A stretch of DNA of 64,000 nt from Nitrosomonadales bacterium (GTDB lineage: Bacteria; Pseudomonadota; Gammaproteobacteria; Burkholderiales; Gallionellaceae). Positions within the stretch are counted from its first letter, which is position 1. Every line of letters begins with the position of its first letter. The translations under genes were made by a program, and so were the position numbers. Below, one piece after another: positions 1-64,000 of the stretch. Where the stretch lies: positions 124,001 through 188,000 of the forward strand of contig JACOUM010000010.1 of the NCBI GenBank assembly GCA_016177795.1, in the 5' to 3' direction. Under the pieces are notes generated by a model, which was given only the letters and a program-made list of their open reading frames with translations, searched no databases and was not told the origin of the DNA.

Positions 1-1
1 G

Positions 2-754
<753 letters not shown>

Positions 755-769
755 CACCAACCTGAAATT

Positions 770-1324
770 GTGACTGCTATCGCATGTCTTGGTTGGGGTT
801 CCCTTGTTTGGGATCCACGCAACTTACCTATTCAGCGCAATTGGTTTGATGACGGACCTCTCATTCACGTTGAGTTTGCGCGTCAATCGGATGATGGTCG
901 AATCACTCTTGTCCTTGAACCATCCGCCAGCCCTGTCCGTTCTCTCTGGGCAATGATGGATACCACGGAAATGGGTGCTGCGCGCGAAGCGCTCCGCCAA
1001 CGTGAAGGTATTCCGCCGAACGGGATAAATCGTATCGGTAGCTGGTCTGTCGGCGAAGCATCGCCAGATTTGGTGGTCGGGCTTCCTGAATGGGCACATG
1101 CGAGAGGGGTACATGGTGTCGTATGGACTGCACTTCCGCCGAAGTTCGATAGGATTGAAAAGACACCAACAGAAGAGCAAGTTGTTCAATATCTTAGCGG
1201 TCTAACCGGAGCAAAGCGTGATACTGCTGAACGCTACGTTCGGTTTGCGCCTCGGCAAATCGATACCGCGTACCGCCGTCGTATCGAAGCCGCACTTCAA
1301 TGGACGCCACGAGAAGCTGTGTAA
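770..1324 (+). CDS. putative gamma-glutamylcyclotransferase-like fold protein
   Basis: 184-aa ORF with GTG start; N-terminal [12 protein letters not shown] resembles the YGSL-type motif of GGCT/ChaC-like proteins. Confidence 0.6.
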
Positions 1325-1339
1325 GTGTAGAGTGTAGCG

Positions 1340-1600
1340 ATACCCATCGAAAACCGCCGGGGGTAGCCCGGCAGCTAGTTACTTTTCTTGTCTTGCCAAG
1401 AAAAGTAACCAAAAGAAATCGCCCCCGGTTTGCCGCCGCTGCGCGGTTCCCTGCGTTGCTCGGCCGGTCAGGCGGCTGCGGAACTCGCGCTGCGCGCTCA
1501 GACAGTCCTCGCCGACATCCCCTGACCGTCCTCCGCTACTCGGCGGCGCACAGGGGAAAATGAAATGCGGTTTTGTGTGCGCTGCGCGCACGTTTTTTTT
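1340..1600. repeat. intergenic repeat-like segment with a perfect 13-bp inverted repeat (GTTACTTTTCTTG/CAAGAAAAGTAAC)
   Basis: Non-coding segment between convergent genes; inverted repeat at 1378-1390/1397-1409. Confidence 0.6.
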
Positions 1601-1604
1601 GGCC

Positions 1605-2303
1605 CTACGCCAAATCAAACAGCAACACCTCCGCATCTTTCCCCGCCTGAAGACTGACGCGCGCATCATCGATATACATCAGCGCATCGCCCGCGACCAG
1701 TTCATGGCCGTTGGCCTGCAGGCTGCCGCGCGCGACATGCAGGTAGATTCTGCGTCCGGCGGCGATGGGATAGTCGAGAGTCTCTGACCCGTCCAGCAGC
1801 GCCGCCGACAGCCGCGCATCCTGGTGGATGAGCAGCGAGCCGCCTGCCGCATCGGGCGAGACCAGCAGGCACCAGCGCCCGCGCTTTGCCTCTTCCGGGA
1901 AGATTTTCTGCCAGTAGCCCGGTTCCAGCCCCTGTTCGTCCGGCAGGATCCAGATCTGCAGCAGGTGCACCGCTTCGCTGTCTGACGGATTGAATTCGCT
2001 GTGCTGCACGCCGCTGCCGGCGCGCATCAGTTGTATCTCGCCGGCATGGATGTCCTCGCCGTTGCCCATGCTGTCGCGGTGGCGCAGGCAGCCGGAGAGG
2101 ATGCAGGTGACGATCTCCATGTCGCGGTGGCCGTGCGTATCGAAGCCTGCGCCGGGCTGCACGATGTCTTCGTTGATGACGCGCAGCGCGCCGAAGTGCA
2201 TGTGGGCGGGGTCGTGGTAGTCGGCGAAGGAGAAGCTGTGCCAGCTTTCCAGCCAGCCGTGGTGCGCGTGACCGCGCGCATTTGCTTTGCGTAATGTGAT
2301 CAT
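1605..2303 (-). CDS. pirin family protein
   Basis: HGWLESWHSFSFADYHDPAHMHFGALRVINED...HGHRDMEIVT pirin N-domain; ATG at 2303 preferred over the longer ORF. Confidence 0.93.
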   Translation of the reverse strand: MITLRKANARGHAHHGWLESWHSFSFADYHDPAHMHFGALRVINEDIVQPGAGFDTHGHRDMEIVTCILSGCLRHRDSMGNGEDIHAGEIQLMRAGSGVQHSEFNPSDSEAVHLLQIWILPDEQGLEPGYWQKIFPEEAKRGRWCLLVSPDAAGGSLLIHQDARLSAALLDGSETLDYPIAAGRRIYLHVARGSLQANGHELVAGDALMYIDDARVSLQAGKDAEVLLFDLA

Positions 2304-2364
2304 GGGCTCCCTGCAAAAATCTGCCTGAGTTAAAAGGGGAATCGCTTTTCGGCTTGTTTCGTAA

Positions 2365-2973
2365 TCAACCCGCCAGCAGTACTTCCACCGCTGCGATGTC
2401 CGCATGCGTCTCCGGGTGGCGGCTGCCGCTGTGGTGGGCGTTCTCGGGCAAGACGATGATGTGGGTCTGCACGCCGGATTCGCCGGTCAGCGTGTAGCTC
2501 GGCACGGTTCCTTCATGCCCGCCCAGCCGTACTTTCCATTCACCGTCTTCGAAAGCGATGTTGTGCCTGAGCAGGAATAGCAGCACGGCTTTGGTGTCGT
2601 CGGAAAACAGCATCAGATTGATGTCCGAATGCTCGCCCGCCGTGCCGCTCAACACCGAGCCGGTCAGGTAGGGGTGAAACTCTGCCAGCAGGCGCATGGT
2701 GGCGAGCGCTTCTTCGCGCAACTGACGCAGGATGCCGGGATGGCTATCGCGCTGGTAGAGCGCGCGGTAGCTGTGCAGCGCGTCATCCACTTCCTGGTTG
2801 CTGGGCAGGTGGTGCGTGTCCTCTGCACCCAGCTGCCGCGCCGCTTTGCGTTTGGCAAAAGCGTGGTCGGTGATGCCGTCCTCGGCCATTAACCTGGCGG
2901 CTTGATGTGCCAATTGCTCGCGCATCAGGTCGCGTTTGTGGGCATGATTCCGGGACGCATGTTCTTTGGTCAT
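2365..2973 (-). CDS. putative nucleotidyltransferase-fold protein
   Basis: 202-aa ORF; GSVLSGTAGEHSDINLMLFSDD resembles the GS...D.D strand-turn of nucleotidyltransferases. Confidence 0.55.
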   Translation of the reverse strand: MTKEHASRNHAHKRDLMREQLAHQAARLMAEDGITDHAFAKRKAARQLGAEDTHHLPSNQEVDDALHSYRALYQRDSHPGILRQLREEALATMRLLAEFHPYLTGSVLSGTAGEHSDINLMLFSDDTKAVLLFLLRHNIAFEDGEWKVRLGGHEGTVPSYTLTGESGVQTHIIVLPENAHHSGSRHPETHADIAAVEVLLAG

Positions 2974-2981
2974 TTTGAGGG

Positions 2982-5294
2982 TCAGAGCAGTTGGTCTTTG
3001 ATGGCGTCCACCGGTTTGCTTGCCTCATCTGGCGCCTGCGGCAAAGTTTGCTCGGGAGGAATATTTTCCTGGTAGAAATACTCGATCAGCGAGCTGTTTG
3101 CATCGCGAAACCCCTCCTCGTTGATACTCACGGCGGCCATATTTTCCGGCATGGTGTAAACGGCTTGCGGCACGTCCTTGAGCATTTTCTCCATGTAGCT
3201 CATCCAGATTGGCAGGGCTGCGCCGCCGCCGGTTTCCTTGTCGCCCAGGCTGCGCGGCTGGTCGAAACCCATCCAGGCAATGCCGACCAGGGTAGGTTGA
3301 AACCCGCAGAACCAGGCATCCATCGAATCGCTGGTTGTGCCCGTCTTGCCTGCCAAGTCCTCGCGGCCAAGCTGCATGGCGCGAATGGCCGTGCCTTGTC
3401 TTATCACGTCCTGCATCATATTGACCATGGTGAAGGCGTTGCGCACATCAATGACCCGGCCTGCATCTTCGCCCGCTACGGTTGGTTTGGCTTTGAAAAG
3501 TACATTGCCTTGCGAATCTTCAATGCGCTGGATGAAGTAAGGCGTGACGCGAAATCCGCCGTTGGCAAATACTGAATAACCGGTCAATAGTTGCAGGGGG
3601 GTGGCGGAACCGGCTCCCAGCGCCATGGTGAGGTAGGGCGGATGCCTTGCGGCATCGAAACCGAACTTGGTCAGGTAGTCCTGTGCATATTGCGGTGCGA
3701 TGGATTGCAGAATGCGTATGGAAACCAGGTTCTTCGATTTGGTCAGGCCCTGCCGCATGCGCATCGGTCCTTCAAAGTTCCCGTCGTAATTTTTCGGTTC
3801 CCACGGTTCGCTGCCTGTCTGTGAAGCATCGAACAGCAGCGGCGCGTCATTGATCAGTGTCGCGGGTGTGAAGCCTTTTTCCAGCGCTGCCGAATAAATA
3901 AAGGGTTTAAGGCTCGATCCCGGCTGACGCCAGGCCTGTGTAACCCGGTTGAACTGGTTGCGGTTGAAATCAAAACCGCCAATAAGCGCATAGATTGCGC
4001 CGTCGCGCGGATTACCGGAAACGAAAGCGGCTTCCACCTGGGGAAGTTGGCTTATCTGCCAAATGCCCTTCTCGTCCTTTTGCAGCCGTATGATGGAACC
4101 GGCACGAATACGCTGATTCAAGGCGATCTTGCCCCCCAGCGCACGTTGTGCAAAACGCAACCCCTCACCCCTGACTTCCGCAACTTCTCCACCCTTGCAA
4201 TAGGCGCGAACCAGCCTGGACGAGGCTGCCAGCACCACGGCAGGTTTCAGGTCATTATTGTCGGCAACCTCCTGCAACGCCTCTTCAAGATATTCCTCGC
4301 CGCTACCCTTTTTCAGGTCAACAAAGCCCTCCGGTCCACGGTAGCCATGACGCCGGTCATACTCCAGTACGCCTATCCGGACGGACTGATAGGCGGCCAG
4401 CTGGTCCTGCTGCCGAATGGTGGTATACACCCTGAGACCTTGCGTGTAAGCGTCTTCCTGGTACTTCTCATAGACGGCCTGACGAACCATTTCGGAGATA
4501 TGGTCGGATTTGGTGCCAGACTCCTGGTTGCCGCGCCTGGTCGAAATAGGTTGCTGTTGTGCGAGCCGGAATTGCTCGTCATTGATAAAGTGCAACTCAT
4601 GCATGCGGCGCAAAACATAAAGCTGGCGCAACTTCGCCCGCTTGGGATTAACAACAGGGTTGTATGAAGAGGGTGCCTTGGGCAGTCCGGCGAGCATGGC
4701 GGCCTCTGCAACGGTGACTTGGCTGAGCGGTTTGCCAAAGTAAATCTGGGCTGCTGTAGCAAAGCCATAGGCGCGCTGGCCAAGATAAATCTGGTTGAAG
4801 TAAAGCTGAAGAATCTCGTCTTTGCTCAAATTGTGCTCGATCTTGAAAGCGAGCAGCACTTCGTTGAATTTGCGCGTCATGGTCTTTTCCTTGGAAAGGA
4901 AAAAATTGCGCGCCACCTGCATGGTAATGGTGCTTGCACCCTGTTTCGCGCCACCGGAGGCGAAGTTGGAGATTGCTGCTCGCAGCACGCCCATGTAATC
5001 TACGCCGCCGTGCTCGTAAAACCGGTCATCTTCGGCAGCAAGAACGGCGTTTTTCATCACTCCCGGTACCTCGGAAATTTTGACCAGCACCCGGCGTTCC
5101 TCGCCAAACTCGCTGAGCAGCATGCCTTCCGCGCTGTAAATGCGCAGCGGCATTTTCGGGTGATAGTCAACAAGCGCGTCCAGCGAAGGCAGGGTTGGAT
5201 AAGCCAGCATAACCGCCAAGCCGAGCAGTATGACCGGAAGCAACGGCAAGATTGATATGATGAGAACCGGGAAAAGCAAACGACGGGAAGGCAT
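2982..5294 (-). CDS. mrcA: penicillin-binding protein 1A (transglycosylase/transpeptidase)
   Basis: AAEDDRFYEHGGVD, GASTITMQVARNFFL, QPGSSLKPFIYSAAL, AGKTGTTSDSMDAWF motifs. Confidence 0.96.
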   Translation of the reverse strand: MPSRRLLFPVLIISILPLLPVILLGLAVMLAYPTLPSLDALVDYHPKMPLRIYSAEGMLLSEFGEERRVLVKISEVPGVMKNAVLAAEDDRFYEHGGVDYMGVLRAAISNFASGGAKQGASTITMQVARNFFLSKEKTMTRKFNEVLLAFKIEHNLSKDEILQLYFNQIYLGQRAYGFATAAQIYFGKPLSQVTVAEAAMLAGLPKAPSSYNPVVNPKRAKLRQLYVLRRMHELHFINDEQFRLAQQQPISTRRGNQESGTKSDHISEMVRQAVYEKYQEDAYTQGLRVYTTIRQQDQLAAYQSVRIGVLEYDRRHGYRGPEGFVDLKKGSGEEYLEEALQEVADNNDLKPAVVLAASSRLVRAYCKGGEVAEVRGEGLRFAQRALGGKIALNQRIRAGSIIRLQKDEKGIWQISQLPQVEAAFVSGNPRDGAIYALIGGFDFNRNQFNRVTQAWRQPGSSLKPFIYSAALEKGFTPATLINDAPLLFDASQTGSEPWEPKNYDGNFEGPMRMRQGLTKSKNLVSIRILQSIAPQYAQDYLTKFGFDAARHPPYLTMALGAGSATPLQLLTGYSVFANGGFRVTPYFIQRIEDSQGNVLFKAKPTVAGEDAGRVIDVRNAFTMVNMMQDVIRQGTAIRAMQLGREDLAGKTGTTSDSMDAWFCGFQPTLVGIAWMGFDQPRSLGDKETGGGAALPIWMSYMEKMLKDVPQAVYTMPENMAAVSINEEGFRDANSSLIEYFYQENIPPEQTLPQAPDEASKPVDAIKDQLL

Positions 5295-5387
5295 GTACAG
5301 TTGTCCGAAAAGGAATAATGATGATAAGGTGCACCGGTTGGCGAAATTATATCGGCTCTGCGCGGATAAATAACCCCTAAAAATAGC

Positions 5388-5416
5388 TTTACACGATTTA
5401 TAGTTATTGCTAGGAT
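5388..5416 (+). promoter_or_regulatory. putative sigma70 promoter of pilMNOPQ
   Basis: TTTACA-17 bp-TAGGAT with TGC extended -10, about 37 bp upstream of pilM ATG. Confidence 0.6.
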
Positions 5417-5452
5417 TTAATCCACTTTATACAAAAGAGCTCTAAACGGCCT

Positions 5453-6553
5453 ATGCTTAAAGCAAATTTTGACATCCCGTTGGACTTTCTGACAACTAAA
5501 ACTCCACCCTTGATAGGTGTGGATATCAGTTCGTCGTCAGTCAAGATGGTTGAATTTGGCGAGCTACCCAAAAAAGGCGGGTACATTGTAGAGCGTTATG
5601 CCATCGAACCGCTACCAAAAGACGCCATCACCGACGGAAGCATCAACAATCTTGATGCTGTTGCCGAAACTCTTCAGCGTGCCTGGAAACGGCTGGGCAG
5701 CCGTATCAAAAATATCAGTCTGGCGCTTCCTGCGGCGGCGGTCATCACCAAAAAAATTCTTCTGCCGGCTGGTATGCGTGAGGAAGACCTGGAATATCAG
5801 GTCGAGTCGGAAGCGAACCAGTATATCCCGTTTGCGCTTGAGGAAGTTAACCTGGATTTTCAGGTCATCGGGCCGGCTCCCGGCAACCCTGATGAGATTG
5901 AGGTATTGCTGGCGGCCTCGCGCAAGGCAAATGTCGAGGATCGGGTTGCGGCGGCTCAATCGGCGGGTTTGCGAGCGCTGGTTGTTGATGTTGAACCCTA
6001 TGCGGCTGAGGCGGCCTTTGAGCAGATTAGTGCCCAGTTGCCGGATGGCGCGGTGGACAAGTGCGTGGCCTTGGTCGATATAGGCTCAAACGTGATGAAT
6101 GTCAATGTGCTGCGCAACGGGCAGTCGGTCTATTCAAGGGACCAGCAGATCGGCGGCAACCAGTTGACGCAGCAGATTCAGGGAGTATTTGGCCTGTCAG
6201 CCGAAGAGGCTGAGTCGGCCAAGCGCAATGGCGGATTGCCGGATAACTATGAGAGCGATGTACTGTCGCCTTTCCGCGAAAGCGTAGTAATGGAAATCGC
6301 GCGCGCATTGCAGTTCTTTTTTACTTCGACGCAATACAACGAGGTGGATTACATTGTGCTGGCAGGCGGGTGTGCGGTATTGCCCGGCTTGGATGATGCG
6401 GTGGCGACCCGAACCCAGGTGAGCACCATGGTGGCGAACCCTTTTGCCTTGATGACGCTATCGAGCCGCATCAAGCCGCGCCAGTTGCAGACTGATGCGC
6501 CGTCCCTGATTATCGCCTGCGGGCTGGCGATGCGGAGGTTTGATCCGTCATGA
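5453..6553 (+). CDS. pilM: type IV pilus assembly ATPase-like protein PilM
   Basis: PPLIGVDISSSSVKMVE...; first gene of pilMNOPQ. Confidence 0.97.
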   Translation: MLKANFDIPLDFLTTKTPPLIGVDISSSSVKMVEFGELPKKGGYIVERYAIEPLPKDAITDGSINNLDAVAETLQRAWKRLGSRIKNISLALPAAAVITKKILLPAGMREEDLEYQVESEANQYIPFALEEVNLDFQVIGPAPGNPDEIEVLLAASRKANVEDRVAAAQSAGLRALVVDVEPYAAEAAFEQISAQLPDGAVDKCVALVDIGSNVMNVNVLRNGQSVYSRDQQIGGNQLTQQIQGVFGLSAEEAESAKRNGGLPDNYESDVLSPFRESVVMEIARALQFFFTSTQYNEVDYIVLAGGCAVLPGLDDAVATRTQVSTMVANPFALMTLSSRIKPRQLQTDAPSLIIACGLAMRRFDPS

Positions 6554-7149
6554 TACGCATAAATCTATTGCCGCATCGCGCAGAAAAGCGTCGCGCCCGC
6601 CTGATTCAGTTTGCTGCGTTGGCTTTTATTTCCGTGGTGTTGGGAGCGTTGCTGGTTGGATTTGTTCACGTGGCGATTGCCACGCAAATATCCTATCAGG
6701 AGGGGCGCAACGGATACCTGATACAGGAAATCGCAGTTCTCGATAAACAAATCGATGAAATCAGGAAGCTGCGCGAACAAACGCAGTCTTTGCTGGTGCG
6801 CAAGGATGCCGTGGAAAAGTTGCAAAGCGACCGCTCCGATGTGGTGCATCTGCTGGATCAGATGTTGCGTATCCTGCCGGATGGCGTTTACCTCAAAACA
6901 CTCAAACAGACCGGCAATAAAATCAATCTGGCCGGCTACGCTCAATCCAATGCGCGCATTTCCACGTTGATGAGAGCGGTTGAAGACTCACCTTGGCTGG
7001 ATTCGCCTGCACTGGTGGAAATACGTGCTTCCAGCGCGGGCGGCGCGCGCGTAAGTGAGTTTACGCTGACGTTCAACTTGACCAAGGCCAAGGAAGCGGA
7101 TGCGGCCAAGCCTGTTAAATCTGCCAAACCTGCCGGTGCGAAGGGGTGA
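6550..7149 (+). CDS. pilN: type IV pilus assembly protein PilN
   Basis: MIRINLLPHRAEKRR start; overlaps pilM stop; synteny. Confidence 0.96.
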   Translation: MIRINLLPHRAEKRRARLIQFAALAFISVVLGALLVGFVHVAIATQISYQEGRNGYLIQEIAVLDKQIDEIRKLREQTQSLLVRKDAVEKLQSDRSDVVHLLDQMLRILPDGVYLKTLKQTGNKINLAGYAQSNARISTLMRAVEDSPWLDSPALVEIRASSAGGARVSEFTLTFNLTKAKEADAAKPVKSAKPAGAKG

Positions 7150-7799
7150 GTGCCATGATAAAATTGGACGATTTCAAGAATCTGAACCCCAAGGATCCGG
7201 GAGCATGGCCATGGCTGGTAAAGATCGTTGTTTTTGTAGCGCTGTTTACCGGAGTTGTTGCAGTTGGTGCACTGTTTGACTGGCAGGATCAGTGGGATAG
7301 TTTGGGCAGGGCCAAGCAGGAAGAAGAGAAGCTCAGGGAGACTTTTCTTGTCAAAAAGCAACAGGCAATCAACCTGGACCTGATCCGGAAGCAGTTGACC
7401 GAGACGCAGGAGTCCTTTGGCGCATTGCTCAAGCAATTACCCAGCAAATCGGAAATGGATGCGTTGCTGACGGACATTAATCAGGCAGGCTTGGGCCGCG
7501 GCTTGCAATTTGAATTATTCCGCCCGGGCGGTGAAAGAATGGTTGGCTCTTTTGCCGAGCAGCCGATCATCATCAAAGTAACGGGCAACTATGACGACAT
7601 CGGGAAATTCTCCAGTGACATCGCGATGTTGCCGCGTATCGTCACGCTTCACGATATAGCGATAAGTCCGGTTGGCGGAAAATCATCCGCAGACGCAAGA
7701 TTGTCTCTGGATGCGATAGCGAAAACTTTCCGTTATCTGGATGAGGAAGAAATGGCCGCGCAGAAGAAAGCCGCATCTGCGAAGGGGAAGAGAAAATGA
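7146..7799 (+). CDS. pilO: type IV pilus assembly protein PilO
   Basis: Synteny, single N-terminal TM, LLKQLPSKSEMDALLTDINQAG motif. Confidence 0.96.
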   Translation: MSAMIKLDDFKNLNPKDPGAWPWLVKIVVFVALFTGVVAVGALFDWQDQWDSLGRAKQEEEKLRETFLVKKQQAINLDLIRKQLTETQESFGALLKQLPSKSEMDALLTDINQAGLGRGLQFELFRPGGERMVGSFAEQPIIIKVTGNYDDIGKFSSDIAMLPRIVTLHDIAISPVGGKSSADARLSLDAIAKTFRYLDEEEMAAQKKAASAKGKRK

Positions 7800-8302
7800 A
7801 GCTAGTCTACTTATTGCTGGTTTCGATATTGTTGACGGGGTGTGGCGGCGAAGAATTTCAGGATCTGCGTGATTTTGTCAAGAATTCCGGCGCGGATATG
7901 CGCGGCAAGATTCCGCCGCCGCCCGAGGTAAAGCCGTATGAGCCTTTTGTTTATGATAATGAAGCCAATCTGCCGGATCCGTTCAAGCCGCGAAAACCGG
8001 ATTTGCGTTCCGGTCGTGGCGGAATAAATCAACCTGATCTGGAGCGCCCCAAAGAAGCGCTGGAAGAATTTCCGCTCGAAAATCTCAAGATGGTTGGTTA
8101 TCTGTTCCAGAATAAAATCGGTTATGCCGTGATTCGCGCTCCGGACGGCAAATTGCATCGTATCAAAGCAGGCAACTACATCGGATTGAATTTTGGTTTG
8201 ATCAAGGAAATTACCGAGACGGAAGTGATCGTTAAAGAGGTAGTGCAAGACAGCGCCGGTGACTGGTCTGATCGCGTAAGCAGCCTGCAATTACTTGAGT
8301 GA
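7796..8302 (+). CDS. pilP: type IV pilus lipoprotein PilP
   Basis: Lipobox LLTGCG; KMVGYLFQNKIGYAVIRAPDG...HRIKAGNYIGLNFG. Confidence 0.96.
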   Translation: MKLVYLLLVSILLTGCGGEEFQDLRDFVKNSGADMRGKIPPPPEVKPYEPFVYDNEANLPDPFKPRKPDLRSGRGGINQPDLERPKEALEEFPLENLKMVGYLFQNKIGYAVIRAPDGKLHRIKAGNYIGLNFGLIKEITETEVIVKEVVQDSAGDWSDRVSSLQLLE

Positions 8303-8317
8303 TTTAGGAGTGGGACA

Positions 8318-10384
8318 ATGAGACAATTTGATAGCATGACCAAGAGCATGGCCCGATTGCTGGGGCTATTTGTCGTTTTCGGCATGTTGGGTATGCAGGC
8401 GCAAGCGGGCGAGCAGAACAGCATCATCTCGCTGAATGCCAGCAGCGCAGGCGACGGAACAACCGTCATCAAGGTCGAGCTGGCGCAGCCGCTGGCAAAT
8501 GTTCCGGCAGGTTTTACCATCAATACCCCGCCGCGCATTGCGCTTGATTTTCCCAATACCACAAACGGACTGGGCAAATCGGTCCAGGATTTTGCCGAGG
8601 GAGATTTGCGCAGCGCCAATATCGTTCAGGCGGGAGCACGCACGCGTCTGGTGATCAACTTGGCCCGGATGCTCGCCTATGACACCAGGATCGATGGCAA
8701 CAGCTTGTTGATTACTTTGCAGGGCAAAACGGCTGATCAGGCAGCAGCCAGCAGCGTTTCGCGCTTTGCCGGGGCAAAACAGGGCACGCAAAAGTATACC
8801 TTGCGCGATATTGATTTCCGCCGCGGCAATAATGGCGAGGGCCGCGTTCAGGTTGACCTTTCCGATCCCGGCATTGGCATCGACATCCGCCAGCAAGGGA
8901 CTATGCTGCTCGTCGATTTCCTCAACACCGGCCTGCCGCGCAATCTGCAGCGCAAACTGGACGTGGTTGATTTTGCCACGCCCGTGCAAGGGGTGGACAC
9001 CTTTGCGCAGGGCGACAACGTGCGCATGACGATCGAGCCAAAAGGAATGTGGGAGTACGCCGCCTATCAGACCGACAACAAGTTTATCGTCGAAGTGAAG
9101 CCGGTTGTCGAAGATCCCAACAAGCTGTCGAAAAGCGGCCAGACGGGTTATGCGGGCGAGAAGCTGACGCTCAACTTCCAGAGGATTGATGTTCGTGAGG
9201 CGCTGAGCGTGATTGCCGATTTCACCGAATTGAATATGGTGATCAGTGATACCGTGAGTGGCAATATCACCCTGCGTTTGAAGGATGTCCCATGGGATCA
9301 GGCGCTGGATATCATTTTGCAGAGCCGCGGGCTGGATATGCGCAAAAACGGCAATGTGATTCAGGTCGCACCCCGTGAAGAAATTGCCGCCAAGGAAAAG
9401 ATCAGTCTGGCTGCGCGCCAGGAAATTTCTGACCTGGAAGAATTACGCACGGAAAGTTTCCATCTGAGCTATCAGAAAGGCGATGCGATAGTTAATTTGT
9501 TGACCAATGACAAGCAACGCATTCTTTCCAAGCGTGGCAGCGCGGTGGTGGACCAGCGCACCAACACTTTATTCCTTCAGGACACACCGTCACGTCTGGA
9601 AGAGGCGCGTAAACTGATCCAGCAGATTGATGTGCCGGTGCGTCAGGTGATGATTGAGGCGCGCTTTGTCTCGGCAACTGACGATTTCAACCGGACTTTG
9701 GGCGGTAAATTGGGTTACACCGCCCCTGCAGTGGCCGCGGGTGCAGGTTTTGCTATTGGAGGAAATACGCCAACGGCAACGCGGGCAGCCATCGGGGGTA
9801 ATGTGAATTTGCCGGGTGCCGCCACCGGGACGGGCGGGCTGACACTTTCGCTGTTTAACCCGGCGGCAACCAAGGTACTGACGCTGGAGCTGACTGCATC
9901 AGAGCTGGACGGCAGAACCAAAAACATAGCCAGCCCCCGTGTAGTGACTGCTGATAAAACCCAGGCAAAAATCTCGGCAGGTACACAGATACCATATCAG
10001 CAGGCATCCAGCAGCGGCGCAACGGCCGTTGCATTCAAGGACGCGACGCTGAGTCTGACGGTAACGCCGCAAATTTCGCCGGATGACAACATAGACATGA
10101 AGCTGGATGTTAATCAGGACACGGTAGGCGCCATATATGGCGGCGTGCCAAGCATCAATACCAAGCAGGTGAGTACGCAGGTGATGGTGGAGAATGGCGG
10201 CACGGTGGTAATTGGCGGTGTATTTACCCAGGATGTCTCGGATTCAACGCAGAAGGTTCCTCTGTTGGGCGATGTGCCCGTGCTTGGCTGGTTATTCAAG
10301 AACAACGTCAAGAGCGACACCAAGTCCGAGTTGCTGATCTTTATTACACCCAAGATCATGAAAGATGCGCTGAATTTGCGTTAA
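8318..10384 (+). CDS. pilQ: type IV pilus secretin PilQ
   Basis: AMIN domains, STN/secretin motifs VPWDQALDIILQ, VPLLGDVPVLGWLFK. Confidence 0.97.
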   Translation: MRQFDSMTKSMARLLGLFVVFGMLGMQAQAGEQNSIISLNASSAGDGTTVIKVELAQPLANVPAGFTINTPPRIALDFPNTTNGLGKSVQDFAEGDLRSANIVQAGARTRLVINLARMLAYDTRIDGNSLLITLQGKTADQAAASSVSRFAGAKQGTQKYTLRDIDFRRGNNGEGRVQVDLSDPGIGIDIRQQGTMLLVDFLNTGLPRNLQRKLDVVDFATPVQGVDTFAQGDNVRMTIEPKGMWEYAAYQTDNKFIVEVKPVVEDPNKLSKSGQTGYAGEKLTLNFQRIDVREALSVIADFTELNMVISDTVSGNITLRLKDVPWDQALDIILQSRGLDMRKNGNVIQVAPREEIAAKEKISLAARQEISDLEELRTESFHLSYQKGDAIVNLLTNDKQRILSKRGSAVVDQRTNTLFLQDTPSRLEEARKLIQQIDVPVRQVMIEARFVSATDDFNRTLGGKLGYTAPAVAAGAGFAIGGNTPTATRAAIGGNVNLPGAATGTGGLTLSLFNPAATKVLTLELTASELDGRTKNIASPRVVTADKTQAKISAGTQIPYQQASSSGATAVAFKDATLSLTVTPQISPDDNIDMKLDVNQDTVGAIYGGVPSINTKQVSTQVMVENGGTVVIGGVFTQDVSDSTQKVPLLGDVPVLGWLFKNNVKSDTKSELLIFITPKIMKDALNLR

Positions 10385-10401
10385 GGCCGTTGGCTGCTTC
10401 G

Positions 10402-10438
10402 ACAAAAGCCCGGCAGAGTCCGGGCTTTTGTTTTTTTA
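10402..10438 (+). terminator. rho-independent terminator after pilQ
   Basis: Perfect 12-bp stem ACAAAAGCCCGG/CCGGGCTTTTGT, 6-nt loop, then T-tract. Confidence 0.88.
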
Positions 10439-10456
10439 TCGTTTACAATGCGCGGC

Positions 10457-11056
10457 ATGCAAAGCAATCAAGCGGACAGTCGCAAATACCGGTCGGGCAA
10501 CCTGATGCTGGTTGGCATGATGGGTTCGGGCAAAACCACCATCGGGCGGGCGCTGGCCATGCATCTGGGCAAGATATTTGTGGATAGCGATGAAGAAATT
10601 CAGCAACGCACTGGCGTAACCATCACGCACATATTCGACATCGAAGGCGAGGCCGGCTTTCGCCAGCGCGAGGCTGCGGCCATTCGCGACCTGGTTGGGC
10701 GCGACAACCTGGTTCTGGCGACGGGTGGCGGTGCGGTGCTGGCGGAGCAGAACCGGGCGATGCTGAAGCAGAATGGCATCGTTATTTACCTGAAGGCGAG
10801 TGTGCACGATTTATGGCAGCGTACCCGGCATGATCGCAGCCGCCCGCTGCTGCAAGCCGTTGATCCGCGTGCCAAGTTGACCGAGTTGCACCACCAGCGC
10901 GACCCGCTTTATCAAGAGGTCGCGGATATTGTCGTCCAGACCGGCAGGCAAAGCGCGCATGCCTTGATGCTGACACTGGCAAACGAAATTGAAATGTTCA
11001 GAAAAAATAACGGAACGCAGGGGCACGGCGTGCCGCGCCCCTGCAGAATTGACTAA
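10457..11056 (+). CDS. aroK: shikimate kinase
   Basis: LMLVGMMGSGKTTIGRALA P-loop, VDSDEEI, LATGGGAV. Confidence 0.95.
   Translation: MQSNQADSRKYRSGNLMLVGMMGSGKTTIGRALAMHLGKIFVDSDEEIQQRTGVTITHIFDIEGEAGFRQREAAAIRDLVGRDNLVLATGGGAVLAEQNRAMLKQNGIVIYLKASVHDLWQRTRHDRSRPLLQAVDPRAKLTELHHQRDPLYQEVADIVVQTGRQSAHALMLTLANEIEMFRKNNGTQGHGVPRPCRID
11018..11044. repeat. short palindromic repeat (GCAGGGGCACGGCGTGCCGCGCCCCTGC) inside the aroK 3' end
   Basis: GCAGGGGC/GCCCCTGC inverted repeat; similar sequence at about 25909-25935. Confidence 0.7.
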
Positions 11057-11059
11057 AAG

Positions 11060-12148
11060 ATGATGCAAACACTGACAGTTGGCCTGGAAGAACGCAGTTA
11101 TCCGATTCATATCGGCAGCGGCTTGCTCGGGCAGGCAGAATTATTGCAACCCTGTTTGCCGCGCAAGCGGGCGGTTATCGTGACCAATACGACGGTTGCT
11201 CCGCTCTATCTGGACAAACTCAGGCATACCTTGCAGCACATCGGCGTCAGCAGTGTGCCGATTATTCTGCCGGATGGCGAGGAATATAAAAATTCTGCCA
11301 CGCTCAACTTGATTTATGACGCGCTGCTGAGTAACCATTGTGAGCGCTCCACTCCATTGATTGCACTCGGCGGCGGCGTGGTCGGAGACATGACCGGCTA
11401 TGCGGCAGCGACCTATTTGCGCGGTGTGCCGTTCATCCAGGTGCCAACCACGCTGTTAGCCCAGGTGGATTCATCGGTGGGAGGCAAGACCGGCATCAAT
11501 CATCCGCTCGGCAAGAATATGATCGGTGCGTTCTATCAGCCGCAACTGGTGCTGGCCGATACCGACACGCTGAATACCCTGCCCGACAATGAACTCTCGG
11601 CCGGTTTGGCCGAAGTTATCAAATATGGCCTGATCCGCGACCTGCCGTTTCTCGAATGGCTGGAACAGAACATGGACAAACTGCTGGCGCGCGACAAAGC
11701 CGCCCTGCAATATGCCATCGCGCGCAGCTGCCAGAACAAGGCGGAAGTCGTGGTGGCCGACGAACGCGAGAGCGGCGAGCGCGCCCTGCTGAATCTCGGG
11801 CATACCTTCGGCCATGCCATCGAGTCCGGCATGGGCTATGGCAACTGGCTGCATGGCGAAGGTGTGGCGGTGGGAACCGTCATGGCGGCCGACCTGTCGC
11901 AACGCCTGGATTGGATCAGCGCGCAGGATGTGGCGCGCATTCGCAACTTGCTCAAGCAAGCCAGGTTGCCGGTAGTCGCCCCCGATCTGGGCACCGGAAA
12001 ATATCTTGAGTTGATGGAACTGGACAAGAAAGTCGAAGACGGAAAAATGCGCTTCGTGCTGCTCAAGAGCCTCGGGGGCGCCGTGGTGTCTGGCGGTGTG
12101 CCGCCGGAACTGCTACGGCAAACGCTGGAGGCGTGTGTGCATGGCTGA
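11060..12148 (+). CDS. aroB: 3-dehydroquinate synthase
   Basis: [61 protein letters not shown]. Confidence 0.97.
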
Positions 12149-13268
12149 GCTTGCGCCTTATGCGATCAGTGAGGTTAACTCGCGTGGCCGGAGAATAGCG
12201 GAGGAGGCGCCGTGCGGTCGTAGCCAATTCCAGCGTGATCGGGATCGCATCATCCATTCCGGCGCATTCCGGCGCCTGGAATACAAGACGCAGGTGTTTG
12301 TGAATCACGAGGGCGACCTGTTCCGCACCCGCCTTACCCACAGCATCGAGGTTGCACAAATTGCACGTTCCATCGCACGGCGCTTGCGCCTGAATGAAGA
12401 CCTTGTCGAGGCAATTTCCCTTGCGCATGACCTTGGGCACACGCCGTTTGGCCATGCCGGGCAGGACGCGCTGAATGCCTGTATGAAAGAGTACGGCGGC
12501 TTCGAGCATAACCTGCAATCGTTGCGCGTGGTGGACCTGCTGGAAGAACGCTACGCCGCTTTTGACGGGCTGAACCTGTGCTTCGAAACACGCGAAGGCA
12601 TCCTCAAGCACTGCTCCGCAATCAACGCCGTAAAGCTGGAGGGACTGGGTGAACGCTTTCTGCACAATCGCCGCCCCTCGCTGGAAGCGCAAATTGCCAA
12701 TCTTGCCGATGAAATCGCCTACAACAATCACGACATGGACGATGGCCTTCGTTCGGGCTTGATCGAACTGGAACAGCTTGCCACGGTACCGCTGGTGGCG
12801 ACGCATCTGCATGAGGTGCGTACCGCCTATCCCGATTTGCCCGAGCGGCGTGTGGTGCATGAAACCGTGCGGCGCATGATTAATACGCTGGTATCCGATC
12901 TGATCCGGCAGAGCGAGCGCAACATCAGCGCGCATGGTCTATCGAACATCGAAGACGTACACACCGCGCCGGTGATGATTGCCTTCAGCGCGGAGATGAT
13001 CGAGCAGCAGCGCGCACTGAAAAATTTTCTGCATACCCATTTATATCGCCACTATCGCGTGATGCGCATGAGCTCCAAGGCACAGCGCATTATCAGCGAG
13101 CTGTTTGCGATCTTCATGCAGGATGTTCGCCTGCTGCCGCCGCCATTCCAGCGCCAGGCAGAACAGGAACGCGCGCGCGCGGTGGCCGATTACATCGCCG
13201 GCATGACCGACCGTTATGCCATCCGCGAGCATCGCCGCATCTTCGCCGTGGAAGAAGTGCTGGCGTAG
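12141..13268 (+). CDS. dgt: deoxyguanosinetriphosphate triphosphohydrolase-like HD protein
   Basis: [50 protein letters not shown] overlaps aroB stop. Confidence 0.94.
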
Positions 13269-13365
13269 TTTTTGAAACTGGCTTCAGTGCCAAACGCGTC
13301 AGAATGCGCGCATTCCGATGATTTACGCATGATAAAATCCGCGCTCATTTTTCAGGCCACAAACC

Positions 13366-16300
13366 ATGACTTGCAAGACTCACCCGATTGAGCAGCTCCT
13401 GCAACAGCGCATCCTGATTCTCGACGGCGCGATGGGCACGATGATCCAGCGCTACAAGATGACCGAGGCGCACTATCGCGGCACAGAGTTGTTTGGTGAT
13501 TACACGGGCGAGCGCAAGACCTTTGCCGGCCACCCGATCGATGTAAAAGGCTGCAACGACCTGCTGCTGCTGACCCAGCCGCATATCGTCGGTGGCATCC
13601 ATCGCGAATATCTCGAAGCGGGCGCGGACATTCTCGAAACCTGCACCTTCAATTCCAGCTCCGTTTCGATGGCGGATTACGAGTTGCAGCATCTGGCATA
13701 CGAGCTGAACGTCGCCGGCGCGAAGCTGGCGCGCGGATTGTGCGATGAATTCGCAACCAGAGACAAGCCGCGCTTCGTCGCGGGCGTGCTCGGGCCGACC
13801 GGCCGCACCGCATCGATCTCGCCGGACGTGAACGATCCGGGCGCACGCAACATCACCTTCGACGAGCTGATGGAAAGCTATGCCGAGGCTGTGCGCGGCT
13901 TGCTCGACGGCGGTGCCGACATGCTGATGGTCGAGACCGTCTTCGATACGCTCAACGCCAAGGCCGCGCTGTTTGCCATCGAGCGGCACTTCGAGCGGCA
14001 CAACATGCGCGTGCCGATCATGATTTCCGGCACGATCACGGATGCCTCCGGCAGAACGCTGTCCGGGCAGACCACCGAGGCGTTCTGGAATTCCCTGTCA
14101 CACGCCCGTCCGCTGTCGATCGGCCTGAACTGCGCGTTGGGCGCGGAGTTGATGCGCCCCTACATCGAGGAACTGTCGCAAGTGGCAAGCTGTTATGTTA
14201 GTGCGCACCCCAACGCCGGCCTGCCCAATCCGCTGGCAGAAACCGGTTATGACGAGCAGCCCGAAACAACGGCGCACCTGCTGAGGGAATTTGCCACCAG
14301 CGGTTTCCTGAATATCGCAGGCGGCTGCTGCGGCACTTCTCCGGCGCACATCAAGGCGATTGCCGAGGCGCTGAAGGACGTGCCGCCGCGCCGCATCCCA
14401 GACATCGAAAAGAAACTGCGCCTGTCCGGGCTGGAGCCATTCAACGTCGGCGACGACTCGCTGTTCGTCAACGTCGGCGAACGCGCCAACGTCACCGGCT
14501 CGGCCAGGTTCAAGCGGCTGGTCCTTGAGGGCCAGTACGACGAGGCGCTGGAAGTCGCCAGGCAACAGGTAGAGAACGGCGCGCAGGTGATCGACATCAA
14601 CATGGATGAGGCAATGCTCGACGGCGAGGCCGCGATGGTGAGGTTTCTCAACCTGATTGCCTCCGAGCCGGATATTTCGCGCGTACCGCTGATGATCGAC
14701 TCTTCCAAGTGGAGCATTATCGAAGCCGGACTGAAGTGCGTGCAGGGCAAGCCTGTCGTCAATTCCATCTCGCTCAAGGAAGGCGAGGAGAATTTCGTAA
14801 AATGCGCCACGCTGGTGCGCCGCTACGGCGCAGCGGCAGTGGTGATGGCGTTCGACGAGCAGGGGCAGGCCGACACTTACGCACGCAAGACCGAAATCTG
14901 CCGGCGCAGCTATGACATCCTCGTTAATCGGGTCGGCTTCCCGCCCGAGGACATCATCTTTGACCCGAACATTTTCGCGATCGCCACCGGCATCGAGGAG
15001 CACAACAACTACGCGGTGGACTTCATCGAAGCGACTGCGTGGATCAGAAAGAACCTGCCTTACGCCAAGGTGAGCGGCGGCGTGTCCAATGTATCGTTCT
15101 CGTTCCGCGGCAACGAGCCGGTGCGCGAGGCGATCCATACCGTGTTCCTGTATCACGCTATTCATGCAGGACTGACCATGGGCATCGTCAACGCCGGGCA
15201 GCTCGGCGTGTACGAAGAGATTCCAGTCTTGCTGCGCGACGCGGTGGAGGACGTGGTGCTGAACCGCAGTCCGGATGCCGGAGAGAAGCTGGTGCAACTG
15301 GCCGAGACGGTGAAGGGCGAAGGCCGCGCGCAGGTGGAAGACCTGGAATGGCGCAACGGTACGGTGCAGGAGCGCATCACCCATGCGCTGGTGCGCGGCA
15401 TCACCAGCTTCATCGTCGAGGACACCGAGGAGGCGCGCCGGCAGGCGCAGTTCCCGGTCGAGGTGATCGAAGGCCCGCTGATGGCCGGCATGAACGTGGT
15501 CGGCGACCTGTTCGGCGCGGGCAAGATGTTCCTGCCGCAGGTGGTGAAGTCGGCGCGCGTGATGAAGCAGGCGGTGGCGCACCTCATCCCCTACATCGAG
15601 GCGGAAAAATTGCGCAGCGGCAACACTAGCGCCAAGGGCAAGATCGTCATGGCCACGGTCAAGGGCGATGTGCACGACATCGGCAAGAACATCGTCACCG
15701 TGGTGTTGCAGTGCAACAACTTCGAGGTGGTGAACATGGGCGTGATGGTGCCGTGCCAGCAGATCCTCGATGCCGCGCGCGAACATAAGGCCGACATCAT
15801 TGGCTTGTCCGGACTGATCACGCCGTCGCTGGAGGAAATGGCGCATGTCGCCAAGGAGATGCAGCGCCAGGATTTCACCATTCCGCTGCTGATCGGCGGC
15901 GCGACCACGTCGCGCGTGCATACCGCGGTGAAGATCGCACCGAACTACCCGGGCGGCGCGACGGTGTACGCCACCGATGCATCGCGCGCCGTGGGCGTAT
16001 GCAGCAACCTGCTTTCCGACACGCTGCGCGACGCATATATCGCGGGCATCAAGGCAGACTATGCCGAGGCGCGCGAACAGCATGAAGGCAAGAAGACCAA
16101 AGCCGTCTATGTCACGCTCGCGGAGGCGCGGGCGCACGGGTTGAAGGCAGACTGGAAAAAATATACCCCGCCAAAACCGCAACTGACGGGAGTGCACAAA
16201 TTCGAGAACTACCCGCTCGACAAGATCGCCGAATACATCGACTGGTCTCCGTTCTTCCAAGCATGGGAACTGTCCGGGCGCTACCCGAAAATATTGCAGG

Positions 16301-17085
16301 ACGCGAAGGTGGGCGAGGAGGCGCGCAAGCTGTTCGCCGATGCGCAGGCGATGCTGAAAAAAATCATCGAGGAAAAGTGGCTCACCGCAAACGCGGTGTT
16401 CGGCCTGTTCCCGGCGAACAGCGTCAATGGCGACGACATCGAGATTTACACCGACGAGACGCGCAAGAAAGTGGCGATAACCTGGCACAACCTGCGCCAG
16501 CAGATTAAGAAGCCGGACGATATTCCGAATTACTGCCTTGCCGATTTCATCGCGCCCAAGAGAACGAAGGTGAAGGATTACATCGGCGCGTTCGCGGTCA
16601 CGGCGGGCCTCGGCATCGACGCGCGCGTGGCCGAGTTCGAGAAACACCACGACGATTACAATGCCATCCTGCTCAAGTCGCTGGCCGACCGCCTCGCCGA
16701 GGCCTTCGCCGAGCACCTGCACCTGCGCGTGCGCCGCGAATTCTGGGGCTATGCGGCGGGCGAAGGCCTGGACAACGACGCGCTGATCGCCGAGCAATAC
16801 CGCGGCATCCGCCCCGCCCCCGGCTATCCTGCCTGCCCCGATCATACCGAGAAGGGGCCACTGTTCGACCTGCTGCAAGCGCCGCCCAACGCGGGCATCA
16901 CGCTGACCGACAGCTACGCCATGCTGCCGACCGCCGCGGTGAGCGGCTTCTACTTCTCACATCCGCAGGCGCAATATTTCGCCACCGGCAAGATAGACCG
17001 GGATCAGGTGGCGGACTATGCAAAGCGCAAGGGCTGGACGCTGGAAGAAGCGGAGCGCTGGCTGTCCCCGGCGCTGGGTTATTAG
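13366..17085 (+). CDS. metH: cobalamin-dependent methionine synthase
   Basis: 1239 aa; [37 protein letters not shown] (B12-binding), C-terminal activation domain [15 protein letters not shown]. Confidence 0.98.
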
Positions 17086-17198
17086 TTTGACAGGGCGAAA
17101 CGCATCACTTTCTAACCGCCGGTTTTGCTGCTGACGGCAGGCATTTTTTAACCACGACTTGCTCCGAGCAGGTCTAAACACAAAAGGAAACAGGCATC

Positions 17199-17546
17199 AT
17201 GACCGAACTGATCAAGACCGACATCAAACTGGGCGAAGGCACAGAAGCTACCGCAGGACACAATGTATCGGTACATTACACCGGCTGGCTGTATGACGAA
17301 GCTGCTCCAGACAGCAAGGGCAGGAAGTTCGACAGCTCGCGCGATCGTGGCATGCCGTTCGAATTCCCGCTCGGCGCGGGGCATGTGATCAAGGGCTGGG
17401 ATCAGGGCGTCGCAGGCATGAAGGTCGGCGGGCAGCGCACGCTGGTGATCCCCGCGCATCTCGGCTACGGCGCACGCGGCGCAGGCGGGGTAATCCCGCC
17501 GAATACGATGCTGGTGTTCGATGTTGAATTGCTGGCGGTGCGTTAA
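17199..17546 (+). CDS. FKBP-type peptidyl-prolyl isomerase (no signal peptide)
   Basis: [11 protein letters not shown]...KFDSSRDRGMPFEFPLGAGHVIKGWDQGVAGMKVGG...LVIPAHLGYG. Confidence 0.96.
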   Translation: MTELIKTDIKLGEGTEATAGHNVSVHYTGWLYDEAAPDSKGRKFDSSRDRGMPFEFPLGAGHVIKGWDQGVAGMKVGGQRTLVIPAHLGYGARGAGGVIPPNTMLVFDVELLAVR

Positions 17547-17576
17547 TTCGGCGCGCGCGCTGCACCCCCTAACCAC

Positions 17577-18044
17577 TTGAATCTATATATAAGGAATATG
17601 AACATGATGAAACGCATTCTGTTTTTCCCGCTGGCCTTGCTGCTGGCTATGGGCATTTCTTTAACCACGGCATATGCCGAACAGTCCGCAGCTGGCATGA
17701 CCAAGCTGATTAAAATTGACATGAAGAAGGGCAAGGGTGAGAAAGCCACCGCGGGACGCGAGGTGGCCGTGCATTACACCGGCTGGCTGTACGATGCGAC
17801 TGTATCCGGCAACAAGGGCAAAAAGTTTGACAGCTCACTCGACCGCGGTGCGCCGATTGAATTTCCGCTGGGTGCGGGAATGGTGATCGACGGATGGGAG
17901 CAGGGGCTCGAAGGCATGAAGGTGGGGGGGCAACGCACGCTGATCATCCCGCCGCATCTTGGCTATGGTGCGCGCGGCGCACCGGGAGCGATTCCGCCGA
18001 ATGCGACGCTGATCTTCGATGTGGAATTGATGGGCGTAAAGTAG
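17577..18044 (+). CDS. FKBP-type peptidyl-prolyl isomerase with signal peptide
   Basis: Same FKBP motifs preceded by hydrophobic signal [22 protein letters not shown]. Confidence 0.95.
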
Positions 18045-18066
18045 TTCCTCTTCGAAATAGCGCGCG

Positions 18067-18420
18067 ATGGGACTGATCTCGCATCCACTGCTGGTCACGG
18101 CACTGATGCTCGCCGTGTCCAACCTGTTCATGACATTCGCGTGGTACGGGCACCTGAAGAACCTCGCGACATCGCCATGGTATATCGCGGCGCTGGTAAG
18201 CTGGGGCATCGCGTTGTTCGAATATCTGTTCCAGGTGCCGGCAAACCGCATCGGCTATACCGAACTCAGCCTCGGACAGCTGAAGATACTGCAGGAGGTC
18301 ATCACGCTGTCGGTGTTCGTGCCGTTCGCGGTGCTGTACATGAACCAGCCGCTGAAATGGGATTACCTGTATGCGGCGCTGTGCCTGATGGGTGCGGTGT
18401 ATTTCATTTTCCGTAGTTAA
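18067..18420 (+). CDS. DMT-superfamily/DUF486-type membrane protein
   Basis: 117 aa; FMTFAWYGHLKN, ALVSWGIALFEYLFQVPANRIGY. Confidence 0.9.
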   Translation: MGLISHPLLVTALMLAVSNLFMTFAWYGHLKNLATSPWYIAALVSWGIALFEYLFQVPANRIGYTELSLGQLKILQEVITLSVFVPFAVLYMNQPLKWDYLYAALCLMGAVYFIFRS

Positions 18421-18425
18421 GGCCT

Positions 18426-19766
18426 ATGAGCAAGCACATCCACATCCTCGGCATCTGCGGCACCTTCATGGGCGGCATCGCGGCCATCGCCAAGCAGGCG
18501 GGCTACCGCGTCACCGGTTGCGACGCCAACGTTTATCCGCCGATGAGCACGCAACTCGAGGCGCAGGGCATCGCACTGACCGAAGGCTTCGGCGTCGGGC
18601 AGCTCGAACTCAGACCGGATGTGTTCGTCATCGGCAACGTGGTGTCGCGCGGCAATCCGCTGATCGAGGAAATCCTCAACCGCAACCTGCCCTATGTCTC
18701 CGGCCCGCAGTGGCTTGCGCAGAACATCCTGCACGACCGCTGGGTGCTGGGCGTGGCGGGCACGCACGGCAAGACCACGACCTCTTCGATGCTCGCGTGG
18801 ATACTCGAATACGCGGGGCTAAACCCCGGCTTCCTGGTCGGCGGCGTGCCGCAGAATTTCGGCATCTCGGCGCGGCTGACCGATTCGGCCTTCTTCGTCA
18901 TCGAGGCTGACGAATATGACACCGCTTTCTTCGACAAGCGTTCCAAGTTCGTGCACTACCGCCCGCGTACCGCGATTCTCAACAACCTCGAATTCGACCA
19001 TGCCGACATCTTCCCCGATCTCGCCAGCATCGAGACGCAGTTCCACCATCTGGTGCGCACCGTTCCCGGCAACGGGCTGGTGGTGTGCAACGGGCGCGAG
19101 GAATCATTGCGGCGCGTGCTGCAGCGCGGCTGCTGGACACCGGTGGAGAGATTCGGCAATGACGAGGGGTGGGACATCGATGCCAACGACCGCGTGACAC
19201 TGAACGGTGTGCCTCAGGGCACGCTCGAATGGGACTTGCTCGGCGAGCACAACCGCATGAATGCGTTAGCCGCCTTGGCCGCGGCGCGCCATGCCGGTGT
19301 TCCGGTGGCGCAAGGCCTGGCAGCGCTGGCCGGATTCAGGAACGTGAAGCGCCGCATGGAAGTGCGCGGCACAGTCAACGGCATCACCGTGTATGACGAC
19401 TTCGCCCACCACCCCACCGCGATCGATACTACCATCGCCGGGCTGCGCCGCAAGGTCGGCAATTCACGTATCCTCGCGGTGCTGGAACCGCGCTCCAATA
19501 CCATGAAGCTGGGCGTGATGAAGGATGCGCTGCCCGGCAGCCTGAAGGACGCCGACCTGGTGTTCTGCTACGGCGCGAACCTCGGCTGGGATGCGCGCGA
19601 CGCGCTGGCACCGTTGGGAGGGAAAGTCGTGGTGAAGGACGACCTCAACGAACTGATCGGAGCTATCGTCGCCGCCGCGTGCTCAGGCGATCATGTGCTG
19701 GTGATGAGCAACGGCGGCTTCGGCGGAATACACGAGAAACTGCTGAAACGCCTGCAGATTCGCTGA
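18426..19766 (+). CDS. mpl: UDP-N-acetylmuramate:L-alanyl-gamma-D-glutamyl-meso-diaminopimelate ligase
   Basis: HIHILGICGTFMGGIAAIA, VAGTHGKTTTSSMLAW, Mur ligase family. Confidence 0.95.
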   Translation: MSKHIHILGICGTFMGGIAAIAKQAGYRVTGCDANVYPPMSTQLEAQGIALTEGFGVGQLELRPDVFVIGNVVSRGNPLIEEILNRNLPYVSGPQWLAQNILHDRWVLGVAGTHGKTTTSSMLAWILEYAGLNPGFLVGGVPQNFGISARLTDSAFFVIEADEYDTAFFDKRSKFVHYRPRTAILNNLEFDHADIFPDLASIETQFHHLVRTVPGNGLVVCNGREESLRRVLQRGCWTPVERFGNDEGWDIDANDRVTLNGVPQGTLEWDLLGEHNRMNALAALAAARHAGVPVAQGLAALAGFRNVKRRMEVRGTVNGITVYDDFAHHPTAIDTTIAGLRRKVGNSRILAVLEPRSNTMKLGVMKDALPGSLKDADLVFCYGANLGWDARDALAPLGGKVVVKDDLNELIGAIVAAACSGDHVLVMSNGGFGGIHEKLLKRLQIR

Positions 19767-19777
19767 AAATCTAGCTG

Positions 19778-19905
19778 TCCACGAAAAACACGAAAGGCAC
19801 GAAATTAAACAAGAAGTTGCATTGGCCCGGCAACTCACCCATGGAGTATTAATTCGCATCATGGAACCCTTCGAATTTTTTCGTGTTTTTCGTGCCTTTC
19901 GTGGA
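19778..19905. repeat. CACGAAA-family inverted-repeat element, copy A
   Basis: Left arm CCACGAAAAACACGAAAGGCACGAAA, right arm TTTCGTGTTTTTCGTGCCTTTCGTGG. Confidence 0.9.
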
Positions 19906-19929
19906 TAACTGCTTTTTCTAAAGACGGGT

Positions 19930-19953
19930 TGTCGGGATAAATCCCGACCTACG
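19930..19953 (-). repeat. GTAGG-type palindromic repeat overlapping the ntrC stop codon
   Basis: CGTAGGTCGGGATTTATCCCGACA on minus strand; stem GTCGGGAT/ATCCCGAC. Confidence 0.8.
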
Positions 19954-21349
19954 GTTCCGGATTTTCCAAGCCCAGCTCCTGGATCTTGCGTGTCAGGGTG
20001 TTGCGCCCGATGCCGAGCAGCGTCGCGGCTTCGATGCGGCGTCCGCCGGTGTGGTGCAAGGCCTGCAGGATCAGGGTACGCTCGAACTGTGCGGTGAGGT
20101 CGTCCATGATGCGTTCATCGCCGCGCTGCAAGGCCTGTGCCGCTTGTTGCGCCAGCGCCGCGCGCCAGTCGCCGTTGCTGACGGCATTCGCGCTGCTTTC
20201 TCTGCGCCACTCCGGTGGCAGATCGGCGATTTCCACTATCTGCGACGGTGTCATTACGGTCAGCCAGTGACACAGGTTTTCCAGTTGCCGCACGTTGCCG
20301 GGGAAATCCTGCGCGGCGAGATATTGCAGTGTCGCATCGCCGAATTGTTTTTGTTCGACGGCCAGTTCGCGCGCGCTTTTTTGCAGAAAGTATTTTGCCA
20401 GCAACGGAATGTCTTCGCGGCGTTCGCGCAGCGGCGGCAGGCGCAGGCGGATCACGTTCAGCCGATGGAACAGGTCTTCGCGGAATAGCCCCTGTTTGAC
20501 GCGCTCGTCGAGATTCTGGTGGGTGGCGGTAATGATGCGCACATTGGCCTTGATCGGCTGATGGCCGCCGACGCGATAGAAATTGCCGTCGGACAGCACG
20601 CGCAACAGGCGGGTCTGCAAATCGGCGGGCATGTCGCCGATCTCGTCGAGGAACAGCGTGCTACCTTCGGCCTGCTCGAAGCGGCCATGCCGCGTTGTCG
20701 CCGCGCCGGTGAATGCGCCGCGCTCGTGGCCGAACAGCTCCGATTCGAGCAGATCCTTGGGTATTGCGGCGGTATTGATCGCAATGAACGGTTTGCCGGC
20801 GCGCGGGCTGTGGCGGTGCAGCGCACGCGCCACCAGTTCCTTGCCGGTGCCGGATTCGCCGTTGATCAGCACGGTGGCATGCGATTGCGATAATCTGCCG
20901 ATGGCACGGAATACTTCCTGCATCGCGGGCGCCTGGCCGAGGATGTCGGCGGCGATTTCAATTTCCTGTGCATTGCCTGATTTGCGCTGGCTCTGCTCCA
21001 GCGCGCGCCGGACCAATTCGACTGCATGGTTAATATCGAACGGCTTGGGCAGATACTCGAAGGCGCCGCCCTGAAATGCGGAGACGGCGCTTTCCAGGTC
21101 GGAATAGGCAGTCATGATGATGACCGGAACAAGCGGATGGCGCTGGTGCAGCGCCTGCAAAAAATCCAGCCCCGAGCTGCCGGGCATGCGGATATCGCTG
21201 ACCACCACTTGCGGCACGTCATGGCCCAGCGCGCGCAGCGCATCGTCCGCCGTGGCGAAGCTCTTGAATGCGATATCTTCGCGTGTCAGCGCCTTTTCCA
21301 GCACCCAGCGGATGGAGCGGTCGTCATCGATAATCCAGACAGATTTCAT
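19949..21349 (-). CDS. ntrC: nitrogen regulation response regulator NtrC (sigma54 activator)
   Basis: Receiver domain, GESGTGKELVARALH, ESELFGHERGAFTGA, C-terminal HTH LGIGRNTLTRKIQELGL. Confidence 0.96.
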   Translation of the reverse strand: MKSVWIIDDDRSIRWVLEKALTREDIAFKSFATADDALRALGHDVPQVVVSDIRMPGSSGLDFLQALHQRHPLVPVIIMTAYSDLESAVSAFQGGAFEYLPKPFDINHAVELVRRALEQSQRKSGNAQEIEIAADILGQAPAMQEVFRAIGRLSQSHATVLINGESGTGKELVARALHRHSPRAGKPFIAINTAAIPKDLLESELFGHERGAFTGAATTRHGRFEQAEGSTLFLDEIGDMPADLQTRLLRVLSDGNFYRVGGHQPIKANVRIITATHQNLDERVKQGLFREDLFHRLNVIRLRLPPLRERREDIPLLAKYFLQKSARELAVEQKQFGDATLQYLAAQDFPGNVRQLENLCHWLTVMTPSQIVEIADLPPEWRRESSANAVSNGDWRAALAQQAAQALQRGDERIMDDLTAQFERTLILQALHHTGGRRIEAATLLGIGRNTLTRKIQELGLENPEP

Positions 21350-21360
21350 TTCAATCCTCC

Positions 21361-22425
21361 TTATGGCAGCGGCAGCAGCACGGTAAAACATGTGCGCCCC
21401 GGCTCGCTGTCGAATTCTATGGCGCCGTGATGCTGGCTGACGAAATCCTGCGCCAGCGTCAGCCCGAGTCCGTGGCCATCGGCCCGTCCCGATACCAGTG
21501 GATAAAAAATCTTGTCCCGTAATTCCGGCGGAATGCCGGGGCCGTTGTCGATGACCTGCACCATCACCGCGAGGCGGTGGCGGCGCTTGACCAGTGTCAC
21601 CTGACGGGCGATGCGCGTGCGCAGGATGATGGTTCCGCTGCCCTGCATCGCCTGCGCGGCATTGCGCACGATGTTGAGCATCACCTGGATGAGCTGCTCC
21701 TTGTCGCCGATCAGCGCAGGCAGGCTGATGTCGTAATCGCGCTGTATTTCCATGTTATCCGGCATTTCCGCCAGCACCACGCTGCGCACGCGCTCCAGCA
21801 CTTCGTGGATATTGAGCGCGCTGTAATGCGAGGCGTTTTGCGGGGTGAGCAATTTCTCCATCAGTGCACGCAGCCGGTCGGCTTCCTGCACGATAACCTG
21901 GGTGTATTCGCGCAAGGCAGGTTTTTCCAGTTCCTGTTCAAGCAGTTGTGCAGCGCCGCGAATACCGCCGAGCGGGTTCTTGATCTCATGCGCGAGGTTG
22001 CGCAACAGCAGGCGATTGGCTTGCGTCTGGTCCAGCATCTGCTCTTCGCGTGCCAGCTTGAGCGGCCGGTCCATCGGGTGAAATTCCAGCAGCAGGCGCA
22101 GCCCGTCAAGCTGCAACGGTGTTACCGCGCAGTGCAGATGCAGCTTGCCGTGTGCATGAGTGCCGAGCGTCAGGTCGTGCTCGATGTAGCTGGCATTGTC
22201 CCGAATGGCATGTTGCATTGCGCTCGCCAGTTGCTCGGTATCCGTGAATACCTGCTGTAGCGGGTGCCCTAATAAATTTTTGCCGCTTACGTCGAACAGA
22301 TGTTCCGCAGCCGGATTGAGGTAGTTGATATGTGACTTCTCATCCAGCAGGATGACCGCCGTGGCAAGATACTCGAGCGTGATGTAAGGAAAGTCAGGCA
22401 TACTCTCTTGCTTAGCAGAAAACAT
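21361..22425 (-). CDS. ntrB: nitrogen regulation sensor kinase NtrB
   Basis: PAS domain, NLAHEIKNPLGGIRGAAQLLE H-box, DNGPGIPPELRDKIFYPLVSGR; adjacent to ntrC. Confidence 0.95.
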   Translation of the reverse strand: MFSAKQESMPDFPYITLEYLATAVILLDEKSHINYLNPAAEHLFDVSGKNLLGHPLQQVFTDTEQLASAMQHAIRDNASYIEHDLTLGTHAHGKLHLHCAVTPLQLDGLRLLLEFHPMDRPLKLAREEQMLDQTQANRLLLRNLAHEIKNPLGGIRGAAQLLEQELEKPALREYTQVIVQEADRLRALMEKLLTPQNASHYSALNIHEVLERVRSVVLAEMPDNMEIQRDYDISLPALIGDKEQLIQVMLNIVRNAAQAMQGSGTIILRTRIARQVTLVKRRHRLAVMVQVIDNGPGIPPELRDKIFYPLVSGRADGHGLGLTLAQDFVSQHHGAIEFDSEPGRTCFTVLLPLP

Positions 22426-22439
22426 GCCAGTCTGATGGG

Positions 22440-22913
22440 CTATTTGAGTTTGGATAGCTCGGTATTAAGCGCTTCAATGTTCCTTTGATGCAGTTCTACC
22501 TGATCATTCAAGGTCTTGATTTTTTCCTGGTATTTAGCCACGTTGCGGTAGGTCTTGCCATCCTGCCCTCTGAATACTTCAGGGTTCTCCTCGCCTTCCT
22601 TCAGGCTTTTCCTCGCTTCCTCGAGCAATTTATTTTCCGTGCTCAACTCGTCCTCCAGAATCTTGCGGCGCGTGTCATCGCGTCCCCTTTGTATTTCGCC
22701 ATTGACTCTCGGGAAATCCTCGGGCGAAGCGGCAGAACGTGAGCGTCCCGGCGGAACCATGGTGGGCAACGGTTCCAGAATAATTTTCTTGCCACCCTTG
22801 ATCGGCGTGCTGGAGTAGGTGACATGGCCATCCGCATCGATGGCCTTGTAAATCTCCGCCTGCGCCAATACCGGGCAGAGGCATAGTATCGCAAGCAAGT
22901 GTCCTGGGTTCAT
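22440..22913 (-). CDS. DUF4124-domain protein
   Basis: EIYKAIDADGHVTYSSTPIKGGKKI pattern after signal peptide, coiled coil C-terminus. Confidence 0.85.
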   Translation of the reverse strand: MNPGHLLAILCLCPVLAQAEIYKAIDADGHVTYSSTPIKGGKKIILEPLPTMVPPGRSRSAASPEDFPRVNGEIQRGRDDTRRKILEDELSTENKLLEEARKSLKEGEENPEVFRGQDGKTYRNVAKYQEKIKTLNDQVELHQRNIEALNTELSKLK

Positions 22914-23014
22914 TTTCGTTCTCCTGCAATTAAGAGCCCACTGAAGTAGGCTCTAGGCACGGGCAAGTATAGGGCAAGCATCAGACACAGACAAACATTT
23001 GCGGTTCAAAACAA

Positions 23015-23040
23015 AACGGGGCTTGCGCCCCGTTTTTTCG
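23015..23040. terminator. bidirectional rho-independent terminator downstream of glnA
   Basis: AAAACGGGGC-ttgc-GCCCCGTTTTTT, perfect 10-bp stem. Confidence 0.85.
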
Positions 23041-23087
23041 TCCTGCTTTGTATGACTGAAAGCTGCAACCAGCGGCTGGTAGCGCCA

Positions 23088-24503
23088 TCAGATGCTGTAA
23101 TACATGTCGAACTCGACCGGATGCGTGGTCATGCGAATGCGGTTGACCTCATCCATTTTCAGGGTGATGTAGGCATCGATGAAATCATTGGAGAACACGC
23201 CGCCGCGCGTCAGGAATTCGCGATCCTTGTCCAGATGGGCCAGCGCTTCATCCAGCGAGGTGCATACGGTCGGGATCTTTGCGTCCTCTTCCGGCGGCAA
23301 GTCATACAGATTTTTGTCAGCCGGATCGCCGGGGTGGATCTTGTTCTGGATGCCATCCAGGCCGGCCATCATCAAGGCCGTGAAACACAGGTACGGGTTC
23401 GCGGTCGGATCCGGGAAACGGGTCTCGATGCGGCGCGCCTTGTCGCTGGCGACATGCGGGATGCGGATTGACGCGGAGCGGTTTTTCGCCGAATAGGCCA
23501 GCTTGACCGGCGCTTCGTAATGCGGGACCAGGCGCTTGTAGGAGTTGGTGCCGGGGTTGGTGATCGCGTTCAGCGCGCGGGCGTGCCTGATGATGCCGCC
23601 GATGTAGAACAGCGCGGTCTCGGACAAGCCGGCATAGCCGTTGCCGGCAAACAGATTTTTGCCATCCTTCCAGATCGACTGATGCACGTGCATGCCTGAG
23701 CCGTTGTCGCCAACGATGGGCTTGGGCATGAAGGTCGCGGTTTTGCCGTACTGGTGCGCGACGTTATGCACCACATATTTCAATACCTGTGTCTGGTCGG
23801 CGCGCCGCACCAGCGTGTTGAACTTGGTGCCGATTTCACACTGTCCGGCGGTCGCCACTTCATGGTGATGCACTTCGACTTCGATGCCGATGTCTTCCAG
23901 CGCCAGGCACATCGCGGCACGGATGTCGTTCAGGCTGTCGACCGGCGGCACCGGGAAGTAGCCACCCTTGACCATCGGGCGATGGCCGATATTGCCGCCG
24001 TCGAATTTCTCGCCGGTTGCCCACGCAGCCTCTTCGGAGTTGATCTTCAGCGAGCAGCCGGACATATCGACATGCCAGTTCACCGAATCGAAAATGAAGA
24101 ATTCCGGCTCCGGGCCGAAGTAGGCGGTGTCGCCGAGTCCGCTGGACTTCAGGTAGGCCTCGGCGCGCTTGGCGATGGAACGCGGATCGCGGTCATAGCC
24201 CTTGCCGTCGGTCGGTTCGATCACGTCGCAGGTGAGCACCAGGGTGTTTTCGTCCATGAACGGATCGAGGTAGGCGGTCACCGGATCCGGCATCAGCAGC
24301 ATGTCCGAGGCCTGAATGCCTTTCCAGCCGGCGATGGAGGAGCCATCGAACGCGTGACCGTCCTCGAACTTGTCCAATCCCACATATTTTGCGGGTACGC
24401 CGACATGCTGCTCCTTGCCGCGCGTATCGGTAAAACGGAAATCCACGAATTTGACATCGTGGTCTTTGATCATTTTCAACACATCATTTGCCGATAGCGA
24501 CAT
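23088..24503 (-). CDS. glnA: glutamine synthetase type I
   Basis: [46 protein letters not shown]. Confidence 0.98.
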
Positions 24504-24569
24504 AATTTTCTCCCGCAGAAATCAAAAAATAACAATCAAATTAAACAATGAAAAACCGGAATCTTGTGA

Positions 24570-24586
24570 CGCAGGAAACGTGCCAA
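24570..24586 (-). promoter_or_regulatory. putative sigma54 (-24/-12) promoter of glnA
   Basis: Minus strand TTGGCACGTTTCCTGCG versus TGGCACG-N4-TTGCW. Confidence 0.82.
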
Positions 24587-24648
24587 TTTCTCATATGCAT
24601 CAGAAGCAGCATTGTGCCATAAGCTTGTTGCAGGGCGCGGAAAATATT

Positions 24649-24697
24649 TGCACCAAAATTGGGCGCGCCACAGCCGCTTGCGCACTAATCTTGTGCA
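24649..24697 (-). promoter_or_regulatory. two putative NtrC-binding sites
   Basis: GCAC-N7-GGGC (24650-24664) and GCAC-N7-GTGC (24682-24696), 32 bp apart. Confidence 0.75.
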
Positions 24698-25854
24698 TAA
24701 CCATGGTAAACACGAATGTCACGGAAAAACTTATCGTCACGTACCAGCTCGTCACAGCGTTCCTGCAATATGACGGCACCTTCTCGTTGATCGTCGGGAA
24801 GATATACCTCGGCATCCACTTTGCCATCCAGATAATGCAACACCACACGATCGTTGGCCAGATTTGAATTCCCCAGTCGTTCCGCCAGATGTGCCAGCAG
24901 GCTGTCGCGATCCGGCAGGTGTGCGTTTGATCTGGTTTGCATATCATCTTCCGGATCGATGTGCACCAGCACATCCATGACATGATGTTTGTTAAGCACG
25001 GCCTGGCGTGCCGATTCGGCAATGTAATGCCCTTCCGACACACTGATTTTGGGATCGACCATGATATGCGCGTCAACCAGCGCATGGTCGGCCATCTTGC
25101 GGGTGCGCAATTCGTGCAGCCCGCGCACACCGCGGGTGTCAAGCAGGGTTTGGCGGATTTCACCGACCGCTTCGGCATCCAGCCCGGTGTCAATGAGTTC
25201 TGCCATGGCTTGCACAGCCAATTTGCCACCCATGTGTGCGATCATCACTCCGACCACCGCTGCAGCGATCGAATCCAGAAAAGTAAAGCCGAGCAAATTG
25301 CCGCCGATGCCCGCCAGCACGACCAATGAGGATGCGGCGTCGGAACGCGAATGCCATGCATTGGCTGCCAGCAACTGCGAGCGCACGCGTTTGGCTACGG
25401 CCATCAGGTAGCGGAACAAACCCTCCTTGGCGATCAGGGTAAGCAACGCTATCCAGAATGTGGCAGGGTGGACGGTCTGCAGGCTTTGCGGGTCCTGCAG
25501 CCGCATTCCGGCGGCAATCAGCAGTGCAACTCCGAGAGCGGTCAACGCCGAACCGAGCAGTAGCGTGGCGGCAGTTTCGATGCGCGCGTGACCGTATGGA
25601 TGTTCGGCATCGGCATGGCGGTTGCTTTGCCGGTTCGCAAACAGCACCAGGAAATCTGACAGCAGGTCGGAAAGGGAATGCAGCCCGTCTGCAACAAGTG
25701 CCTGTGATCTTCCGAAGTAGCCCACTACCAGTTGCAGCAGCGTCAGCAGCAGATTGACCCAGACGCTGACCCAAGTGCATTTTTGCGCAGCGGCAAAGCG
25801 CTCTGTATTGACGGGTTCAAAGACATCGCGCGAGGCGTGGATATGATTTTTCAT
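24685..25854 (-). CDS. cation diffusion facilitator transporter
   Basis: LVADGLHSLSDLLSDFLVL, HPYGHARIETAATLLLG, NAWHSRSDAASSLVVL. Confidence 0.94.
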   Translation of the reverse strand: MKNHIHASRDVFEPVNTERFAAAQKCTWVSVWVNLLLTLLQLVVGYFGRSQALVADGLHSLSDLLSDFLVLFANRQSNRHADAEHPYGHARIETAATLLLGSALTALGVALLIAAGMRLQDPQSLQTVHPATFWIALLTLIAKEGLFRYLMAVAKRVRSQLLAANAWHSRSDAASSLVVLAGIGGNLLGFTFLDSIAAAVVGVMIAHMGGKLAVQAMAELIDTGLDAEAVGEIRQTLLDTRGVRGLHELRTRKMADHALVDAHIMVDPKISVSEGHYIAESARQAVLNKHHVMDVLVHIDPEDDMQTRSNAHLPDRDSLLAHLAERLGNSNLANDRVVLHYLDGKVDAEVYLPDDQREGAVILQERCDELVRDDKFFRDIRVYHGYAQD

Positions 25855-25956
25855 GTCGATTGAGCTAGTATGTGCTCCGTTGCGCAGCATAACATTTATC
25901 ATCGTACGAGAGGGACGCGGCCTGCCGCGCCTCTGCATTCATAAAGGAAAAGCAAC

Positions 25957-26409
25957 ATGGGCAAAATTACCGCTATTCTGCAAACCGCGCAAGAACGCGC
26001 CAAAGAAATGAATCTGTCCTACGAGGGCGCACTGTATCCTGACGAGGCTTATGAAATTCTGCAATCTGCGCCCGGCGCGAAACTGGTGGATGTGCGTACC
26101 CGCGCCGAGCTGGATTGGGTGGGACGCGTGCCCGGTGCCGTGGAAATCGAATGGGCAACCTATCCGGGCATGAAACCCAACTCGCATTTCATCACCCAGC
26201 TCGAGCAGCAGATAGACAAGGAGGCGCTGTTGATATTCATATGCCGCAGCGGAGTGCGTTCCAATGCTGCCGCGGCTTCCGCTACGCAAGCCGGCTACAG
26301 CGATTGCTACAATGTGCTGGAAGGTTTCGAGGGTGACAAGAACGCAGATGGGCACCGTAACACACTGGGCGGATGGCGCGTGTCAGAATTGCCCTGGGAA
26401 CAAGGCTAG
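25957..26409 (+). CDS. rhodanese-like domain protein
   Basis: KLVDVRTRAELDWVGRVPGA and active-site loop FICRSGVRS. Confidence 0.94.
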   Translation: MGKITAILQTAQERAKEMNLSYEGALYPDEAYEILQSAPGAKLVDVRTRAELDWVGRVPGAVEIEWATYPGMKPNSHFITQLEQQIDKEALLIFICRSGVRSNAAAASATQAGYSDCYNVLEGFEGDKNADGHRNTLGGWRVSELPWEQG

Positions 26410-26535
26410 TCCATGCGTCGCCGCAACAGGCGGTGCATTGTCAGAAAAATGCTACGTCCTGTGGATGGCCAGCAGCCCTGATCAGTATCCATCAATGACG
26501 GATGCAAGAGTGTCAATTGCTATTTCGAGGGTTTC

Positions 26536-27183
26536 ATGCACGCTTATCATCAAGATTTCATCCGCTTTGTTGTCGCGCAGAACATATTGCGCTTCGGCGA
26601 ATTCAAGACCAAGGCCGGGCGGTTGTCCCCCTATTTTTTTAATGCCGGATTGTTCAATGATGGCGCGTCATTAAGGAGCCTGTCGCAGTTCTATGCGCAG
26701 GCCATCCTTGCTTCTGAATTGCAATTTGATATGTTGTTCGGCCCGGCCTACAAGGGTATTCCGCTGGTTGCCGGGACGGCCATCGCACTGGCGGAGCAAG
26801 GGCGCAATGTTCCGTATTGTTTCAACCGCAAGGAAGCGAAGGATCACGGCGAGGGCGGTTTGACGGTGGGCGCCGCATTGAGAAACCGGGTGCTGATCGT
26901 TGATGATGTGATTTCCGCCGGTACATCGGTGCGCGAATCCATCGAGTTGATCCGTGCAGCCGGCGCGCAGCCTTGCGGCGTGGTGATTGCGCTGGACCGC
27001 ATGGAGCGCGGACAGGGCGACCTTTCCGCCGCGCAGGAGGTGCAACGCAACTATGGCATTCCGGTGGTGTCCATTGCCACACTGGATGATTTGCTCGGCT
27101 ATTTGCGGGATGAAGCGGATATGGTGCAGAATCTGGCTGCCGTGCAATCCTATCGTGATCGTTATGGAGTAAGAAATGATTAA
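26536..27183 (+). CDS. pyrE: orotate phosphoribosyltransferase
   Basis: [39 protein letters not shown]. Confidence 0.97.
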
Positions 27184-27787
27184 GTACAGACTATTCGTTG
27201 CGCTCGTCATCGGCATGACTTTCAGTTTGCCCGCGGTGGCGAAGATGTATAAGTGGGTGGATGACAAGGGTGTTACCCACTACGGCGAGACCATCCCTCC
27301 CGAGTATGCGCATAGGGATCGTGAAGAGCTGAACAAGGCCGGGCGCGTGGTAGAGAAAAAGGAAGTGCTCACCCCCGAAGAGCGCCATGCCAAAGAGCTC
27401 GAAGACATCAGGAAACGCGAGGACGAAGAGGCTGCACTTGAGCAGAAGCGCCGTGACAAGGCATTGCTCAACACCTACAGCAACGCGAAGGAAATCGACC
27501 TGGCGCGCGCCCGCAATCTGCAGCAGGTGGAAGCCCGGCTTAATAGCATCAGTTCTCAGCTTAAGATGGCCGACGACAAGCTGACCGGGCTGCAAAAAGA
27601 AGCTGATGGCTATACCGGCGCCGGCAAGAATATTCCCGCCTCCTTGCAGGATGACTTGCAGGAATCACAAGCGCGGTTGACCAAGCTGCAGCAGGATATG
27701 GAGAAATCCAGGGCGGAAAAAGCGGCGGTGGAAGCGCGCTACGATGCCGATAAGGCGCGCTACAGGGAACTGACCGGGAAGGAGTGA
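27176..27787 (+). CDS. DUF4124-domain protein
   Basis: [23 protein letters not shown] after signal peptide; coiled-coil C-terminus. Confidence 0.88.
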
Positions 27788-27789
27788 TC

Positions 27790-28425
27790 TTACAACGCTT
27801 CGAATTTGTGGCTGGTCCGGTTGTAGCCCAGCAGCTTGCCGCATTCAATATCAAAATACCAGCCGTGCAATGCGAGCGTGCCCTGTTCGACGCGTTCGCG
27901 TATCCAGGGGAATGTCATCAGGTTGTCGAGCGAACCGAGAATGGCATGCCGCTCACAGGCGCGCGCTCGTACTTCCGGGCCGGCATCGGCCAGTTCCCGC
28001 TCGGTCCTGGTCCGGGCATCTTCGGCCAGGCGCATCCAGCTGTTGATGAACGAATTGCCGTTGCCCGTGCGACGGCCGCTCATCAATGCGCGGATCCCGC
28101 CACAATGGGCATGCCCCAGCACGATGATGTGCGCCACGCCCAGGGTGCGCACGCCGTATTCCAGCGCCGCGCTGGTGCCGTGACGCCCGCCGCTGCGACT
28201 CTCCGCCGGAGGCACCAGATTAGCCACGTTGCGGATGACGAACAGGTCGCCGGGCGCGCAGTTGAGCACCAGCGCCGGATCTACCCGTGAATCACAGCAG
28301 GCCACCACGAGTATTCTGGGGGTCTGGCCTTCCTGAACCAACTGGCGGTACAGTGCGTCGTCGTCCGTGAAATGCTGCTCATGAAAGCGATGGAAACCCT
28401 CGATCAGATTCTGCGGGCTGGTCAT
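27790..28425 (-). CDS. can: beta-class carbonic anhydrase
   Basis: [57 protein letters not shown]. Confidence 0.96.
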
Positions 28426-29306
28426 GCTCCGGTCAGGCGCTGCTGCGCCTCGCGGTACTTGTCGGCAGTCTTTTGCCGCACGTCTTCGGGAATGCGCGGC
28501 GCGGGGGGTTGCTTGTTCCAGCCGGAAGATTCAAGCCAGTCGCGCACGAACTGCTTGTCGAAGCTGGGCGGATTGCTGCCCACCCGGTACTGGTCGGCAG
28601 GCCAGAAACGCGAGGAATCAGGCGTGAGCGCCTCATCGATCAGGTACAGCTTGCCTGATTCATCCACGCCAAACTCAAACTTGGTATCGGCGATGATGAT
28701 GCCGCGCGTCAGTGCATAATTCGCCGCTTCGCTATACAGCGCCAGGGTCGCGTCGCGCACTTCATTGGCGCGCGTTTCACCGAGTAATTTGATGGCTTGC
28801 GCAAAGGAAATATTCTCGTCGTGCTCGCCGATCGCCGCCTTGGTGGACGGCGTGAACAGCGGCTGCGGCAATTTTTCCGCCTCGTGCAATCCCGCCGGCA
28901 ATCTAATCCCGCATACCGTGCCGGTCTTCTGATAATCCTTCCAGCCCGAGCCGGCCAGATAACCGCGCACGATAGCCTCGATCGGTAGCGGTTTGAGTTT
29001 TTTGGTGACGAAAGCGCGCCCTCTTACCTGCGCCTGCTCCTCTTTGCCCTTGACTACCGACTCGGGTGCGATGCCGGTCAGATGATTCGGAATGACATGC
29101 CGGAGTTTGTTGAACCAGAAATTCGACACAGCGGTAAGCACTTCGCCCTTGCCCGGAATCGGATCGGGCAGGATCACATCGAACGCCGACAGCCGGTCGG
29201 TCTGCACGATCAATAAATGCCGGTCATCTACTTCGTAAAGGTCGCGTACTTTGCCGCGATGCAGCAGCGGCAGGCTGGCCAGATTGGATTGGTGTAAGGC
29301 GGACAT
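28422..29306 (-). CDS. purC: phosphoribosylaminoimidazole-succinocarboxamide synthase
   Basis: [42 protein letters not shown]. Confidence 0.97.
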
Positions 29307-29320
29307 CGGGAACCCCGGAA

Positions 29321-29809
29321 TCAGAGTGCAGGCAGGGTGGTCGCGGCGATCTGCTCGGCCTGCTTCTTGCGGTAATCGGCCAGCTTCTGCGCCAGCTGCG
29401 CATCATTCAGTGCCAGCATGGAGACCGCGAACAACCCGGCATTTGCCGCGCCCGCCTCGCCGATGGCAAAAGTGGCCACGGGAATGCCCTTGGGCATTTG
29501 CACGGTGGACAGCAGCGAATCCATGCCCTTGAGATATTTGGACGGGATGGGTACGCCCAGCACCGGCAGCGTGGTCTTGCCGGCGATCACTCCGGCAAGA
29601 TGCGCCGCGCCGCCCGCGCCCGCGATGAAGCATTGCGCCCCCTGTGCAGTGACTTGCTGAATGTAGTCGAACAGCAGATCGGGCGAACGATGCGCGGAGA
29701 TCACCCGCGCGTCGAAGGCCACGCCGAAGTCCTGCAACTGGCGGGCTGCCTGCTGCATGATCTCCCAGTCATTGGCGCTGCCCATCACGATGGAAACTAG
29801 CGGTCTCAT
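29321..29809 (-). CDS. purE: N5-carboxyaminoimidazole ribonucleotide mutase
   Basis: [48 protein letters not shown]. Confidence 0.97.
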
Positions 29810-29812
29810 TGT

Positions 29813-30814
29813 TTATGCCTTTTTGTGATAACTGACGACGCGTTCGACTTCATTCTTCGAGCCGAGGATTACCGGTACGCGCTGGTGCAAACCGGTCGGC
29901 TTGATATCCATGATGCGCTCGTAGCCGGTGGAGGCCATGCCGCCCGCCTGTTCGACGATGAAGGACATCGGATTGGCCTCATACATCAGGCGCAACTTGC
30001 CGGCCTTGCCTGGATCCTTGGTGTCGAACGGATACATGAAGATGCCGCCGCGCGTCAGGATGCGATGCACTTCTGCCACCATCGAAGCCACCCAGCGCAT
30101 GTTGAAGTTCTTTTCGCGGTTACCGTCCATGCCTTCCACGCATTCTTTCACGTAACGCTGCACCGGTTCTTCCCAGTAACGACGGTTGGACATGTTGATG
30201 GCGAATTCCTGGGTGTCGGCCGGAATCGTCATGTTCGGGTGGGTCAGGAAGAAGTCGCCGACATCGCGGTCCAGTGTGAAGCCGTTTACGCCGTGGCCGG
30301 AGGTCAGCACCATCATGGTGGCCGGGCCATACAAGGCATAGCCTGCACAAACCTGCCTGGTGCCGGGCTGCATGAAGTCGGCAGCGGTCGGATTGGTCAC
30401 GCCTTCCGGACAGCGCAGGATGGAGAAGATGGTGCCGACAGAGATGTTTACGTCGATGTTGGATGAGCCATCCAGCGGATCGAAGGTAATCAGGTATTTG
30501 CCTTTGGGATATCGCGCCGGAATGGGATAGATGTCATCCATCTCTTCCGACGCCATTGCCGCCAGGTGGCCGCCCCATTCATTGGCCTTGATGAATACCT
30601 CATTGGTGATGACGTCCAGCTTCTTCTGCGTCTCACCCTGCACGTTCTCGCTGCCGGCGCTGCCCAGTACACCGATCAGTGCACCCTTGTTCACGTCATG
30701 CGCGATCTGTTTGCAAGCGGAGATGATGTCATTCAGCAGGCCGGTAAAACTGCCGCTTGCACCGGGGATGGCGCGTTGCTCTTCAATGATGAACTGTATC
30801 AGGCTTTTACTCAT
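29813..30814 (-). CDS. fbp: fructose-1,6-bisphosphatase class I
   Basis: [43 protein letters not shown]. Confidence 0.97.
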
Positions 30815-30925
30815 GCATTTTCCCTTGAATTCCAGAATTTTATGACAGCCGTAATTCTACCAGTGATATGGCCAGGCCGGTGATTAGGCTGACGTATTCC
30901 TGCCGATTAAACGCCGTTTCCGGGG

Positions 30926-32083
30926 CTAACCCAACAGGCGTGTCAGATCGCCCTGAGCGAATCCGCGCAACGGGGTTGCGATCCTTTTTCCAAGCGCGAT
31001 GACCTTGAATAATTCGCCCATCTCCGCCGGGCTGGTGAGTTTCTGCAATTGCGCCGAGAGCGGCAGGTAGTCGCGCAGATTTTCCGGTGCGGTATCCTGC
31101 AGCAACTCTGCAATGCCGCAATTGATCAGGAAAAACGCCTGCGAGGTGTAGCCCAGCAGTTCCAGTCCGGCATCAATGCCACATTCCGCGATATCGGTGA
31201 AGTTCACATGGGCGGTGATGTCCTGCAGACCGGGCAGGAAGAAAGGATCGCTGTGCGCACGGTGGCGATAGTGGCACATCAACGTGCCGGTATTGCGCTG
31301 CGGATGATAGAACTCGCGCGCGCCAAAGCCATAATCGATGAACAGCAGCACACCCTGTTCCAGGCAACTTGCCAGACTGTTGACCAGGCCGCGTGCGGCG
31401 AGGCAGATTTCGCTGACGTAATCATCCGGTACAACGATCTGTTGCGCAGCATGCAGCAGGGTTGCGTCGCTGATAACGCGTTCCTGCCAGACAAATCCTG
31501 TATCGCCATTGGCCACGCCGCGCTCGCTCAGCGCGCTGTCGCGCCAATGCACCAGATGCACCGGCAAGGCGTCGAGCACCTCATTGGCGATGATTGCGCC
31601 GCTGAATTTTTCCGGCAGGGTATCCAGCCAATGCACGCGATCAATCAGCTGCGGCAGACGGTCACGCAACAAGGCTTGCTGGCGCGCGCGCAGGTCGGCG
31701 CTCACCTCCATGATCGCGTAGCTGTCGGGCAGACTGCCCAGCCGCTCCAGTTCGCCGAGCAGGTCCGCCGCCAGTTTGCCGCTGCCCGCGCCCAGTTCCA
31801 GAATGTGCGGCGCGCTGTGCGCCATGATTTCTGCCACTTGCCGCGCCACTGAGCGGCCGAATAGCGGCGACAGTTCCGGCGCGGTTACAAAGTCGCCCGC
31901 TTCGCCGAATTTATGCGCTCCGGCGGTGTAATAGCCCAGCCCCGGCGCGTACAGCGCCAGTTCCATATAATGCGCAAAGGAAATCCAGCCGCCGCGCTCC
32001 ACTATGTCGCGGCGGATGAGTTCGCATAACTGGGCGCTGTGTTGGGCGGCTTCCGGGCTGGGAATGGGCAGGGTTGTCGGCAT
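30926..32083 (-). CDS. SAM-dependent methyltransferase, MidA/NDUFAF7 family
   Basis: ELALYAPGLGYYTAGAHKFGEAGDFVTAPELSPLFG, LELGAGSGKLAADLL, ANEVLDALPVH. Confidence 0.93.
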   Translation of the reverse strand: MPTTLPIPSPEAAQHSAQLCELIRRDIVERGGWISFAHYMELALYAPGLGYYTAGAHKFGEAGDFVTAPELSPLFGRSVARQVAEIMAHSAPHILELGAGSGKLAADLLGELERLGSLPDSYAIMEVSADLRARQQALLRDRLPQLIDRVHWLDTLPEKFSGAIIANEVLDALPVHLVHWRDSALSERGVANGDTGFVWQERVISDATLLHAAQQIVVPDDYVSEICLAARGLVNSLASCLEQGVLLFIDYGFGAREFYHPQRNTGTLMCHYRHRAHSDPFFLPGLQDITAHVNFTDIAECGIDAGLELLGYTSQAFFLINCGIAELLQDTAPENLRDYLPLSAQLQKLTSPAEMGELFKVIALGKRIATPLRGFAQGDLTRLLG

Positions 32084-32112
32084 GGTCGGGTATAATTCCT
32101 AAAGTATGTTCG

Positions 32113-32205
32113 TCCACAAAAGGCACGAAAACCACGAAAGTTCGGGACAGTCTGTTCGCGCTGTGAACTTTATTTTTATTTTGTGACTTTCGTGTTTTTT
32201 GTGGG
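32113..32205. repeat. CACGAAA-family inverted-repeat element, copy B (apparently reversed orientation)
   Basis: TCCACAAAAGGCACGAAAACCACGAAAG ... TTTTGTGACTTTCGTGTTTTTTGTGG. Confidence 0.8.
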
Positions 32206-32248
32206 TTAATGTTTTTTCTTCGAAAATTCCTTAGGGTGGTCGAGTCTA

Positions 32249-33001
32249 ATGGAGTCTGCGATGCAAGGCAAAGTGGTGCTGGTGACCGGTGGCGCGAAGC
32301 GCGTGGGCGCGGCGATCTGCCGCCGCCTGCACGCCGCGGGCGCGGAGCTCGCCGTGCATTATCACAGCTCCGTGCAGGAGGCGCAGGCCTTGCAGGACGA
32401 GCTGAACAGCCTGCGCCCGAAAAGCGCCGCCGCGTTCCAGGCCGATCTGCTCGATCCGGATGCGCTGCCGAAGCTGGTTCACAAGGTCGTCAGGAAGTTC
32501 GGGCGGCTGGATGCGCTGGTCAACAACGCGTCGAGCTTCTACGCCACGCCTCTGGCGGAGGTGGACGAGCGGCAGTGGCACGACCTGCTCGGCACCAACC
32601 TGCGCGCGCCGCTGTTCCTTGCGCAGGCGGCGGCGGACGAATTGCGCCGCAGTCACGGCTGCATCGTGAACATCGCAGACATCCACGCCGAGCGGCCGAT
32701 GCACGGGCACCTGCTGTACAGCGTTGCCAAGGCAGGCCTGGTCGCGCTGACCCGCGCGCTGGCGCAGGAGATGGCGCCGCAGGTGCGCGTCAATGCCGTC
32801 GCCCCCGGCGTCATCGCCTGGCCGGATGGCCCGGAATGGGAGGATGTGGAACGGCGCCGCAAGATTGTCGCGCATACGCTGCTCAAGCGCGAAGGCGGGC
32901 CGGATGATGTCGCGCGCGCTGTCACTTTTTTGATTCAGGATGCGCCTTATGTTACCGGGCAGATCATTGCCGTCGATGGCGGCAGAAGCGTCAATATTTA
33001 A
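32249..33001 (+). CDS. SDR oxidoreductase, pteridine-reductase-like
   Basis: VLVTGGAKRVGAAICRRLH, LVNNASSFY, YSVAKAGLVALTRALA, APGVIAWPDG. Confidence 0.92.
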   Translation: MESAMQGKVVLVTGGAKRVGAAICRRLHAAGAELAVHYHSSVQEAQALQDELNSLRPKSAAAFQADLLDPDALPKLVHKVVRKFGRLDALVNNASSFYATPLAEVDERQWHDLLGTNLRAPLFLAQAAADELRRSHGCIVNIADIHAERPMHGHLLYSVAKAGLVALTRALAQEMAPQVRVNAVAPGVIAWPDGPEWEDVERRRKIVAHTLLKREGGPDDVARAVTFLIQDAPYVTGQIIAVDGGRSVNI

Positions 33002-33018
33002 CCAGGGAAAAATAGCTG

Positions 33019-33145
33019 TCCACGAAAGACACGAAAAGCACGAAATAAAACAAAAATTACGCTGACACTGTGAGTCACCTATTGGGCAATAATTCATGGC
33101 ATAGAGCTCTTTGAATTTTTCGTGTTTTTCGTGCTTTTCGTGGAC
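33019..33145. repeat. CACGAAA-family inverted-repeat element, copy C
   Basis: TCCACGAAAGACACGAAAAGCACGAAA ... TTTCGTGTTTTTCGTGCTTTTCGTGGA; core alignable to copy A. Confidence 0.9.
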
Positions 33146-33179
33146 GAATTGCAGTTTGTAAATCTTATTTGGAATTTTC

Positions 33180-34043
33180 ATGAACGACGTTGCACAACCC
33201 ATCGAATTCGAGCGCCACTCGACCAACTTCAACCGCCTCAAGGGGCGGCTCGAACACCAGGTCGGTAAGGCCATCGCCGATTTCAATATGATCGAGGCCG
33301 GCGACACGGTGATGGTGTGTCTGTCCGGCGGCAAGGATTCGCACGCGCTGCTCGATATACTCCTTACCCTGCGCAAGCGCGCCCCGATCGATTTCCGCAT
33401 CGTCGCGATGAATCTCGACCAGAAGCAGCCGGGCTTTCCCGAAGAAGTGCTGCCCAACTATCTCAAGTCCATCGGCGTGGATTTCCACATCGAAGCGCAG
33501 GATACCTATTCCATCGTCAAGGAAAAAATACCCGAGGGCAAGACCACCTGCTCGCTGTGTTCGCGGCTGCGGCGCGGCATCATCTACCGCGTTGCGCATG
33601 AGCTCGGCGCCAACAAGATCGCGCTGGGGCATCACCGCGACGACATGATCGAAACGCTGTTCCTGAACATGTTTTTCGGCGGCAAGCTCAAGGCGATGCC
33701 GCCCAAACTGGTGACCGATAAGGGCGACCATATCGTGATCCGCCCGCTGGTCTATTGCACCGAAAGAGACATCGCCCGCTATGCGCGCGGCATGGAATTC
33801 CCGATCATCCCGTGCAACCTGTGCGGCTCGCAGGAAAACATGCAGCGCCAGAACATTAAGCAAATGCTCGCCGCATGGGAGCTCGAGTATCCGGGGCGCA
33901 GCCAGACCATCTTCACCGCCATGCAAAATGTCGTGCGGTCACATTTGCTCGACGCGGGCTTGTTTGATTTCAAGCGCCTCAAGCTCGGCGATGAGGTGGC
34001 AGAAGGCGATGTGGCGTTCGACGACGACATGGCTGCTGATTGA
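33180..34043 (+). CDS. ttcA: tRNA 2-thiocytidine(32) synthetase
   Basis: [19 protein letters not shown]-loop, [20 protein letters not shown]. Confidence 0.96.
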
Positions 34044-34134
34044 GCGGTTTGCCGGTTGGCCGGCGGGACGATTAGCTGTTGGCATTACCTGCGACATATT
34101 TTGCTTTTGGTATATCGCATGGGGGAATTAACTC

Positions 34135-34707
34135 ATGGACCGCAAAGAGAAAATTGCGCTATGGCTGGGATTGGCTAACCTCGCCGTGATCCTGCTGTTC
34201 CCTCCGTTCGATTCCTTCTCGTTCACCGACACTAACGCGCTTATCTTCGCCGGCTTCAAATTTGTGTTTTCACGCGGCAGCAATGAAGCAATCAACAGCG
34301 ACGTGCTGTTTCTCGAGATAGTCGTGCTGCTGGTAAACGTCGGTGTTGCCTGGCTGCTATCGCGCGAAGCCCGGCATACATTCGGCGTAAAGCGCCATTT
34401 CATCTACCGGAATGCCATTCTGCTGGCGGTCGCGGCCAACTTGACGGTAATTCTGCTGTTCCCGCCATTTGAATATTTCAACGCCATTACCCATGCGCCG
34501 TTGCCAATCTTCCAGGGATTTTACTTCGTTTTCTCCGCAGGACCGATGCTCACCATTGTCACGCTTATTCTCTATCTGGAAGTGGTGTTCGTGCTGCTCA
34601 ATGGCGCAGTGATGTGGCTCATATTCAGAAAAGACAAATCCGCTAAACTGCAGCTGCATAAAACCATGCAGCCGACGCGCGAACTGAGCGGGAAGCAAAA
34701 AAAATAA
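34135..34707 (+). CDS. hypothetical membrane protein with internal duplication
   Basis: Two similar halves: LANLAVILLFPPFDSF...AGFKFVFSRG and AANLTVILLFPPFEYF...QGFYFVFSAG. Confidence 0.75.
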   Translation: MDRKEKIALWLGLANLAVILLFPPFDSFSFTDTNALIFAGFKFVFSRGSNEAINSDVLFLEIVVLLVNVGVAWLLSREARHTFGVKRHFIYRNAILLAVAANLTVILLFPPFEYFNAITHAPLPIFQGFYFVFSAGPMLTIVTLILYLEVVFVLLNGAVMWLIFRKDKSAKLQLHKTMQPTRELSGKQKK

Positions 34708-34753
34708 CTGGGGGGATGTCCCTTGCTTCGTCAGGATCGGGAAAAGCTTCTTA

Positions 34754-37066
34754 TTACTTCGTCAGGGACAGAAAAAGCGTGGGCAGCTCTTCCGGTAATT
34801 GTGCTACCCGGTCGATGATGGTGTATTGCTTGCCGAAAATGTCCGCAACATACTCATCGGCCTTGTGGTCAAGGTTGATGCAGTAAGTATAAATGCCCTG
34901 CCGGTCCAGTTCTTTTACCGCCTGCCGCGCGTCCTCGATCAAAAGCCGGCCGTCCTTGCTGTCTATGTCCGATGGTTCGCCGTCGGTGAGAATCAGCATC
35001 AGCTTCTTGTCGGCCTGCTGTTTTTCCAGGTAGTGAGCGGCATGGCGCATCGCCGCCCCCATGCGCGTGGAATAGCTGGCTTCCATCGCCGCCAGCCGTC
35101 CTTTGATCTGATCGTCCCAGCGTTCGCTGTAGCCCTTGATGTGCAGATAGCGTACGTCATGTCTCGTGTTGGAATGGAATCCGGCGATGGCGAACGGGTC
35201 GCCCAGTTTCTCGATCGCCCAGGCCAGCAGCGATACCGCTTCCTGGCTCAGTTCCAGAATGGTCTGGTCGCAGCCCGCCGCCTTTTCATTGAGCGATTCC
35301 GACAAATCCAGCAACAGCAGCACAGCGATATTGCGCCCGCTGGTCTTGTGGCTCATGTTGATGCGCGGATCGGGCGTCGCGCCGCTCTGGTAGTCGATCA
35401 GCGAACGCAGCGCGACATCCAGGTCCAGTTCGCTGCCGTCCTCCTGATAGCGGATGCGCACCTTGTCCTGCGGCTTGAGCAGGTCGAGCATTTTCTTCAG
35501 GCGCTTTGCCAGCGCGCCGTGTTTGGCCAGCAACCGGTCGATACCCGCCGCGTTGCCGGACGGATGCAGGGATTCATACACGCTGACCCAGTCCGGGCGG
35601 TAGCTCTGGCTGTTGTAGTCCCACTCGTGGTAATGGCGCGGCGGCAGCCCTGTTATTTTCTCGCCCGGTTCGACCTTGCGCGGTTCGTCAAACGCCTCTT
35701 CCTCGTCGCCTTCCTCGATGAATTTCCACATCTGGCGATTGTCGTCGCGGTAATCCACCACCGTGTCCTTGAAATGCATCTTGGCAAGCTGGTCGCTCTG
35801 GCGGCGCGCCTTCGCAACAAATGAGACCGCCAGCTCGGCAATCTCCGGCGTGCTCATGTCGCCTTGCTGCATCAGCATGTGGAAGCGCTGCGCGAACTCG
35901 ACGACATGCGGATTTTTATACGGATGCCGCGAATCGAGAATGGCGCGCGACAACATGGTCAGGCGATGGCGCACGCCGGATTCCAGCTCGGGATCGCAGG
36001 CATCTTCGGCAGGGGTGGGATGCAACGCCATGAAAATGCGGCGCAGACCGGGATACACGCGCATCGCCAGATATTCCACGCGGCTGTCCTCGAGAAATTC
36101 CACCGCCATGCGCTGAAACGGGGCGAAATTGTCGGCAAAAATGGCGGTTGTCCAGCGGCGGTGGCCGGCAATGTGCGCCAGCACGGCGCGATAACGGTCT
36201 AATCCAGATACAACGATTTCTCCCGCAGGAAGTCGTTCGCCCTCTCTCCCGCCTGCGGGAGATGGGCGGATGAAATCGTCATACATATCCGGCAGGCGGA
36301 TGCCGAGCTTGTCGTAATACGGAATCGGCTTGCGCAATTCGTCGAACGCGCCGGAATAGGGGATCAGTTGCCCTTCGTCGTGCCATAGCCCGCGCAAATA
36401 CATGTCCAGCCTGCGCTCGTTGTCGACGAGCAGAGTGCCGTGCCGCTCGCGCTGCAGCACCGCGCGGCTGTCCGCCGACTGCAGGCTGAAGTAATCAATC
36501 TGCCGGTCGGGATGATCGTTGTAATAGCGCACGCCGTATTCCACCCAGTTTTTCAGCCCCTCCAGAGAGAGCTGGCCGAGCAGCAGCGGAATCTTCTTGA
36601 AAAACTCCGGCAGCCCCGGGCTGGGGAAAGTCTGGTGAATGCCGTGGATCGAGCCGGTGGTGCGCTCCATGAAATCCAGCACGATATCCAGGTAGTCGCG
36701 CAGTTGTTGCGGCGATTGCAGGCGCCGCGCGGTGACCGGCAACGATTGCAGGAATGGCGTAATGGCGTTGCCGTTGGGCGACTTCGTCATGCGGCGGATG
36801 CACTCCATGATGGCGGGCAGCGCCTCTTCACCCAGCCTGCTGGCCACCGTCGGCCATTCCTCGAGAAAAATCAGGATAGGCTCCGCGCCGCGCCCCATCT
36901 TGCCGAGAAAGCGCGCATTACTGATATAGGCTTCCACGCCCTGCCCGGAAAGCGTCGCCAAAGCCTCGCGCATGCAATCCGCAAACACCGGTTTGACGCG
37001 CGGGAAGCCGCAGTCCAGCTGTTCCCAGTAGTCTTCCAGTTCGCTTGGTGTGGTTGCGGTTGTCAT
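34754..37066 (-). CDS. cbbO: RuBisCO activase component CbbO (C-terminal VWA/MIDAS)
   Basis: LLLLDLSESLNEKA MIDAS, LMLILTDGEPSDIDSKD; downstream of cbbM-cbbQ. Confidence 0.94.
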   Translation of the reverse strand: MTTATTPSELEDYWEQLDCGFPRVKPVFADCMREALATLSGQGVEAYISNARFLGKMGRGAEPILIFLEEWPTVASRLGEEALPAIMECIRRMTKSPNGNAITPFLQSLPVTARRLQSPQQLRDYLDIVLDFMERTTGSIHGIHQTFPSPGLPEFFKKIPLLLGQLSLEGLKNWVEYGVRYYNDHPDRQIDYFSLQSADSRAVLQRERHGTLLVDNERRLDMYLRGLWHDEGQLIPYSGAFDELRKPIPYYDKLGIRLPDMYDDFIRPSPAGGREGERLPAGEIVVSGLDRYRAVLAHIAGHRRWTTAIFADNFAPFQRMAVEFLEDSRVEYLAMRVYPGLRRIFMALHPTPAEDACDPELESGVRHRLTMLSRAILDSRHPYKNPHVVEFAQRFHMLMQQGDMSTPEIAELAVSFVAKARRQSDQLAKMHFKDTVVDYRDDNRQMWKFIEEGDEEEAFDEPRKVEPGEKITGLPPRHYHEWDYNSQSYRPDWVSVYESLHPSGNAAGIDRLLAKHGALAKRLKKMLDLLKPQDKVRIRYQEDGSELDLDVALRSLIDYQSGATPDPRINMSHKTSGRNIAVLLLLDLSESLNEKAAGCDQTILELSQEAVSLLAWAIEKLGDPFAIAGFHSNTRHDVRYLHIKGYSERWDDQIKGRLAAMEASYSTRMGAAMRHAAHYLEKQQADKKLMLILTDGEPSDIDSKDGRLLIEDARQAVKELDRQGIYTYCINLDHKADEYVADIFGKQYTIIDRVAQLPEELPTLFLSLTK
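36218..36275. repeat. palindromic repeat (TCTCCCGC-ct-GCGGGAGA) in frame inside cbbO
   Basis: Encodes PSPAGGREGERLPAGEI within CbbO; perfect 8-bp inverted repeat 36245-36262. Confidence 0.75.
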
Positions 37067-37114
37067 GATCTTTTTCAGCAAGCTGTGAGCAAAAAAGTGT
37101 GGGTTGCGATCTGC

Positions 37115-37182
37115 GTAGGTGCGAATTCATTCGCACAATTATTGTTGCCTGAATAGTGCAGTGCGGATGAATCCGTACCTAC
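37115..37182. repeat. head-to-head pair of GTAGG-type palindromes at the cbbQ 3' end
   Basis: GTAGGTGCGAATTCATTCGCAC (37115-37136) and inverted GTAGGTACGGATTCATCCGCAC (37161-37182). Confidence 0.85.
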
Positions 37183-37982
37183 CCAAATACCGCATCGATC
37201 GCATGATCCAGCGTATCGCGGATGTCCGCATCATCGGTGATCGGGCGCACCAGGGCCATGCGGCACGCGGCACGTGGCTCGACTCCGCCCTTGATCAGCG
37301 TGGCCGCATACACCAGCAGGCGCGTCGATATCCCTTCATCCAGCCCGTGCCCTTTCAGGTTGCGCGCCGCACCGCCGATTTTTACCAGTTGCGCGGACAG
37401 TCCGGCTTCAATGCCGGTTTCCTTGCCGAGAATCTCCGCCTCGATAGCGGGTGCCGGATAATCGAAATCGAATGCGGTGAAGCGCTGCTTGGTGGATTGC
37501 TTCAAGTCCTTCAGCAGGCTTTGGTAGCCGGGGTTGTAGGAGATCACCATCTGAAAATCGGGATGCGCCTCGAGCAGTTCGCCCTTCTTGTCCAGCGGCA
37601 GGGTGCGGCGATGGTCGGTCAGCGGGTGGATCACCACGGTGGTGTCCTGGCGCGCCTCGACGATTTCGTCGAGATAGCAGATTGCGCCGATGCGCGCCGC
37701 CGTGGTCAGCGGGCCATCCAGCCAGCGCGTGCCGTTGGCATCGAGCAGATAACGCCCGACCAGATCGCTGGCGGTCATGTCTTCGTTGCACGCCACGGTG
37801 ATCAGCGGCTTGTCCAGTTTCCACGCCATATATTCGACGAAACGCGACTTGCCGCAGCCGGTCGGCCCCTTCAACATCACCGGCAGGCGCGCCGCGTAGG
37901 CGGCTTCGTAGAGCGCGATCTCGTCGCCTTGCGCCTGGTAGAACGGTTCTTGGTGGACTTTATATTGATCTATGTTGGTCAT
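37179..37982 (-). CDS. cbbQ: RuBisCO activase AAA+ component CbbQ
   Basis: MLKGPTGCGKSRFVEYMAWKL Walker A, AICYLDEIVEARQDTTVVIHPLTDHRR. Confidence 0.97.
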   Translation of the reverse strand: MTNIDQYKVHQEPFYQAQGDEIALYEAAYAARLPVMLKGPTGCGKSRFVEYMAWKLDKPLITVACNEDMTASDLVGRYLLDANGTRWLDGPLTTAARIGAICYLDEIVEARQDTTVVIHPLTDHRRTLPLDKKGELLEAHPDFQMVISYNPGYQSLLKDLKQSTKQRFTAFDFDYPAPAIEAEILGKETGIEAGLSAQLVKIGGAARNLKGHGLDEGISTRLLVYAATLIKGGVEPRAACRMALVRPITDDADIRDTLDHAIDAVFG

Positions 37983-38001
37983 TTTGTGTCCCTATAAACA
38001 G

Positions 38002-38029
38002 CAATGCCCCCAGTGGACCGGGGGCATTG
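38002..38029. promoter_or_regulatory. perfect 10-bp hairpin in the cbbM-cbbQ intergenic region
   Basis: CAATGCCCCC-agtggacc-GGGGGCATTG, no strong U-tract on cbb strand. Confidence 0.75.
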
Positions 38030-38041
38030 AGGGTTGCAACA

Positions 38042-38085
38042 GTAGGGTGCGCTTCGCGCATCATGGTGCATGGAATGCACCCTAC
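38042..38085. repeat. GTAGGGTGC...GCACCCTAC palindromic repeat downstream of cbbM
   Basis: Inverted repeat GTAGGGTGC/GCACCCTAC flanking an internal tgcgcttcgcgca palindrome. Confidence 0.8.
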
Positions 38086-38098
38086 GCCGGCTACGCGC

Positions 38099-39478
38099 TT
38101 ACTTGTGCACGCCCAGCTTTTCGCGCCAGCCCGGGAATATCTTGTCCGCATCTTTCGGGAAAGACTCAAACGCGCGCGCAAATTCCTTGTGGCTCTTGGC
38201 CCACTCGATCGGGTCAGCGCCGGCCTTCCAGCATTCGTAGGCCTGGCGCAGCGATTTGGCGCCGGCCGCCGGAGAGTCGATATGGCCATAGGAGCCGCCA
38301 CCGGCGGTATTGATCACGTTGCCGTGGCCGAGGTTTTCGAAGAAGCCGGGCAGACGCAGCGCGTTCATGCCGCCGGAGATGATTGGCGTAGTCGGCTTCA
38401 TGCCATACCACTCCTGATGGTAGAACGGGCCGGTGCAGCTATCGCGCTCGATCATGTAGGCGATGATGCGGTCGTCCTTGCCGCCTTCCATCTTGCCATA
38501 ACCCATGGTGCCGACGTGGATGCCGGAAGCGCCTTGTAGACGGGACATCTTGGCCAGCACAAACGCGGTATAGCCGCGCTTGGACGAAGGCGAAGTGACC
38601 ATGCCGTGACCGGCACGGTGATAGTGCAGGTATTGGCCGGGGTACTGGCGACGGGCGGTGGTGATCATGCCGGGGCCGCCGACGAAGCCATCCACCAGAA
38701 AGGCCACCTTGTCAGCATCCGGGCCGAATGTTTCCAGCGCATAGTCCGCACGGGCGCACATTTCGTAGTGATCGTCGGCGGTGATGTTCATCGAAAACAA
38801 CTTAGCCTGTCCAGTCTCGTCCTGGGCGCGCTTGAGCGAGTCGTAAACCAGCGGCAGCACCTTCTTGATCGGACAGAACACCTGGTTGCCTTGCGGCTCG
38901 TCGTTCTTGATGAAGTCGCCGCCCAACCAGAACTGGTAGGCCGCCTTGGCAAACGGCTCGGGACGCAGTCCCAGTTTGGGCTTGATGATCGTGCCGGAAA
39001 TATAGCCGCCGTCCTTGATCGGACGCCCCAGAATGCGCCACAGGTCGGAGATATCCTTGGCCGGGCCGTCGAACAGTTGCAGCATGCGCGGCGGCACGTA
39101 GAAATCCTGCATCTGCAGATTCGCAATGTCGCCCATACCCTGATTGTTGCCGATGCACAGCGTCAGGAAAGACACGATCATCACGCGGCCATCGGTGACG
39201 TTGCGGTCGAACAGGTCATTCGGGTAAGCGACCTTCATGATGCCCTTGGCTTCGTCGATGAAGTACACCAGTGCGTCCACGCCCTTGGTGAATTCGTCCG
39301 TAGTGCTCACTTCAACGTTGGTACCGGTGGAAGATTCAGCGGCAATGTGCGCCGCCGCCTCCAGATAACCGACGCCCTTGGCAGGCTCCATGGTGTAAGC
39401 GACCAGAATGTGGTCGCCGCCCTTGATCAGGTCTTCTTCTCTCAGACTCAGGTCCGCGTAACGATTCGATTGATCCAT
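38099..39478 (-). CDS. cbbM: form II ribulose-1,5-bisphosphate carboxylase/oxygenase
   Basis: [61 protein letters not shown] start at 39478. Confidence 0.98.
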
Positions 39479-39568
39479 GGCTTTCTCTCCTGTATTAACA
39501 ATTGGTTTCAAGTTGCATCGGCGGCAACTATAGGTGTGCCCACGTATAAATAACAGTCAATTATCTTT

Positions 39569-39592
39569 ATAAGAACCATAAGCTTTGCTTAT
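39569..39592. promoter_or_regulatory. putative CbbR (LysR-type) operator
   Basis: ATAAGaaccATAAGCtttGCTTAT in the divergent cbbM/cbbR region. Confidence 0.5.
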
Positions 39593-39624
39593 AGCTTGAT
39601 ATAATAGCGCCATTCCATTCTTGC

Positions 39625-40536
39625 GTGCCTGGCATGATGCTACATCTCACGCTGCGCCAATTACAGGTCTTCGAAAAGGTGGCCAGCCACCTGAACTACT
39701 CGCGCGCGGCCGAAGAACTATACCTATCGCAACCGGCAGTGTCCATGCAGATCAAGCAGTTGGAGGGCAATATCGGCCTGCCGCTGTTCGAACAGATGGG
39801 CAAGAAGATTTTTCTCACCGAGGCCGGGCGCGAGCTGTTTCATTACAGCCGTAACATTGCGCAGCAGCTTGCCGAGATGGAATCGGTGTTCGATGAAATG
39901 AAAGGGCTGGGGCAGGGCAAACTCACCTTGTCGGTGGTCAACACCGCCAATTATTTCACCCCGCGGCTGCTGGCGGAATTCTGCCGGCAGCATCCCAACA
40001 TCAACGTCATCCTGCAAGTCGCCAACCGCGATGCAGTGCTCAAACAGCTTGCCGACAACAGCACCGACCTGGCCATCATGGGGCAGCCGCCGGACGGGCT
40101 GGACATCAGCGCGGAACCGTTCATGGATAACCCGCTGGTGGTGATTGCCGCGCCGGGACATCCGCTTGCCAGGCTCAAGCGCGTCAAGTTTGCCCAACTC
40201 GCGCAGGAAACATTCCTGTCCCGGGAGAAGGGCTCCGGTACGCGTAGCGCAATGGAACGCATCTTCGCGGAGCATCACATCCAGCCGCGTATCAGCATGG
40301 AAATGGAAACCAACGAAGCCATCAAACAGGCCGTGCAAGCCGGAATGGGACTGGGCATCCTGTCGCTGCACAGCATCGAACTGGAGCTGGAAACCAAACG
40401 CCTCGCCATGCTGAATGTCGAGAACTTTCCCCTTATGCGTCACTGGTTCGTCGCGCATCGCAGCAACAAACGCCTGTCCAGCGCGGCGCTGGCGTTCAAG
40501 GATTTCCTGCTGTCTCAACGTCGCACATCCGGCTGA
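39625..40536 (+). CDS. cbbR: LysR-family transcriptional regulator CbbR
   Basis: LRQLQVFEKVASHLNYSRAAEELYLSQPAVSMQIKQLE; divergent from cbbM. Confidence 0.93.
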   Translation: MPGMMLHLTLRQLQVFEKVASHLNYSRAAEELYLSQPAVSMQIKQLEGNIGLPLFEQMGKKIFLTEAGRELFHYSRNIAQQLAEMESVFDEMKGLGQGKLTLSVVNTANYFTPRLLAEFCRQHPNINVILQVANRDAVLKQLADNSTDLAIMGQPPDGLDISAEPFMDNPLVVIAAPGHPLARLKRVKFAQLAQETFLSREKGSGTRSAMERIFAEHHIQPRISMEMETNEAIKQAVQAGMGLGILSLHSIELELETKRLAMLNVENFPLMRHWFVAHRSNKRLSSAALAFKDFLLSQRRTSG

Positions 40537-40695
40537 AAAGGCCGGTGCAGAGAAATTTACCGGAGAATTTCTCCCGCAAGCATTCCCGCTCGTCATGGTT
40601 GACATACCGCCTGTCAGGATACCTCCTCCTCTAGTCGGTTATGGGTGGAAACCCTAGAATGTGCGCTCTACTATGCCCACCCAAAGGAGAGCACC

Positions 40696-41139
40696 ATGAA
40701 AACGCAAAAAGGTTTCACGCTGGTCGAGTTGATGATTGTCGTGGTAATTGTCGGCATCCTGGCAAGCATCGGCGTGCCCGCCTACAACGATTACGTGTTG
40801 CGCGGCAAGCTCACCGAGGCCATGACCGAACTGGCCGGCATGCGTGTCAGGTTGGAGCAGTATTACCAGGACAACCGGAATTATGGGTCTTCTGCTGGTG
40901 CTTGCGGGCTGGCAATGCCCGCTAGTCCGGATGTCAAATATTTCACCTATTCCTGCAACTGGGGAGCGGGTGGAACGGACCAGTTCTTTACTGTCACGGC
41001 GACAGGCGTGGCCGCTCAAGGCACTGGCGGTTTCACCTATACTATCAACCAGAACAATGTCAAGGAGACCACTGCCGCGCCTGCAGGCTGGGGGACGTCC
41101 ACCACATGCTGGATCACCAAGCAGGGTGGGGCATGTTAA
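40696..41139 (+). CDS. pilE: type IV pilin PilE-like
   Basis: Prepilin motif KGFTLVELMIVVVIVGILASIGVPAYNDYV; C-terminal Cys pair. Confidence 0.93.
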   Translation: MKTQKGFTLVELMIVVVIVGILASIGVPAYNDYVLRGKLTEAMTELAGMRVRLEQYYQDNRNYGSSAGACGLAMPASPDVKYFTYSCNWGAGGTDQFFTVTATGVAAQGTGGFTYTINQNNVKETTAAPAGWGTSTTCWITKQGGAC

Positions 41140-41717
41140 ACCAAACCGGACAATTTGGCGTTTCGCTGATCGAGTTAATGATCGGGATCGCCATTGTTTC
41201 CTTGTTGATGGTAATGGGCGCACCATCCTTCAGTCTGTGGATACAAAATACCCAGGTTCGTACTGCAGCCGAATCCATCCAGAATGGTTTGCAAATTGCC
41301 CGCACCGAAGCGGTGCGGCGCAACGCCAATGTGCGCTTCAACCTCACGGATGCGGGCGGCATGGTAGCCTGGAGTGTGGATTGTGTGACCATAACGACTG
41401 ATTGTCCGGCTGGAATACAAACCCGTAGCGGCGGCGAAGGCGGGGCGAATGCCCGTGTCGGCATCAGCGTGGACGCGGCGATACCCGTCATTGGCACGGC
41501 TATCGCTGCCGGGACAGGGCTGTTGGCAGGCGTTACGTTCGATGGTTTAGGTCGCATTCCCGCTGCCAATGTTGGCACTGACATTGCCCGCATCGACATT
41601 ACCAATGCGGCCAGAGCTGACGCTCGCCGCATGGTGATTCTCATTGGTACTGGCGGGCAAACACGCATGTGCGATCCGGCCATCGCGCTCGCCGCCAATC
41701 CGCAAGGGTGCTTATGA
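41133..41717 (+). CDS. fimT: minor pilin FimT/GspH-type
   Basis: GVSLIELMIGIAIVSLLMVMGAPSFSLWI; overlaps pilE stop. Confidence 0.9.
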   Translation: MLNQTGQFGVSLIELMIGIAIVSLLMVMGAPSFSLWIQNTQVRTAAESIQNGLQIARTEAVRRNANVRFNLTDAGGMVAWSVDCVTITTDCPAGIQTRSGGEGGANARVGISVDAAIPVIGTAIAAGTGLLAGVTFDGLGRIPAANVGTDIARIDITNAARADARRMVILIGTGGQTRMCDPAIALAANPQGCL

Positions 41718-42142
41718 TGAATACTGCTCCGCAAATCAAACAACACGGCTCCGTGGTACTCGAAGCCCTGATCTCAATTTTGCTCTTTTCCATCGGCATC
41801 CTGGCAATTATTGGCTTGCAGGCTGCTTCGATCAAGAATGTCGCTGCTGCGAAGTATCGTATCGATGCCAGCCTGCTGGCCAATCAGATCATCGGACAAA
41901 TGTGGATAAGCGACAAGAGCAATGCAGCGTTGGTGGCCAACTTCAATAGTCCGGCCGGAGCTGATTATGCGGCATGGGCAAACACGGTAGCACAAGCCTT
42001 ACCGGGCGTTTCCGGTGTTCCGGCCAACGCGCCGACTATCGCTATCGATGTCAACAACAATGCGACTGTTACCGTATTCTGGCAGGCACCGGATGAAGCT
42101 GCTGCCCATAACTACACATCCATTGCCGTGGTGACCGACTAA
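41714..42142 (+). CDS. pilV: type IV pilus modification protein PilV
   Basis: GSVVLEALISILLFSIGILAIIGLQAASIKN; synteny. Confidence 0.9.
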   Translation: MMNTAPQIKQHGSVVLEALISILLFSIGILAIIGLQAASIKNVAAAKYRIDASLLANQIIGQMWISDKSNAALVANFNSPAGADYAAWANTVAQALPGVSGVPANAPTIAIDVNNNATVTVFWQAPDEAAAHNYTSIAVVTD

Positions 42143-42158
42143 CCAGCGAGAAAGAGCC

Positions 42159-43232
42159 ATGTCATTACGTCCATTCAACAGACATCGCAATACCGGTTTC
42201 AGCCTGGTGGAAATCATGGTTGGCATGGTCATCGGCCTGCTCAGCACCATCATCGTCATGCAGGTGTTCGCCACTTTTGAGGGGCAAAAACGCACCAGCA
42301 CCAGCGGTTCTGACGCGCAAACTAACGGGGGGGTCGGGCTCTACACCATCGAGCGCGATGTACGCATGGGCGGATATGGTTTTGCTGATGCCATTGGCTG
42401 CGCATTGAACAGGTCGTTCAATGGTACGGCGCTGGCATCGTTGGCGCTGGCGCCCGTCATGATCGGCAATGGCACGGGCGCAAATGGTTCGGACACGCTA
42501 ACCATTATCGCCAGCAACAAAACCAGCTGGAGCGTGCCGATCAGGGTGATTGTCAACCATGCACAGGCGGCTACGGAATTTAACACCAACGCCACGCTCG
42601 GCATTGCACAAGGCGATTTGCTGATTGCCTACGAGGCGACTACGCCACCAAACTGTACGCTGTTTCAAGTTGATAACGCCAACCCGGTGCTCAACCCGAT
42701 CGATCATACGGCCGGCAGCTGGAATGGCAATTCGGCCATCTTTCCGGCGGCAGGCTATTCCACTGACGCGCTGCTGATCAATGCCGGCAGTTTCATGATG
42801 CATATCTACTCTCTGGATGCCAACAGCAATCTGGTCTTTGGCGATTATTTATCGGCAACTAACACGACCAACTCGCAAATTCTTTCGCCTGATATCGTCA
42901 GTCTCCAAGCTGAATACGGTTTCGATACCCGCGCCGGAGCGCAGACCGACGCACGGGTGGACACATGGAGCGCCACCATGATCGATGCGGACGTGAGTGG
43001 CACAATCGGCGATGCGGGCGATATCAACCGGATTTATGCGCTGCGTTTTGCCGTCGTGGCGCGCAGCGGGCTGATGGAAAAACCATTGGCCGACGGCTCC
43101 TGCGACATCACCACGGCCAGCCCGACATGGGCGGGCGGGGCAATAGATCTGACAGCGCTTGCCAACTGGCAATGCTACCGCTACAAGACTTTTGAAACTG
43201 TTGTGCCCTTGCGCAACATGCTCTGGAGATAA
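42159..43232 (+). CDS. pilW: type IV pilus assembly protein PilW
   Basis: GFSLVEIMVGMVIGLLSTIIVMQVFATFEGQKR; synteny. Confidence 0.92.
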   Translation: MSLRPFNRHRNTGFSLVEIMVGMVIGLLSTIIVMQVFATFEGQKRTSTSGSDAQTNGGVGLYTIERDVRMGGYGFADAIGCALNRSFNGTALASLALAPVMIGNGTGANGSDTLTIIASNKTSWSVPIRVIVNHAQAATEFNTNATLGIAQGDLLIAYEATTPPNCTLFQVDNANPVLNPIDHTAGSWNGNSAIFPAAGYSTDALLINAGSFMMHIYSLDANSNLVFGDYLSATNTTNSQILSPDIVSLQAEYGFDTRAGAQTDARVDTWSATMIDADVSGTIGDAGDINRIYALRFAVVARSGLMEKPLADGSCDITTASPTWAGGAIDLTALANWQCYRYKTFETVVPLRNMLWR

Positions 43233-43234
43233 GC

Positions 43235-43927
43235 ATGTATTCCTTCAATCTCCGCAAAGGTGTTGACATGAAAAGCCTAATCAGTCCGGCAACGGCGCAC
43301 GCCGGCATGCAGTTGCCGAAGCGGCAACAGGGTGTGGTGTTGATTATTACGCTCATTGCGCTGGTCGCAATGACACTTGCGGCCATTGCGCTGGTGCGCT
43401 CGGTGGATACCGGCAACGTCGTGGCCGGCAACATGGCCTTCAAGCAAGGTGCAGTACAGTCTGGCGACATCGGTACCGAGGCCGCGATTGCATGGCTAAC
43501 CGGCGTTGCGGGCGTTGCCGCTTCTTATAACGATGATGCTGCCAATGGCTATTACGCCACCAGCCAGGAAAATCTGGATGCGACCGGCGGCAGCAATGAC
43601 CTTGGCCGTGCGCTGGTTGACTGGGACAGCAATAATTGCAACAGCATCGCGGCAGCGGCCTGCATCCAGCCCTCTCCGGTCATTGCAGCTAACGCGGCGG
43701 GTTATGAGGTGAGATATGTCATCCACCGGCTGTGCCCGGCAACCGGCCTCCCAAGCAACTGCGCCTCTACTGCCTCCACGGTGGCCGGCACCAGTTCGGG
43801 CGCGAAAGATTACACCAGCAAGGGCGGCCTGAGCGGTGAGGCGGAAGTCGAGTATTACCGCATCACTACCCGCGTCAAAGGGCCGCGCAATACCATCAGC
43901 TATGTCGAAACCATCATCCATTTTTAG
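43235..43927 (+). CDS. pilX: type IV pilus assembly protein PilX
   Basis: RQQGVVLIITLIALVAMTLAAIALVRSVDTGNVVAGNMAFKQ; synteny. Confidence 0.92.
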   Translation: MYSFNLRKGVDMKSLISPATAHAGMQLPKRQQGVVLIITLIALVAMTLAAIALVRSVDTGNVVAGNMAFKQGAVQSGDIGTEAAIAWLTGVAGVAASYNDDAANGYYATSQENLDATGGSNDLGRALVDWDSNNCNSIAAAACIQPSPVIAANAAGYEVRYVIHRLCPATGLPSNCASTASTVAGTSSGAKDYTSKGGLSGEAEVEYYRITTRVKGPRNTISYVETIIHF

Positions 43928-43949
43928 CCAACTGCATCAGGAGGCCATC

Positions 43950-46900
43950 ATGAAAACCATTACCAAGCACGTTTCAAGCATCTTGCTGTTGCTCGCCGCT
44001 ACCGGACTCGGCACGGCGGCTCACGCCGCTGCAACGGATATTGCCAATTCGCCGATGGCCTCGTCGGGCAACACCTCGGTCAAGCCGAACGTATTGTTCA
44101 TTCTGGATGATTCGGGCAGCATGGGATGGGAATATTTGCCCGACTCCGTCAAAAATAACGATGACAAATTGTGTTATCGCAACCATAACTATAACGGGGT
44201 GTATTACAACCCCGGCCTGACCTATGAGTTGCCGGTTACTTCGGCCGGTACTTCATTTGCCAATGCTACTTTTATTACCGCCAAGGGCAATGGCTTCAGC
44301 GCCAGCTCCGGCACCACCAATCTGGCTGTCGCATTCAGCACGGGCAATGACAGCGGCGGCAAGACCGCCTATTACTATGAATACACCGGCGCCTCGCCCG
44401 CCACACCAGTGCGCGGCACCTGTTACGCCGACGGCAGCTACACCAAGCGGGTTGTTTCCTCCGTACCCGTCACCACCATCACCGTCAGCGGCTCCAGCAA
44501 CGCCGTCATCAGCGGCATCACCGTGAACGGCGTGCAGATCATGTCCGGTTCCACCAGTTCCAGTTCAACCAACAGCACGGTCGCCAGCCGGATTGCGGCG
44601 AATATCACGCTGAACGGTTTTTCCGCCAGATCGTCCGGCAGCACCGTTACCATTGCCGGACCGTCTTCGGCGGCCACTTATACGCCGGTGATCACGGTTG
44701 GCAGCGGCAGCGCGACGCTCACTCCAGCGGCATTCTCATCACCTACCGCAGCGCAGATCATCGAGGCACAGAATTTTGCCAACTGGTACAGCTATTACCG
44801 TAACCGCATGTTGACCATGAAATCGGCGGCCGGCCTCGCTTTCAAGGATATCGGCAGCAATTTTCGCGTCGGCTTTACCACCATCGGCTACACCGGTGTC
44901 AGCTCCGCCGATAACCGCTTCCTGAAAATCAACGATTTTGCTTATGTGGGTGACGGGACAGGCCAAAAGGAAATATGGTACGACAAGCTCTATATTACCG
45001 GCACGCCCGGCGCCACTCCGTTGCGCGGCGCTTTATCCAAGGCGGGACGCATCTATGCCGGCCAATTGCTCACCGGCGCCGATGACCCGGTGCAATACTC
45101 CTGCCAGCAGAACTTCACCATCCTGTCCACCGACGGCTACTGGAACACCAACGACGAAGAGACCAGCGCGCCAAAATACGGCCCGTACAAGATCGACAAC
45201 AATACCCTGGTCGGGCAGCAGGATGGCGCCGGCACAGCACGCCCGATGAACGACGGCGAGTCTTCCCTGAAATCCACCAGCCAGATTACCGAGACCCAGA
45301 CCCAAGTATCGCAGAGTACCAGCCAAGTGCAAAAGCGCACGGAACAGATACAGAGCCGCACCAGCAACCTGCAACAGCAGACTTCGCAGTTGCAGAGGCG
45401 AATCCTCGCGCTGCAAGCCAGAACCAGCAACTTGCAAAGCTCGACGATGTACCTGCAAACGCGAAGCAGGGCAAGCTCCGGTAGCCCATGGACTGCATGG
45501 TCTGATACCGCATCCTGCAAATGGGATACCAGCGGTGGTTCCCGGCGGGATTGCCGCTATGTTACGGCTTCCGGAGGCTCTACCGTCTGGAGCGCGGCAG
45601 CCGCCACCTGGACAAATGCTGGCAGTTGCAATGCCAGCTATAGCACCAGCACCGCTAATGGTACAACCTGGTCCGGAAACGGCACCAGCTGTCAGTATCC
45701 CGCCTGGAGCGCTTGGGCCAATACGGGTTCATGTACAGCAATCGCGATGGACCTCATTAACCCGTCTACCGTAGCAACGGCGACGGAATGCCAGTATGCA
45801 GCCAGCGCTTGGAGCGGCGTGGCTTCATGCACGCCGGTCGCCCCCTCGGCCGGTTCGCCTTATACGGTGAGTTCAGCCACCGAATGTCAGACGGCGATAA
45901 CCTCGCCTTATGCGAACGTCGCCTCCTGCACGACCAGCGCTGTTCCGGACGGCAGCGGCAATACCACCCAGTGCCAATACACCGCCTGGAGCGCGTGGGC
46001 TAATGCCACGTCATGCACACCATTGGCGCAATCCGCCGGTTCACCCTATACGGTGGGCACGGCCATCGATTGCCAAACTACCGACACCGGCTGGGTCGGG
46101 GCAAGCTCCTGCACACCTGGCGTGAGCGGCGGACAAACCATTACCTGTCAAACGGTTGCCACCGGTCCGACGCTGGTTGCTGCTTGCGCTGCGGCGGGAG
46201 CAACGGCAGGCAACAACTGGACGCAGACCACCTGCACACCGAATACGGTGGTAGCTTCGCACGGCGTAGCTTCCTGCACGGCAGAAGCGCCGGTCTCCGG
46301 GAACAGTTTCACGACTACCAGTTGCAACACGGTGACAACCGGCCCGGCGGCGGTGGTTACCTGTACTGCGGAAGTCGCCAGCGGGACAAACGACTGGACC
46401 ACGACCACCTGTGCTGGCGGTTCGGGCGGGATAAGCAACACGCTGGCCGACGTGGCGATGTACTACTACAAGACTGACCTGCGTACTACTGGCAACTGCA
46501 CCGGCGCGCTTGGTGCGGGTGTGGATGTGTGCGAGAACAACGTGCCAGGCAGCGGGGATGACATCAGCCCACAGCAGCATATGACCACTTTCACTCTCGG
46601 GCTGGGCGTGGATGGCACGCTGGGCTATGCCGACAACTATCAGTCCGGTGGATCGGCCGATTACAACGCCATCAAACAAGGCACGAAAAACTGGCCTGAC
46701 CCGATCTCGAATAGCGGGGCGGAACGCATTGACGATCTGTGGCATGCCGCCGTCAATGGTCGCGGCGTGTATTACAGCGCGCGCGACCCGAGTACGCTGG
46801 TGAGCGGCATCAGTAATGCGCTGGCTGGGGTGACTTCCCGTGCAGGCTCGGCCGCTGCTGCTGCGACCAGTAACTTGGAGCCGGTGGCCGGCGACAACTT

Positions 46901-48833
46901 TCTGTTCATCGCGCTGTATCGCACGGTGTTCTGGGATGGTGATTTGCATGCCAAAACCATTGACCCGGTAACCGGTGCCGTTTCATCCACCCCGATATGG
47001 ACAGCCCAGCCGTTGCTGGATCTCAGGGTAGGGGCAAGCAGCGATACCCGCACCATCTACACGTTCGACAGCACCAATACCAACGGAAATTATCTGATGG
47101 AATTCAATTGGGCAAATGTTGGCGGCACTGGCTATTTTGACAACATGTGCTCTCCGACCTCGAAGTTGTCACAATGCCCGACGTTGACTGGTCCCGAACA
47201 AACAGCTGCATCGGGAGCGAATCTGGTTAACTTCCTGCGCGGGCAAAACGGCAACGAAGGAACACTGTACCGCGACCGCGACCATGTGTTGGGCGATATG
47301 GTCACCTCGCAACCGGTATACGTCAAGAAACCGCCGTTTGAATACGCTGATACAGGGTATTCAACTTTCAGGGACACCACACGCGCTAGCCGCGCACCGA
47401 TGGTCTATGTGGCGGCCAATGACGGGATGCTGCATGCCTTCTATGCGGAGAGCGGCAAGATAAATACCACGACTGGTGATGCTGTTGCGGCCGCCGGTGC
47501 CGGCGTAATCGATGTAACTGGCGGTGACGAGGCGTGGACCTATATCCCGCCGATGGTGATGAGCAACCTGTACCGGTTGGCTGACAAAACATATTCCGTC
47601 AACCACCGCTATTACGTCGACGGTTCGCCAACGGTCGTCGATATTTGCCCGAATGCGCCTGCCAGTACTTGCACTGGCGCACAGTGGAAATCCATCCTGG
47701 TAGGCGGATTCAACGCGGGCGCGCGCGGCTACTACGCACTCGATGTCACCAACCCTGCTGCACCCAAGGCATTGTGGAACTTTACGGAAGCCGATGACAA
47801 CGATATGGGTTACAGCTTTGGCAACCCAATCGTGACCAAGCGCAATGATGGCACATGGGTGGTGGTGGTGACATCTGGCTACAACAATGTCTCGCCGGGT
47901 AGCGGACAGGGCTATGTCTTCGTGCTGAATGCCGCTACCGGCGCAGTACTGGAGAAAATTGGCACAGGGGTTGGTGATACCGTTACGCCCAGCGGCTTGG
48001 CAAAAATCAACGTCTGGGTCAATGGAAATGTCGATAACACTGCCGAACAATTCTACGGCGGCGATTTGCTCGGCAATCTCTGGCGCTTCGAACTGGATAG
48101 CGCCAGCCCGCCAGCAGCACCCGTTTCTACAGCGGGAACGTCGCTGCTGCTGGCTGAGTTGGGCGCAACCCAGCCAATTACTACCAGGCCGGAATTGACC
48201 ATTGTTCCCTACGGTGGTGTTGAATATCCGGTGGTGCAGTTTGGTACTGGCCGCTACTTAGGGCTTTCGGATCTGTCCAACACCGACAAGCAAACAATCT
48301 ATGCCATCAAGGACAACCTCTCTGGCACCGGATTGGGTGCGGTGCACAGCAATGGGGTGTTGGTTCAACAAACGCTGAGTAACTTTACCGGCAGCAGCGG
48401 CGAGCAATTGCGTACCACGTCAAACTATACGGTGGACTGGGCAAACAAATCCGGCTGGTATGTTGACCTTGACCCCGCCGATAGCTCACCGGGTGAACGA
48501 GTCAACGTGGATGTGCAATTGCAGTTGGGTTCGCTGACCGTGGCGACGAACGTTCCTAGCGACAATGCCTGCAACGTTGGCGGCTATGCTTTCCTGTATA
48601 ACTTCGATTTCAGGACCGGGCAATATCTGCAAACCGCAGTCTTGAATGCAGTGGGCGTCAGGCTGACTTCAAATGCCATGGTGGCCGGCATGAACACCAT
48701 CCGTCTGCAATCCGGCAAGATCGTAACAATTATCACGGATACCGCCGGGGGCATCACGTCGTCGGAAACACCGTCTGGAGTAGCATCGTCGGGCAGCGCA
48801 AGGCGGGTTTCATGGCGTGAGTTAATACAATAG
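43950..48833 (+). CDS. pilY1: PilY1-type pilus tip adhesin
   Basis: Signal peptide; VWA-like NVLFILDDSGSMGW; C-terminal propeller (VYVAANDGMLHAFYAESG, FVLNAATGAVL); ATG 43950 with AGGAGG preferred over 43836. Confidence 0.95.
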   Translation: MKTITKHVSSILLLLAATGLGTAAHAAATDIANSPMASSGNTSVKPNVLFILDDSGSMGWEYLPDSVKNNDDKLCYRNHNYNGVYYNPGLTYELPVTSAGTSFANATFITAKGNGFSASSGTTNLAVAFSTGNDSGGKTAYYYEYTGASPATPVRGTCYADGSYTKRVVSSVPVTTITVSGSSNAVISGITVNGVQIMSGSTSSSSTNSTVASRIAANITLNGFSARSSGSTVTIAGPSSAATYTPVITVGSGSATLTPAAFSSPTAAQIIEAQNFANWYSYYRNRMLTMKSAAGLAFKDIGSNFRVGFTTIGYTGVSSADNRFLKINDFAYVGDGTGQKEIWYDKLYITGTPGATPLRGALSKAGRIYAGQLLTGADDPVQYSCQQNFTILSTDGYWNTNDEETSAPKYGPYKIDNNTLVGQQDGAGTARPMNDGESSLKSTSQITETQTQVSQSTSQVQKRTEQIQSRTSNLQQQTSQLQRRILALQARTSNLQSSTMYLQTRSRASSGSPWTAWSDTASCKWDTSGGSRRDCRYVTASGGSTVWSAAAATWTNAGSCNASYSTSTANGTTWSGNGTSCQYPAWSAWANTGSCTAIAMDLINPSTVATATECQYAASAWSGVASCTPVAPSAGSPYTVSSATECQTAITSPYANVASCTTSAVPDGSGNTTQCQYTAWSAWANATSCTPLAQSAGSPYTVGTAIDCQTTDTGWVGASSCTPGVSGGQTITCQTVATGPTLVAACAAAGATAGNNWTQTTCTPNTVVASHGVASCTAEAPVSGNSFTTTSCNTVTTGPAAVVTCTAEVASGTNDWTTTTCAGGSGGISNTLADVAMYYYKTDLRTTGNCTGALGAGVDVCENNVPGSGDDISPQQHMTTFTLGLGVDGTLGYADNYQSGGSADYNAIKQGTKNWPDPISNSGAERIDDLWHAAVNGRGVYYSARDPSTLVSGISNALAGVTSRAGSAAAAATSNLEPVAGDNFLFIALYRTVFWDGDLHAKTIDPVTGAVSSTPIWTAQPLLDLRVGASSDTRTIYTFDSTNTNGNYLMEFNWANVGGTGYFDNMCSPTSKLSQCPTLTGPEQTAASGANLVNFLRGQNGNEGTLYRDRDHVLGDMVTSQPVYVKKPPFEYADTGYSTFRDTTRASRAPMVYVAANDGMLHAFYAESGKINTTTGDAVAAAGAGVIDVTGGDEAWTYIPPMVMSNLYRLADKTYSVNHRYYVDGSPTVVDICPNAPASTCTGAQWKSILVGGFNAGARGYYALDVTNPAAPKALWNFTEADDNDMGYSFGNPIVTKRNDGTWVVVVTSGYNNVSPGSGQGYVFVLNAATGAVLEKIGTGVGDTVTPSGLAKINVWVNGNVDNTAEQFYGGDLLGNLWRFELDSASPPAAPVSTAGTSLLLAELGATQPITTRPELTIVPYGGVEYPVVQFGTGRYLGLSDLSNTDKQTIYAIKDNLSGTGLGAVHSNGVLVQQTLSNFTGSSGEQLRTTSNYTVDWANKSGWYVDLDPADSSPGERVNVDVQLQLGSLTVATNVPSDNACNVGGYAFLYNFDFRTGQYLQTAVLNAVGVRLTSNAMVAGMNTIRLQSGKIVTIITDTAGGITSSETPSGVASSGSARRVSWRELIQ

Positions 48834-48849
48834 CCCGGTAAAAGACAGG

Positions 48850-48878
48850 CGGCGGTGAAAACCGCCGTTTGTATTTCT
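48850..48878 (+). terminator. terminator after pilY1
   Basis: CGGCGGT-gaaa-ACCGCCG stem-tetraloop followed by TTTGTATTTC. Confidence 0.7.
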
Positions 48879-48958
48879 GGCCTCGCATTGTCTCTATCCT
48901 GTTTTTTTCGCGGGGCTGCTAGAATCGCCATTATTTTTTGAATGAGCGAGTAGCCGAT

Positions 48959-50386
48959 ATGCTGATCTGGTTCGTCATCCTCTATTTGTTGGTGTCCGTC
49001 GGCATCGGCCTGTACGCCTCGACCCGCGTGCACAATTCCAGGGATTTTGTGGTGGCCGGGCGCCACCTGCCGTTGCCTGTCGTCACTGCGACGGTGTTCG
49101 CCACATGGTTCGGCGCGGAGACGGTGCTGGGTGTTTCCGCGACTTTCGTGCAGGAAGGATTGGGCGGCGTGGCGGCCGATCCGTTCGGCGCCAGCATGTG
49201 CCTGATACTCGCGGGGCTGTTTTTCGCCCCGCTGCTGTACCGCATGAATTTACTCACCATCGGCGATTATTACCGCGCCCGCTACAACCGCACGGTGGAG
49301 CTGATCATGACGCTGTGCATCATGATTTCCTACCTCGGCTGGGTGTCCGCGCAGGTGGTGGCGCTGGGGCTGGTATTCAATGTGGTCAGCGACGGCGCCG
49401 TCACGCAACAGGCCGGCATGATCATCGGCATTTCCGTGGTGCTCGCCTACACCGTATTCGGCGGCATGTGGTCGGTAGCGCTGCTTGATTTCGTGCAGAT
49501 GACCGTGATCATGGCGGCCTTGCTGCTGATTGCCATGCTGATCGGCGACGATGCGGGCGGGGTCGGTCACGTGGTCAGCCAGGCGGAAGCCGCCGGCAGG
49601 TTGCAATTGTTCCCCAGCGGCGGCATGGAAGCGTGGATCCCCTTCATCGGCGCGGCGCTAACCATGATGCTGGGTTCCATTCCGCAGCAGGACGTGTTTC
49701 AGCGCATCACTTCGGCAAAGAATGAAAAGATCGCCGTGCGCGGTACGGTGCTGGGCGGCGTGCTGTATTTTGCGTTCGCTTTCATTCCGATGTTCCTGGC
49801 TTTCGCCGCGACACTGATCGATCCGGAATTCTTTGGCGATATGATCGAGAGCGATTCCCAGATGATTCTGCCGAGCCTGATTCTGAATCACACGCCGCTG
49901 ATGGCGCAGGTGCTGTTTTTCGGCGCGTTGCTGTCGGCGATCATGAGCACGGCTTCGGCAACCCTGCTCGCACCCTCGGTGATGTTTACCGAGAACATCC
50001 TCAAGCACTTTGCGCTCCGGCACATGAGCGACCAGCAAATGCTGCGCACCATGCGTATCATCCTGCTGACCTTCGGTGTGCTGGTGTTGTGGTTTGCGCT
50101 GAATTCGGAATCGAGCATCTTTCACATGGTGGAGAATGCGTACAAAGTCACGCTGGTCGGCGCCTTCGTGCCGCTGGTGTTCGGCTTGTACTGGAAGCGC
50201 GCCAATAATCAGGGTGCACTGCTGTCCATCGTGCTGGGTCTGGGTGCATGGCTGTCGATGGAAATTCTTCAGCCTGACACCTACTGGCCGCCGCAATTGG
50301 TCGGGTTGCTGTTCAGCGTGACAGGGATGTTGATTGGCTCCATGCTGCCCAATATGATGCGTGGCCGGCGTCACGCCCATTCATAA
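48959..50386 (+). CDS. sodium:solute symporter family protein
   Basis: SSS family: [55 protein letters not shown]. Confidence 0.93.
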
Positions 50387-50398
50387 ACCTGATGCGTG

Positions 50399-50430
50399 TC
50401 ATCTTCCTGTCATAAATTCTTCATATTCTC
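50399..50430 (+). promoter_or_regulatory. putative Pho box, three 11-bp direct repeats
   Basis: TCAT at 50399, 50410 and 50421; CTGTCATAAATTCTTCAT. Confidence 0.78.
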
Positions 50431-50459
50431 CCGGTCTTCGATTGCGGAATAATGGCGAG

Positions 50460-51149
50460 ATGACGAGCGCAGAGATTTTGATAGTGGAAGACGAACCGGC
50501 GATCCAGGAGCTGCTGTCGTTCAATGTGATGCGGGCGGGATTTCGGGCCGTGTGCGTCGGGGATGCAGATAGCGCATGGGAGCAAATACACAGCCACGCG
50601 CCGAATCTGATTCTGCTGGACTGGATGCTGCCGGGTATCAGTGGTGTGGCGCTGGCCAAACAGTTGCGCGCCGATGCGCGCACCCGGGGTATTCCGATTA
50701 TCATGCTGACCGCGCGCAGCGAAGAACGCGACAAGGTGCTGGGATTGGAGTCGGGCGCGGATGATTACATCACCAAGCCGTTCTCGCCGCGCGAATTGAT
50801 GGCGCGCATCCGTGCCGTGCTGCGGCGGCATGTTCCGCAGATGCCGGATGAAACGGTTGCGGCAGGCGGCCTGGAGCTGTCACCAGCCTCGCACCGCGCT
50901 ACCGCAAAGGGCAGGGCAGTAGAGCTTGGCCCCACCGAGTTCCGCCTGCTGCATTTTTTCATGACCCATGCGGAGCGGGTGTACAGCCGCACGCAATTGC
51001 TCGACCATGTATGGGGGTCTCAGGTGTTTGTCGAAGAACGCACGGTGGATGTGCATATCCGCCGCTTGCGTGTCGCGCTGGAACCGTTTGGAATGGACGG
51101 GCTGATCCAGACGGTGCGCGGTAGCGGTTATCGTTTTTCCGTCAGCTAA
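50460..51149 (+). CDS. phoB: phosphate regulon response regulator PhoB
   Basis: OmpR-family: [55 protein letters not shown]. Confidence 0.92.
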
Positions 51150-51160
51150 AAGGAGAGGCA

Positions 51161-52465
51161 TTGCAGGATTTCTGGCTCCGTCTGAGCATACCCGTCGTGC
51201 TGGTCACGCTGTTTGCGTTACTGCTGTGGGCGGTATTCTCGGCTGCGCCGGCATTGCTGTTCATGCTGCTGGTGTTGCTGGCTGTGATGGCAAACCATGC
51301 ACGGCAACTGTATCGACTGGGGCGATGGCTGCAGGATGCGCGCCTTGAAACCATTCCCGAAGCGGGAGGTGTCTGGGATGAAGTGTTTTCCCGGCTGTAC
51401 AAGATGGTCAAGCAGCATAACCAGACCAGACTGGAGCTGGCAGACGAATTGCAGCATATCGAGCAGGCTACTGCCGCGTTGCCGGAGGGCGTGGCAATTC
51501 TGAACGAGGCGAATCGTATCGAATGGTGCAACCCGCTGGCACAGCAGCATTTCGATCTCGATGCCGAACACGATCTGATGCAGGACATTACCTATCTGGT
51601 GCGCCAGCCGGAATTCATCGAATACCTTCAGGAATCACATTTCAGCGAACCGCTGGTGATGCGCCCGGCACGCCATGACAACATGCTGTTGTCCATCAAG
51701 TTTGTTCCTTACGGCGTAAACAAACGATTGCTGATCAGCCGCGACGTTACGCAACTGGAGCGCATCGAGGCCATGCGCCGCGATTTTGTGGCGAATGTTT
51801 CGCATGAACTGCGCACCCCGCTGACGGTGGTAAATGGTTATGTCGAAAATCTGCGGGATATGACCGACCTTACCCGGGAGGATGCGCAGCGTGCTTTGCA
51901 GCGGATGACAGAGCAAACCAGACGCATGGAGAATCTGGTCACCGATCTGCTTACCCTGTCGCGCCTGGAGAATGACCGGAGTCCGTTGCGCGAGGAAACT
52001 ATAGATGTGGAGGCGCTGCTCAACGAAATTTATCAGGATGGGCAACTGTTGAATGGAGGCGTGCATTCGGTGCATCTGGAGGTGCAGAGCAACGTAAAAT
52101 TGCTCGGCAATCGCGATGAGCTGCGCAGTGCGTTCGGCAATTTGCTCAGCAATGCAATTCGCTACACACCGGCAGGCGGTATAATTTCGCTGCGGTGGGC
52201 AGAGCGCGGTGAACAACCGGTATTTTCGGTGCAGGACAGCGGTATCGGTATTGCGGCACAGCATATTCCGCGCCTGACTGAACGTTTCTACCGTGTTGAT
52301 CGCAGCCGATCAAGAGAGACGGGCGGCACCGGACTGGGACTGGCAATCGTCAAGCATGTCGCGATGCGCCATCAGGCGAAGATCGAGGTGATGAGCGAGG
52401 AGGGCAAGGGCAGCACCTTCGCGCTGGTATTTCCGCCCAAACGGGCACTGCCGGCAAATGGATAA
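51161..52465 (+). CDS. phoR: phosphate regulon sensor histidine kinase PhoR
   Basis: DFVANVSHELRTPLTVVNGYVE; adjacent to phoB. Confidence 0.92.
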   Translation: MQDFWLRLSIPVVLVTLFALLLWAVFSAAPALLFMLLVLLAVMANHARQLYRLGRWLQDARLETIPEAGGVWDEVFSRLYKMVKQHNQTRLELADELQHIEQATAALPEGVAILNEANRIEWCNPLAQQHFDLDAEHDLMQDITYLVRQPEFIEYLQESHFSEPLVMRPARHDNMLLSIKFVPYGVNKRLLISRDVTQLERIEAMRRDFVANVSHELRTPLTVVNGYVENLRDMTDLTREDAQRALQRMTEQTRRMENLVTDLLTLSRLENDRSPLREETIDVEALLNEIYQDGQLLNGGVHSVHLEVQSNVKLLGNRDELRSAFGNLLSNAIRYTPAGGIISLRWAERGEQPVFSVQDSGIGIAAQHIPRLTERFYRVDRSRSRETGGTGLGLAIVKHVAMRHQAKIEVMSEEGKGSTFALVFPPKRALPANG

Positions 52466-52506
52466 TTCCGGTCAGGACAATTAAGGCAGCAATTCAGGGG
52501 AAGAAA

Positions 52507-53163
52507 ATGCAGGATGTGGAGCAGGCACGTTTCAACATGATAGAGCAACAAATCCGCCCATGCGGGGTGCTGGACAGCACGGTGCTGGAATTGCTCAAAC
52601 ATGTCCGGCGCGAGCGTTTTGTGCCGGCAGGCAGCAGAGCATTGGCGTTTGCCGATATGGAAATCCCGCTGGGTTACGGCGCCGCCATGTGGCATCCCAA
52701 GCTGGAGGCGCGCGCCATACAGGAATTGCGTCTTTCCCGGAATGACACGGTACTGGAGGTGGGCACCGGCAGCGGCTACCTGACTGCGCTGCTGTCCGCG
52801 CTGGCGGGGCAGGTTACTTCGGTCGAGATCGTCCCGGAATTGAGCGACATGGCGAAACAGAGCCTGGCTGTTTATCACTGCGACAACATTGCCCTCGAGA
52901 CAGGCGACGCATCGCGCGGCTGGGGACAGGGCGCGAGCTACGATGTCATCGTGTTGACCGGCTCAACGCCGGTGCTTCCCGCAACGTTCCGGAACAGCCT
53001 GAACATCGGCGGACGATTATTCGCCGTCGTGGGCGATGCGCCGTTAATGGAGGCCCAACTGATTACCCGTATTGCGCCGGATGTCTTTACCACGGTCAAT
53101 GTTATGGAAACCTGCATTGCGCCATTGCAGAATGCCGAGCAACCCGGACGCTTCGTTTTCTGA
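52507..53163 (+). CDS. pcm: protein-L-isoaspartate O-methyltransferase family protein
   Basis: MIEQQIRPCGVLD, VRRERFVP, VLEVGTGSGYLTALLSALAGQVTSVE. Confidence 0.9.
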   Translation: MQDVEQARFNMIEQQIRPCGVLDSTVLELLKHVRRERFVPAGSRALAFADMEIPLGYGAAMWHPKLEARAIQELRLSRNDTVLEVGTGSGYLTALLSALAGQVTSVEIVPELSDMAKQSLAVYHCDNIALETGDASRGWGQGASYDVIVLTGSTPVLPATFRNSLNIGGRLFAVVGDAPLMEAQLITRIAPDVFTTVNVMETCIAPLQNAEQPGRFVF

Positions 53164-53239
53164 TTGCGCGGCTGTATTGCGCAATGCGGCGATAAGCTGT
53201 AGCATTAGACAATTCTAATATACGATTGCGCAAAAAACG

Positions 53240-54568
53240 ATGAAACTGACCCCCTTCATTCTGACGGCACTGTGCGGCATCAGCGGCTGGGCGCAAGCCG
53301 CTGACCTGCTGGAAACTTTCCGCGCCGCACAGGCCAACGATCCGGTGTTTGCCGCCGCGCGCGCCACGCAGCAGGCCGGGCTGGAAAAGTTGCCGCAGGG
53401 CCGTTCCTTGCTGATGCCCAGCATCAGCCTCAATGCGAACAGTACGTTCAACGACAGCACTGTCCAGTACCACCAACCTGTTGTTGGGCTGCCGGGCGGC
53501 GGCAACCAGCGTTACAACTCGCACGGTTACAGCGTGAATCTGACTCAGCCCCTGTACCGCCAGCAGAACTGGCTGGCCTATACCGAATCCGAATTGCAGG
53601 TGGTCCAGGCCGAGGCGCAATTCAGGATTGCCGAACAGGATTTGATCCTGCGTGTCGCCGAGGCCTATTTCGACGTGCTGATTGCCCAGGACAGCGTGCA
53701 GCTCGCCGAGGCGCAGAAAATCGCCATCGCCGAACAACTGGAATACGCCAAACGCAACTTCGAGGTGGGCAGCGCCACCATCACCGATACCCATGAGGCA
53801 CAGGCGCGCTATGACCTGACCAGCGCTCAGGAGATCGCCGCGCAGAACGATCTGGAAATCAAGCGCCGTGCGTTGCAGCAATTGATCAATGCCATACCGC
53901 AAGACCTCAGGCGCCTCGGCAAGGAACTCAAACTGGAAACCCCGCAACCTGACGATATGGAAAAGTGGGTAGACGATGCGCAGTTGAGCAGTCCGCAACT
54001 GGCTATTGCGCAAGCCGGTGCCGAGATCGCCGAGAAGGAAGTGGCGCGCAATCGCGGCGGGCACTATCCCACGATTGACCTGGTGGCCAGTTATGCCGAC
54101 AACAGTGCCAGTGGCGGAGGTTTTGGCGTGGGCAGCGACAGCACCAACAAGAGCATCGGCGTGCAGCTGAACCTGCCGTTGTTCCAGGGTGGTGCGGTGA
54201 ATTCCATGTGGCGCGAGGCGCAAGCCAATCATGAGCGCGCCAGGCAGGAACTGGAAAACGTTCGCCGCACGATTGCCACCCAGACGCGTCAGGCCTATCT
54301 TGGTGTGGTCAGCGGTATGGCCCAGGTCAAGGCGTTGCGGCAAGCGCTTACCTCCAGCGAGAGCGTGCTGGAAGCCAGCAAGTTGGGGCAGGAGGTCGGT
54401 GTGCGCACTAACCTGGACGTGCTGAATGCACAGCAGCAGTTATTTTCCACGCGGCGCGATTTATACCAGGCCGAATACAATTATCTCGTCAGTCAGTTGC
54501 GCCTGAAGGCGGCGGTGGGGTCGCTGGGCGAAGAAGATATGGCGAGAGTCAATCAGGCGCTTTATTGA
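53240..54568 (+). CDS. tolC: TolC-family outer membrane efflux protein
   Basis: DLLETFRAAQANDPVFAAARA; YFDVLIAQDSVQLAEAQK; TolC duplication pattern. Confidence 0.95.
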   Translation: MKLTPFILTALCGISGWAQAADLLETFRAAQANDPVFAAARATQQAGLEKLPQGRSLLMPSISLNANSTFNDSTVQYHQPVVGLPGGGNQRYNSHGYSVNLTQPLYRQQNWLAYTESELQVVQAEAQFRIAEQDLILRVAEAYFDVLIAQDSVQLAEAQKIAIAEQLEYAKRNFEVGSATITDTHEAQARYDLTSAQEIAAQNDLEIKRRALQQLINAIPQDLRRLGKELKLETPQPDDMEKWVDDAQLSSPQLAIAQAGAEIAEKEVARNRGGHYPTIDLVASYADNSASGGGFGVGSDSTNKSIGVQLNLPLFQGGAVNSMWREAQANHERARQELENVRRTIATQTRQAYLGVVSGMAQVKALRQALTSSESVLEASKLGQEVGVRTNLDVLNAQQQLFSTRRDLYQAEYNYLVSQLRLKAAVGSLGEEDMARVNQALY

Positions 54569-54614
54569 AAGGGTCGCAAAGAGGCAGCCTGGAGTGTGGC
54601 ATCGGTTTTCTCGC

Positions 54615-54662
54615 GCAGCAAATAAAAAACTCCAGCCTGAACTGGAGTTTTTTATTTGCTGC
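54615..54662. terminator. perfect 21-bp bidirectional terminator
   Basis: GCAGCAAATAAAAAACTCCAG-cctgaa-CTGGAGTTTTTTATTTGCTGC. Confidence 0.92.
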
Positions 54663-54677
54663 TGGGCGATCGCCGAC

Positions 54678-54773
54678 TTATTTACCAGTGAAAGTTTGCT
54701 TTAACATCCACAAGGAAAATAACACGGTAAACAAGGCCATTCCGATTGATGCCACGTCTGCGATAATCGCCAC
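54678..54773 (-). CDS. predicted 31-aa single-TM small protein
   Basis: GTG start after GGGAGGAGAAA; MAIIADVASIGMALFTVLFSLWMLKQTFTGK; ends just before bidirectional terminator. Confidence 0.65.
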   Translation of the reverse strand: MAIIADVASIGMALFTVLFSLWMLKQTFTGK

Positions 54774-54960
54774 TTTCTCCTCCCATGAGAACCGGTTTGA
54801 ATAAAACAACAAGTGGGGAGAATCGTAGCACAGTTTTTTGTGCGGGCGTGGGGCTTTTTTGGCAGGGCTTTCTTGCTAGAATCACATGTGACTTTTTTGC
54901 CTGGATTTAAGCGTAAATTCAGCCTGTTATTCCATGTTCATTTAGAAAGTGAGTTAATTC

Positions 54961-55012
54961 GTAGGTCGGGCTCCGCCCGACAGCTTTGTTCGGCGGGTGG
55001 AACCCGCCCTGC
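54961..55012. repeat. two adjacent palindromes: GTAGGTCGGGCtccGCCCGACA and GGCGGGTggaACCCGCC
   Basis: Perfect inverted repeats upstream of miaB. Confidence 0.8.
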
Positions 55013-55101
55013 AAAAAAGCATGTTTAATTTAAAAATGGAATTATTTGAGGTCGAGGTTTTAATGAGGCTCGGCGGCGATTATCTAAAGTAATATCCCGG
55101 C

Positions 55102-56505
55102 ATGATCAAAAAGCTATTTATCAAAACCTTCGGCTGCCAGATGAACGAGTATGATTCGGACAAAATGGCGGATGTGCTGCGTGCCTGCGAGGGCATGGAA
55201 CGAACCGACAGGCCGGAAGAGGCAGACGTCATCCTGTTCAATACCTGTTCGATACGCGAGAAGGCCGAAGAGAAGGTGTTCTCCGACCTCGGCAGAGTGC
55301 GCCCGCTCAAACAGGCCAAACCGGGTTTGCTGATCGGTGTGGGTGGCTGTGTGGCCAGCCAGGAGGGTGAGGTGATCATGAAGCGTGCCCCCTATGTAGA
55401 TGTGGTATTCGGCCCGCAGACCCTGCATCGTCTGCCGCAGTTGTTGCAGGCGCGTCGCGACACCGGGCGGCCGCAGATGGACATCAGCTTTCCCGAGATC
55501 GAGAAGTTCGACCATCTGCCCGCACCTGTCCTGAATATTCCGGGACATTCGATTATGTCCGGGAGAGCCTTGCCGCAGGGCGAAGTGCCGCAGATTACCA
55601 GCGGTGCGGCCTTTGTATCCATCATGGAAGGGTGCAGCAAATACTGCACTTATTGCGTGGTGCCCTATACACGCGGCGAAGAAATATCGCGCCCGTTTGC
55701 CGACGTGATATGCGACATAGAAGAGCTGGTTGCGCAAGGCGTCAAGGAAATCACCCTGCTCGGGCAAAACGTGAATGCCTACTGCGGCGCGACCGAAGAC
55801 GGCGACACGCTGGATTTTGCTTTACTGCTGCAAGCCGTTGCCGCGCTGGATGGCGTAGAGCGGCTGCGTTACACGACCTCGCATCCCAAGGAAATGACGC
55901 AACGCCTGATCGACGTGTACGCGACCACACCCAAACTGGTCAGCCATTTGCACCTGCCGGTGCAGTCCGGCTCGGACCGCATCCTCGCCGCGATGAAGCG
56001 CAGTTACACCGCTTTGGAATACAAATCCATCGTGCGCCGGTTGCGTGCGGCGCGCCCCGATATTTGCATCACATCCGACTTCATTGTGGGTTTTCCCGGC
56101 GAGACCGAGCGCGATTTCGAGGCAACCATGAAACTGATCGACGATGTCGGCTTCGATGTCAGCTTCAGTTACCTGTACAGCCCGCGTCCAGGCACGCCTG
56201 CCGCCGAATTGAATGACGATACCCCGCCGGAAGAAAAATCGGCGCGGCTGGCGCGATTGCAGGCGCGTATCGACGAACTGGAGCAACAGGTCAACCAGTC
56301 CATGCTTGGCACGGTACAGCGCGTGCTGGTAGAAGGCGTGTCGAAGAAGGACGCGCTGGAGCTGGCCGGGCGTACCGATAATAACCGCGTGGTGAATTTC
56401 TGCGGTACTTCGGATCTGATCGGGCGTTTTGTCGAGGTGAAAATTGCCGGGGTGGTGAGGCACACGTTGCGCGGCGAGTTAATATTGAAGCTGGAAAAAT
56501 CATAG
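55102..56505 (+). CDS. miaB: tRNA-2-methylthio-N6-dimethylallyladenosine synthase
   Basis: [40 protein letters not shown]. Confidence 0.98.
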
Positions 56506-56617
56506 TCCACGAAAAACACAAAAGTCACAAAAAGGAAATTGCTACTCGAGACGAAAGCTAATGATTTTCCCAATATAATGCGCCGTTCGTTTTCGTGTGT
56601 TTCGTGCCTTTCGTGAA
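56506..56617. repeat. CACGAAA-family inverted-repeat element, copy D
   Basis: TCCACGAAAAACACAAAAGTCACAAAA ... TTTTCGTGTGTTTCGTGCCTTTCGTGAA; abuts miaB stop. Confidence 0.82.
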
Positions 56618-56645
56618 CCATTATTGATTTTCTTAAACGCATATC

Positions 56646-57611
56646 TTGAAGACAGATCCCCAGACTCTGCAATTCGCGCTCGAGCCAGTCGACAATACGC
56701 GGCTGGCCAATCTGTGCGGCGCGTTGGACGAGAACCTGCGCCAGATCGAGATCGCGCTGGAGGTCAGCATCGCGCGGCGCGGCGAGCACTTCAATGTGCA
56801 GGGCGCACAGGCGGAACTGGCGCGCCAGGTATTGCAGGAATTTTATCTTGAGGCCAAACACGACATCACGCTGGAGCGCCTGCAACTTGGCCTGATCGAG
56901 GCGATGAAATGGCGTGCCGCGCCGCAGCCGGCCAGCGATTTTGTGCCGTTGCTGATGACGCGCAAGGCCGAGATACGCGGCCGTACGCCGCGCCAGAACA
57001 GCTACCTGCAAGCCATCCAGGAACACGACATCACTTTCGGCGTCGGCCCGGCTGGCACCGGCAAGACCTATCTCGCCGTGGCCTGCGCGGTGGATGCGCT
57101 GCAGCGCGAAACGGTGCGCCGTCTGGTGCTGGTGCGTCCGGCGGTGGAGGCCGGCGAGAAGCTCGGCTTCCTGCCCGGCGATCTCGCGCAGAAGGTCGAT
57201 CCCTACCTGCGTCCCCTATACGACGCGCTGTACGACCTGATGGGGATGGAGAAAGTCAACCGCGCCTTCGAGCGCGGCATGATCGAGATCGCGCCGCTAG
57301 CCTACATGCGCGGGCGCACCCTGAATCATTCCTTTATCATTCTCGACGAGGCGCAGAACACCACGCCCGAGCAGATGAAGATGTTCCTCACGCGCATCGG
57401 TTTCGGCAGCAAGGCGGTGATCACCGGCGACGTCACCCAGATCGACCTGGCGCGCGGGCAGAAGAGCGGCCTCATCGAGGCGCGCGGCATCCTGAAGGAG
57501 GTGCGCGGCATCGCCTTCAGCGACTTCCTCGCCGAGGATGTGGTGCGCCATCCGCTGGTGCAGAAGATCGTTACGGCCTACGAGCATCATGAGCGGCAAA
57601 AAAGCGAATAA
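56646..57611 (+). CDS. phoH: PhoH family protein
   Basis: TFGVGPAGTGKTYLAVACAV, LDEAQNTTPEQMKMFLTRIGFGSKAVITGD; likely TTG start. Confidence 0.95.
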   Translation: MKTDPQTLQFALEPVDNTRLANLCGALDENLRQIEIALEVSIARRGEHFNVQGAQAELARQVLQEFYLEAKHDITLERLQLGLIEAMKWRAAPQPASDFVPLLMTRKAEIRGRTPRQNSYLQAIQEHDITFGVGPAGTGKTYLAVACAVDALQRETVRRLVLVRPAVEAGEKLGFLPGDLAQKVDPYLRPLYDALYDLMGMEKVNRAFERGMIEIAPLAYMRGRTLNHSFIILDEAQNTTPEQMKMFLTRIGFGSKAVITGDVTQIDLARGQKSGLIEARGILKEVRGIAFSDFLAEDVVRHPLVQKIVTAYEHHERQKSE

Positions 57612-58056
57612 GGTTTTGCCGCCCAGGCTTTCCCTGGCCGTCCAGTATGCGAGCGCCGCACAGAGCTTGCCGACGCGCGCGCAGTGGCGGCGCTGGTGCA
57701 AGGTTGCGTTGCAGCGTGATGTGCGCATGACCTTGCGCATCGTCGACGAGGCAGAGGGGCGCGAGCTGAACAGGAGCTATCGCGGCAAGGATTACGCCAC
57801 CAACGTGCTGACGTTCGTATACGGCGATACGGGCGTGCTGTCCGGTGATGTGGTGATCTGCGCACCGATTGTGGAAAAAGAAGCGCACCAGCAGCACAAG
57901 GATTTGCTTGCACACTATGCGCACCTTGCGATCCATGCCATGCTGCATCTGCGAGGCCACGATCACGAGAACGAAACTGATGCCGCCGAGATGGAGGCAT
58001 TGGAAACCCGGTTGATGCTAAAATTGCACTACCCCGATCCTTATCAGGAAGCTTGA
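57589..58056 (+). CDS. ybeY: rRNA maturation RNase YbeY
   Basis: LNRSYRGKDYATNVLTF; HLAIHAMLHLRGHDHENE. Confidence 0.96.
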   Translation: MSGKKANKVLPPRLSLAVQYASAAQSLPTRAQWRRWCKVALQRDVRMTLRIVDEAEGRELNRSYRGKDYATNVLTFVYGDTGVLSGDVVICAPIVEKEAHQQHKDLLAHYAHLAIHAMLHLRGHDHENETDAAEMEALETRLMLKLHYPDPYQEA

Positions 58057-58063
58057 GCACCAA

Positions 58064-58924
58064 ATGGATTCACCCGAGAGTAGTAACAAACCTGGCCTGT
58101 TAGAGCGTCTTTCCGCGTTTCTGCTGCGCGAGCCGGAAGACCGCGAACAATTGATTCACCTGCTGCACTCCGCCTACGAAAACAACCTGCTGGACGCCGA
58201 TGCGCTGTCCATGATGGAAGGCGTGCTGCAGGTCTCCGAACGCCAGGTGCGCGAAATCATGATCCCGCGCGCGCAGATGGATGTCATCGACATCAGTGAG
58301 CCACCGGAGAAATTCATTCCCTTCGTCATCGAGACCGCCCACTCGCGTTTTCCCGTGATTGAGGGCGACAAGGACAACATCATCGGCATCCTGCTGGCGA
58401 AGGATTTGCTGCGCTATTACGCGGGTGAAGAATTCAACGTCCGTGACATGCTGCGGCCGGCGGTATTCGTACCGGAAGCCAAGCGGCTGAACGTGCTGCT
58501 ACGCGACTTCCGCTGTAACCGCAATCACATCGCGCTGGTGGCAGATGAGTACGGCGGCATATCCGGCATGGTGACGATTGAAGACGTGCTGGAGCAGATC
58601 GTCGGCGACATCGAGGATGAGTATGATTTTGACGAGAATGAGGACAACATCATCCCGGATGGCAAGGAAAAATGGCGCGTGAAGGCAGACACCGAGATCG
58701 CCGATTTCAATGAAGCACTCGGCACGGAATTCAGCGATGAAGAATATGACACGGTAGGCGGGCTGGTGTTGAAATCTGCCGGGCAACTTCCCAAGCGCGG
58801 CGATCGTGTCCATGTCGGCGAATTGACTCTCACCGTGTTGCGCGCGGACAGCCGCAGACTGCATTCATTGCTGGTGGAGCGGAAAAAATCTGCGGCAGAA
58901 ACGCTCAACCCGGGGAACCGCTGA
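58064..58924 (+). CDS. corC: CorC/HlyC family CBS-domain protein
   Basis: VREIMIPRAQMDVIDI, ALVADEYGGISGMVTIEDVLEQIVGDIEDEYD. Confidence 0.95.
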   Translation: MDSPESSNKPGLLERLSAFLLREPEDREQLIHLLHSAYENNLLDADALSMMEGVLQVSERQVREIMIPRAQMDVIDISEPPEKFIPFVIETAHSRFPVIEGDKDNIIGILLAKDLLRYYAGEEFNVRDMLRPAVFVPEAKRLNVLLRDFRCNRNHIALVADEYGGISGMVTIEDVLEQIVGDIEDEYDFDENEDNIIPDGKEKWRVKADTEIADFNEALGTEFSDEEYDTVGGLVLKSAGQLPKRGDRVHVGELTLTVLRADSRRLHSLLVERKKSAAETLNPGNR

Positions 58925-58949
58925 ACAAAGATTTGATGTTTTCCAGTAT

Positions 58950-59681
58950 TCAGAACTGCTCGTTCTCTCCCAGATAGCGCCACTGCCCGAGTGGCAGATG
59001 CCCCAGCTTCACCCTGCCGATGCGGATGCGCTTCAAGCCGGTCACCTTCAGTCCGACCAGTTCGCACATGCGGCGAATCTGGCGTTTCTTGCCTTCGCGC
59101 AGCACGAAGCGCAACTGGTCTTCATTCTGCCAGGTCACCTTGGCGGGTTTGAGATATTCGCCATCCAGCTTCAACCCCTGATTGAGCAAAGCCAGCCCGC
59201 TGTCCTCCAGCCTGCCCTGCACGCGCACCAGATATTCCTTGTCCACTCTGGAATCTTCGCAGATCAGTTGCCGGGCGATGCGGCCGTCCTGGGTAAGCAC
59301 CAGCAGGCCCTGCGAATCGATGTCCAGACGACCCGCCGGGGCGAGGCCGAGCAACTGGCTGCGATGAAAGCGCAACGGCGACGGGTCTTCCGCCCAGCGC
59401 GTCGCGGCGTCGATCAGGGTGACGGCGGGCTTGTGGTTGTGCTCGGCCTGCCCGGACACATAGCCGATGGGCTTGTTGAGCAGGATCGTCACGCGCTGCT
59501 GCTGGGTGTTCTGCGCCGCGCTGCGCAGGGTGATCTGCTGGGTCGGGTAGACCTTGCTGCCCAGCTCGCTGACGATTTCGCCGTCGACTTCCACCAGCCC
59601 TTTTTCGATATAGCTGTCCGCTTCGCGGCGCGAGCACAGGCCGAGTTCGGCCATGCGTTTGGACAGGCGGATTTTTTCCAT
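58950..59681 (-). CDS. RsuA/RluB/RluF-family rRNA pseudouridine synthase
   Basis: S4 domain [52 protein letters not shown]. Confidence 0.93.
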
Positions 59682-59770
59682 GGCGTGAGATGTTCCAAAG
59701 TAATCAGGGCGCGATTTAATCACAAATGCCGTATCGGAAGGAATCGGTTATTCTTGAAACCGTATTTGAA

Positions 59771-59838
59771 CCACGAAGGACACAGAGGGCCACGAAGAGA
59801 TTCATGGTTTTTCTTCGCGACCTTCGTGTCCTTCGTGG
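59771..59838. repeat. CACGAAG variant of the CACGAAA inverted-repeat family, copy E
   Basis: CCACGAAGGACACAGAGGGCCACGAAG ... CTTCGCGACCTTCGTGTCCTTCGTGG. Confidence 0.75.
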
Positions 59839-59894
59839 TGAGGTGTTTTTATAGGGGGTATTTTTTCCATGTGCTTCATGTTGCAATTCACCTG

Positions 59895-61613
59895 ATGTCC
59901 AAAACTCGAAAATCCTTGCTCACCGCATTCATTGCAGGCCTGCTGTGCGTCTTCGGTTTCGCGCCGTTCGGGATCTTCGTCATTCCGGTGCTGGCGCTCG
60001 TCATGCTGTTCGCATTATGGAGCCGCGCCGATAGTCCGCGCGCGGCGGGGTGGCTGGGCTTCAGCTTCGGCCTCGGGCTGTTCGGCGCCGGCATCGGCTG
60101 GATATATGTCGCGCTCCACGACTACGGCAATATGCCGCTGCTGCTGGCGTTGCCCGCCACACTGCTGTTCGCGGCGTTCATCGCCCTGTTCCCGGCGCTG
60201 GCCGGCTACGCGCAGGCGCGTTTCGCAACGGCGAACGGGATGCGCACCGTGCTGGTGATGCCGGCCATATGGGTGCTGGTCGAATGGCTGCGCGGCACGA
60301 TCTTCACCGGTTTTCCGTGGCTGACCCTGGGTTATGCGCACAGCGACAGCCCGCTGGCGGGCTATGCGCCGCTATTCGGGGTGTACGGCGTATCGCTGGT
60401 TGCAGCGCTGAGCGCGAGTCTGCTGGCGTACACCTCGATAAACCTGCTGCGTGCCCCGATAGCTGCGTTGCGCGGTACTCGCTCCCGCGCCTATCCAAGC
60501 GATATGTCTTCGTCGCTGCGTTCCGTGCGCCTTGCTCTCGGCTCACTCGCTACGGTTTCTCGAAATGTCCGTATGGCATTACTGATAGTGATTGTGCTGT
60601 GGATCGGCGGCGCGGCATTGCGCACCATCGCCTGGATGCAGCCGCACGGCGAGCCGTTCAGCGTCGCGCTGGTGCAGGGCAACATCGCGCAGGACCTCAA
60701 GTTCGACGAGGACGCGCTGCCCGGCACGCTGGAGACTTACCGCCGCCTGACCCTGCAGAATCCGGCGCGCCTCACCATCCTGCCGGAAACCGCGTTGCCG
60801 CTGCTGCGCCACGAGGTGCCGCAGGAACTGGTCGGGCAGCTGCGCGACCACGCGCGGAAGAGCGGCGGCGACATCCTGATCGGCGCCTTCGAGCGCAGCA
60901 ACGGGAGTTATTACAACGGCGCGTTCACGCTCGGCACGGCGGACGAGCAGCATTACCGCAAGCAGCACTTGGTGCCGTTCGGCGAATTCATCCCGCTGCG
61001 CCCGCTGCTCGGCTGGTTCATCAACGGCGTACTCGACATTCCGATGGGCGATCTGGCGCGCGGCGAAGAGCGCCAAGCGCCGCTCGAGGTCGCCGGCCAG
61101 CGCGTCGCGGCGAACATCTGCTACGAGGACGTGTTCGGCGAAGAAATCATCCGCGCGCTGCCGCAGGCGACGCTACTGGTCAACGTTACCAACGACGCCT
61201 GGTACGGCCACTCCCACGCGGCGGCGCAGCACAACCAGATCGCGCAACTGCGCGCGCTGGAGACCGGCCGCATGATGCTGCGCGCCACCAACACCGGCGT
61301 GACTTCGGTCATCGGCGCGGACGGCAGGGTGCTGCAACAACTGCCGCAGCATCAGGAAGCCGTGCTGCTGGGTCAGGTGCAAGGCTATGACGGGGCCACA
61401 CCGTATGTACGCTGGGGCAACGCGGCGGTGCTGCTGCTGATCGCGCTGATGCTGGCCTATGCGTGGACCCGGCGCAAAACATCTCCTCTGGATGAAACAA
61501 CTAGCCATTCGACTAGGCTGCCAGAAGCCACAGCCAAGTCGCTGGTTATCCCGCAGGCGGAAGAGGACAATATAGCCCCTCCCCCCTCGCTGGGGAGGGG
61601 AGAGGGGGAGTGA
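59895..61613 (+). CDS. lnt: apolipoprotein N-acyltransferase
   Basis: ALVQGNIAQDLKFDE, LPETALPLL, GAFERSNGSYYNGAF, NICYEDVFGEE, NDAWYGHSHAAAQHNQIAQLRALETGR. Confidence 0.96.
   Translation: MSKTRKSLLTAFIAGLLCVFGFAPFGIFVIPVLALVMLFALWSRADSPRAAGWLGFSFGLGLFGAGIGWIYVALHDYGNMPLLLALPATLLFAAFIALFPALAGYAQARFATANGMRTVLVMPAIWVLVEWLRGTIFTGFPWLTLGYAHSDSPLAGYAPLFGVYGVSLVAALSASLLAYTSINLLRAPIAALRGTRSRAYPSDMSSSLRSVRLALGSLATVSRNVRMALLIVIVLWIGGAALRTIAWMQPHGEPFSVALVQGNIAQDLKFDEDALPGTLETYRRLTLQNPARLTILPETALPLLRHEVPQELVGQLRDHARKSGGDILIGAFERSNGSYYNGAFTLGTADEQHYRKQHLVPFGEFIPLRPLLGWFINGVLDIPMGDLARGEERQAPLEVAGQRVAANICYEDVFGEEIIRALPQATLLVNVTNDAWYGHSHAAAQHNQIAQLRALETGRMMLRATNTGVTSVIGADGRVLQQLPQHQEAVLLGQVQGYDGATPYVRWGNAAVLLLIALMLAYAWTRRKTSPLDETTSHSTRLPEATAKSLVIPQAEEDNIAPPPSLGRGEGE
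61577..61600. repeat. palindromic repeat CCCCTCCCC/GGGGAGGGG encoding the Lnt C-terminal tail
   Basis: Inverted repeat 61577-61585/61592-61600; encodes PPPSLGRGEGE. Confidence 0.75.
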
Positions 61614-61861
61614 ACTGGTTCTGCTACCTGCTGCGCTGCGCCGACGACACCCTGTACTGCGGCATCACCAACGATATGGAGAAGCGCCTCGCGGCGCACA
61701 ATGCCGGCACGGCGTCCAAATACACAAGGACGCGGCTGCCGTTGGAACTGGTGTTTGCCGAGCCTTTCGCCGACCGTTCTGCCGCATCGAGGCGCGAGAT
61801 GGAAGTTAAAAGCCTGAAGCGGGCGGAAAAACTTGCGCTGATCCGGTCAAGCTTGAAATGA
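61610..61861 (+). CDS. GIY-YIG nuclease-domain (UPF0213-like) protein
   Basis: CYLLRCADDTLYCGITNDMEKRLAAHNAG; GTG overlaps lnt stop. Confidence 0.93.
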   Translation: MNWFCYLLRCADDTLYCGITNDMEKRLAAHNAGTASKYTRTRLPLELVFAEPFADRSAASRREMEVKSLKRAEKLALIRSSLK

Positions 61862-61882
61862 TTTAATCACTTGGCGGATTTA

Positions 61883-63946
61883 TTAACCTGGCTTCTGTAT
61901 CCAGAACTGGTACATGCCATAGAAAGTGCCAGGATTTTCATTTTCAAAAATCTGCCACTGCTCAAGGTTGGTGGCGGCATGGTCATCAGGGAAACGCTGT
62001 TTGTAGGCATGGATAACTTCGGCGCCGATTTCAAATCCCAGTAATACAAGGTTGTTGTCGCGAAGAAACGCTTCAATGCCTGGCAGCGTCATACGATGCT
62101 CCTGAACGTGGAAGAGCATATCTCGGCAGGCGCTGATGCTGAAGAAATCCCGGGTTAAGAATGCGGTCCAGAAATCTGCGCTTTTGCCCAAATCCACCAA
62201 TTCCTGGCGGCACCACCTGATTTCACTAGCCGTTGCGCCATAACCCTTTTTGTCAATGAAGGCACGTGCGTTAATGATATTCCGTCGCGCCATTTCACTG
62301 TAAAAACCAAGCTTCATAAATCCGCCGGGGCGAAGCAGCGACAAAAGCACTTTCCACCCAGCCCATGGATCAGCGAGATGGTGCAACACCCCGACAGACT
62401 CAATAACATCGAAGCTGCGGCCGAGTGAACCCAGCTTCATGATGTCGGCCTGGGCATACTCGATGGAGGTCAAACCCAGTTCGCGTGTTTTCCGCCCGGC
62501 GTAACCAAGACTGGTTATGCTCAGATCGATGGCCAGCACTTGCGCCCCGTGGAATTGCTGTGTCGATTGAATAGAATGCTGGCCAGTGCCGCAACCGGCA
62601 ATCAGGATGTCAGGATTGTCGCATTTGTCTTGCCGCTCTATAGGAGCCAAGGGAAACTTCTGGTCCAAATACTCGATGATATTCTCTGCTCTTCCGGCGG
62701 GCGCCGTCCTGACCCAGCGCGGGTATGGATTTTCTTCGTATTGATTCTGAACCAGCCGTGATACATCATCCTCGATGCCAGTCAACCGGGGAATGCTGGC
62801 ACATAACTCCAGTTCTTCGGCTGGCTCACAAACCTGTTGAATCAGCACAGCCGCAACTGCATCGGGCCATTGGGTATCCAGAAGCCGTGCAGCCAGCGAG
62901 ATAGAGCAGAGCGGAAAGTAGGCTGCTACCGCCAATAAGCAAAGGACCGGCGTCTGGGTGCCGGCTTCCAGTGCCGCAGCAAGTGAATCCCGCAAATCAC
63001 TGGCTTGCCGGATTTCGGCATCGGTGACGGAAAACACATATTCATTGATGAAACACTGACGCGCTAATGCACTGTAGAAGCTCAAGGCCGCATTGACGTC
63101 AGCTTCTGGGCTTGTCATTGCTGTAGCGGTTTCGAGCATGGCGTGCCGCGCCATAGTCAGGAAGCGTTCCAGTTCGCTGTCGCAGATTGGCGCGGAACCG
63201 AGCAGGGCACACAGCAGCTTGTCATTGGCAAGTGTGCCGAGACTGTTTGCCTCGAACAAATTTTGCGCTGAAAGATGCACAGGCCATGCTTTTACTGCTC
63301 GAGTCACGCACCCGCCGATATCCGGGTCGAGCCTGACAAGGTCAGTACTGAACTGCATCAGTTCGCCCGGTCGTCCCCAAGGTTCGGTCAAGGCGCGAAC
63401 CAGATATGTTTTAACCACGGGCCCACCGTGCGTGCAACGCAGACGTTTTGCACAGTTGAAAAAAATGCTTTTGGCTTCTTGCGTTTCCCTGATCTGTAAG
63501 GAATAGATGCTGATGTTCAATGCCATGACCAGATTTCCTGAGGCATCGAACAGCAAAGCGAGTTGGTTAAGAGCCTCGACAAAATTTGGCCTGATATATA
63601 ACGCGCGCCGATAGCTGGTCTCGGCATCGCCTAATCTGCCCAGAGCATGAAGAGTGATGCCCAGGTTGTAATGTGCATCAGCATCATCCGGCAGCAGCGT
63701 GACTGCTTTCTGCATGGGCAGCAGCGCTTCCGCACTCCGCCCCATCTGATTGAGCGTAACACCCAGCATCGTCCAGCCAAAGCCATGGTGTGGAAAGCTT
63801 TCTGTCAACGACCGCGCCAGAAGCCCGGCTTCAATGTAGCGCCGCTGATTGAATTTCGACACCAACGTCTCAAGCGCCTGTCGGCTGGGCTCGCCATATG
63901 CGGTGGCTTGCGGTTGTTGTAGCACAATTTGGGATGCTATATGCAC
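61883..63946 (-). CDS. TPR-repeat protein with C-terminal SAM-dependent methyltransferase domain
   Basis: N-terminal TPRs (DADAHYNLGITLHALGRLGDAETSYRRALYIRPNF); ILIAGCGTGQHSIQSTQQFHGAQVLAIDLS; VGVLHHLADPWAGWKVLLSLLRPGG. Confidence 0.9.
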   Translation of the reverse strand: MHIASQIVLQQPQATAYGEPSRQALETLVSKFNQRRYIEAGLLARSLTESFPHHGFGWTMLGVTLNQMGRSAEALLPMQKAVTLLPDDADAHYNLGITLHALGRLGDAETSYRRALYIRPNFVEALNQLALLFDASGNLVMALNISIYSLQIRETQEAKSIFFNCAKRLRCTHGGPVVKTYLVRALTEPWGRPGELMQFSTDLVRLDPDIGGCVTRAVKAWPVHLSAQNLFEANSLGTLANDKLLCALLGSAPICDSELERFLTMARHAMLETATAMTSPEADVNAALSFYSALARQCFINEYVFSVTDAEIRQASDLRDSLAAALEAGTQTPVLCLLAVAAYFPLCSISLAARLLDTQWPDAVAAVLIQQVCEPAEELELCASIPRLTGIEDDVSRLVQNQYEENPYPRWVRTAPAGRAENIIEYLDQKFPLAPIERQDKCDNPDILIAGCGTGQHSIQSTQQFHGAQVLAIDLSITSLGYAGRKTRELGLTSIEYAQADIMKLGSLGRSFDVIESVGVLHHLADPWAGWKVLLSLLRPGGFMKLGFYSEMARRNIINARAFIDKKGYGATASEIRWCRQELVDLGKSADFWTAFLTRDFFSISACRDMLFHVQEHRMTLPGIEAFLRDNNLVLLGFEIGAEVIHAYKQRFPDDHAATNLEQWQIFENENPGTFYGMYQFWIQKPG

Positions 63947-64000
63947 TCCCGGACTGTCTATAGCGCAAGTGCCTGGATCATTTTTTTTCGACTCGACAAG

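Follow-up and report, generated by a model that had tools for sequence, protein, structure and literature searches.

The CACGAAA repeats scattered through the genome of this Gallionellaceae bacterium are probably MITE-like and non-autonomous, and belong to a superfamily of minimal mobile elements. In full-length form, such an element would consist of a GxxExxY gene set between phased inverted arms and be moved by that gene. In the window, by which we mean the whole stretch of 64,000 nucleotides analyzed here, there are four inverted-repeat elements of the CACGAAA type (A to D) and one of a CACGAAG sister type (E). Elements A to D share the layout GTC-(CACGAAA NN)3 ... core ... (TTTCGTG NN)3-GAC. 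The features and their neighbors are the following:

19765..19776 (+): outer conserved flank of element A; a run of A followed by TT some 4-5 nt ahead of the GTC, according to the consensus of 220 arms.
19777..19906 (no strand): element A; arms 19780-19804 and 19879-19903, core of 74 bp, GTC-(CACGAAA NN)3 - core - (TTTCGTG NN)3-GAT; between mpl and ntrC, a convergent pair.
about 19907-19921: inverse of the outer flank of A, from the same 220-arm consensus.
32112..32206 (no strand): element B; arms 32115-32139 and 32179-32203, with CACAAAA variants; between a methyltransferase-28 gene and a pteridine reductase gene, a divergent pair.
33018..33145 (no strand): element C; arms 33021-33045 and 33118-33142; between the pteridine reductase gene and ttcA.
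56505..56618 (no strand): element D; arms 56508-56532 and 56591-56615; immediately after miaB and before a phoH-like gene.
59768..59841 (no strand): element E, of the sister arm type; CACGAAG/CACAGAG units at 59772-59797 and inverse units at 59813-59837; between a pseudouridine synthase gene and lnt.

All five elements are intergenic, as the first-pass annotation had stated, with D starting on the very last base of the preceding stop codon: its GTC begins on the G of the miaB TAG (window 56503-56507). In two cases the gene upstream takes its stop codon from the element in this manner (TAG, the G being the first base of GTC), namely at D and at L037:1969-1973. The same annotation counted five CACGAAA copies, which is correct for A to D; the fifth, E (placed there at 59771-59838), is built on CACGAAG and CACAGAG. 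Adjoining element A, at window 19920-19955, is an apparent GTAG-type REP-like palindrome, and palindromes of this type occur at the mpl-ntrC junction in relatives (L083-L099).

The dispersed family of 9-bp-phased heptamers is real. Searched at up to two mismatches, CACGAAANNCACGAAA has 20 matches in the window versus 0.41 expected, a number reached in none of 100 shuffles, and a pattern-free detector of three heptamers in 9-bp phase, run over the whole 64 kb, returns the arms of elements A to E and nothing else. Nor are the copies confined to the window: strict two-heptamer matches number 56 on the plus strand and 42 on the minus strand genome-wide, 98 together, versus 1 for the reversed control pattern, and delimitation by hand gives about 34 elements (32 CACGAAA, 2 CACGAAG), these genome counts being derived from pattern searches and fetched stretches. 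Chance low-complexity or tandem-repeat sequence, for which the short repeated units and one microsatellite-like expansion on contig 10 might speak, is scarcely credible against these counts, the inverted arrangement of the arms, and their fixed GTC/GAC ends. The expanded element (L050:2032-2235, contig 10:29031-29234) has a left arm grown to 22 units, in blocks of 15 and 7, with (CACGAAATT)n followed by (CACGAAAAT)n.

Over 78 elements whose arms each have three or more units, each heptamer column is 88-100% conserved; the heptamers earlier called invariant are therefore strongly conserved, with CACAAAA variants in B and D. Agreement of the 2-nt spacers between the arms of one element versus arms of different elements is 0.468 versus 0.497 and 0.314 versus 0.395 in the same 78 elements. 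No compensatory change between arms was found in these spacers, which pair no better than those of random arms, and the original remark that the spacers are not complementary between arms, based on the window, is borne out by the larger set. Since the spacers pair no better than random while the heptamers are conserved, it is the sequence itself that is kept, not a hairpin. Selection on the heptamer as the phased recognition array of a mobile element, which had been proposed from the window, is well supported by the spacers, by the dispersal of the copies, and by the full-length forms that carry a nuclease gene (see below). A set of 110 elements, drawn from this genus and public genomes, has arms terminating in (G/A)TC; ahead of it stand TT at -5/-4 and, at -15 to -9, a run of A. 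Across 220 arms the ends are GTC/GAC. A scan of the 110 elements revealed no target-site duplication and no consistent junction offset, and the missing duplications argue against ordinary DDE transposition. The cores are mostly unrelated to each other, 69 out of 89 being singletons; for inverted repeats around such cores it is meaningless to call copy B flipped relative to A and D, as had been proposed.

The majority of the elements separate genes read in the same direction, and typically follow the upstream stop by 7-35 nt. This location, together with the strong single-strand folding of four of the five window copies (z -4.3 to -6.5), would suit a host function, with regulatory hairpins (terminators, attenuators, or mRNA processing or stabilizing sites) put between operon genes by selection. 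We consider such a function improbable: the spacers do not co-vary and it is as sequence that the heptamers persist, there is no T-tract directly behind the stem, a terminator scan of the B-C region is empty at the arms, and the elements have no match in Rfam. Moreover, their presence within the genus is erratic, and the same junction in relatives holds different arm types. Comparison of orthologous loci for presence or absence, which had been recommended at the outset, showed that sites are often empty in relatives: L034e2 occupies 166 bp where most of ten relatives have 3 bp from stop to ATG, and at the junction of element C, which measures 178 bp in the window's own genome (G000), six of seven relatives have 5-23 bp. 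That the copies are dispersed and were gained after the split from relatives is well supported. Some other orthologous junctions are occupied in relatives by different repeats built to the same plan, either (CACAGAG NN)n or (CGCAGATTA)n, or by REP-like palindromes of the GTAG type. Strict copy number spans 0 to 51 matches within one genus, and the CACGAAA family is hosted by Gallionella, Sideroxydans, Methylobacter, Methylovulum, Sulfuriferula, and Deefgea; a handful of records are from Planctomycetes, Lentisphaeria, Opitutae, and Bacteroidetes. At L031:6389-6560 (element L031e3 of G000) and its orthologue L229 in G007, the outer flanks and the arms are common and the cores unrelated, as if the core had been replaced.

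GxxExxY was first suspected as the partner gene from flanks of this kind, and was then tested. In a test free of gene bias, loci were fetched by DNA pattern alone and open reading frames were sought within forward-reverse pairs of CACGAAA arrays: in 88 pairs the sole intact long frame is a GxxExxY gene (L127, Methylobacter), and a second one, cut by the end of its locus, lies 38 nt from a heptamer in L135. Within the genus, PF13366 genes are found between CACGAAA arrays in G007 and G011 and between CACAGAG arrays in G020; those of G025, G028, and G033 adjoin CGCAGATT arrays, and gene fragments in G021 and G013 adjoin CACGAAG arrays. The window's own genome, the assembly of which is 74% complete, has no PF13366 match. 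Phylum-wide, chained CRCxRRD arrays stand on both sides of 57 of 82 distinct GxxExxY genes versus 6 of 555 random intervals (Fisher 3e-54), and on one side only of 16 further genes of the 82. Inverted repeats scoring at least 14 surround 56 of 74 GxxExxY genes versus 1 of 49 ordinary genes, this single one being the gene between elements B and C. An equal arrangement, between host genes, is seen in the Bacteroidota (Bacteroides finegoldii and Bernardetia plasmids); a search of viral contigs with two query proteins gave no relatives.

The full-length element has one gene of about 125 aa, with arms close by or in some cases overlapping it, each of 2-4 heptamers in 9-bp phase. In L302, L310, L312, L325, L345, and L354 the GxxExxY frame starts inside or before the left arm, and the arm may be translated. 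Gene-bearing elements have ends in common with gene-less ones (L127, L262, L266, L359, L360, and others), and in L141, from Methylobacter, a short core is homologous to part of the GxxExxY gene, as expected for a deletion derivative. The idea that most short cores derive from this gene was rejected, L141 being the one clear case.

The element gene belongs to TIGR04256/PF13366 (PDDEXK_3), with 140.4 bits against a curated cut-off of 35 (E about 1e-41). Over 27 proteins, four residues are invariant (E31, D71, K83, Q95) and two more, E81 and Y99, are conserved in at least 90%, and the active-site pattern E...D...E81-x-K83 (...QxxxY) is complete; we take it to be that of a PD-(D/E)XK nuclease with a RecB/Cas4-type QxxxY. 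Outside TIGR04256/PF13366, the profile library yields weak matches, to Cas4 (E 1e-3) and to T7 endonuclease I (E about 0.1). The catalytic pattern is held in common with Cas4/RecB-type nucleases and T7 endonuclease I, the profile similarity to them being weak and common ancestry not established, and GxxExxY differs from both in being a stand-alone protein of about 125 aa within a repeat element.

The arm heptamers vary around CRCRRAD, i.e. C-R-C-R-R-A-(A/G/T), and do so along the protein lineages. On a protein tree built from 104 columns the modal arm heptamer requires 27 changes versus a shuffled mean of 50 (minimum 45), and heptamer position 7 only 3 changes versus a shuffled mean of 29.7 (minimum 24). 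Different GxxExxY clades within one genome retain their own arm types (G089, G204, G485, and G487), so that host composition is not the cause. Co-inheritance of gene and arms, that is linkage alone, could give the tree pattern without recognition. Among 36 genomes chosen solely for their CACGAAA arrays, GxxExxY is present in 15, versus 41 of 391 in the phylum (p=7e-6), and was not detected in the other 21. Two of the three arm types are most numerous where GxxExxY carries those arms: CACAGAG has 50 copies in G020, the sole carrier with such arms, and 17 in the next-highest genome, and CACGAAA has 51 and 31 strict matches in two carriers, which rank first, versus a median of 1 elsewhere, the window's own genome being left out. 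For the third type, CGCAGATT, the excess in carriers is not significant (p=0.11). G017, a 100% complete genome, has 22 CGCAGATT and 17 CACAGAG matches, and GxxExxY was not found in it.

It is rather unlikely that GxxExxY, as a nuclease gene of homing or accessory type, inserts into existing arrays, the arrays themselves spreading otherwise, for instance by hairpin-primed copying or slippage of host enzymes. Gene-less copies do outnumber gene-bearing ones, the gene is missing from many genomes, one tandem array has expanded to 22 units, L031e3 kept its arms while its core was replaced between G000 and G007, and GxxExxY is held at one junction, trpD-trpC; such an origin would nevertheless leave aside the tight coupling of arm type and protein clade, across phyla and inside single genomes, and the peaks of copy number that accompany GxxExxY with matching arms for two of the three types. 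The trpD-trpC junction, named by eye from the flanking proteins, holds GxxExxY in 11 loci (L302, L304-L306, L309, L312, L316, L320-L322, and L337), so that some copies evidently reside at one junction for long instead of hopping. The heptamers of these loci drift (CGCAGAG, CACAGAG, CGCAAAG, CGCGAAG) in both arms together, as if homogenized within the element.

For a superfamily of minimal mobile elements driven by their own nuclease, we infer from the sequence comparisons that GxxExxY reads and cuts the arms. The protein would bind the phased heptamers of both arms and cut either at the arms or at an extruded hairpin; gene-bearing elements would thereby move, gene-less copies with matching arms would move in trans, and host repair would complete the movement. 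Insertions would be tolerated chiefly between the genes of operons. CACGAAA would then be the arm type of one protein clade, of which the window's own genome would retain about 32 copies without a detected gene.

The nearest parallel in way of life is the REP/REPIN (BIME) repeats with their RAYT (TnpA-REP, Y1/HUH), which are likewise dispersed intergenic palindromes of high copy number, with a related gene between the same repeats and a patchy distribution within a genus. The protein found in the elements differs from the REP-type (Y1) transposase that the first-pass annotation had suggested looking for. A Y1 (HUH) transposase could in principle move the repeats as REP-like sites, with GxxExxY as a passenger, given this shared life style, in which palindromes are dispersed between genes and gene-less copies accompany rare gene-bearing ones, and given the GTAG-type REP-like palindromes at identical junctions in the same genus. 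We give this little credence: REP palindromes have GTAG at their foot, whereas the arms of the CACGAAA elements are tandem phased heptamers without it; the RAYT gene is a Y1 gene, whereas no Y1 frame lies within the 88 CACGAAA pairs, in which GxxExxY is the sole intact long one; and the arm type tracks the GxxExxY tree, a PD-(D/E)XK nuclease being linked with its arms in several phyla. We conclude that the elements live in the manner of REP/RAYT with an unrelated enzyme, and are probably not members of that family. Several features by which MITEs are recognized (dispersed gene-less inverted repeats, empty orthologous sites, and ends common to a gene-bearing element) are present, and the Correia/NEMIS elements are similar in being short, gene-less, intergenic inverted repeats of about 60-180 bp with inferred movement in trans. 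In contrast to these, our elements show no target-site duplication, have unrelated cores and phased-heptamer ends, and are linked to an enzyme that is not a DDE transposase.

On balance, we lean towards a new class of minimal element, in which a stand-alone GxxExxY nuclease would read CRCRRAD arrays with a specificity that diverges together with them, driving the gene and swarms of gene-less copies across many phyla, with a parallel 7-bp class that has PF05635; there is a fair chance that the GxxExxY elements deserve a class of their own. The link between GxxExxY and the repeats was found nowhere in the literature searched, where GxxExxY is mentioned in passing only and PF13366 in another context, no paper being found that connects the family with mobility or with arms of this kind. 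Searches by motif strings gave no account of a CACGAAA repeat family, the match in PMC3090145 being a primer sequence. GxxExxY, annotated in many bacteria with no role found in that literature, thereby gains a testable one, and a large unnamed set of dispersed repeats (CACGAAA, CACAGAG, CGCAGATT, CACGAAG, and others) would be explained. If true, the REP/RAYT way of life would have been reached a second time, independently and with a different nuclease, and the system would provide a natural series of protein-DNA specificities, in which four variable heptamer positions are matched to protein clades; it also would bear on the remodelling of operon junctions.

The PF05635 elements, i.e. the 23S rRNA IVS or four-helix-bundle (S23) genes known from the Coxiella IVS, have been described as selfish (PMC4990558). 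They resemble the GxxExxY elements in having one tiny gene between inverted arms of short tandem units, and differ in their unrelated protein and in arms of 7-bp phase (TTAGTCG, AGGATTG, GAAGGGG, etc.) instead of 9-bp CRCRRAD. PF05635 genes were considered as the partner of the 9-bp arms and rejected, a 9-bp array being present at none of 30 loci. These loci (L272-L301, of which L290 is in the window's own genome at contig 5:203023-203334) have inverted arms with 7-bp-phase units such as TTAGTCG, AGGATTG, GGATTCA, GAAGGGG, and GTGAAAC, and their arms match themselves at lag 7 with a value of 0.50 versus 0.25-0.28 at other lags.
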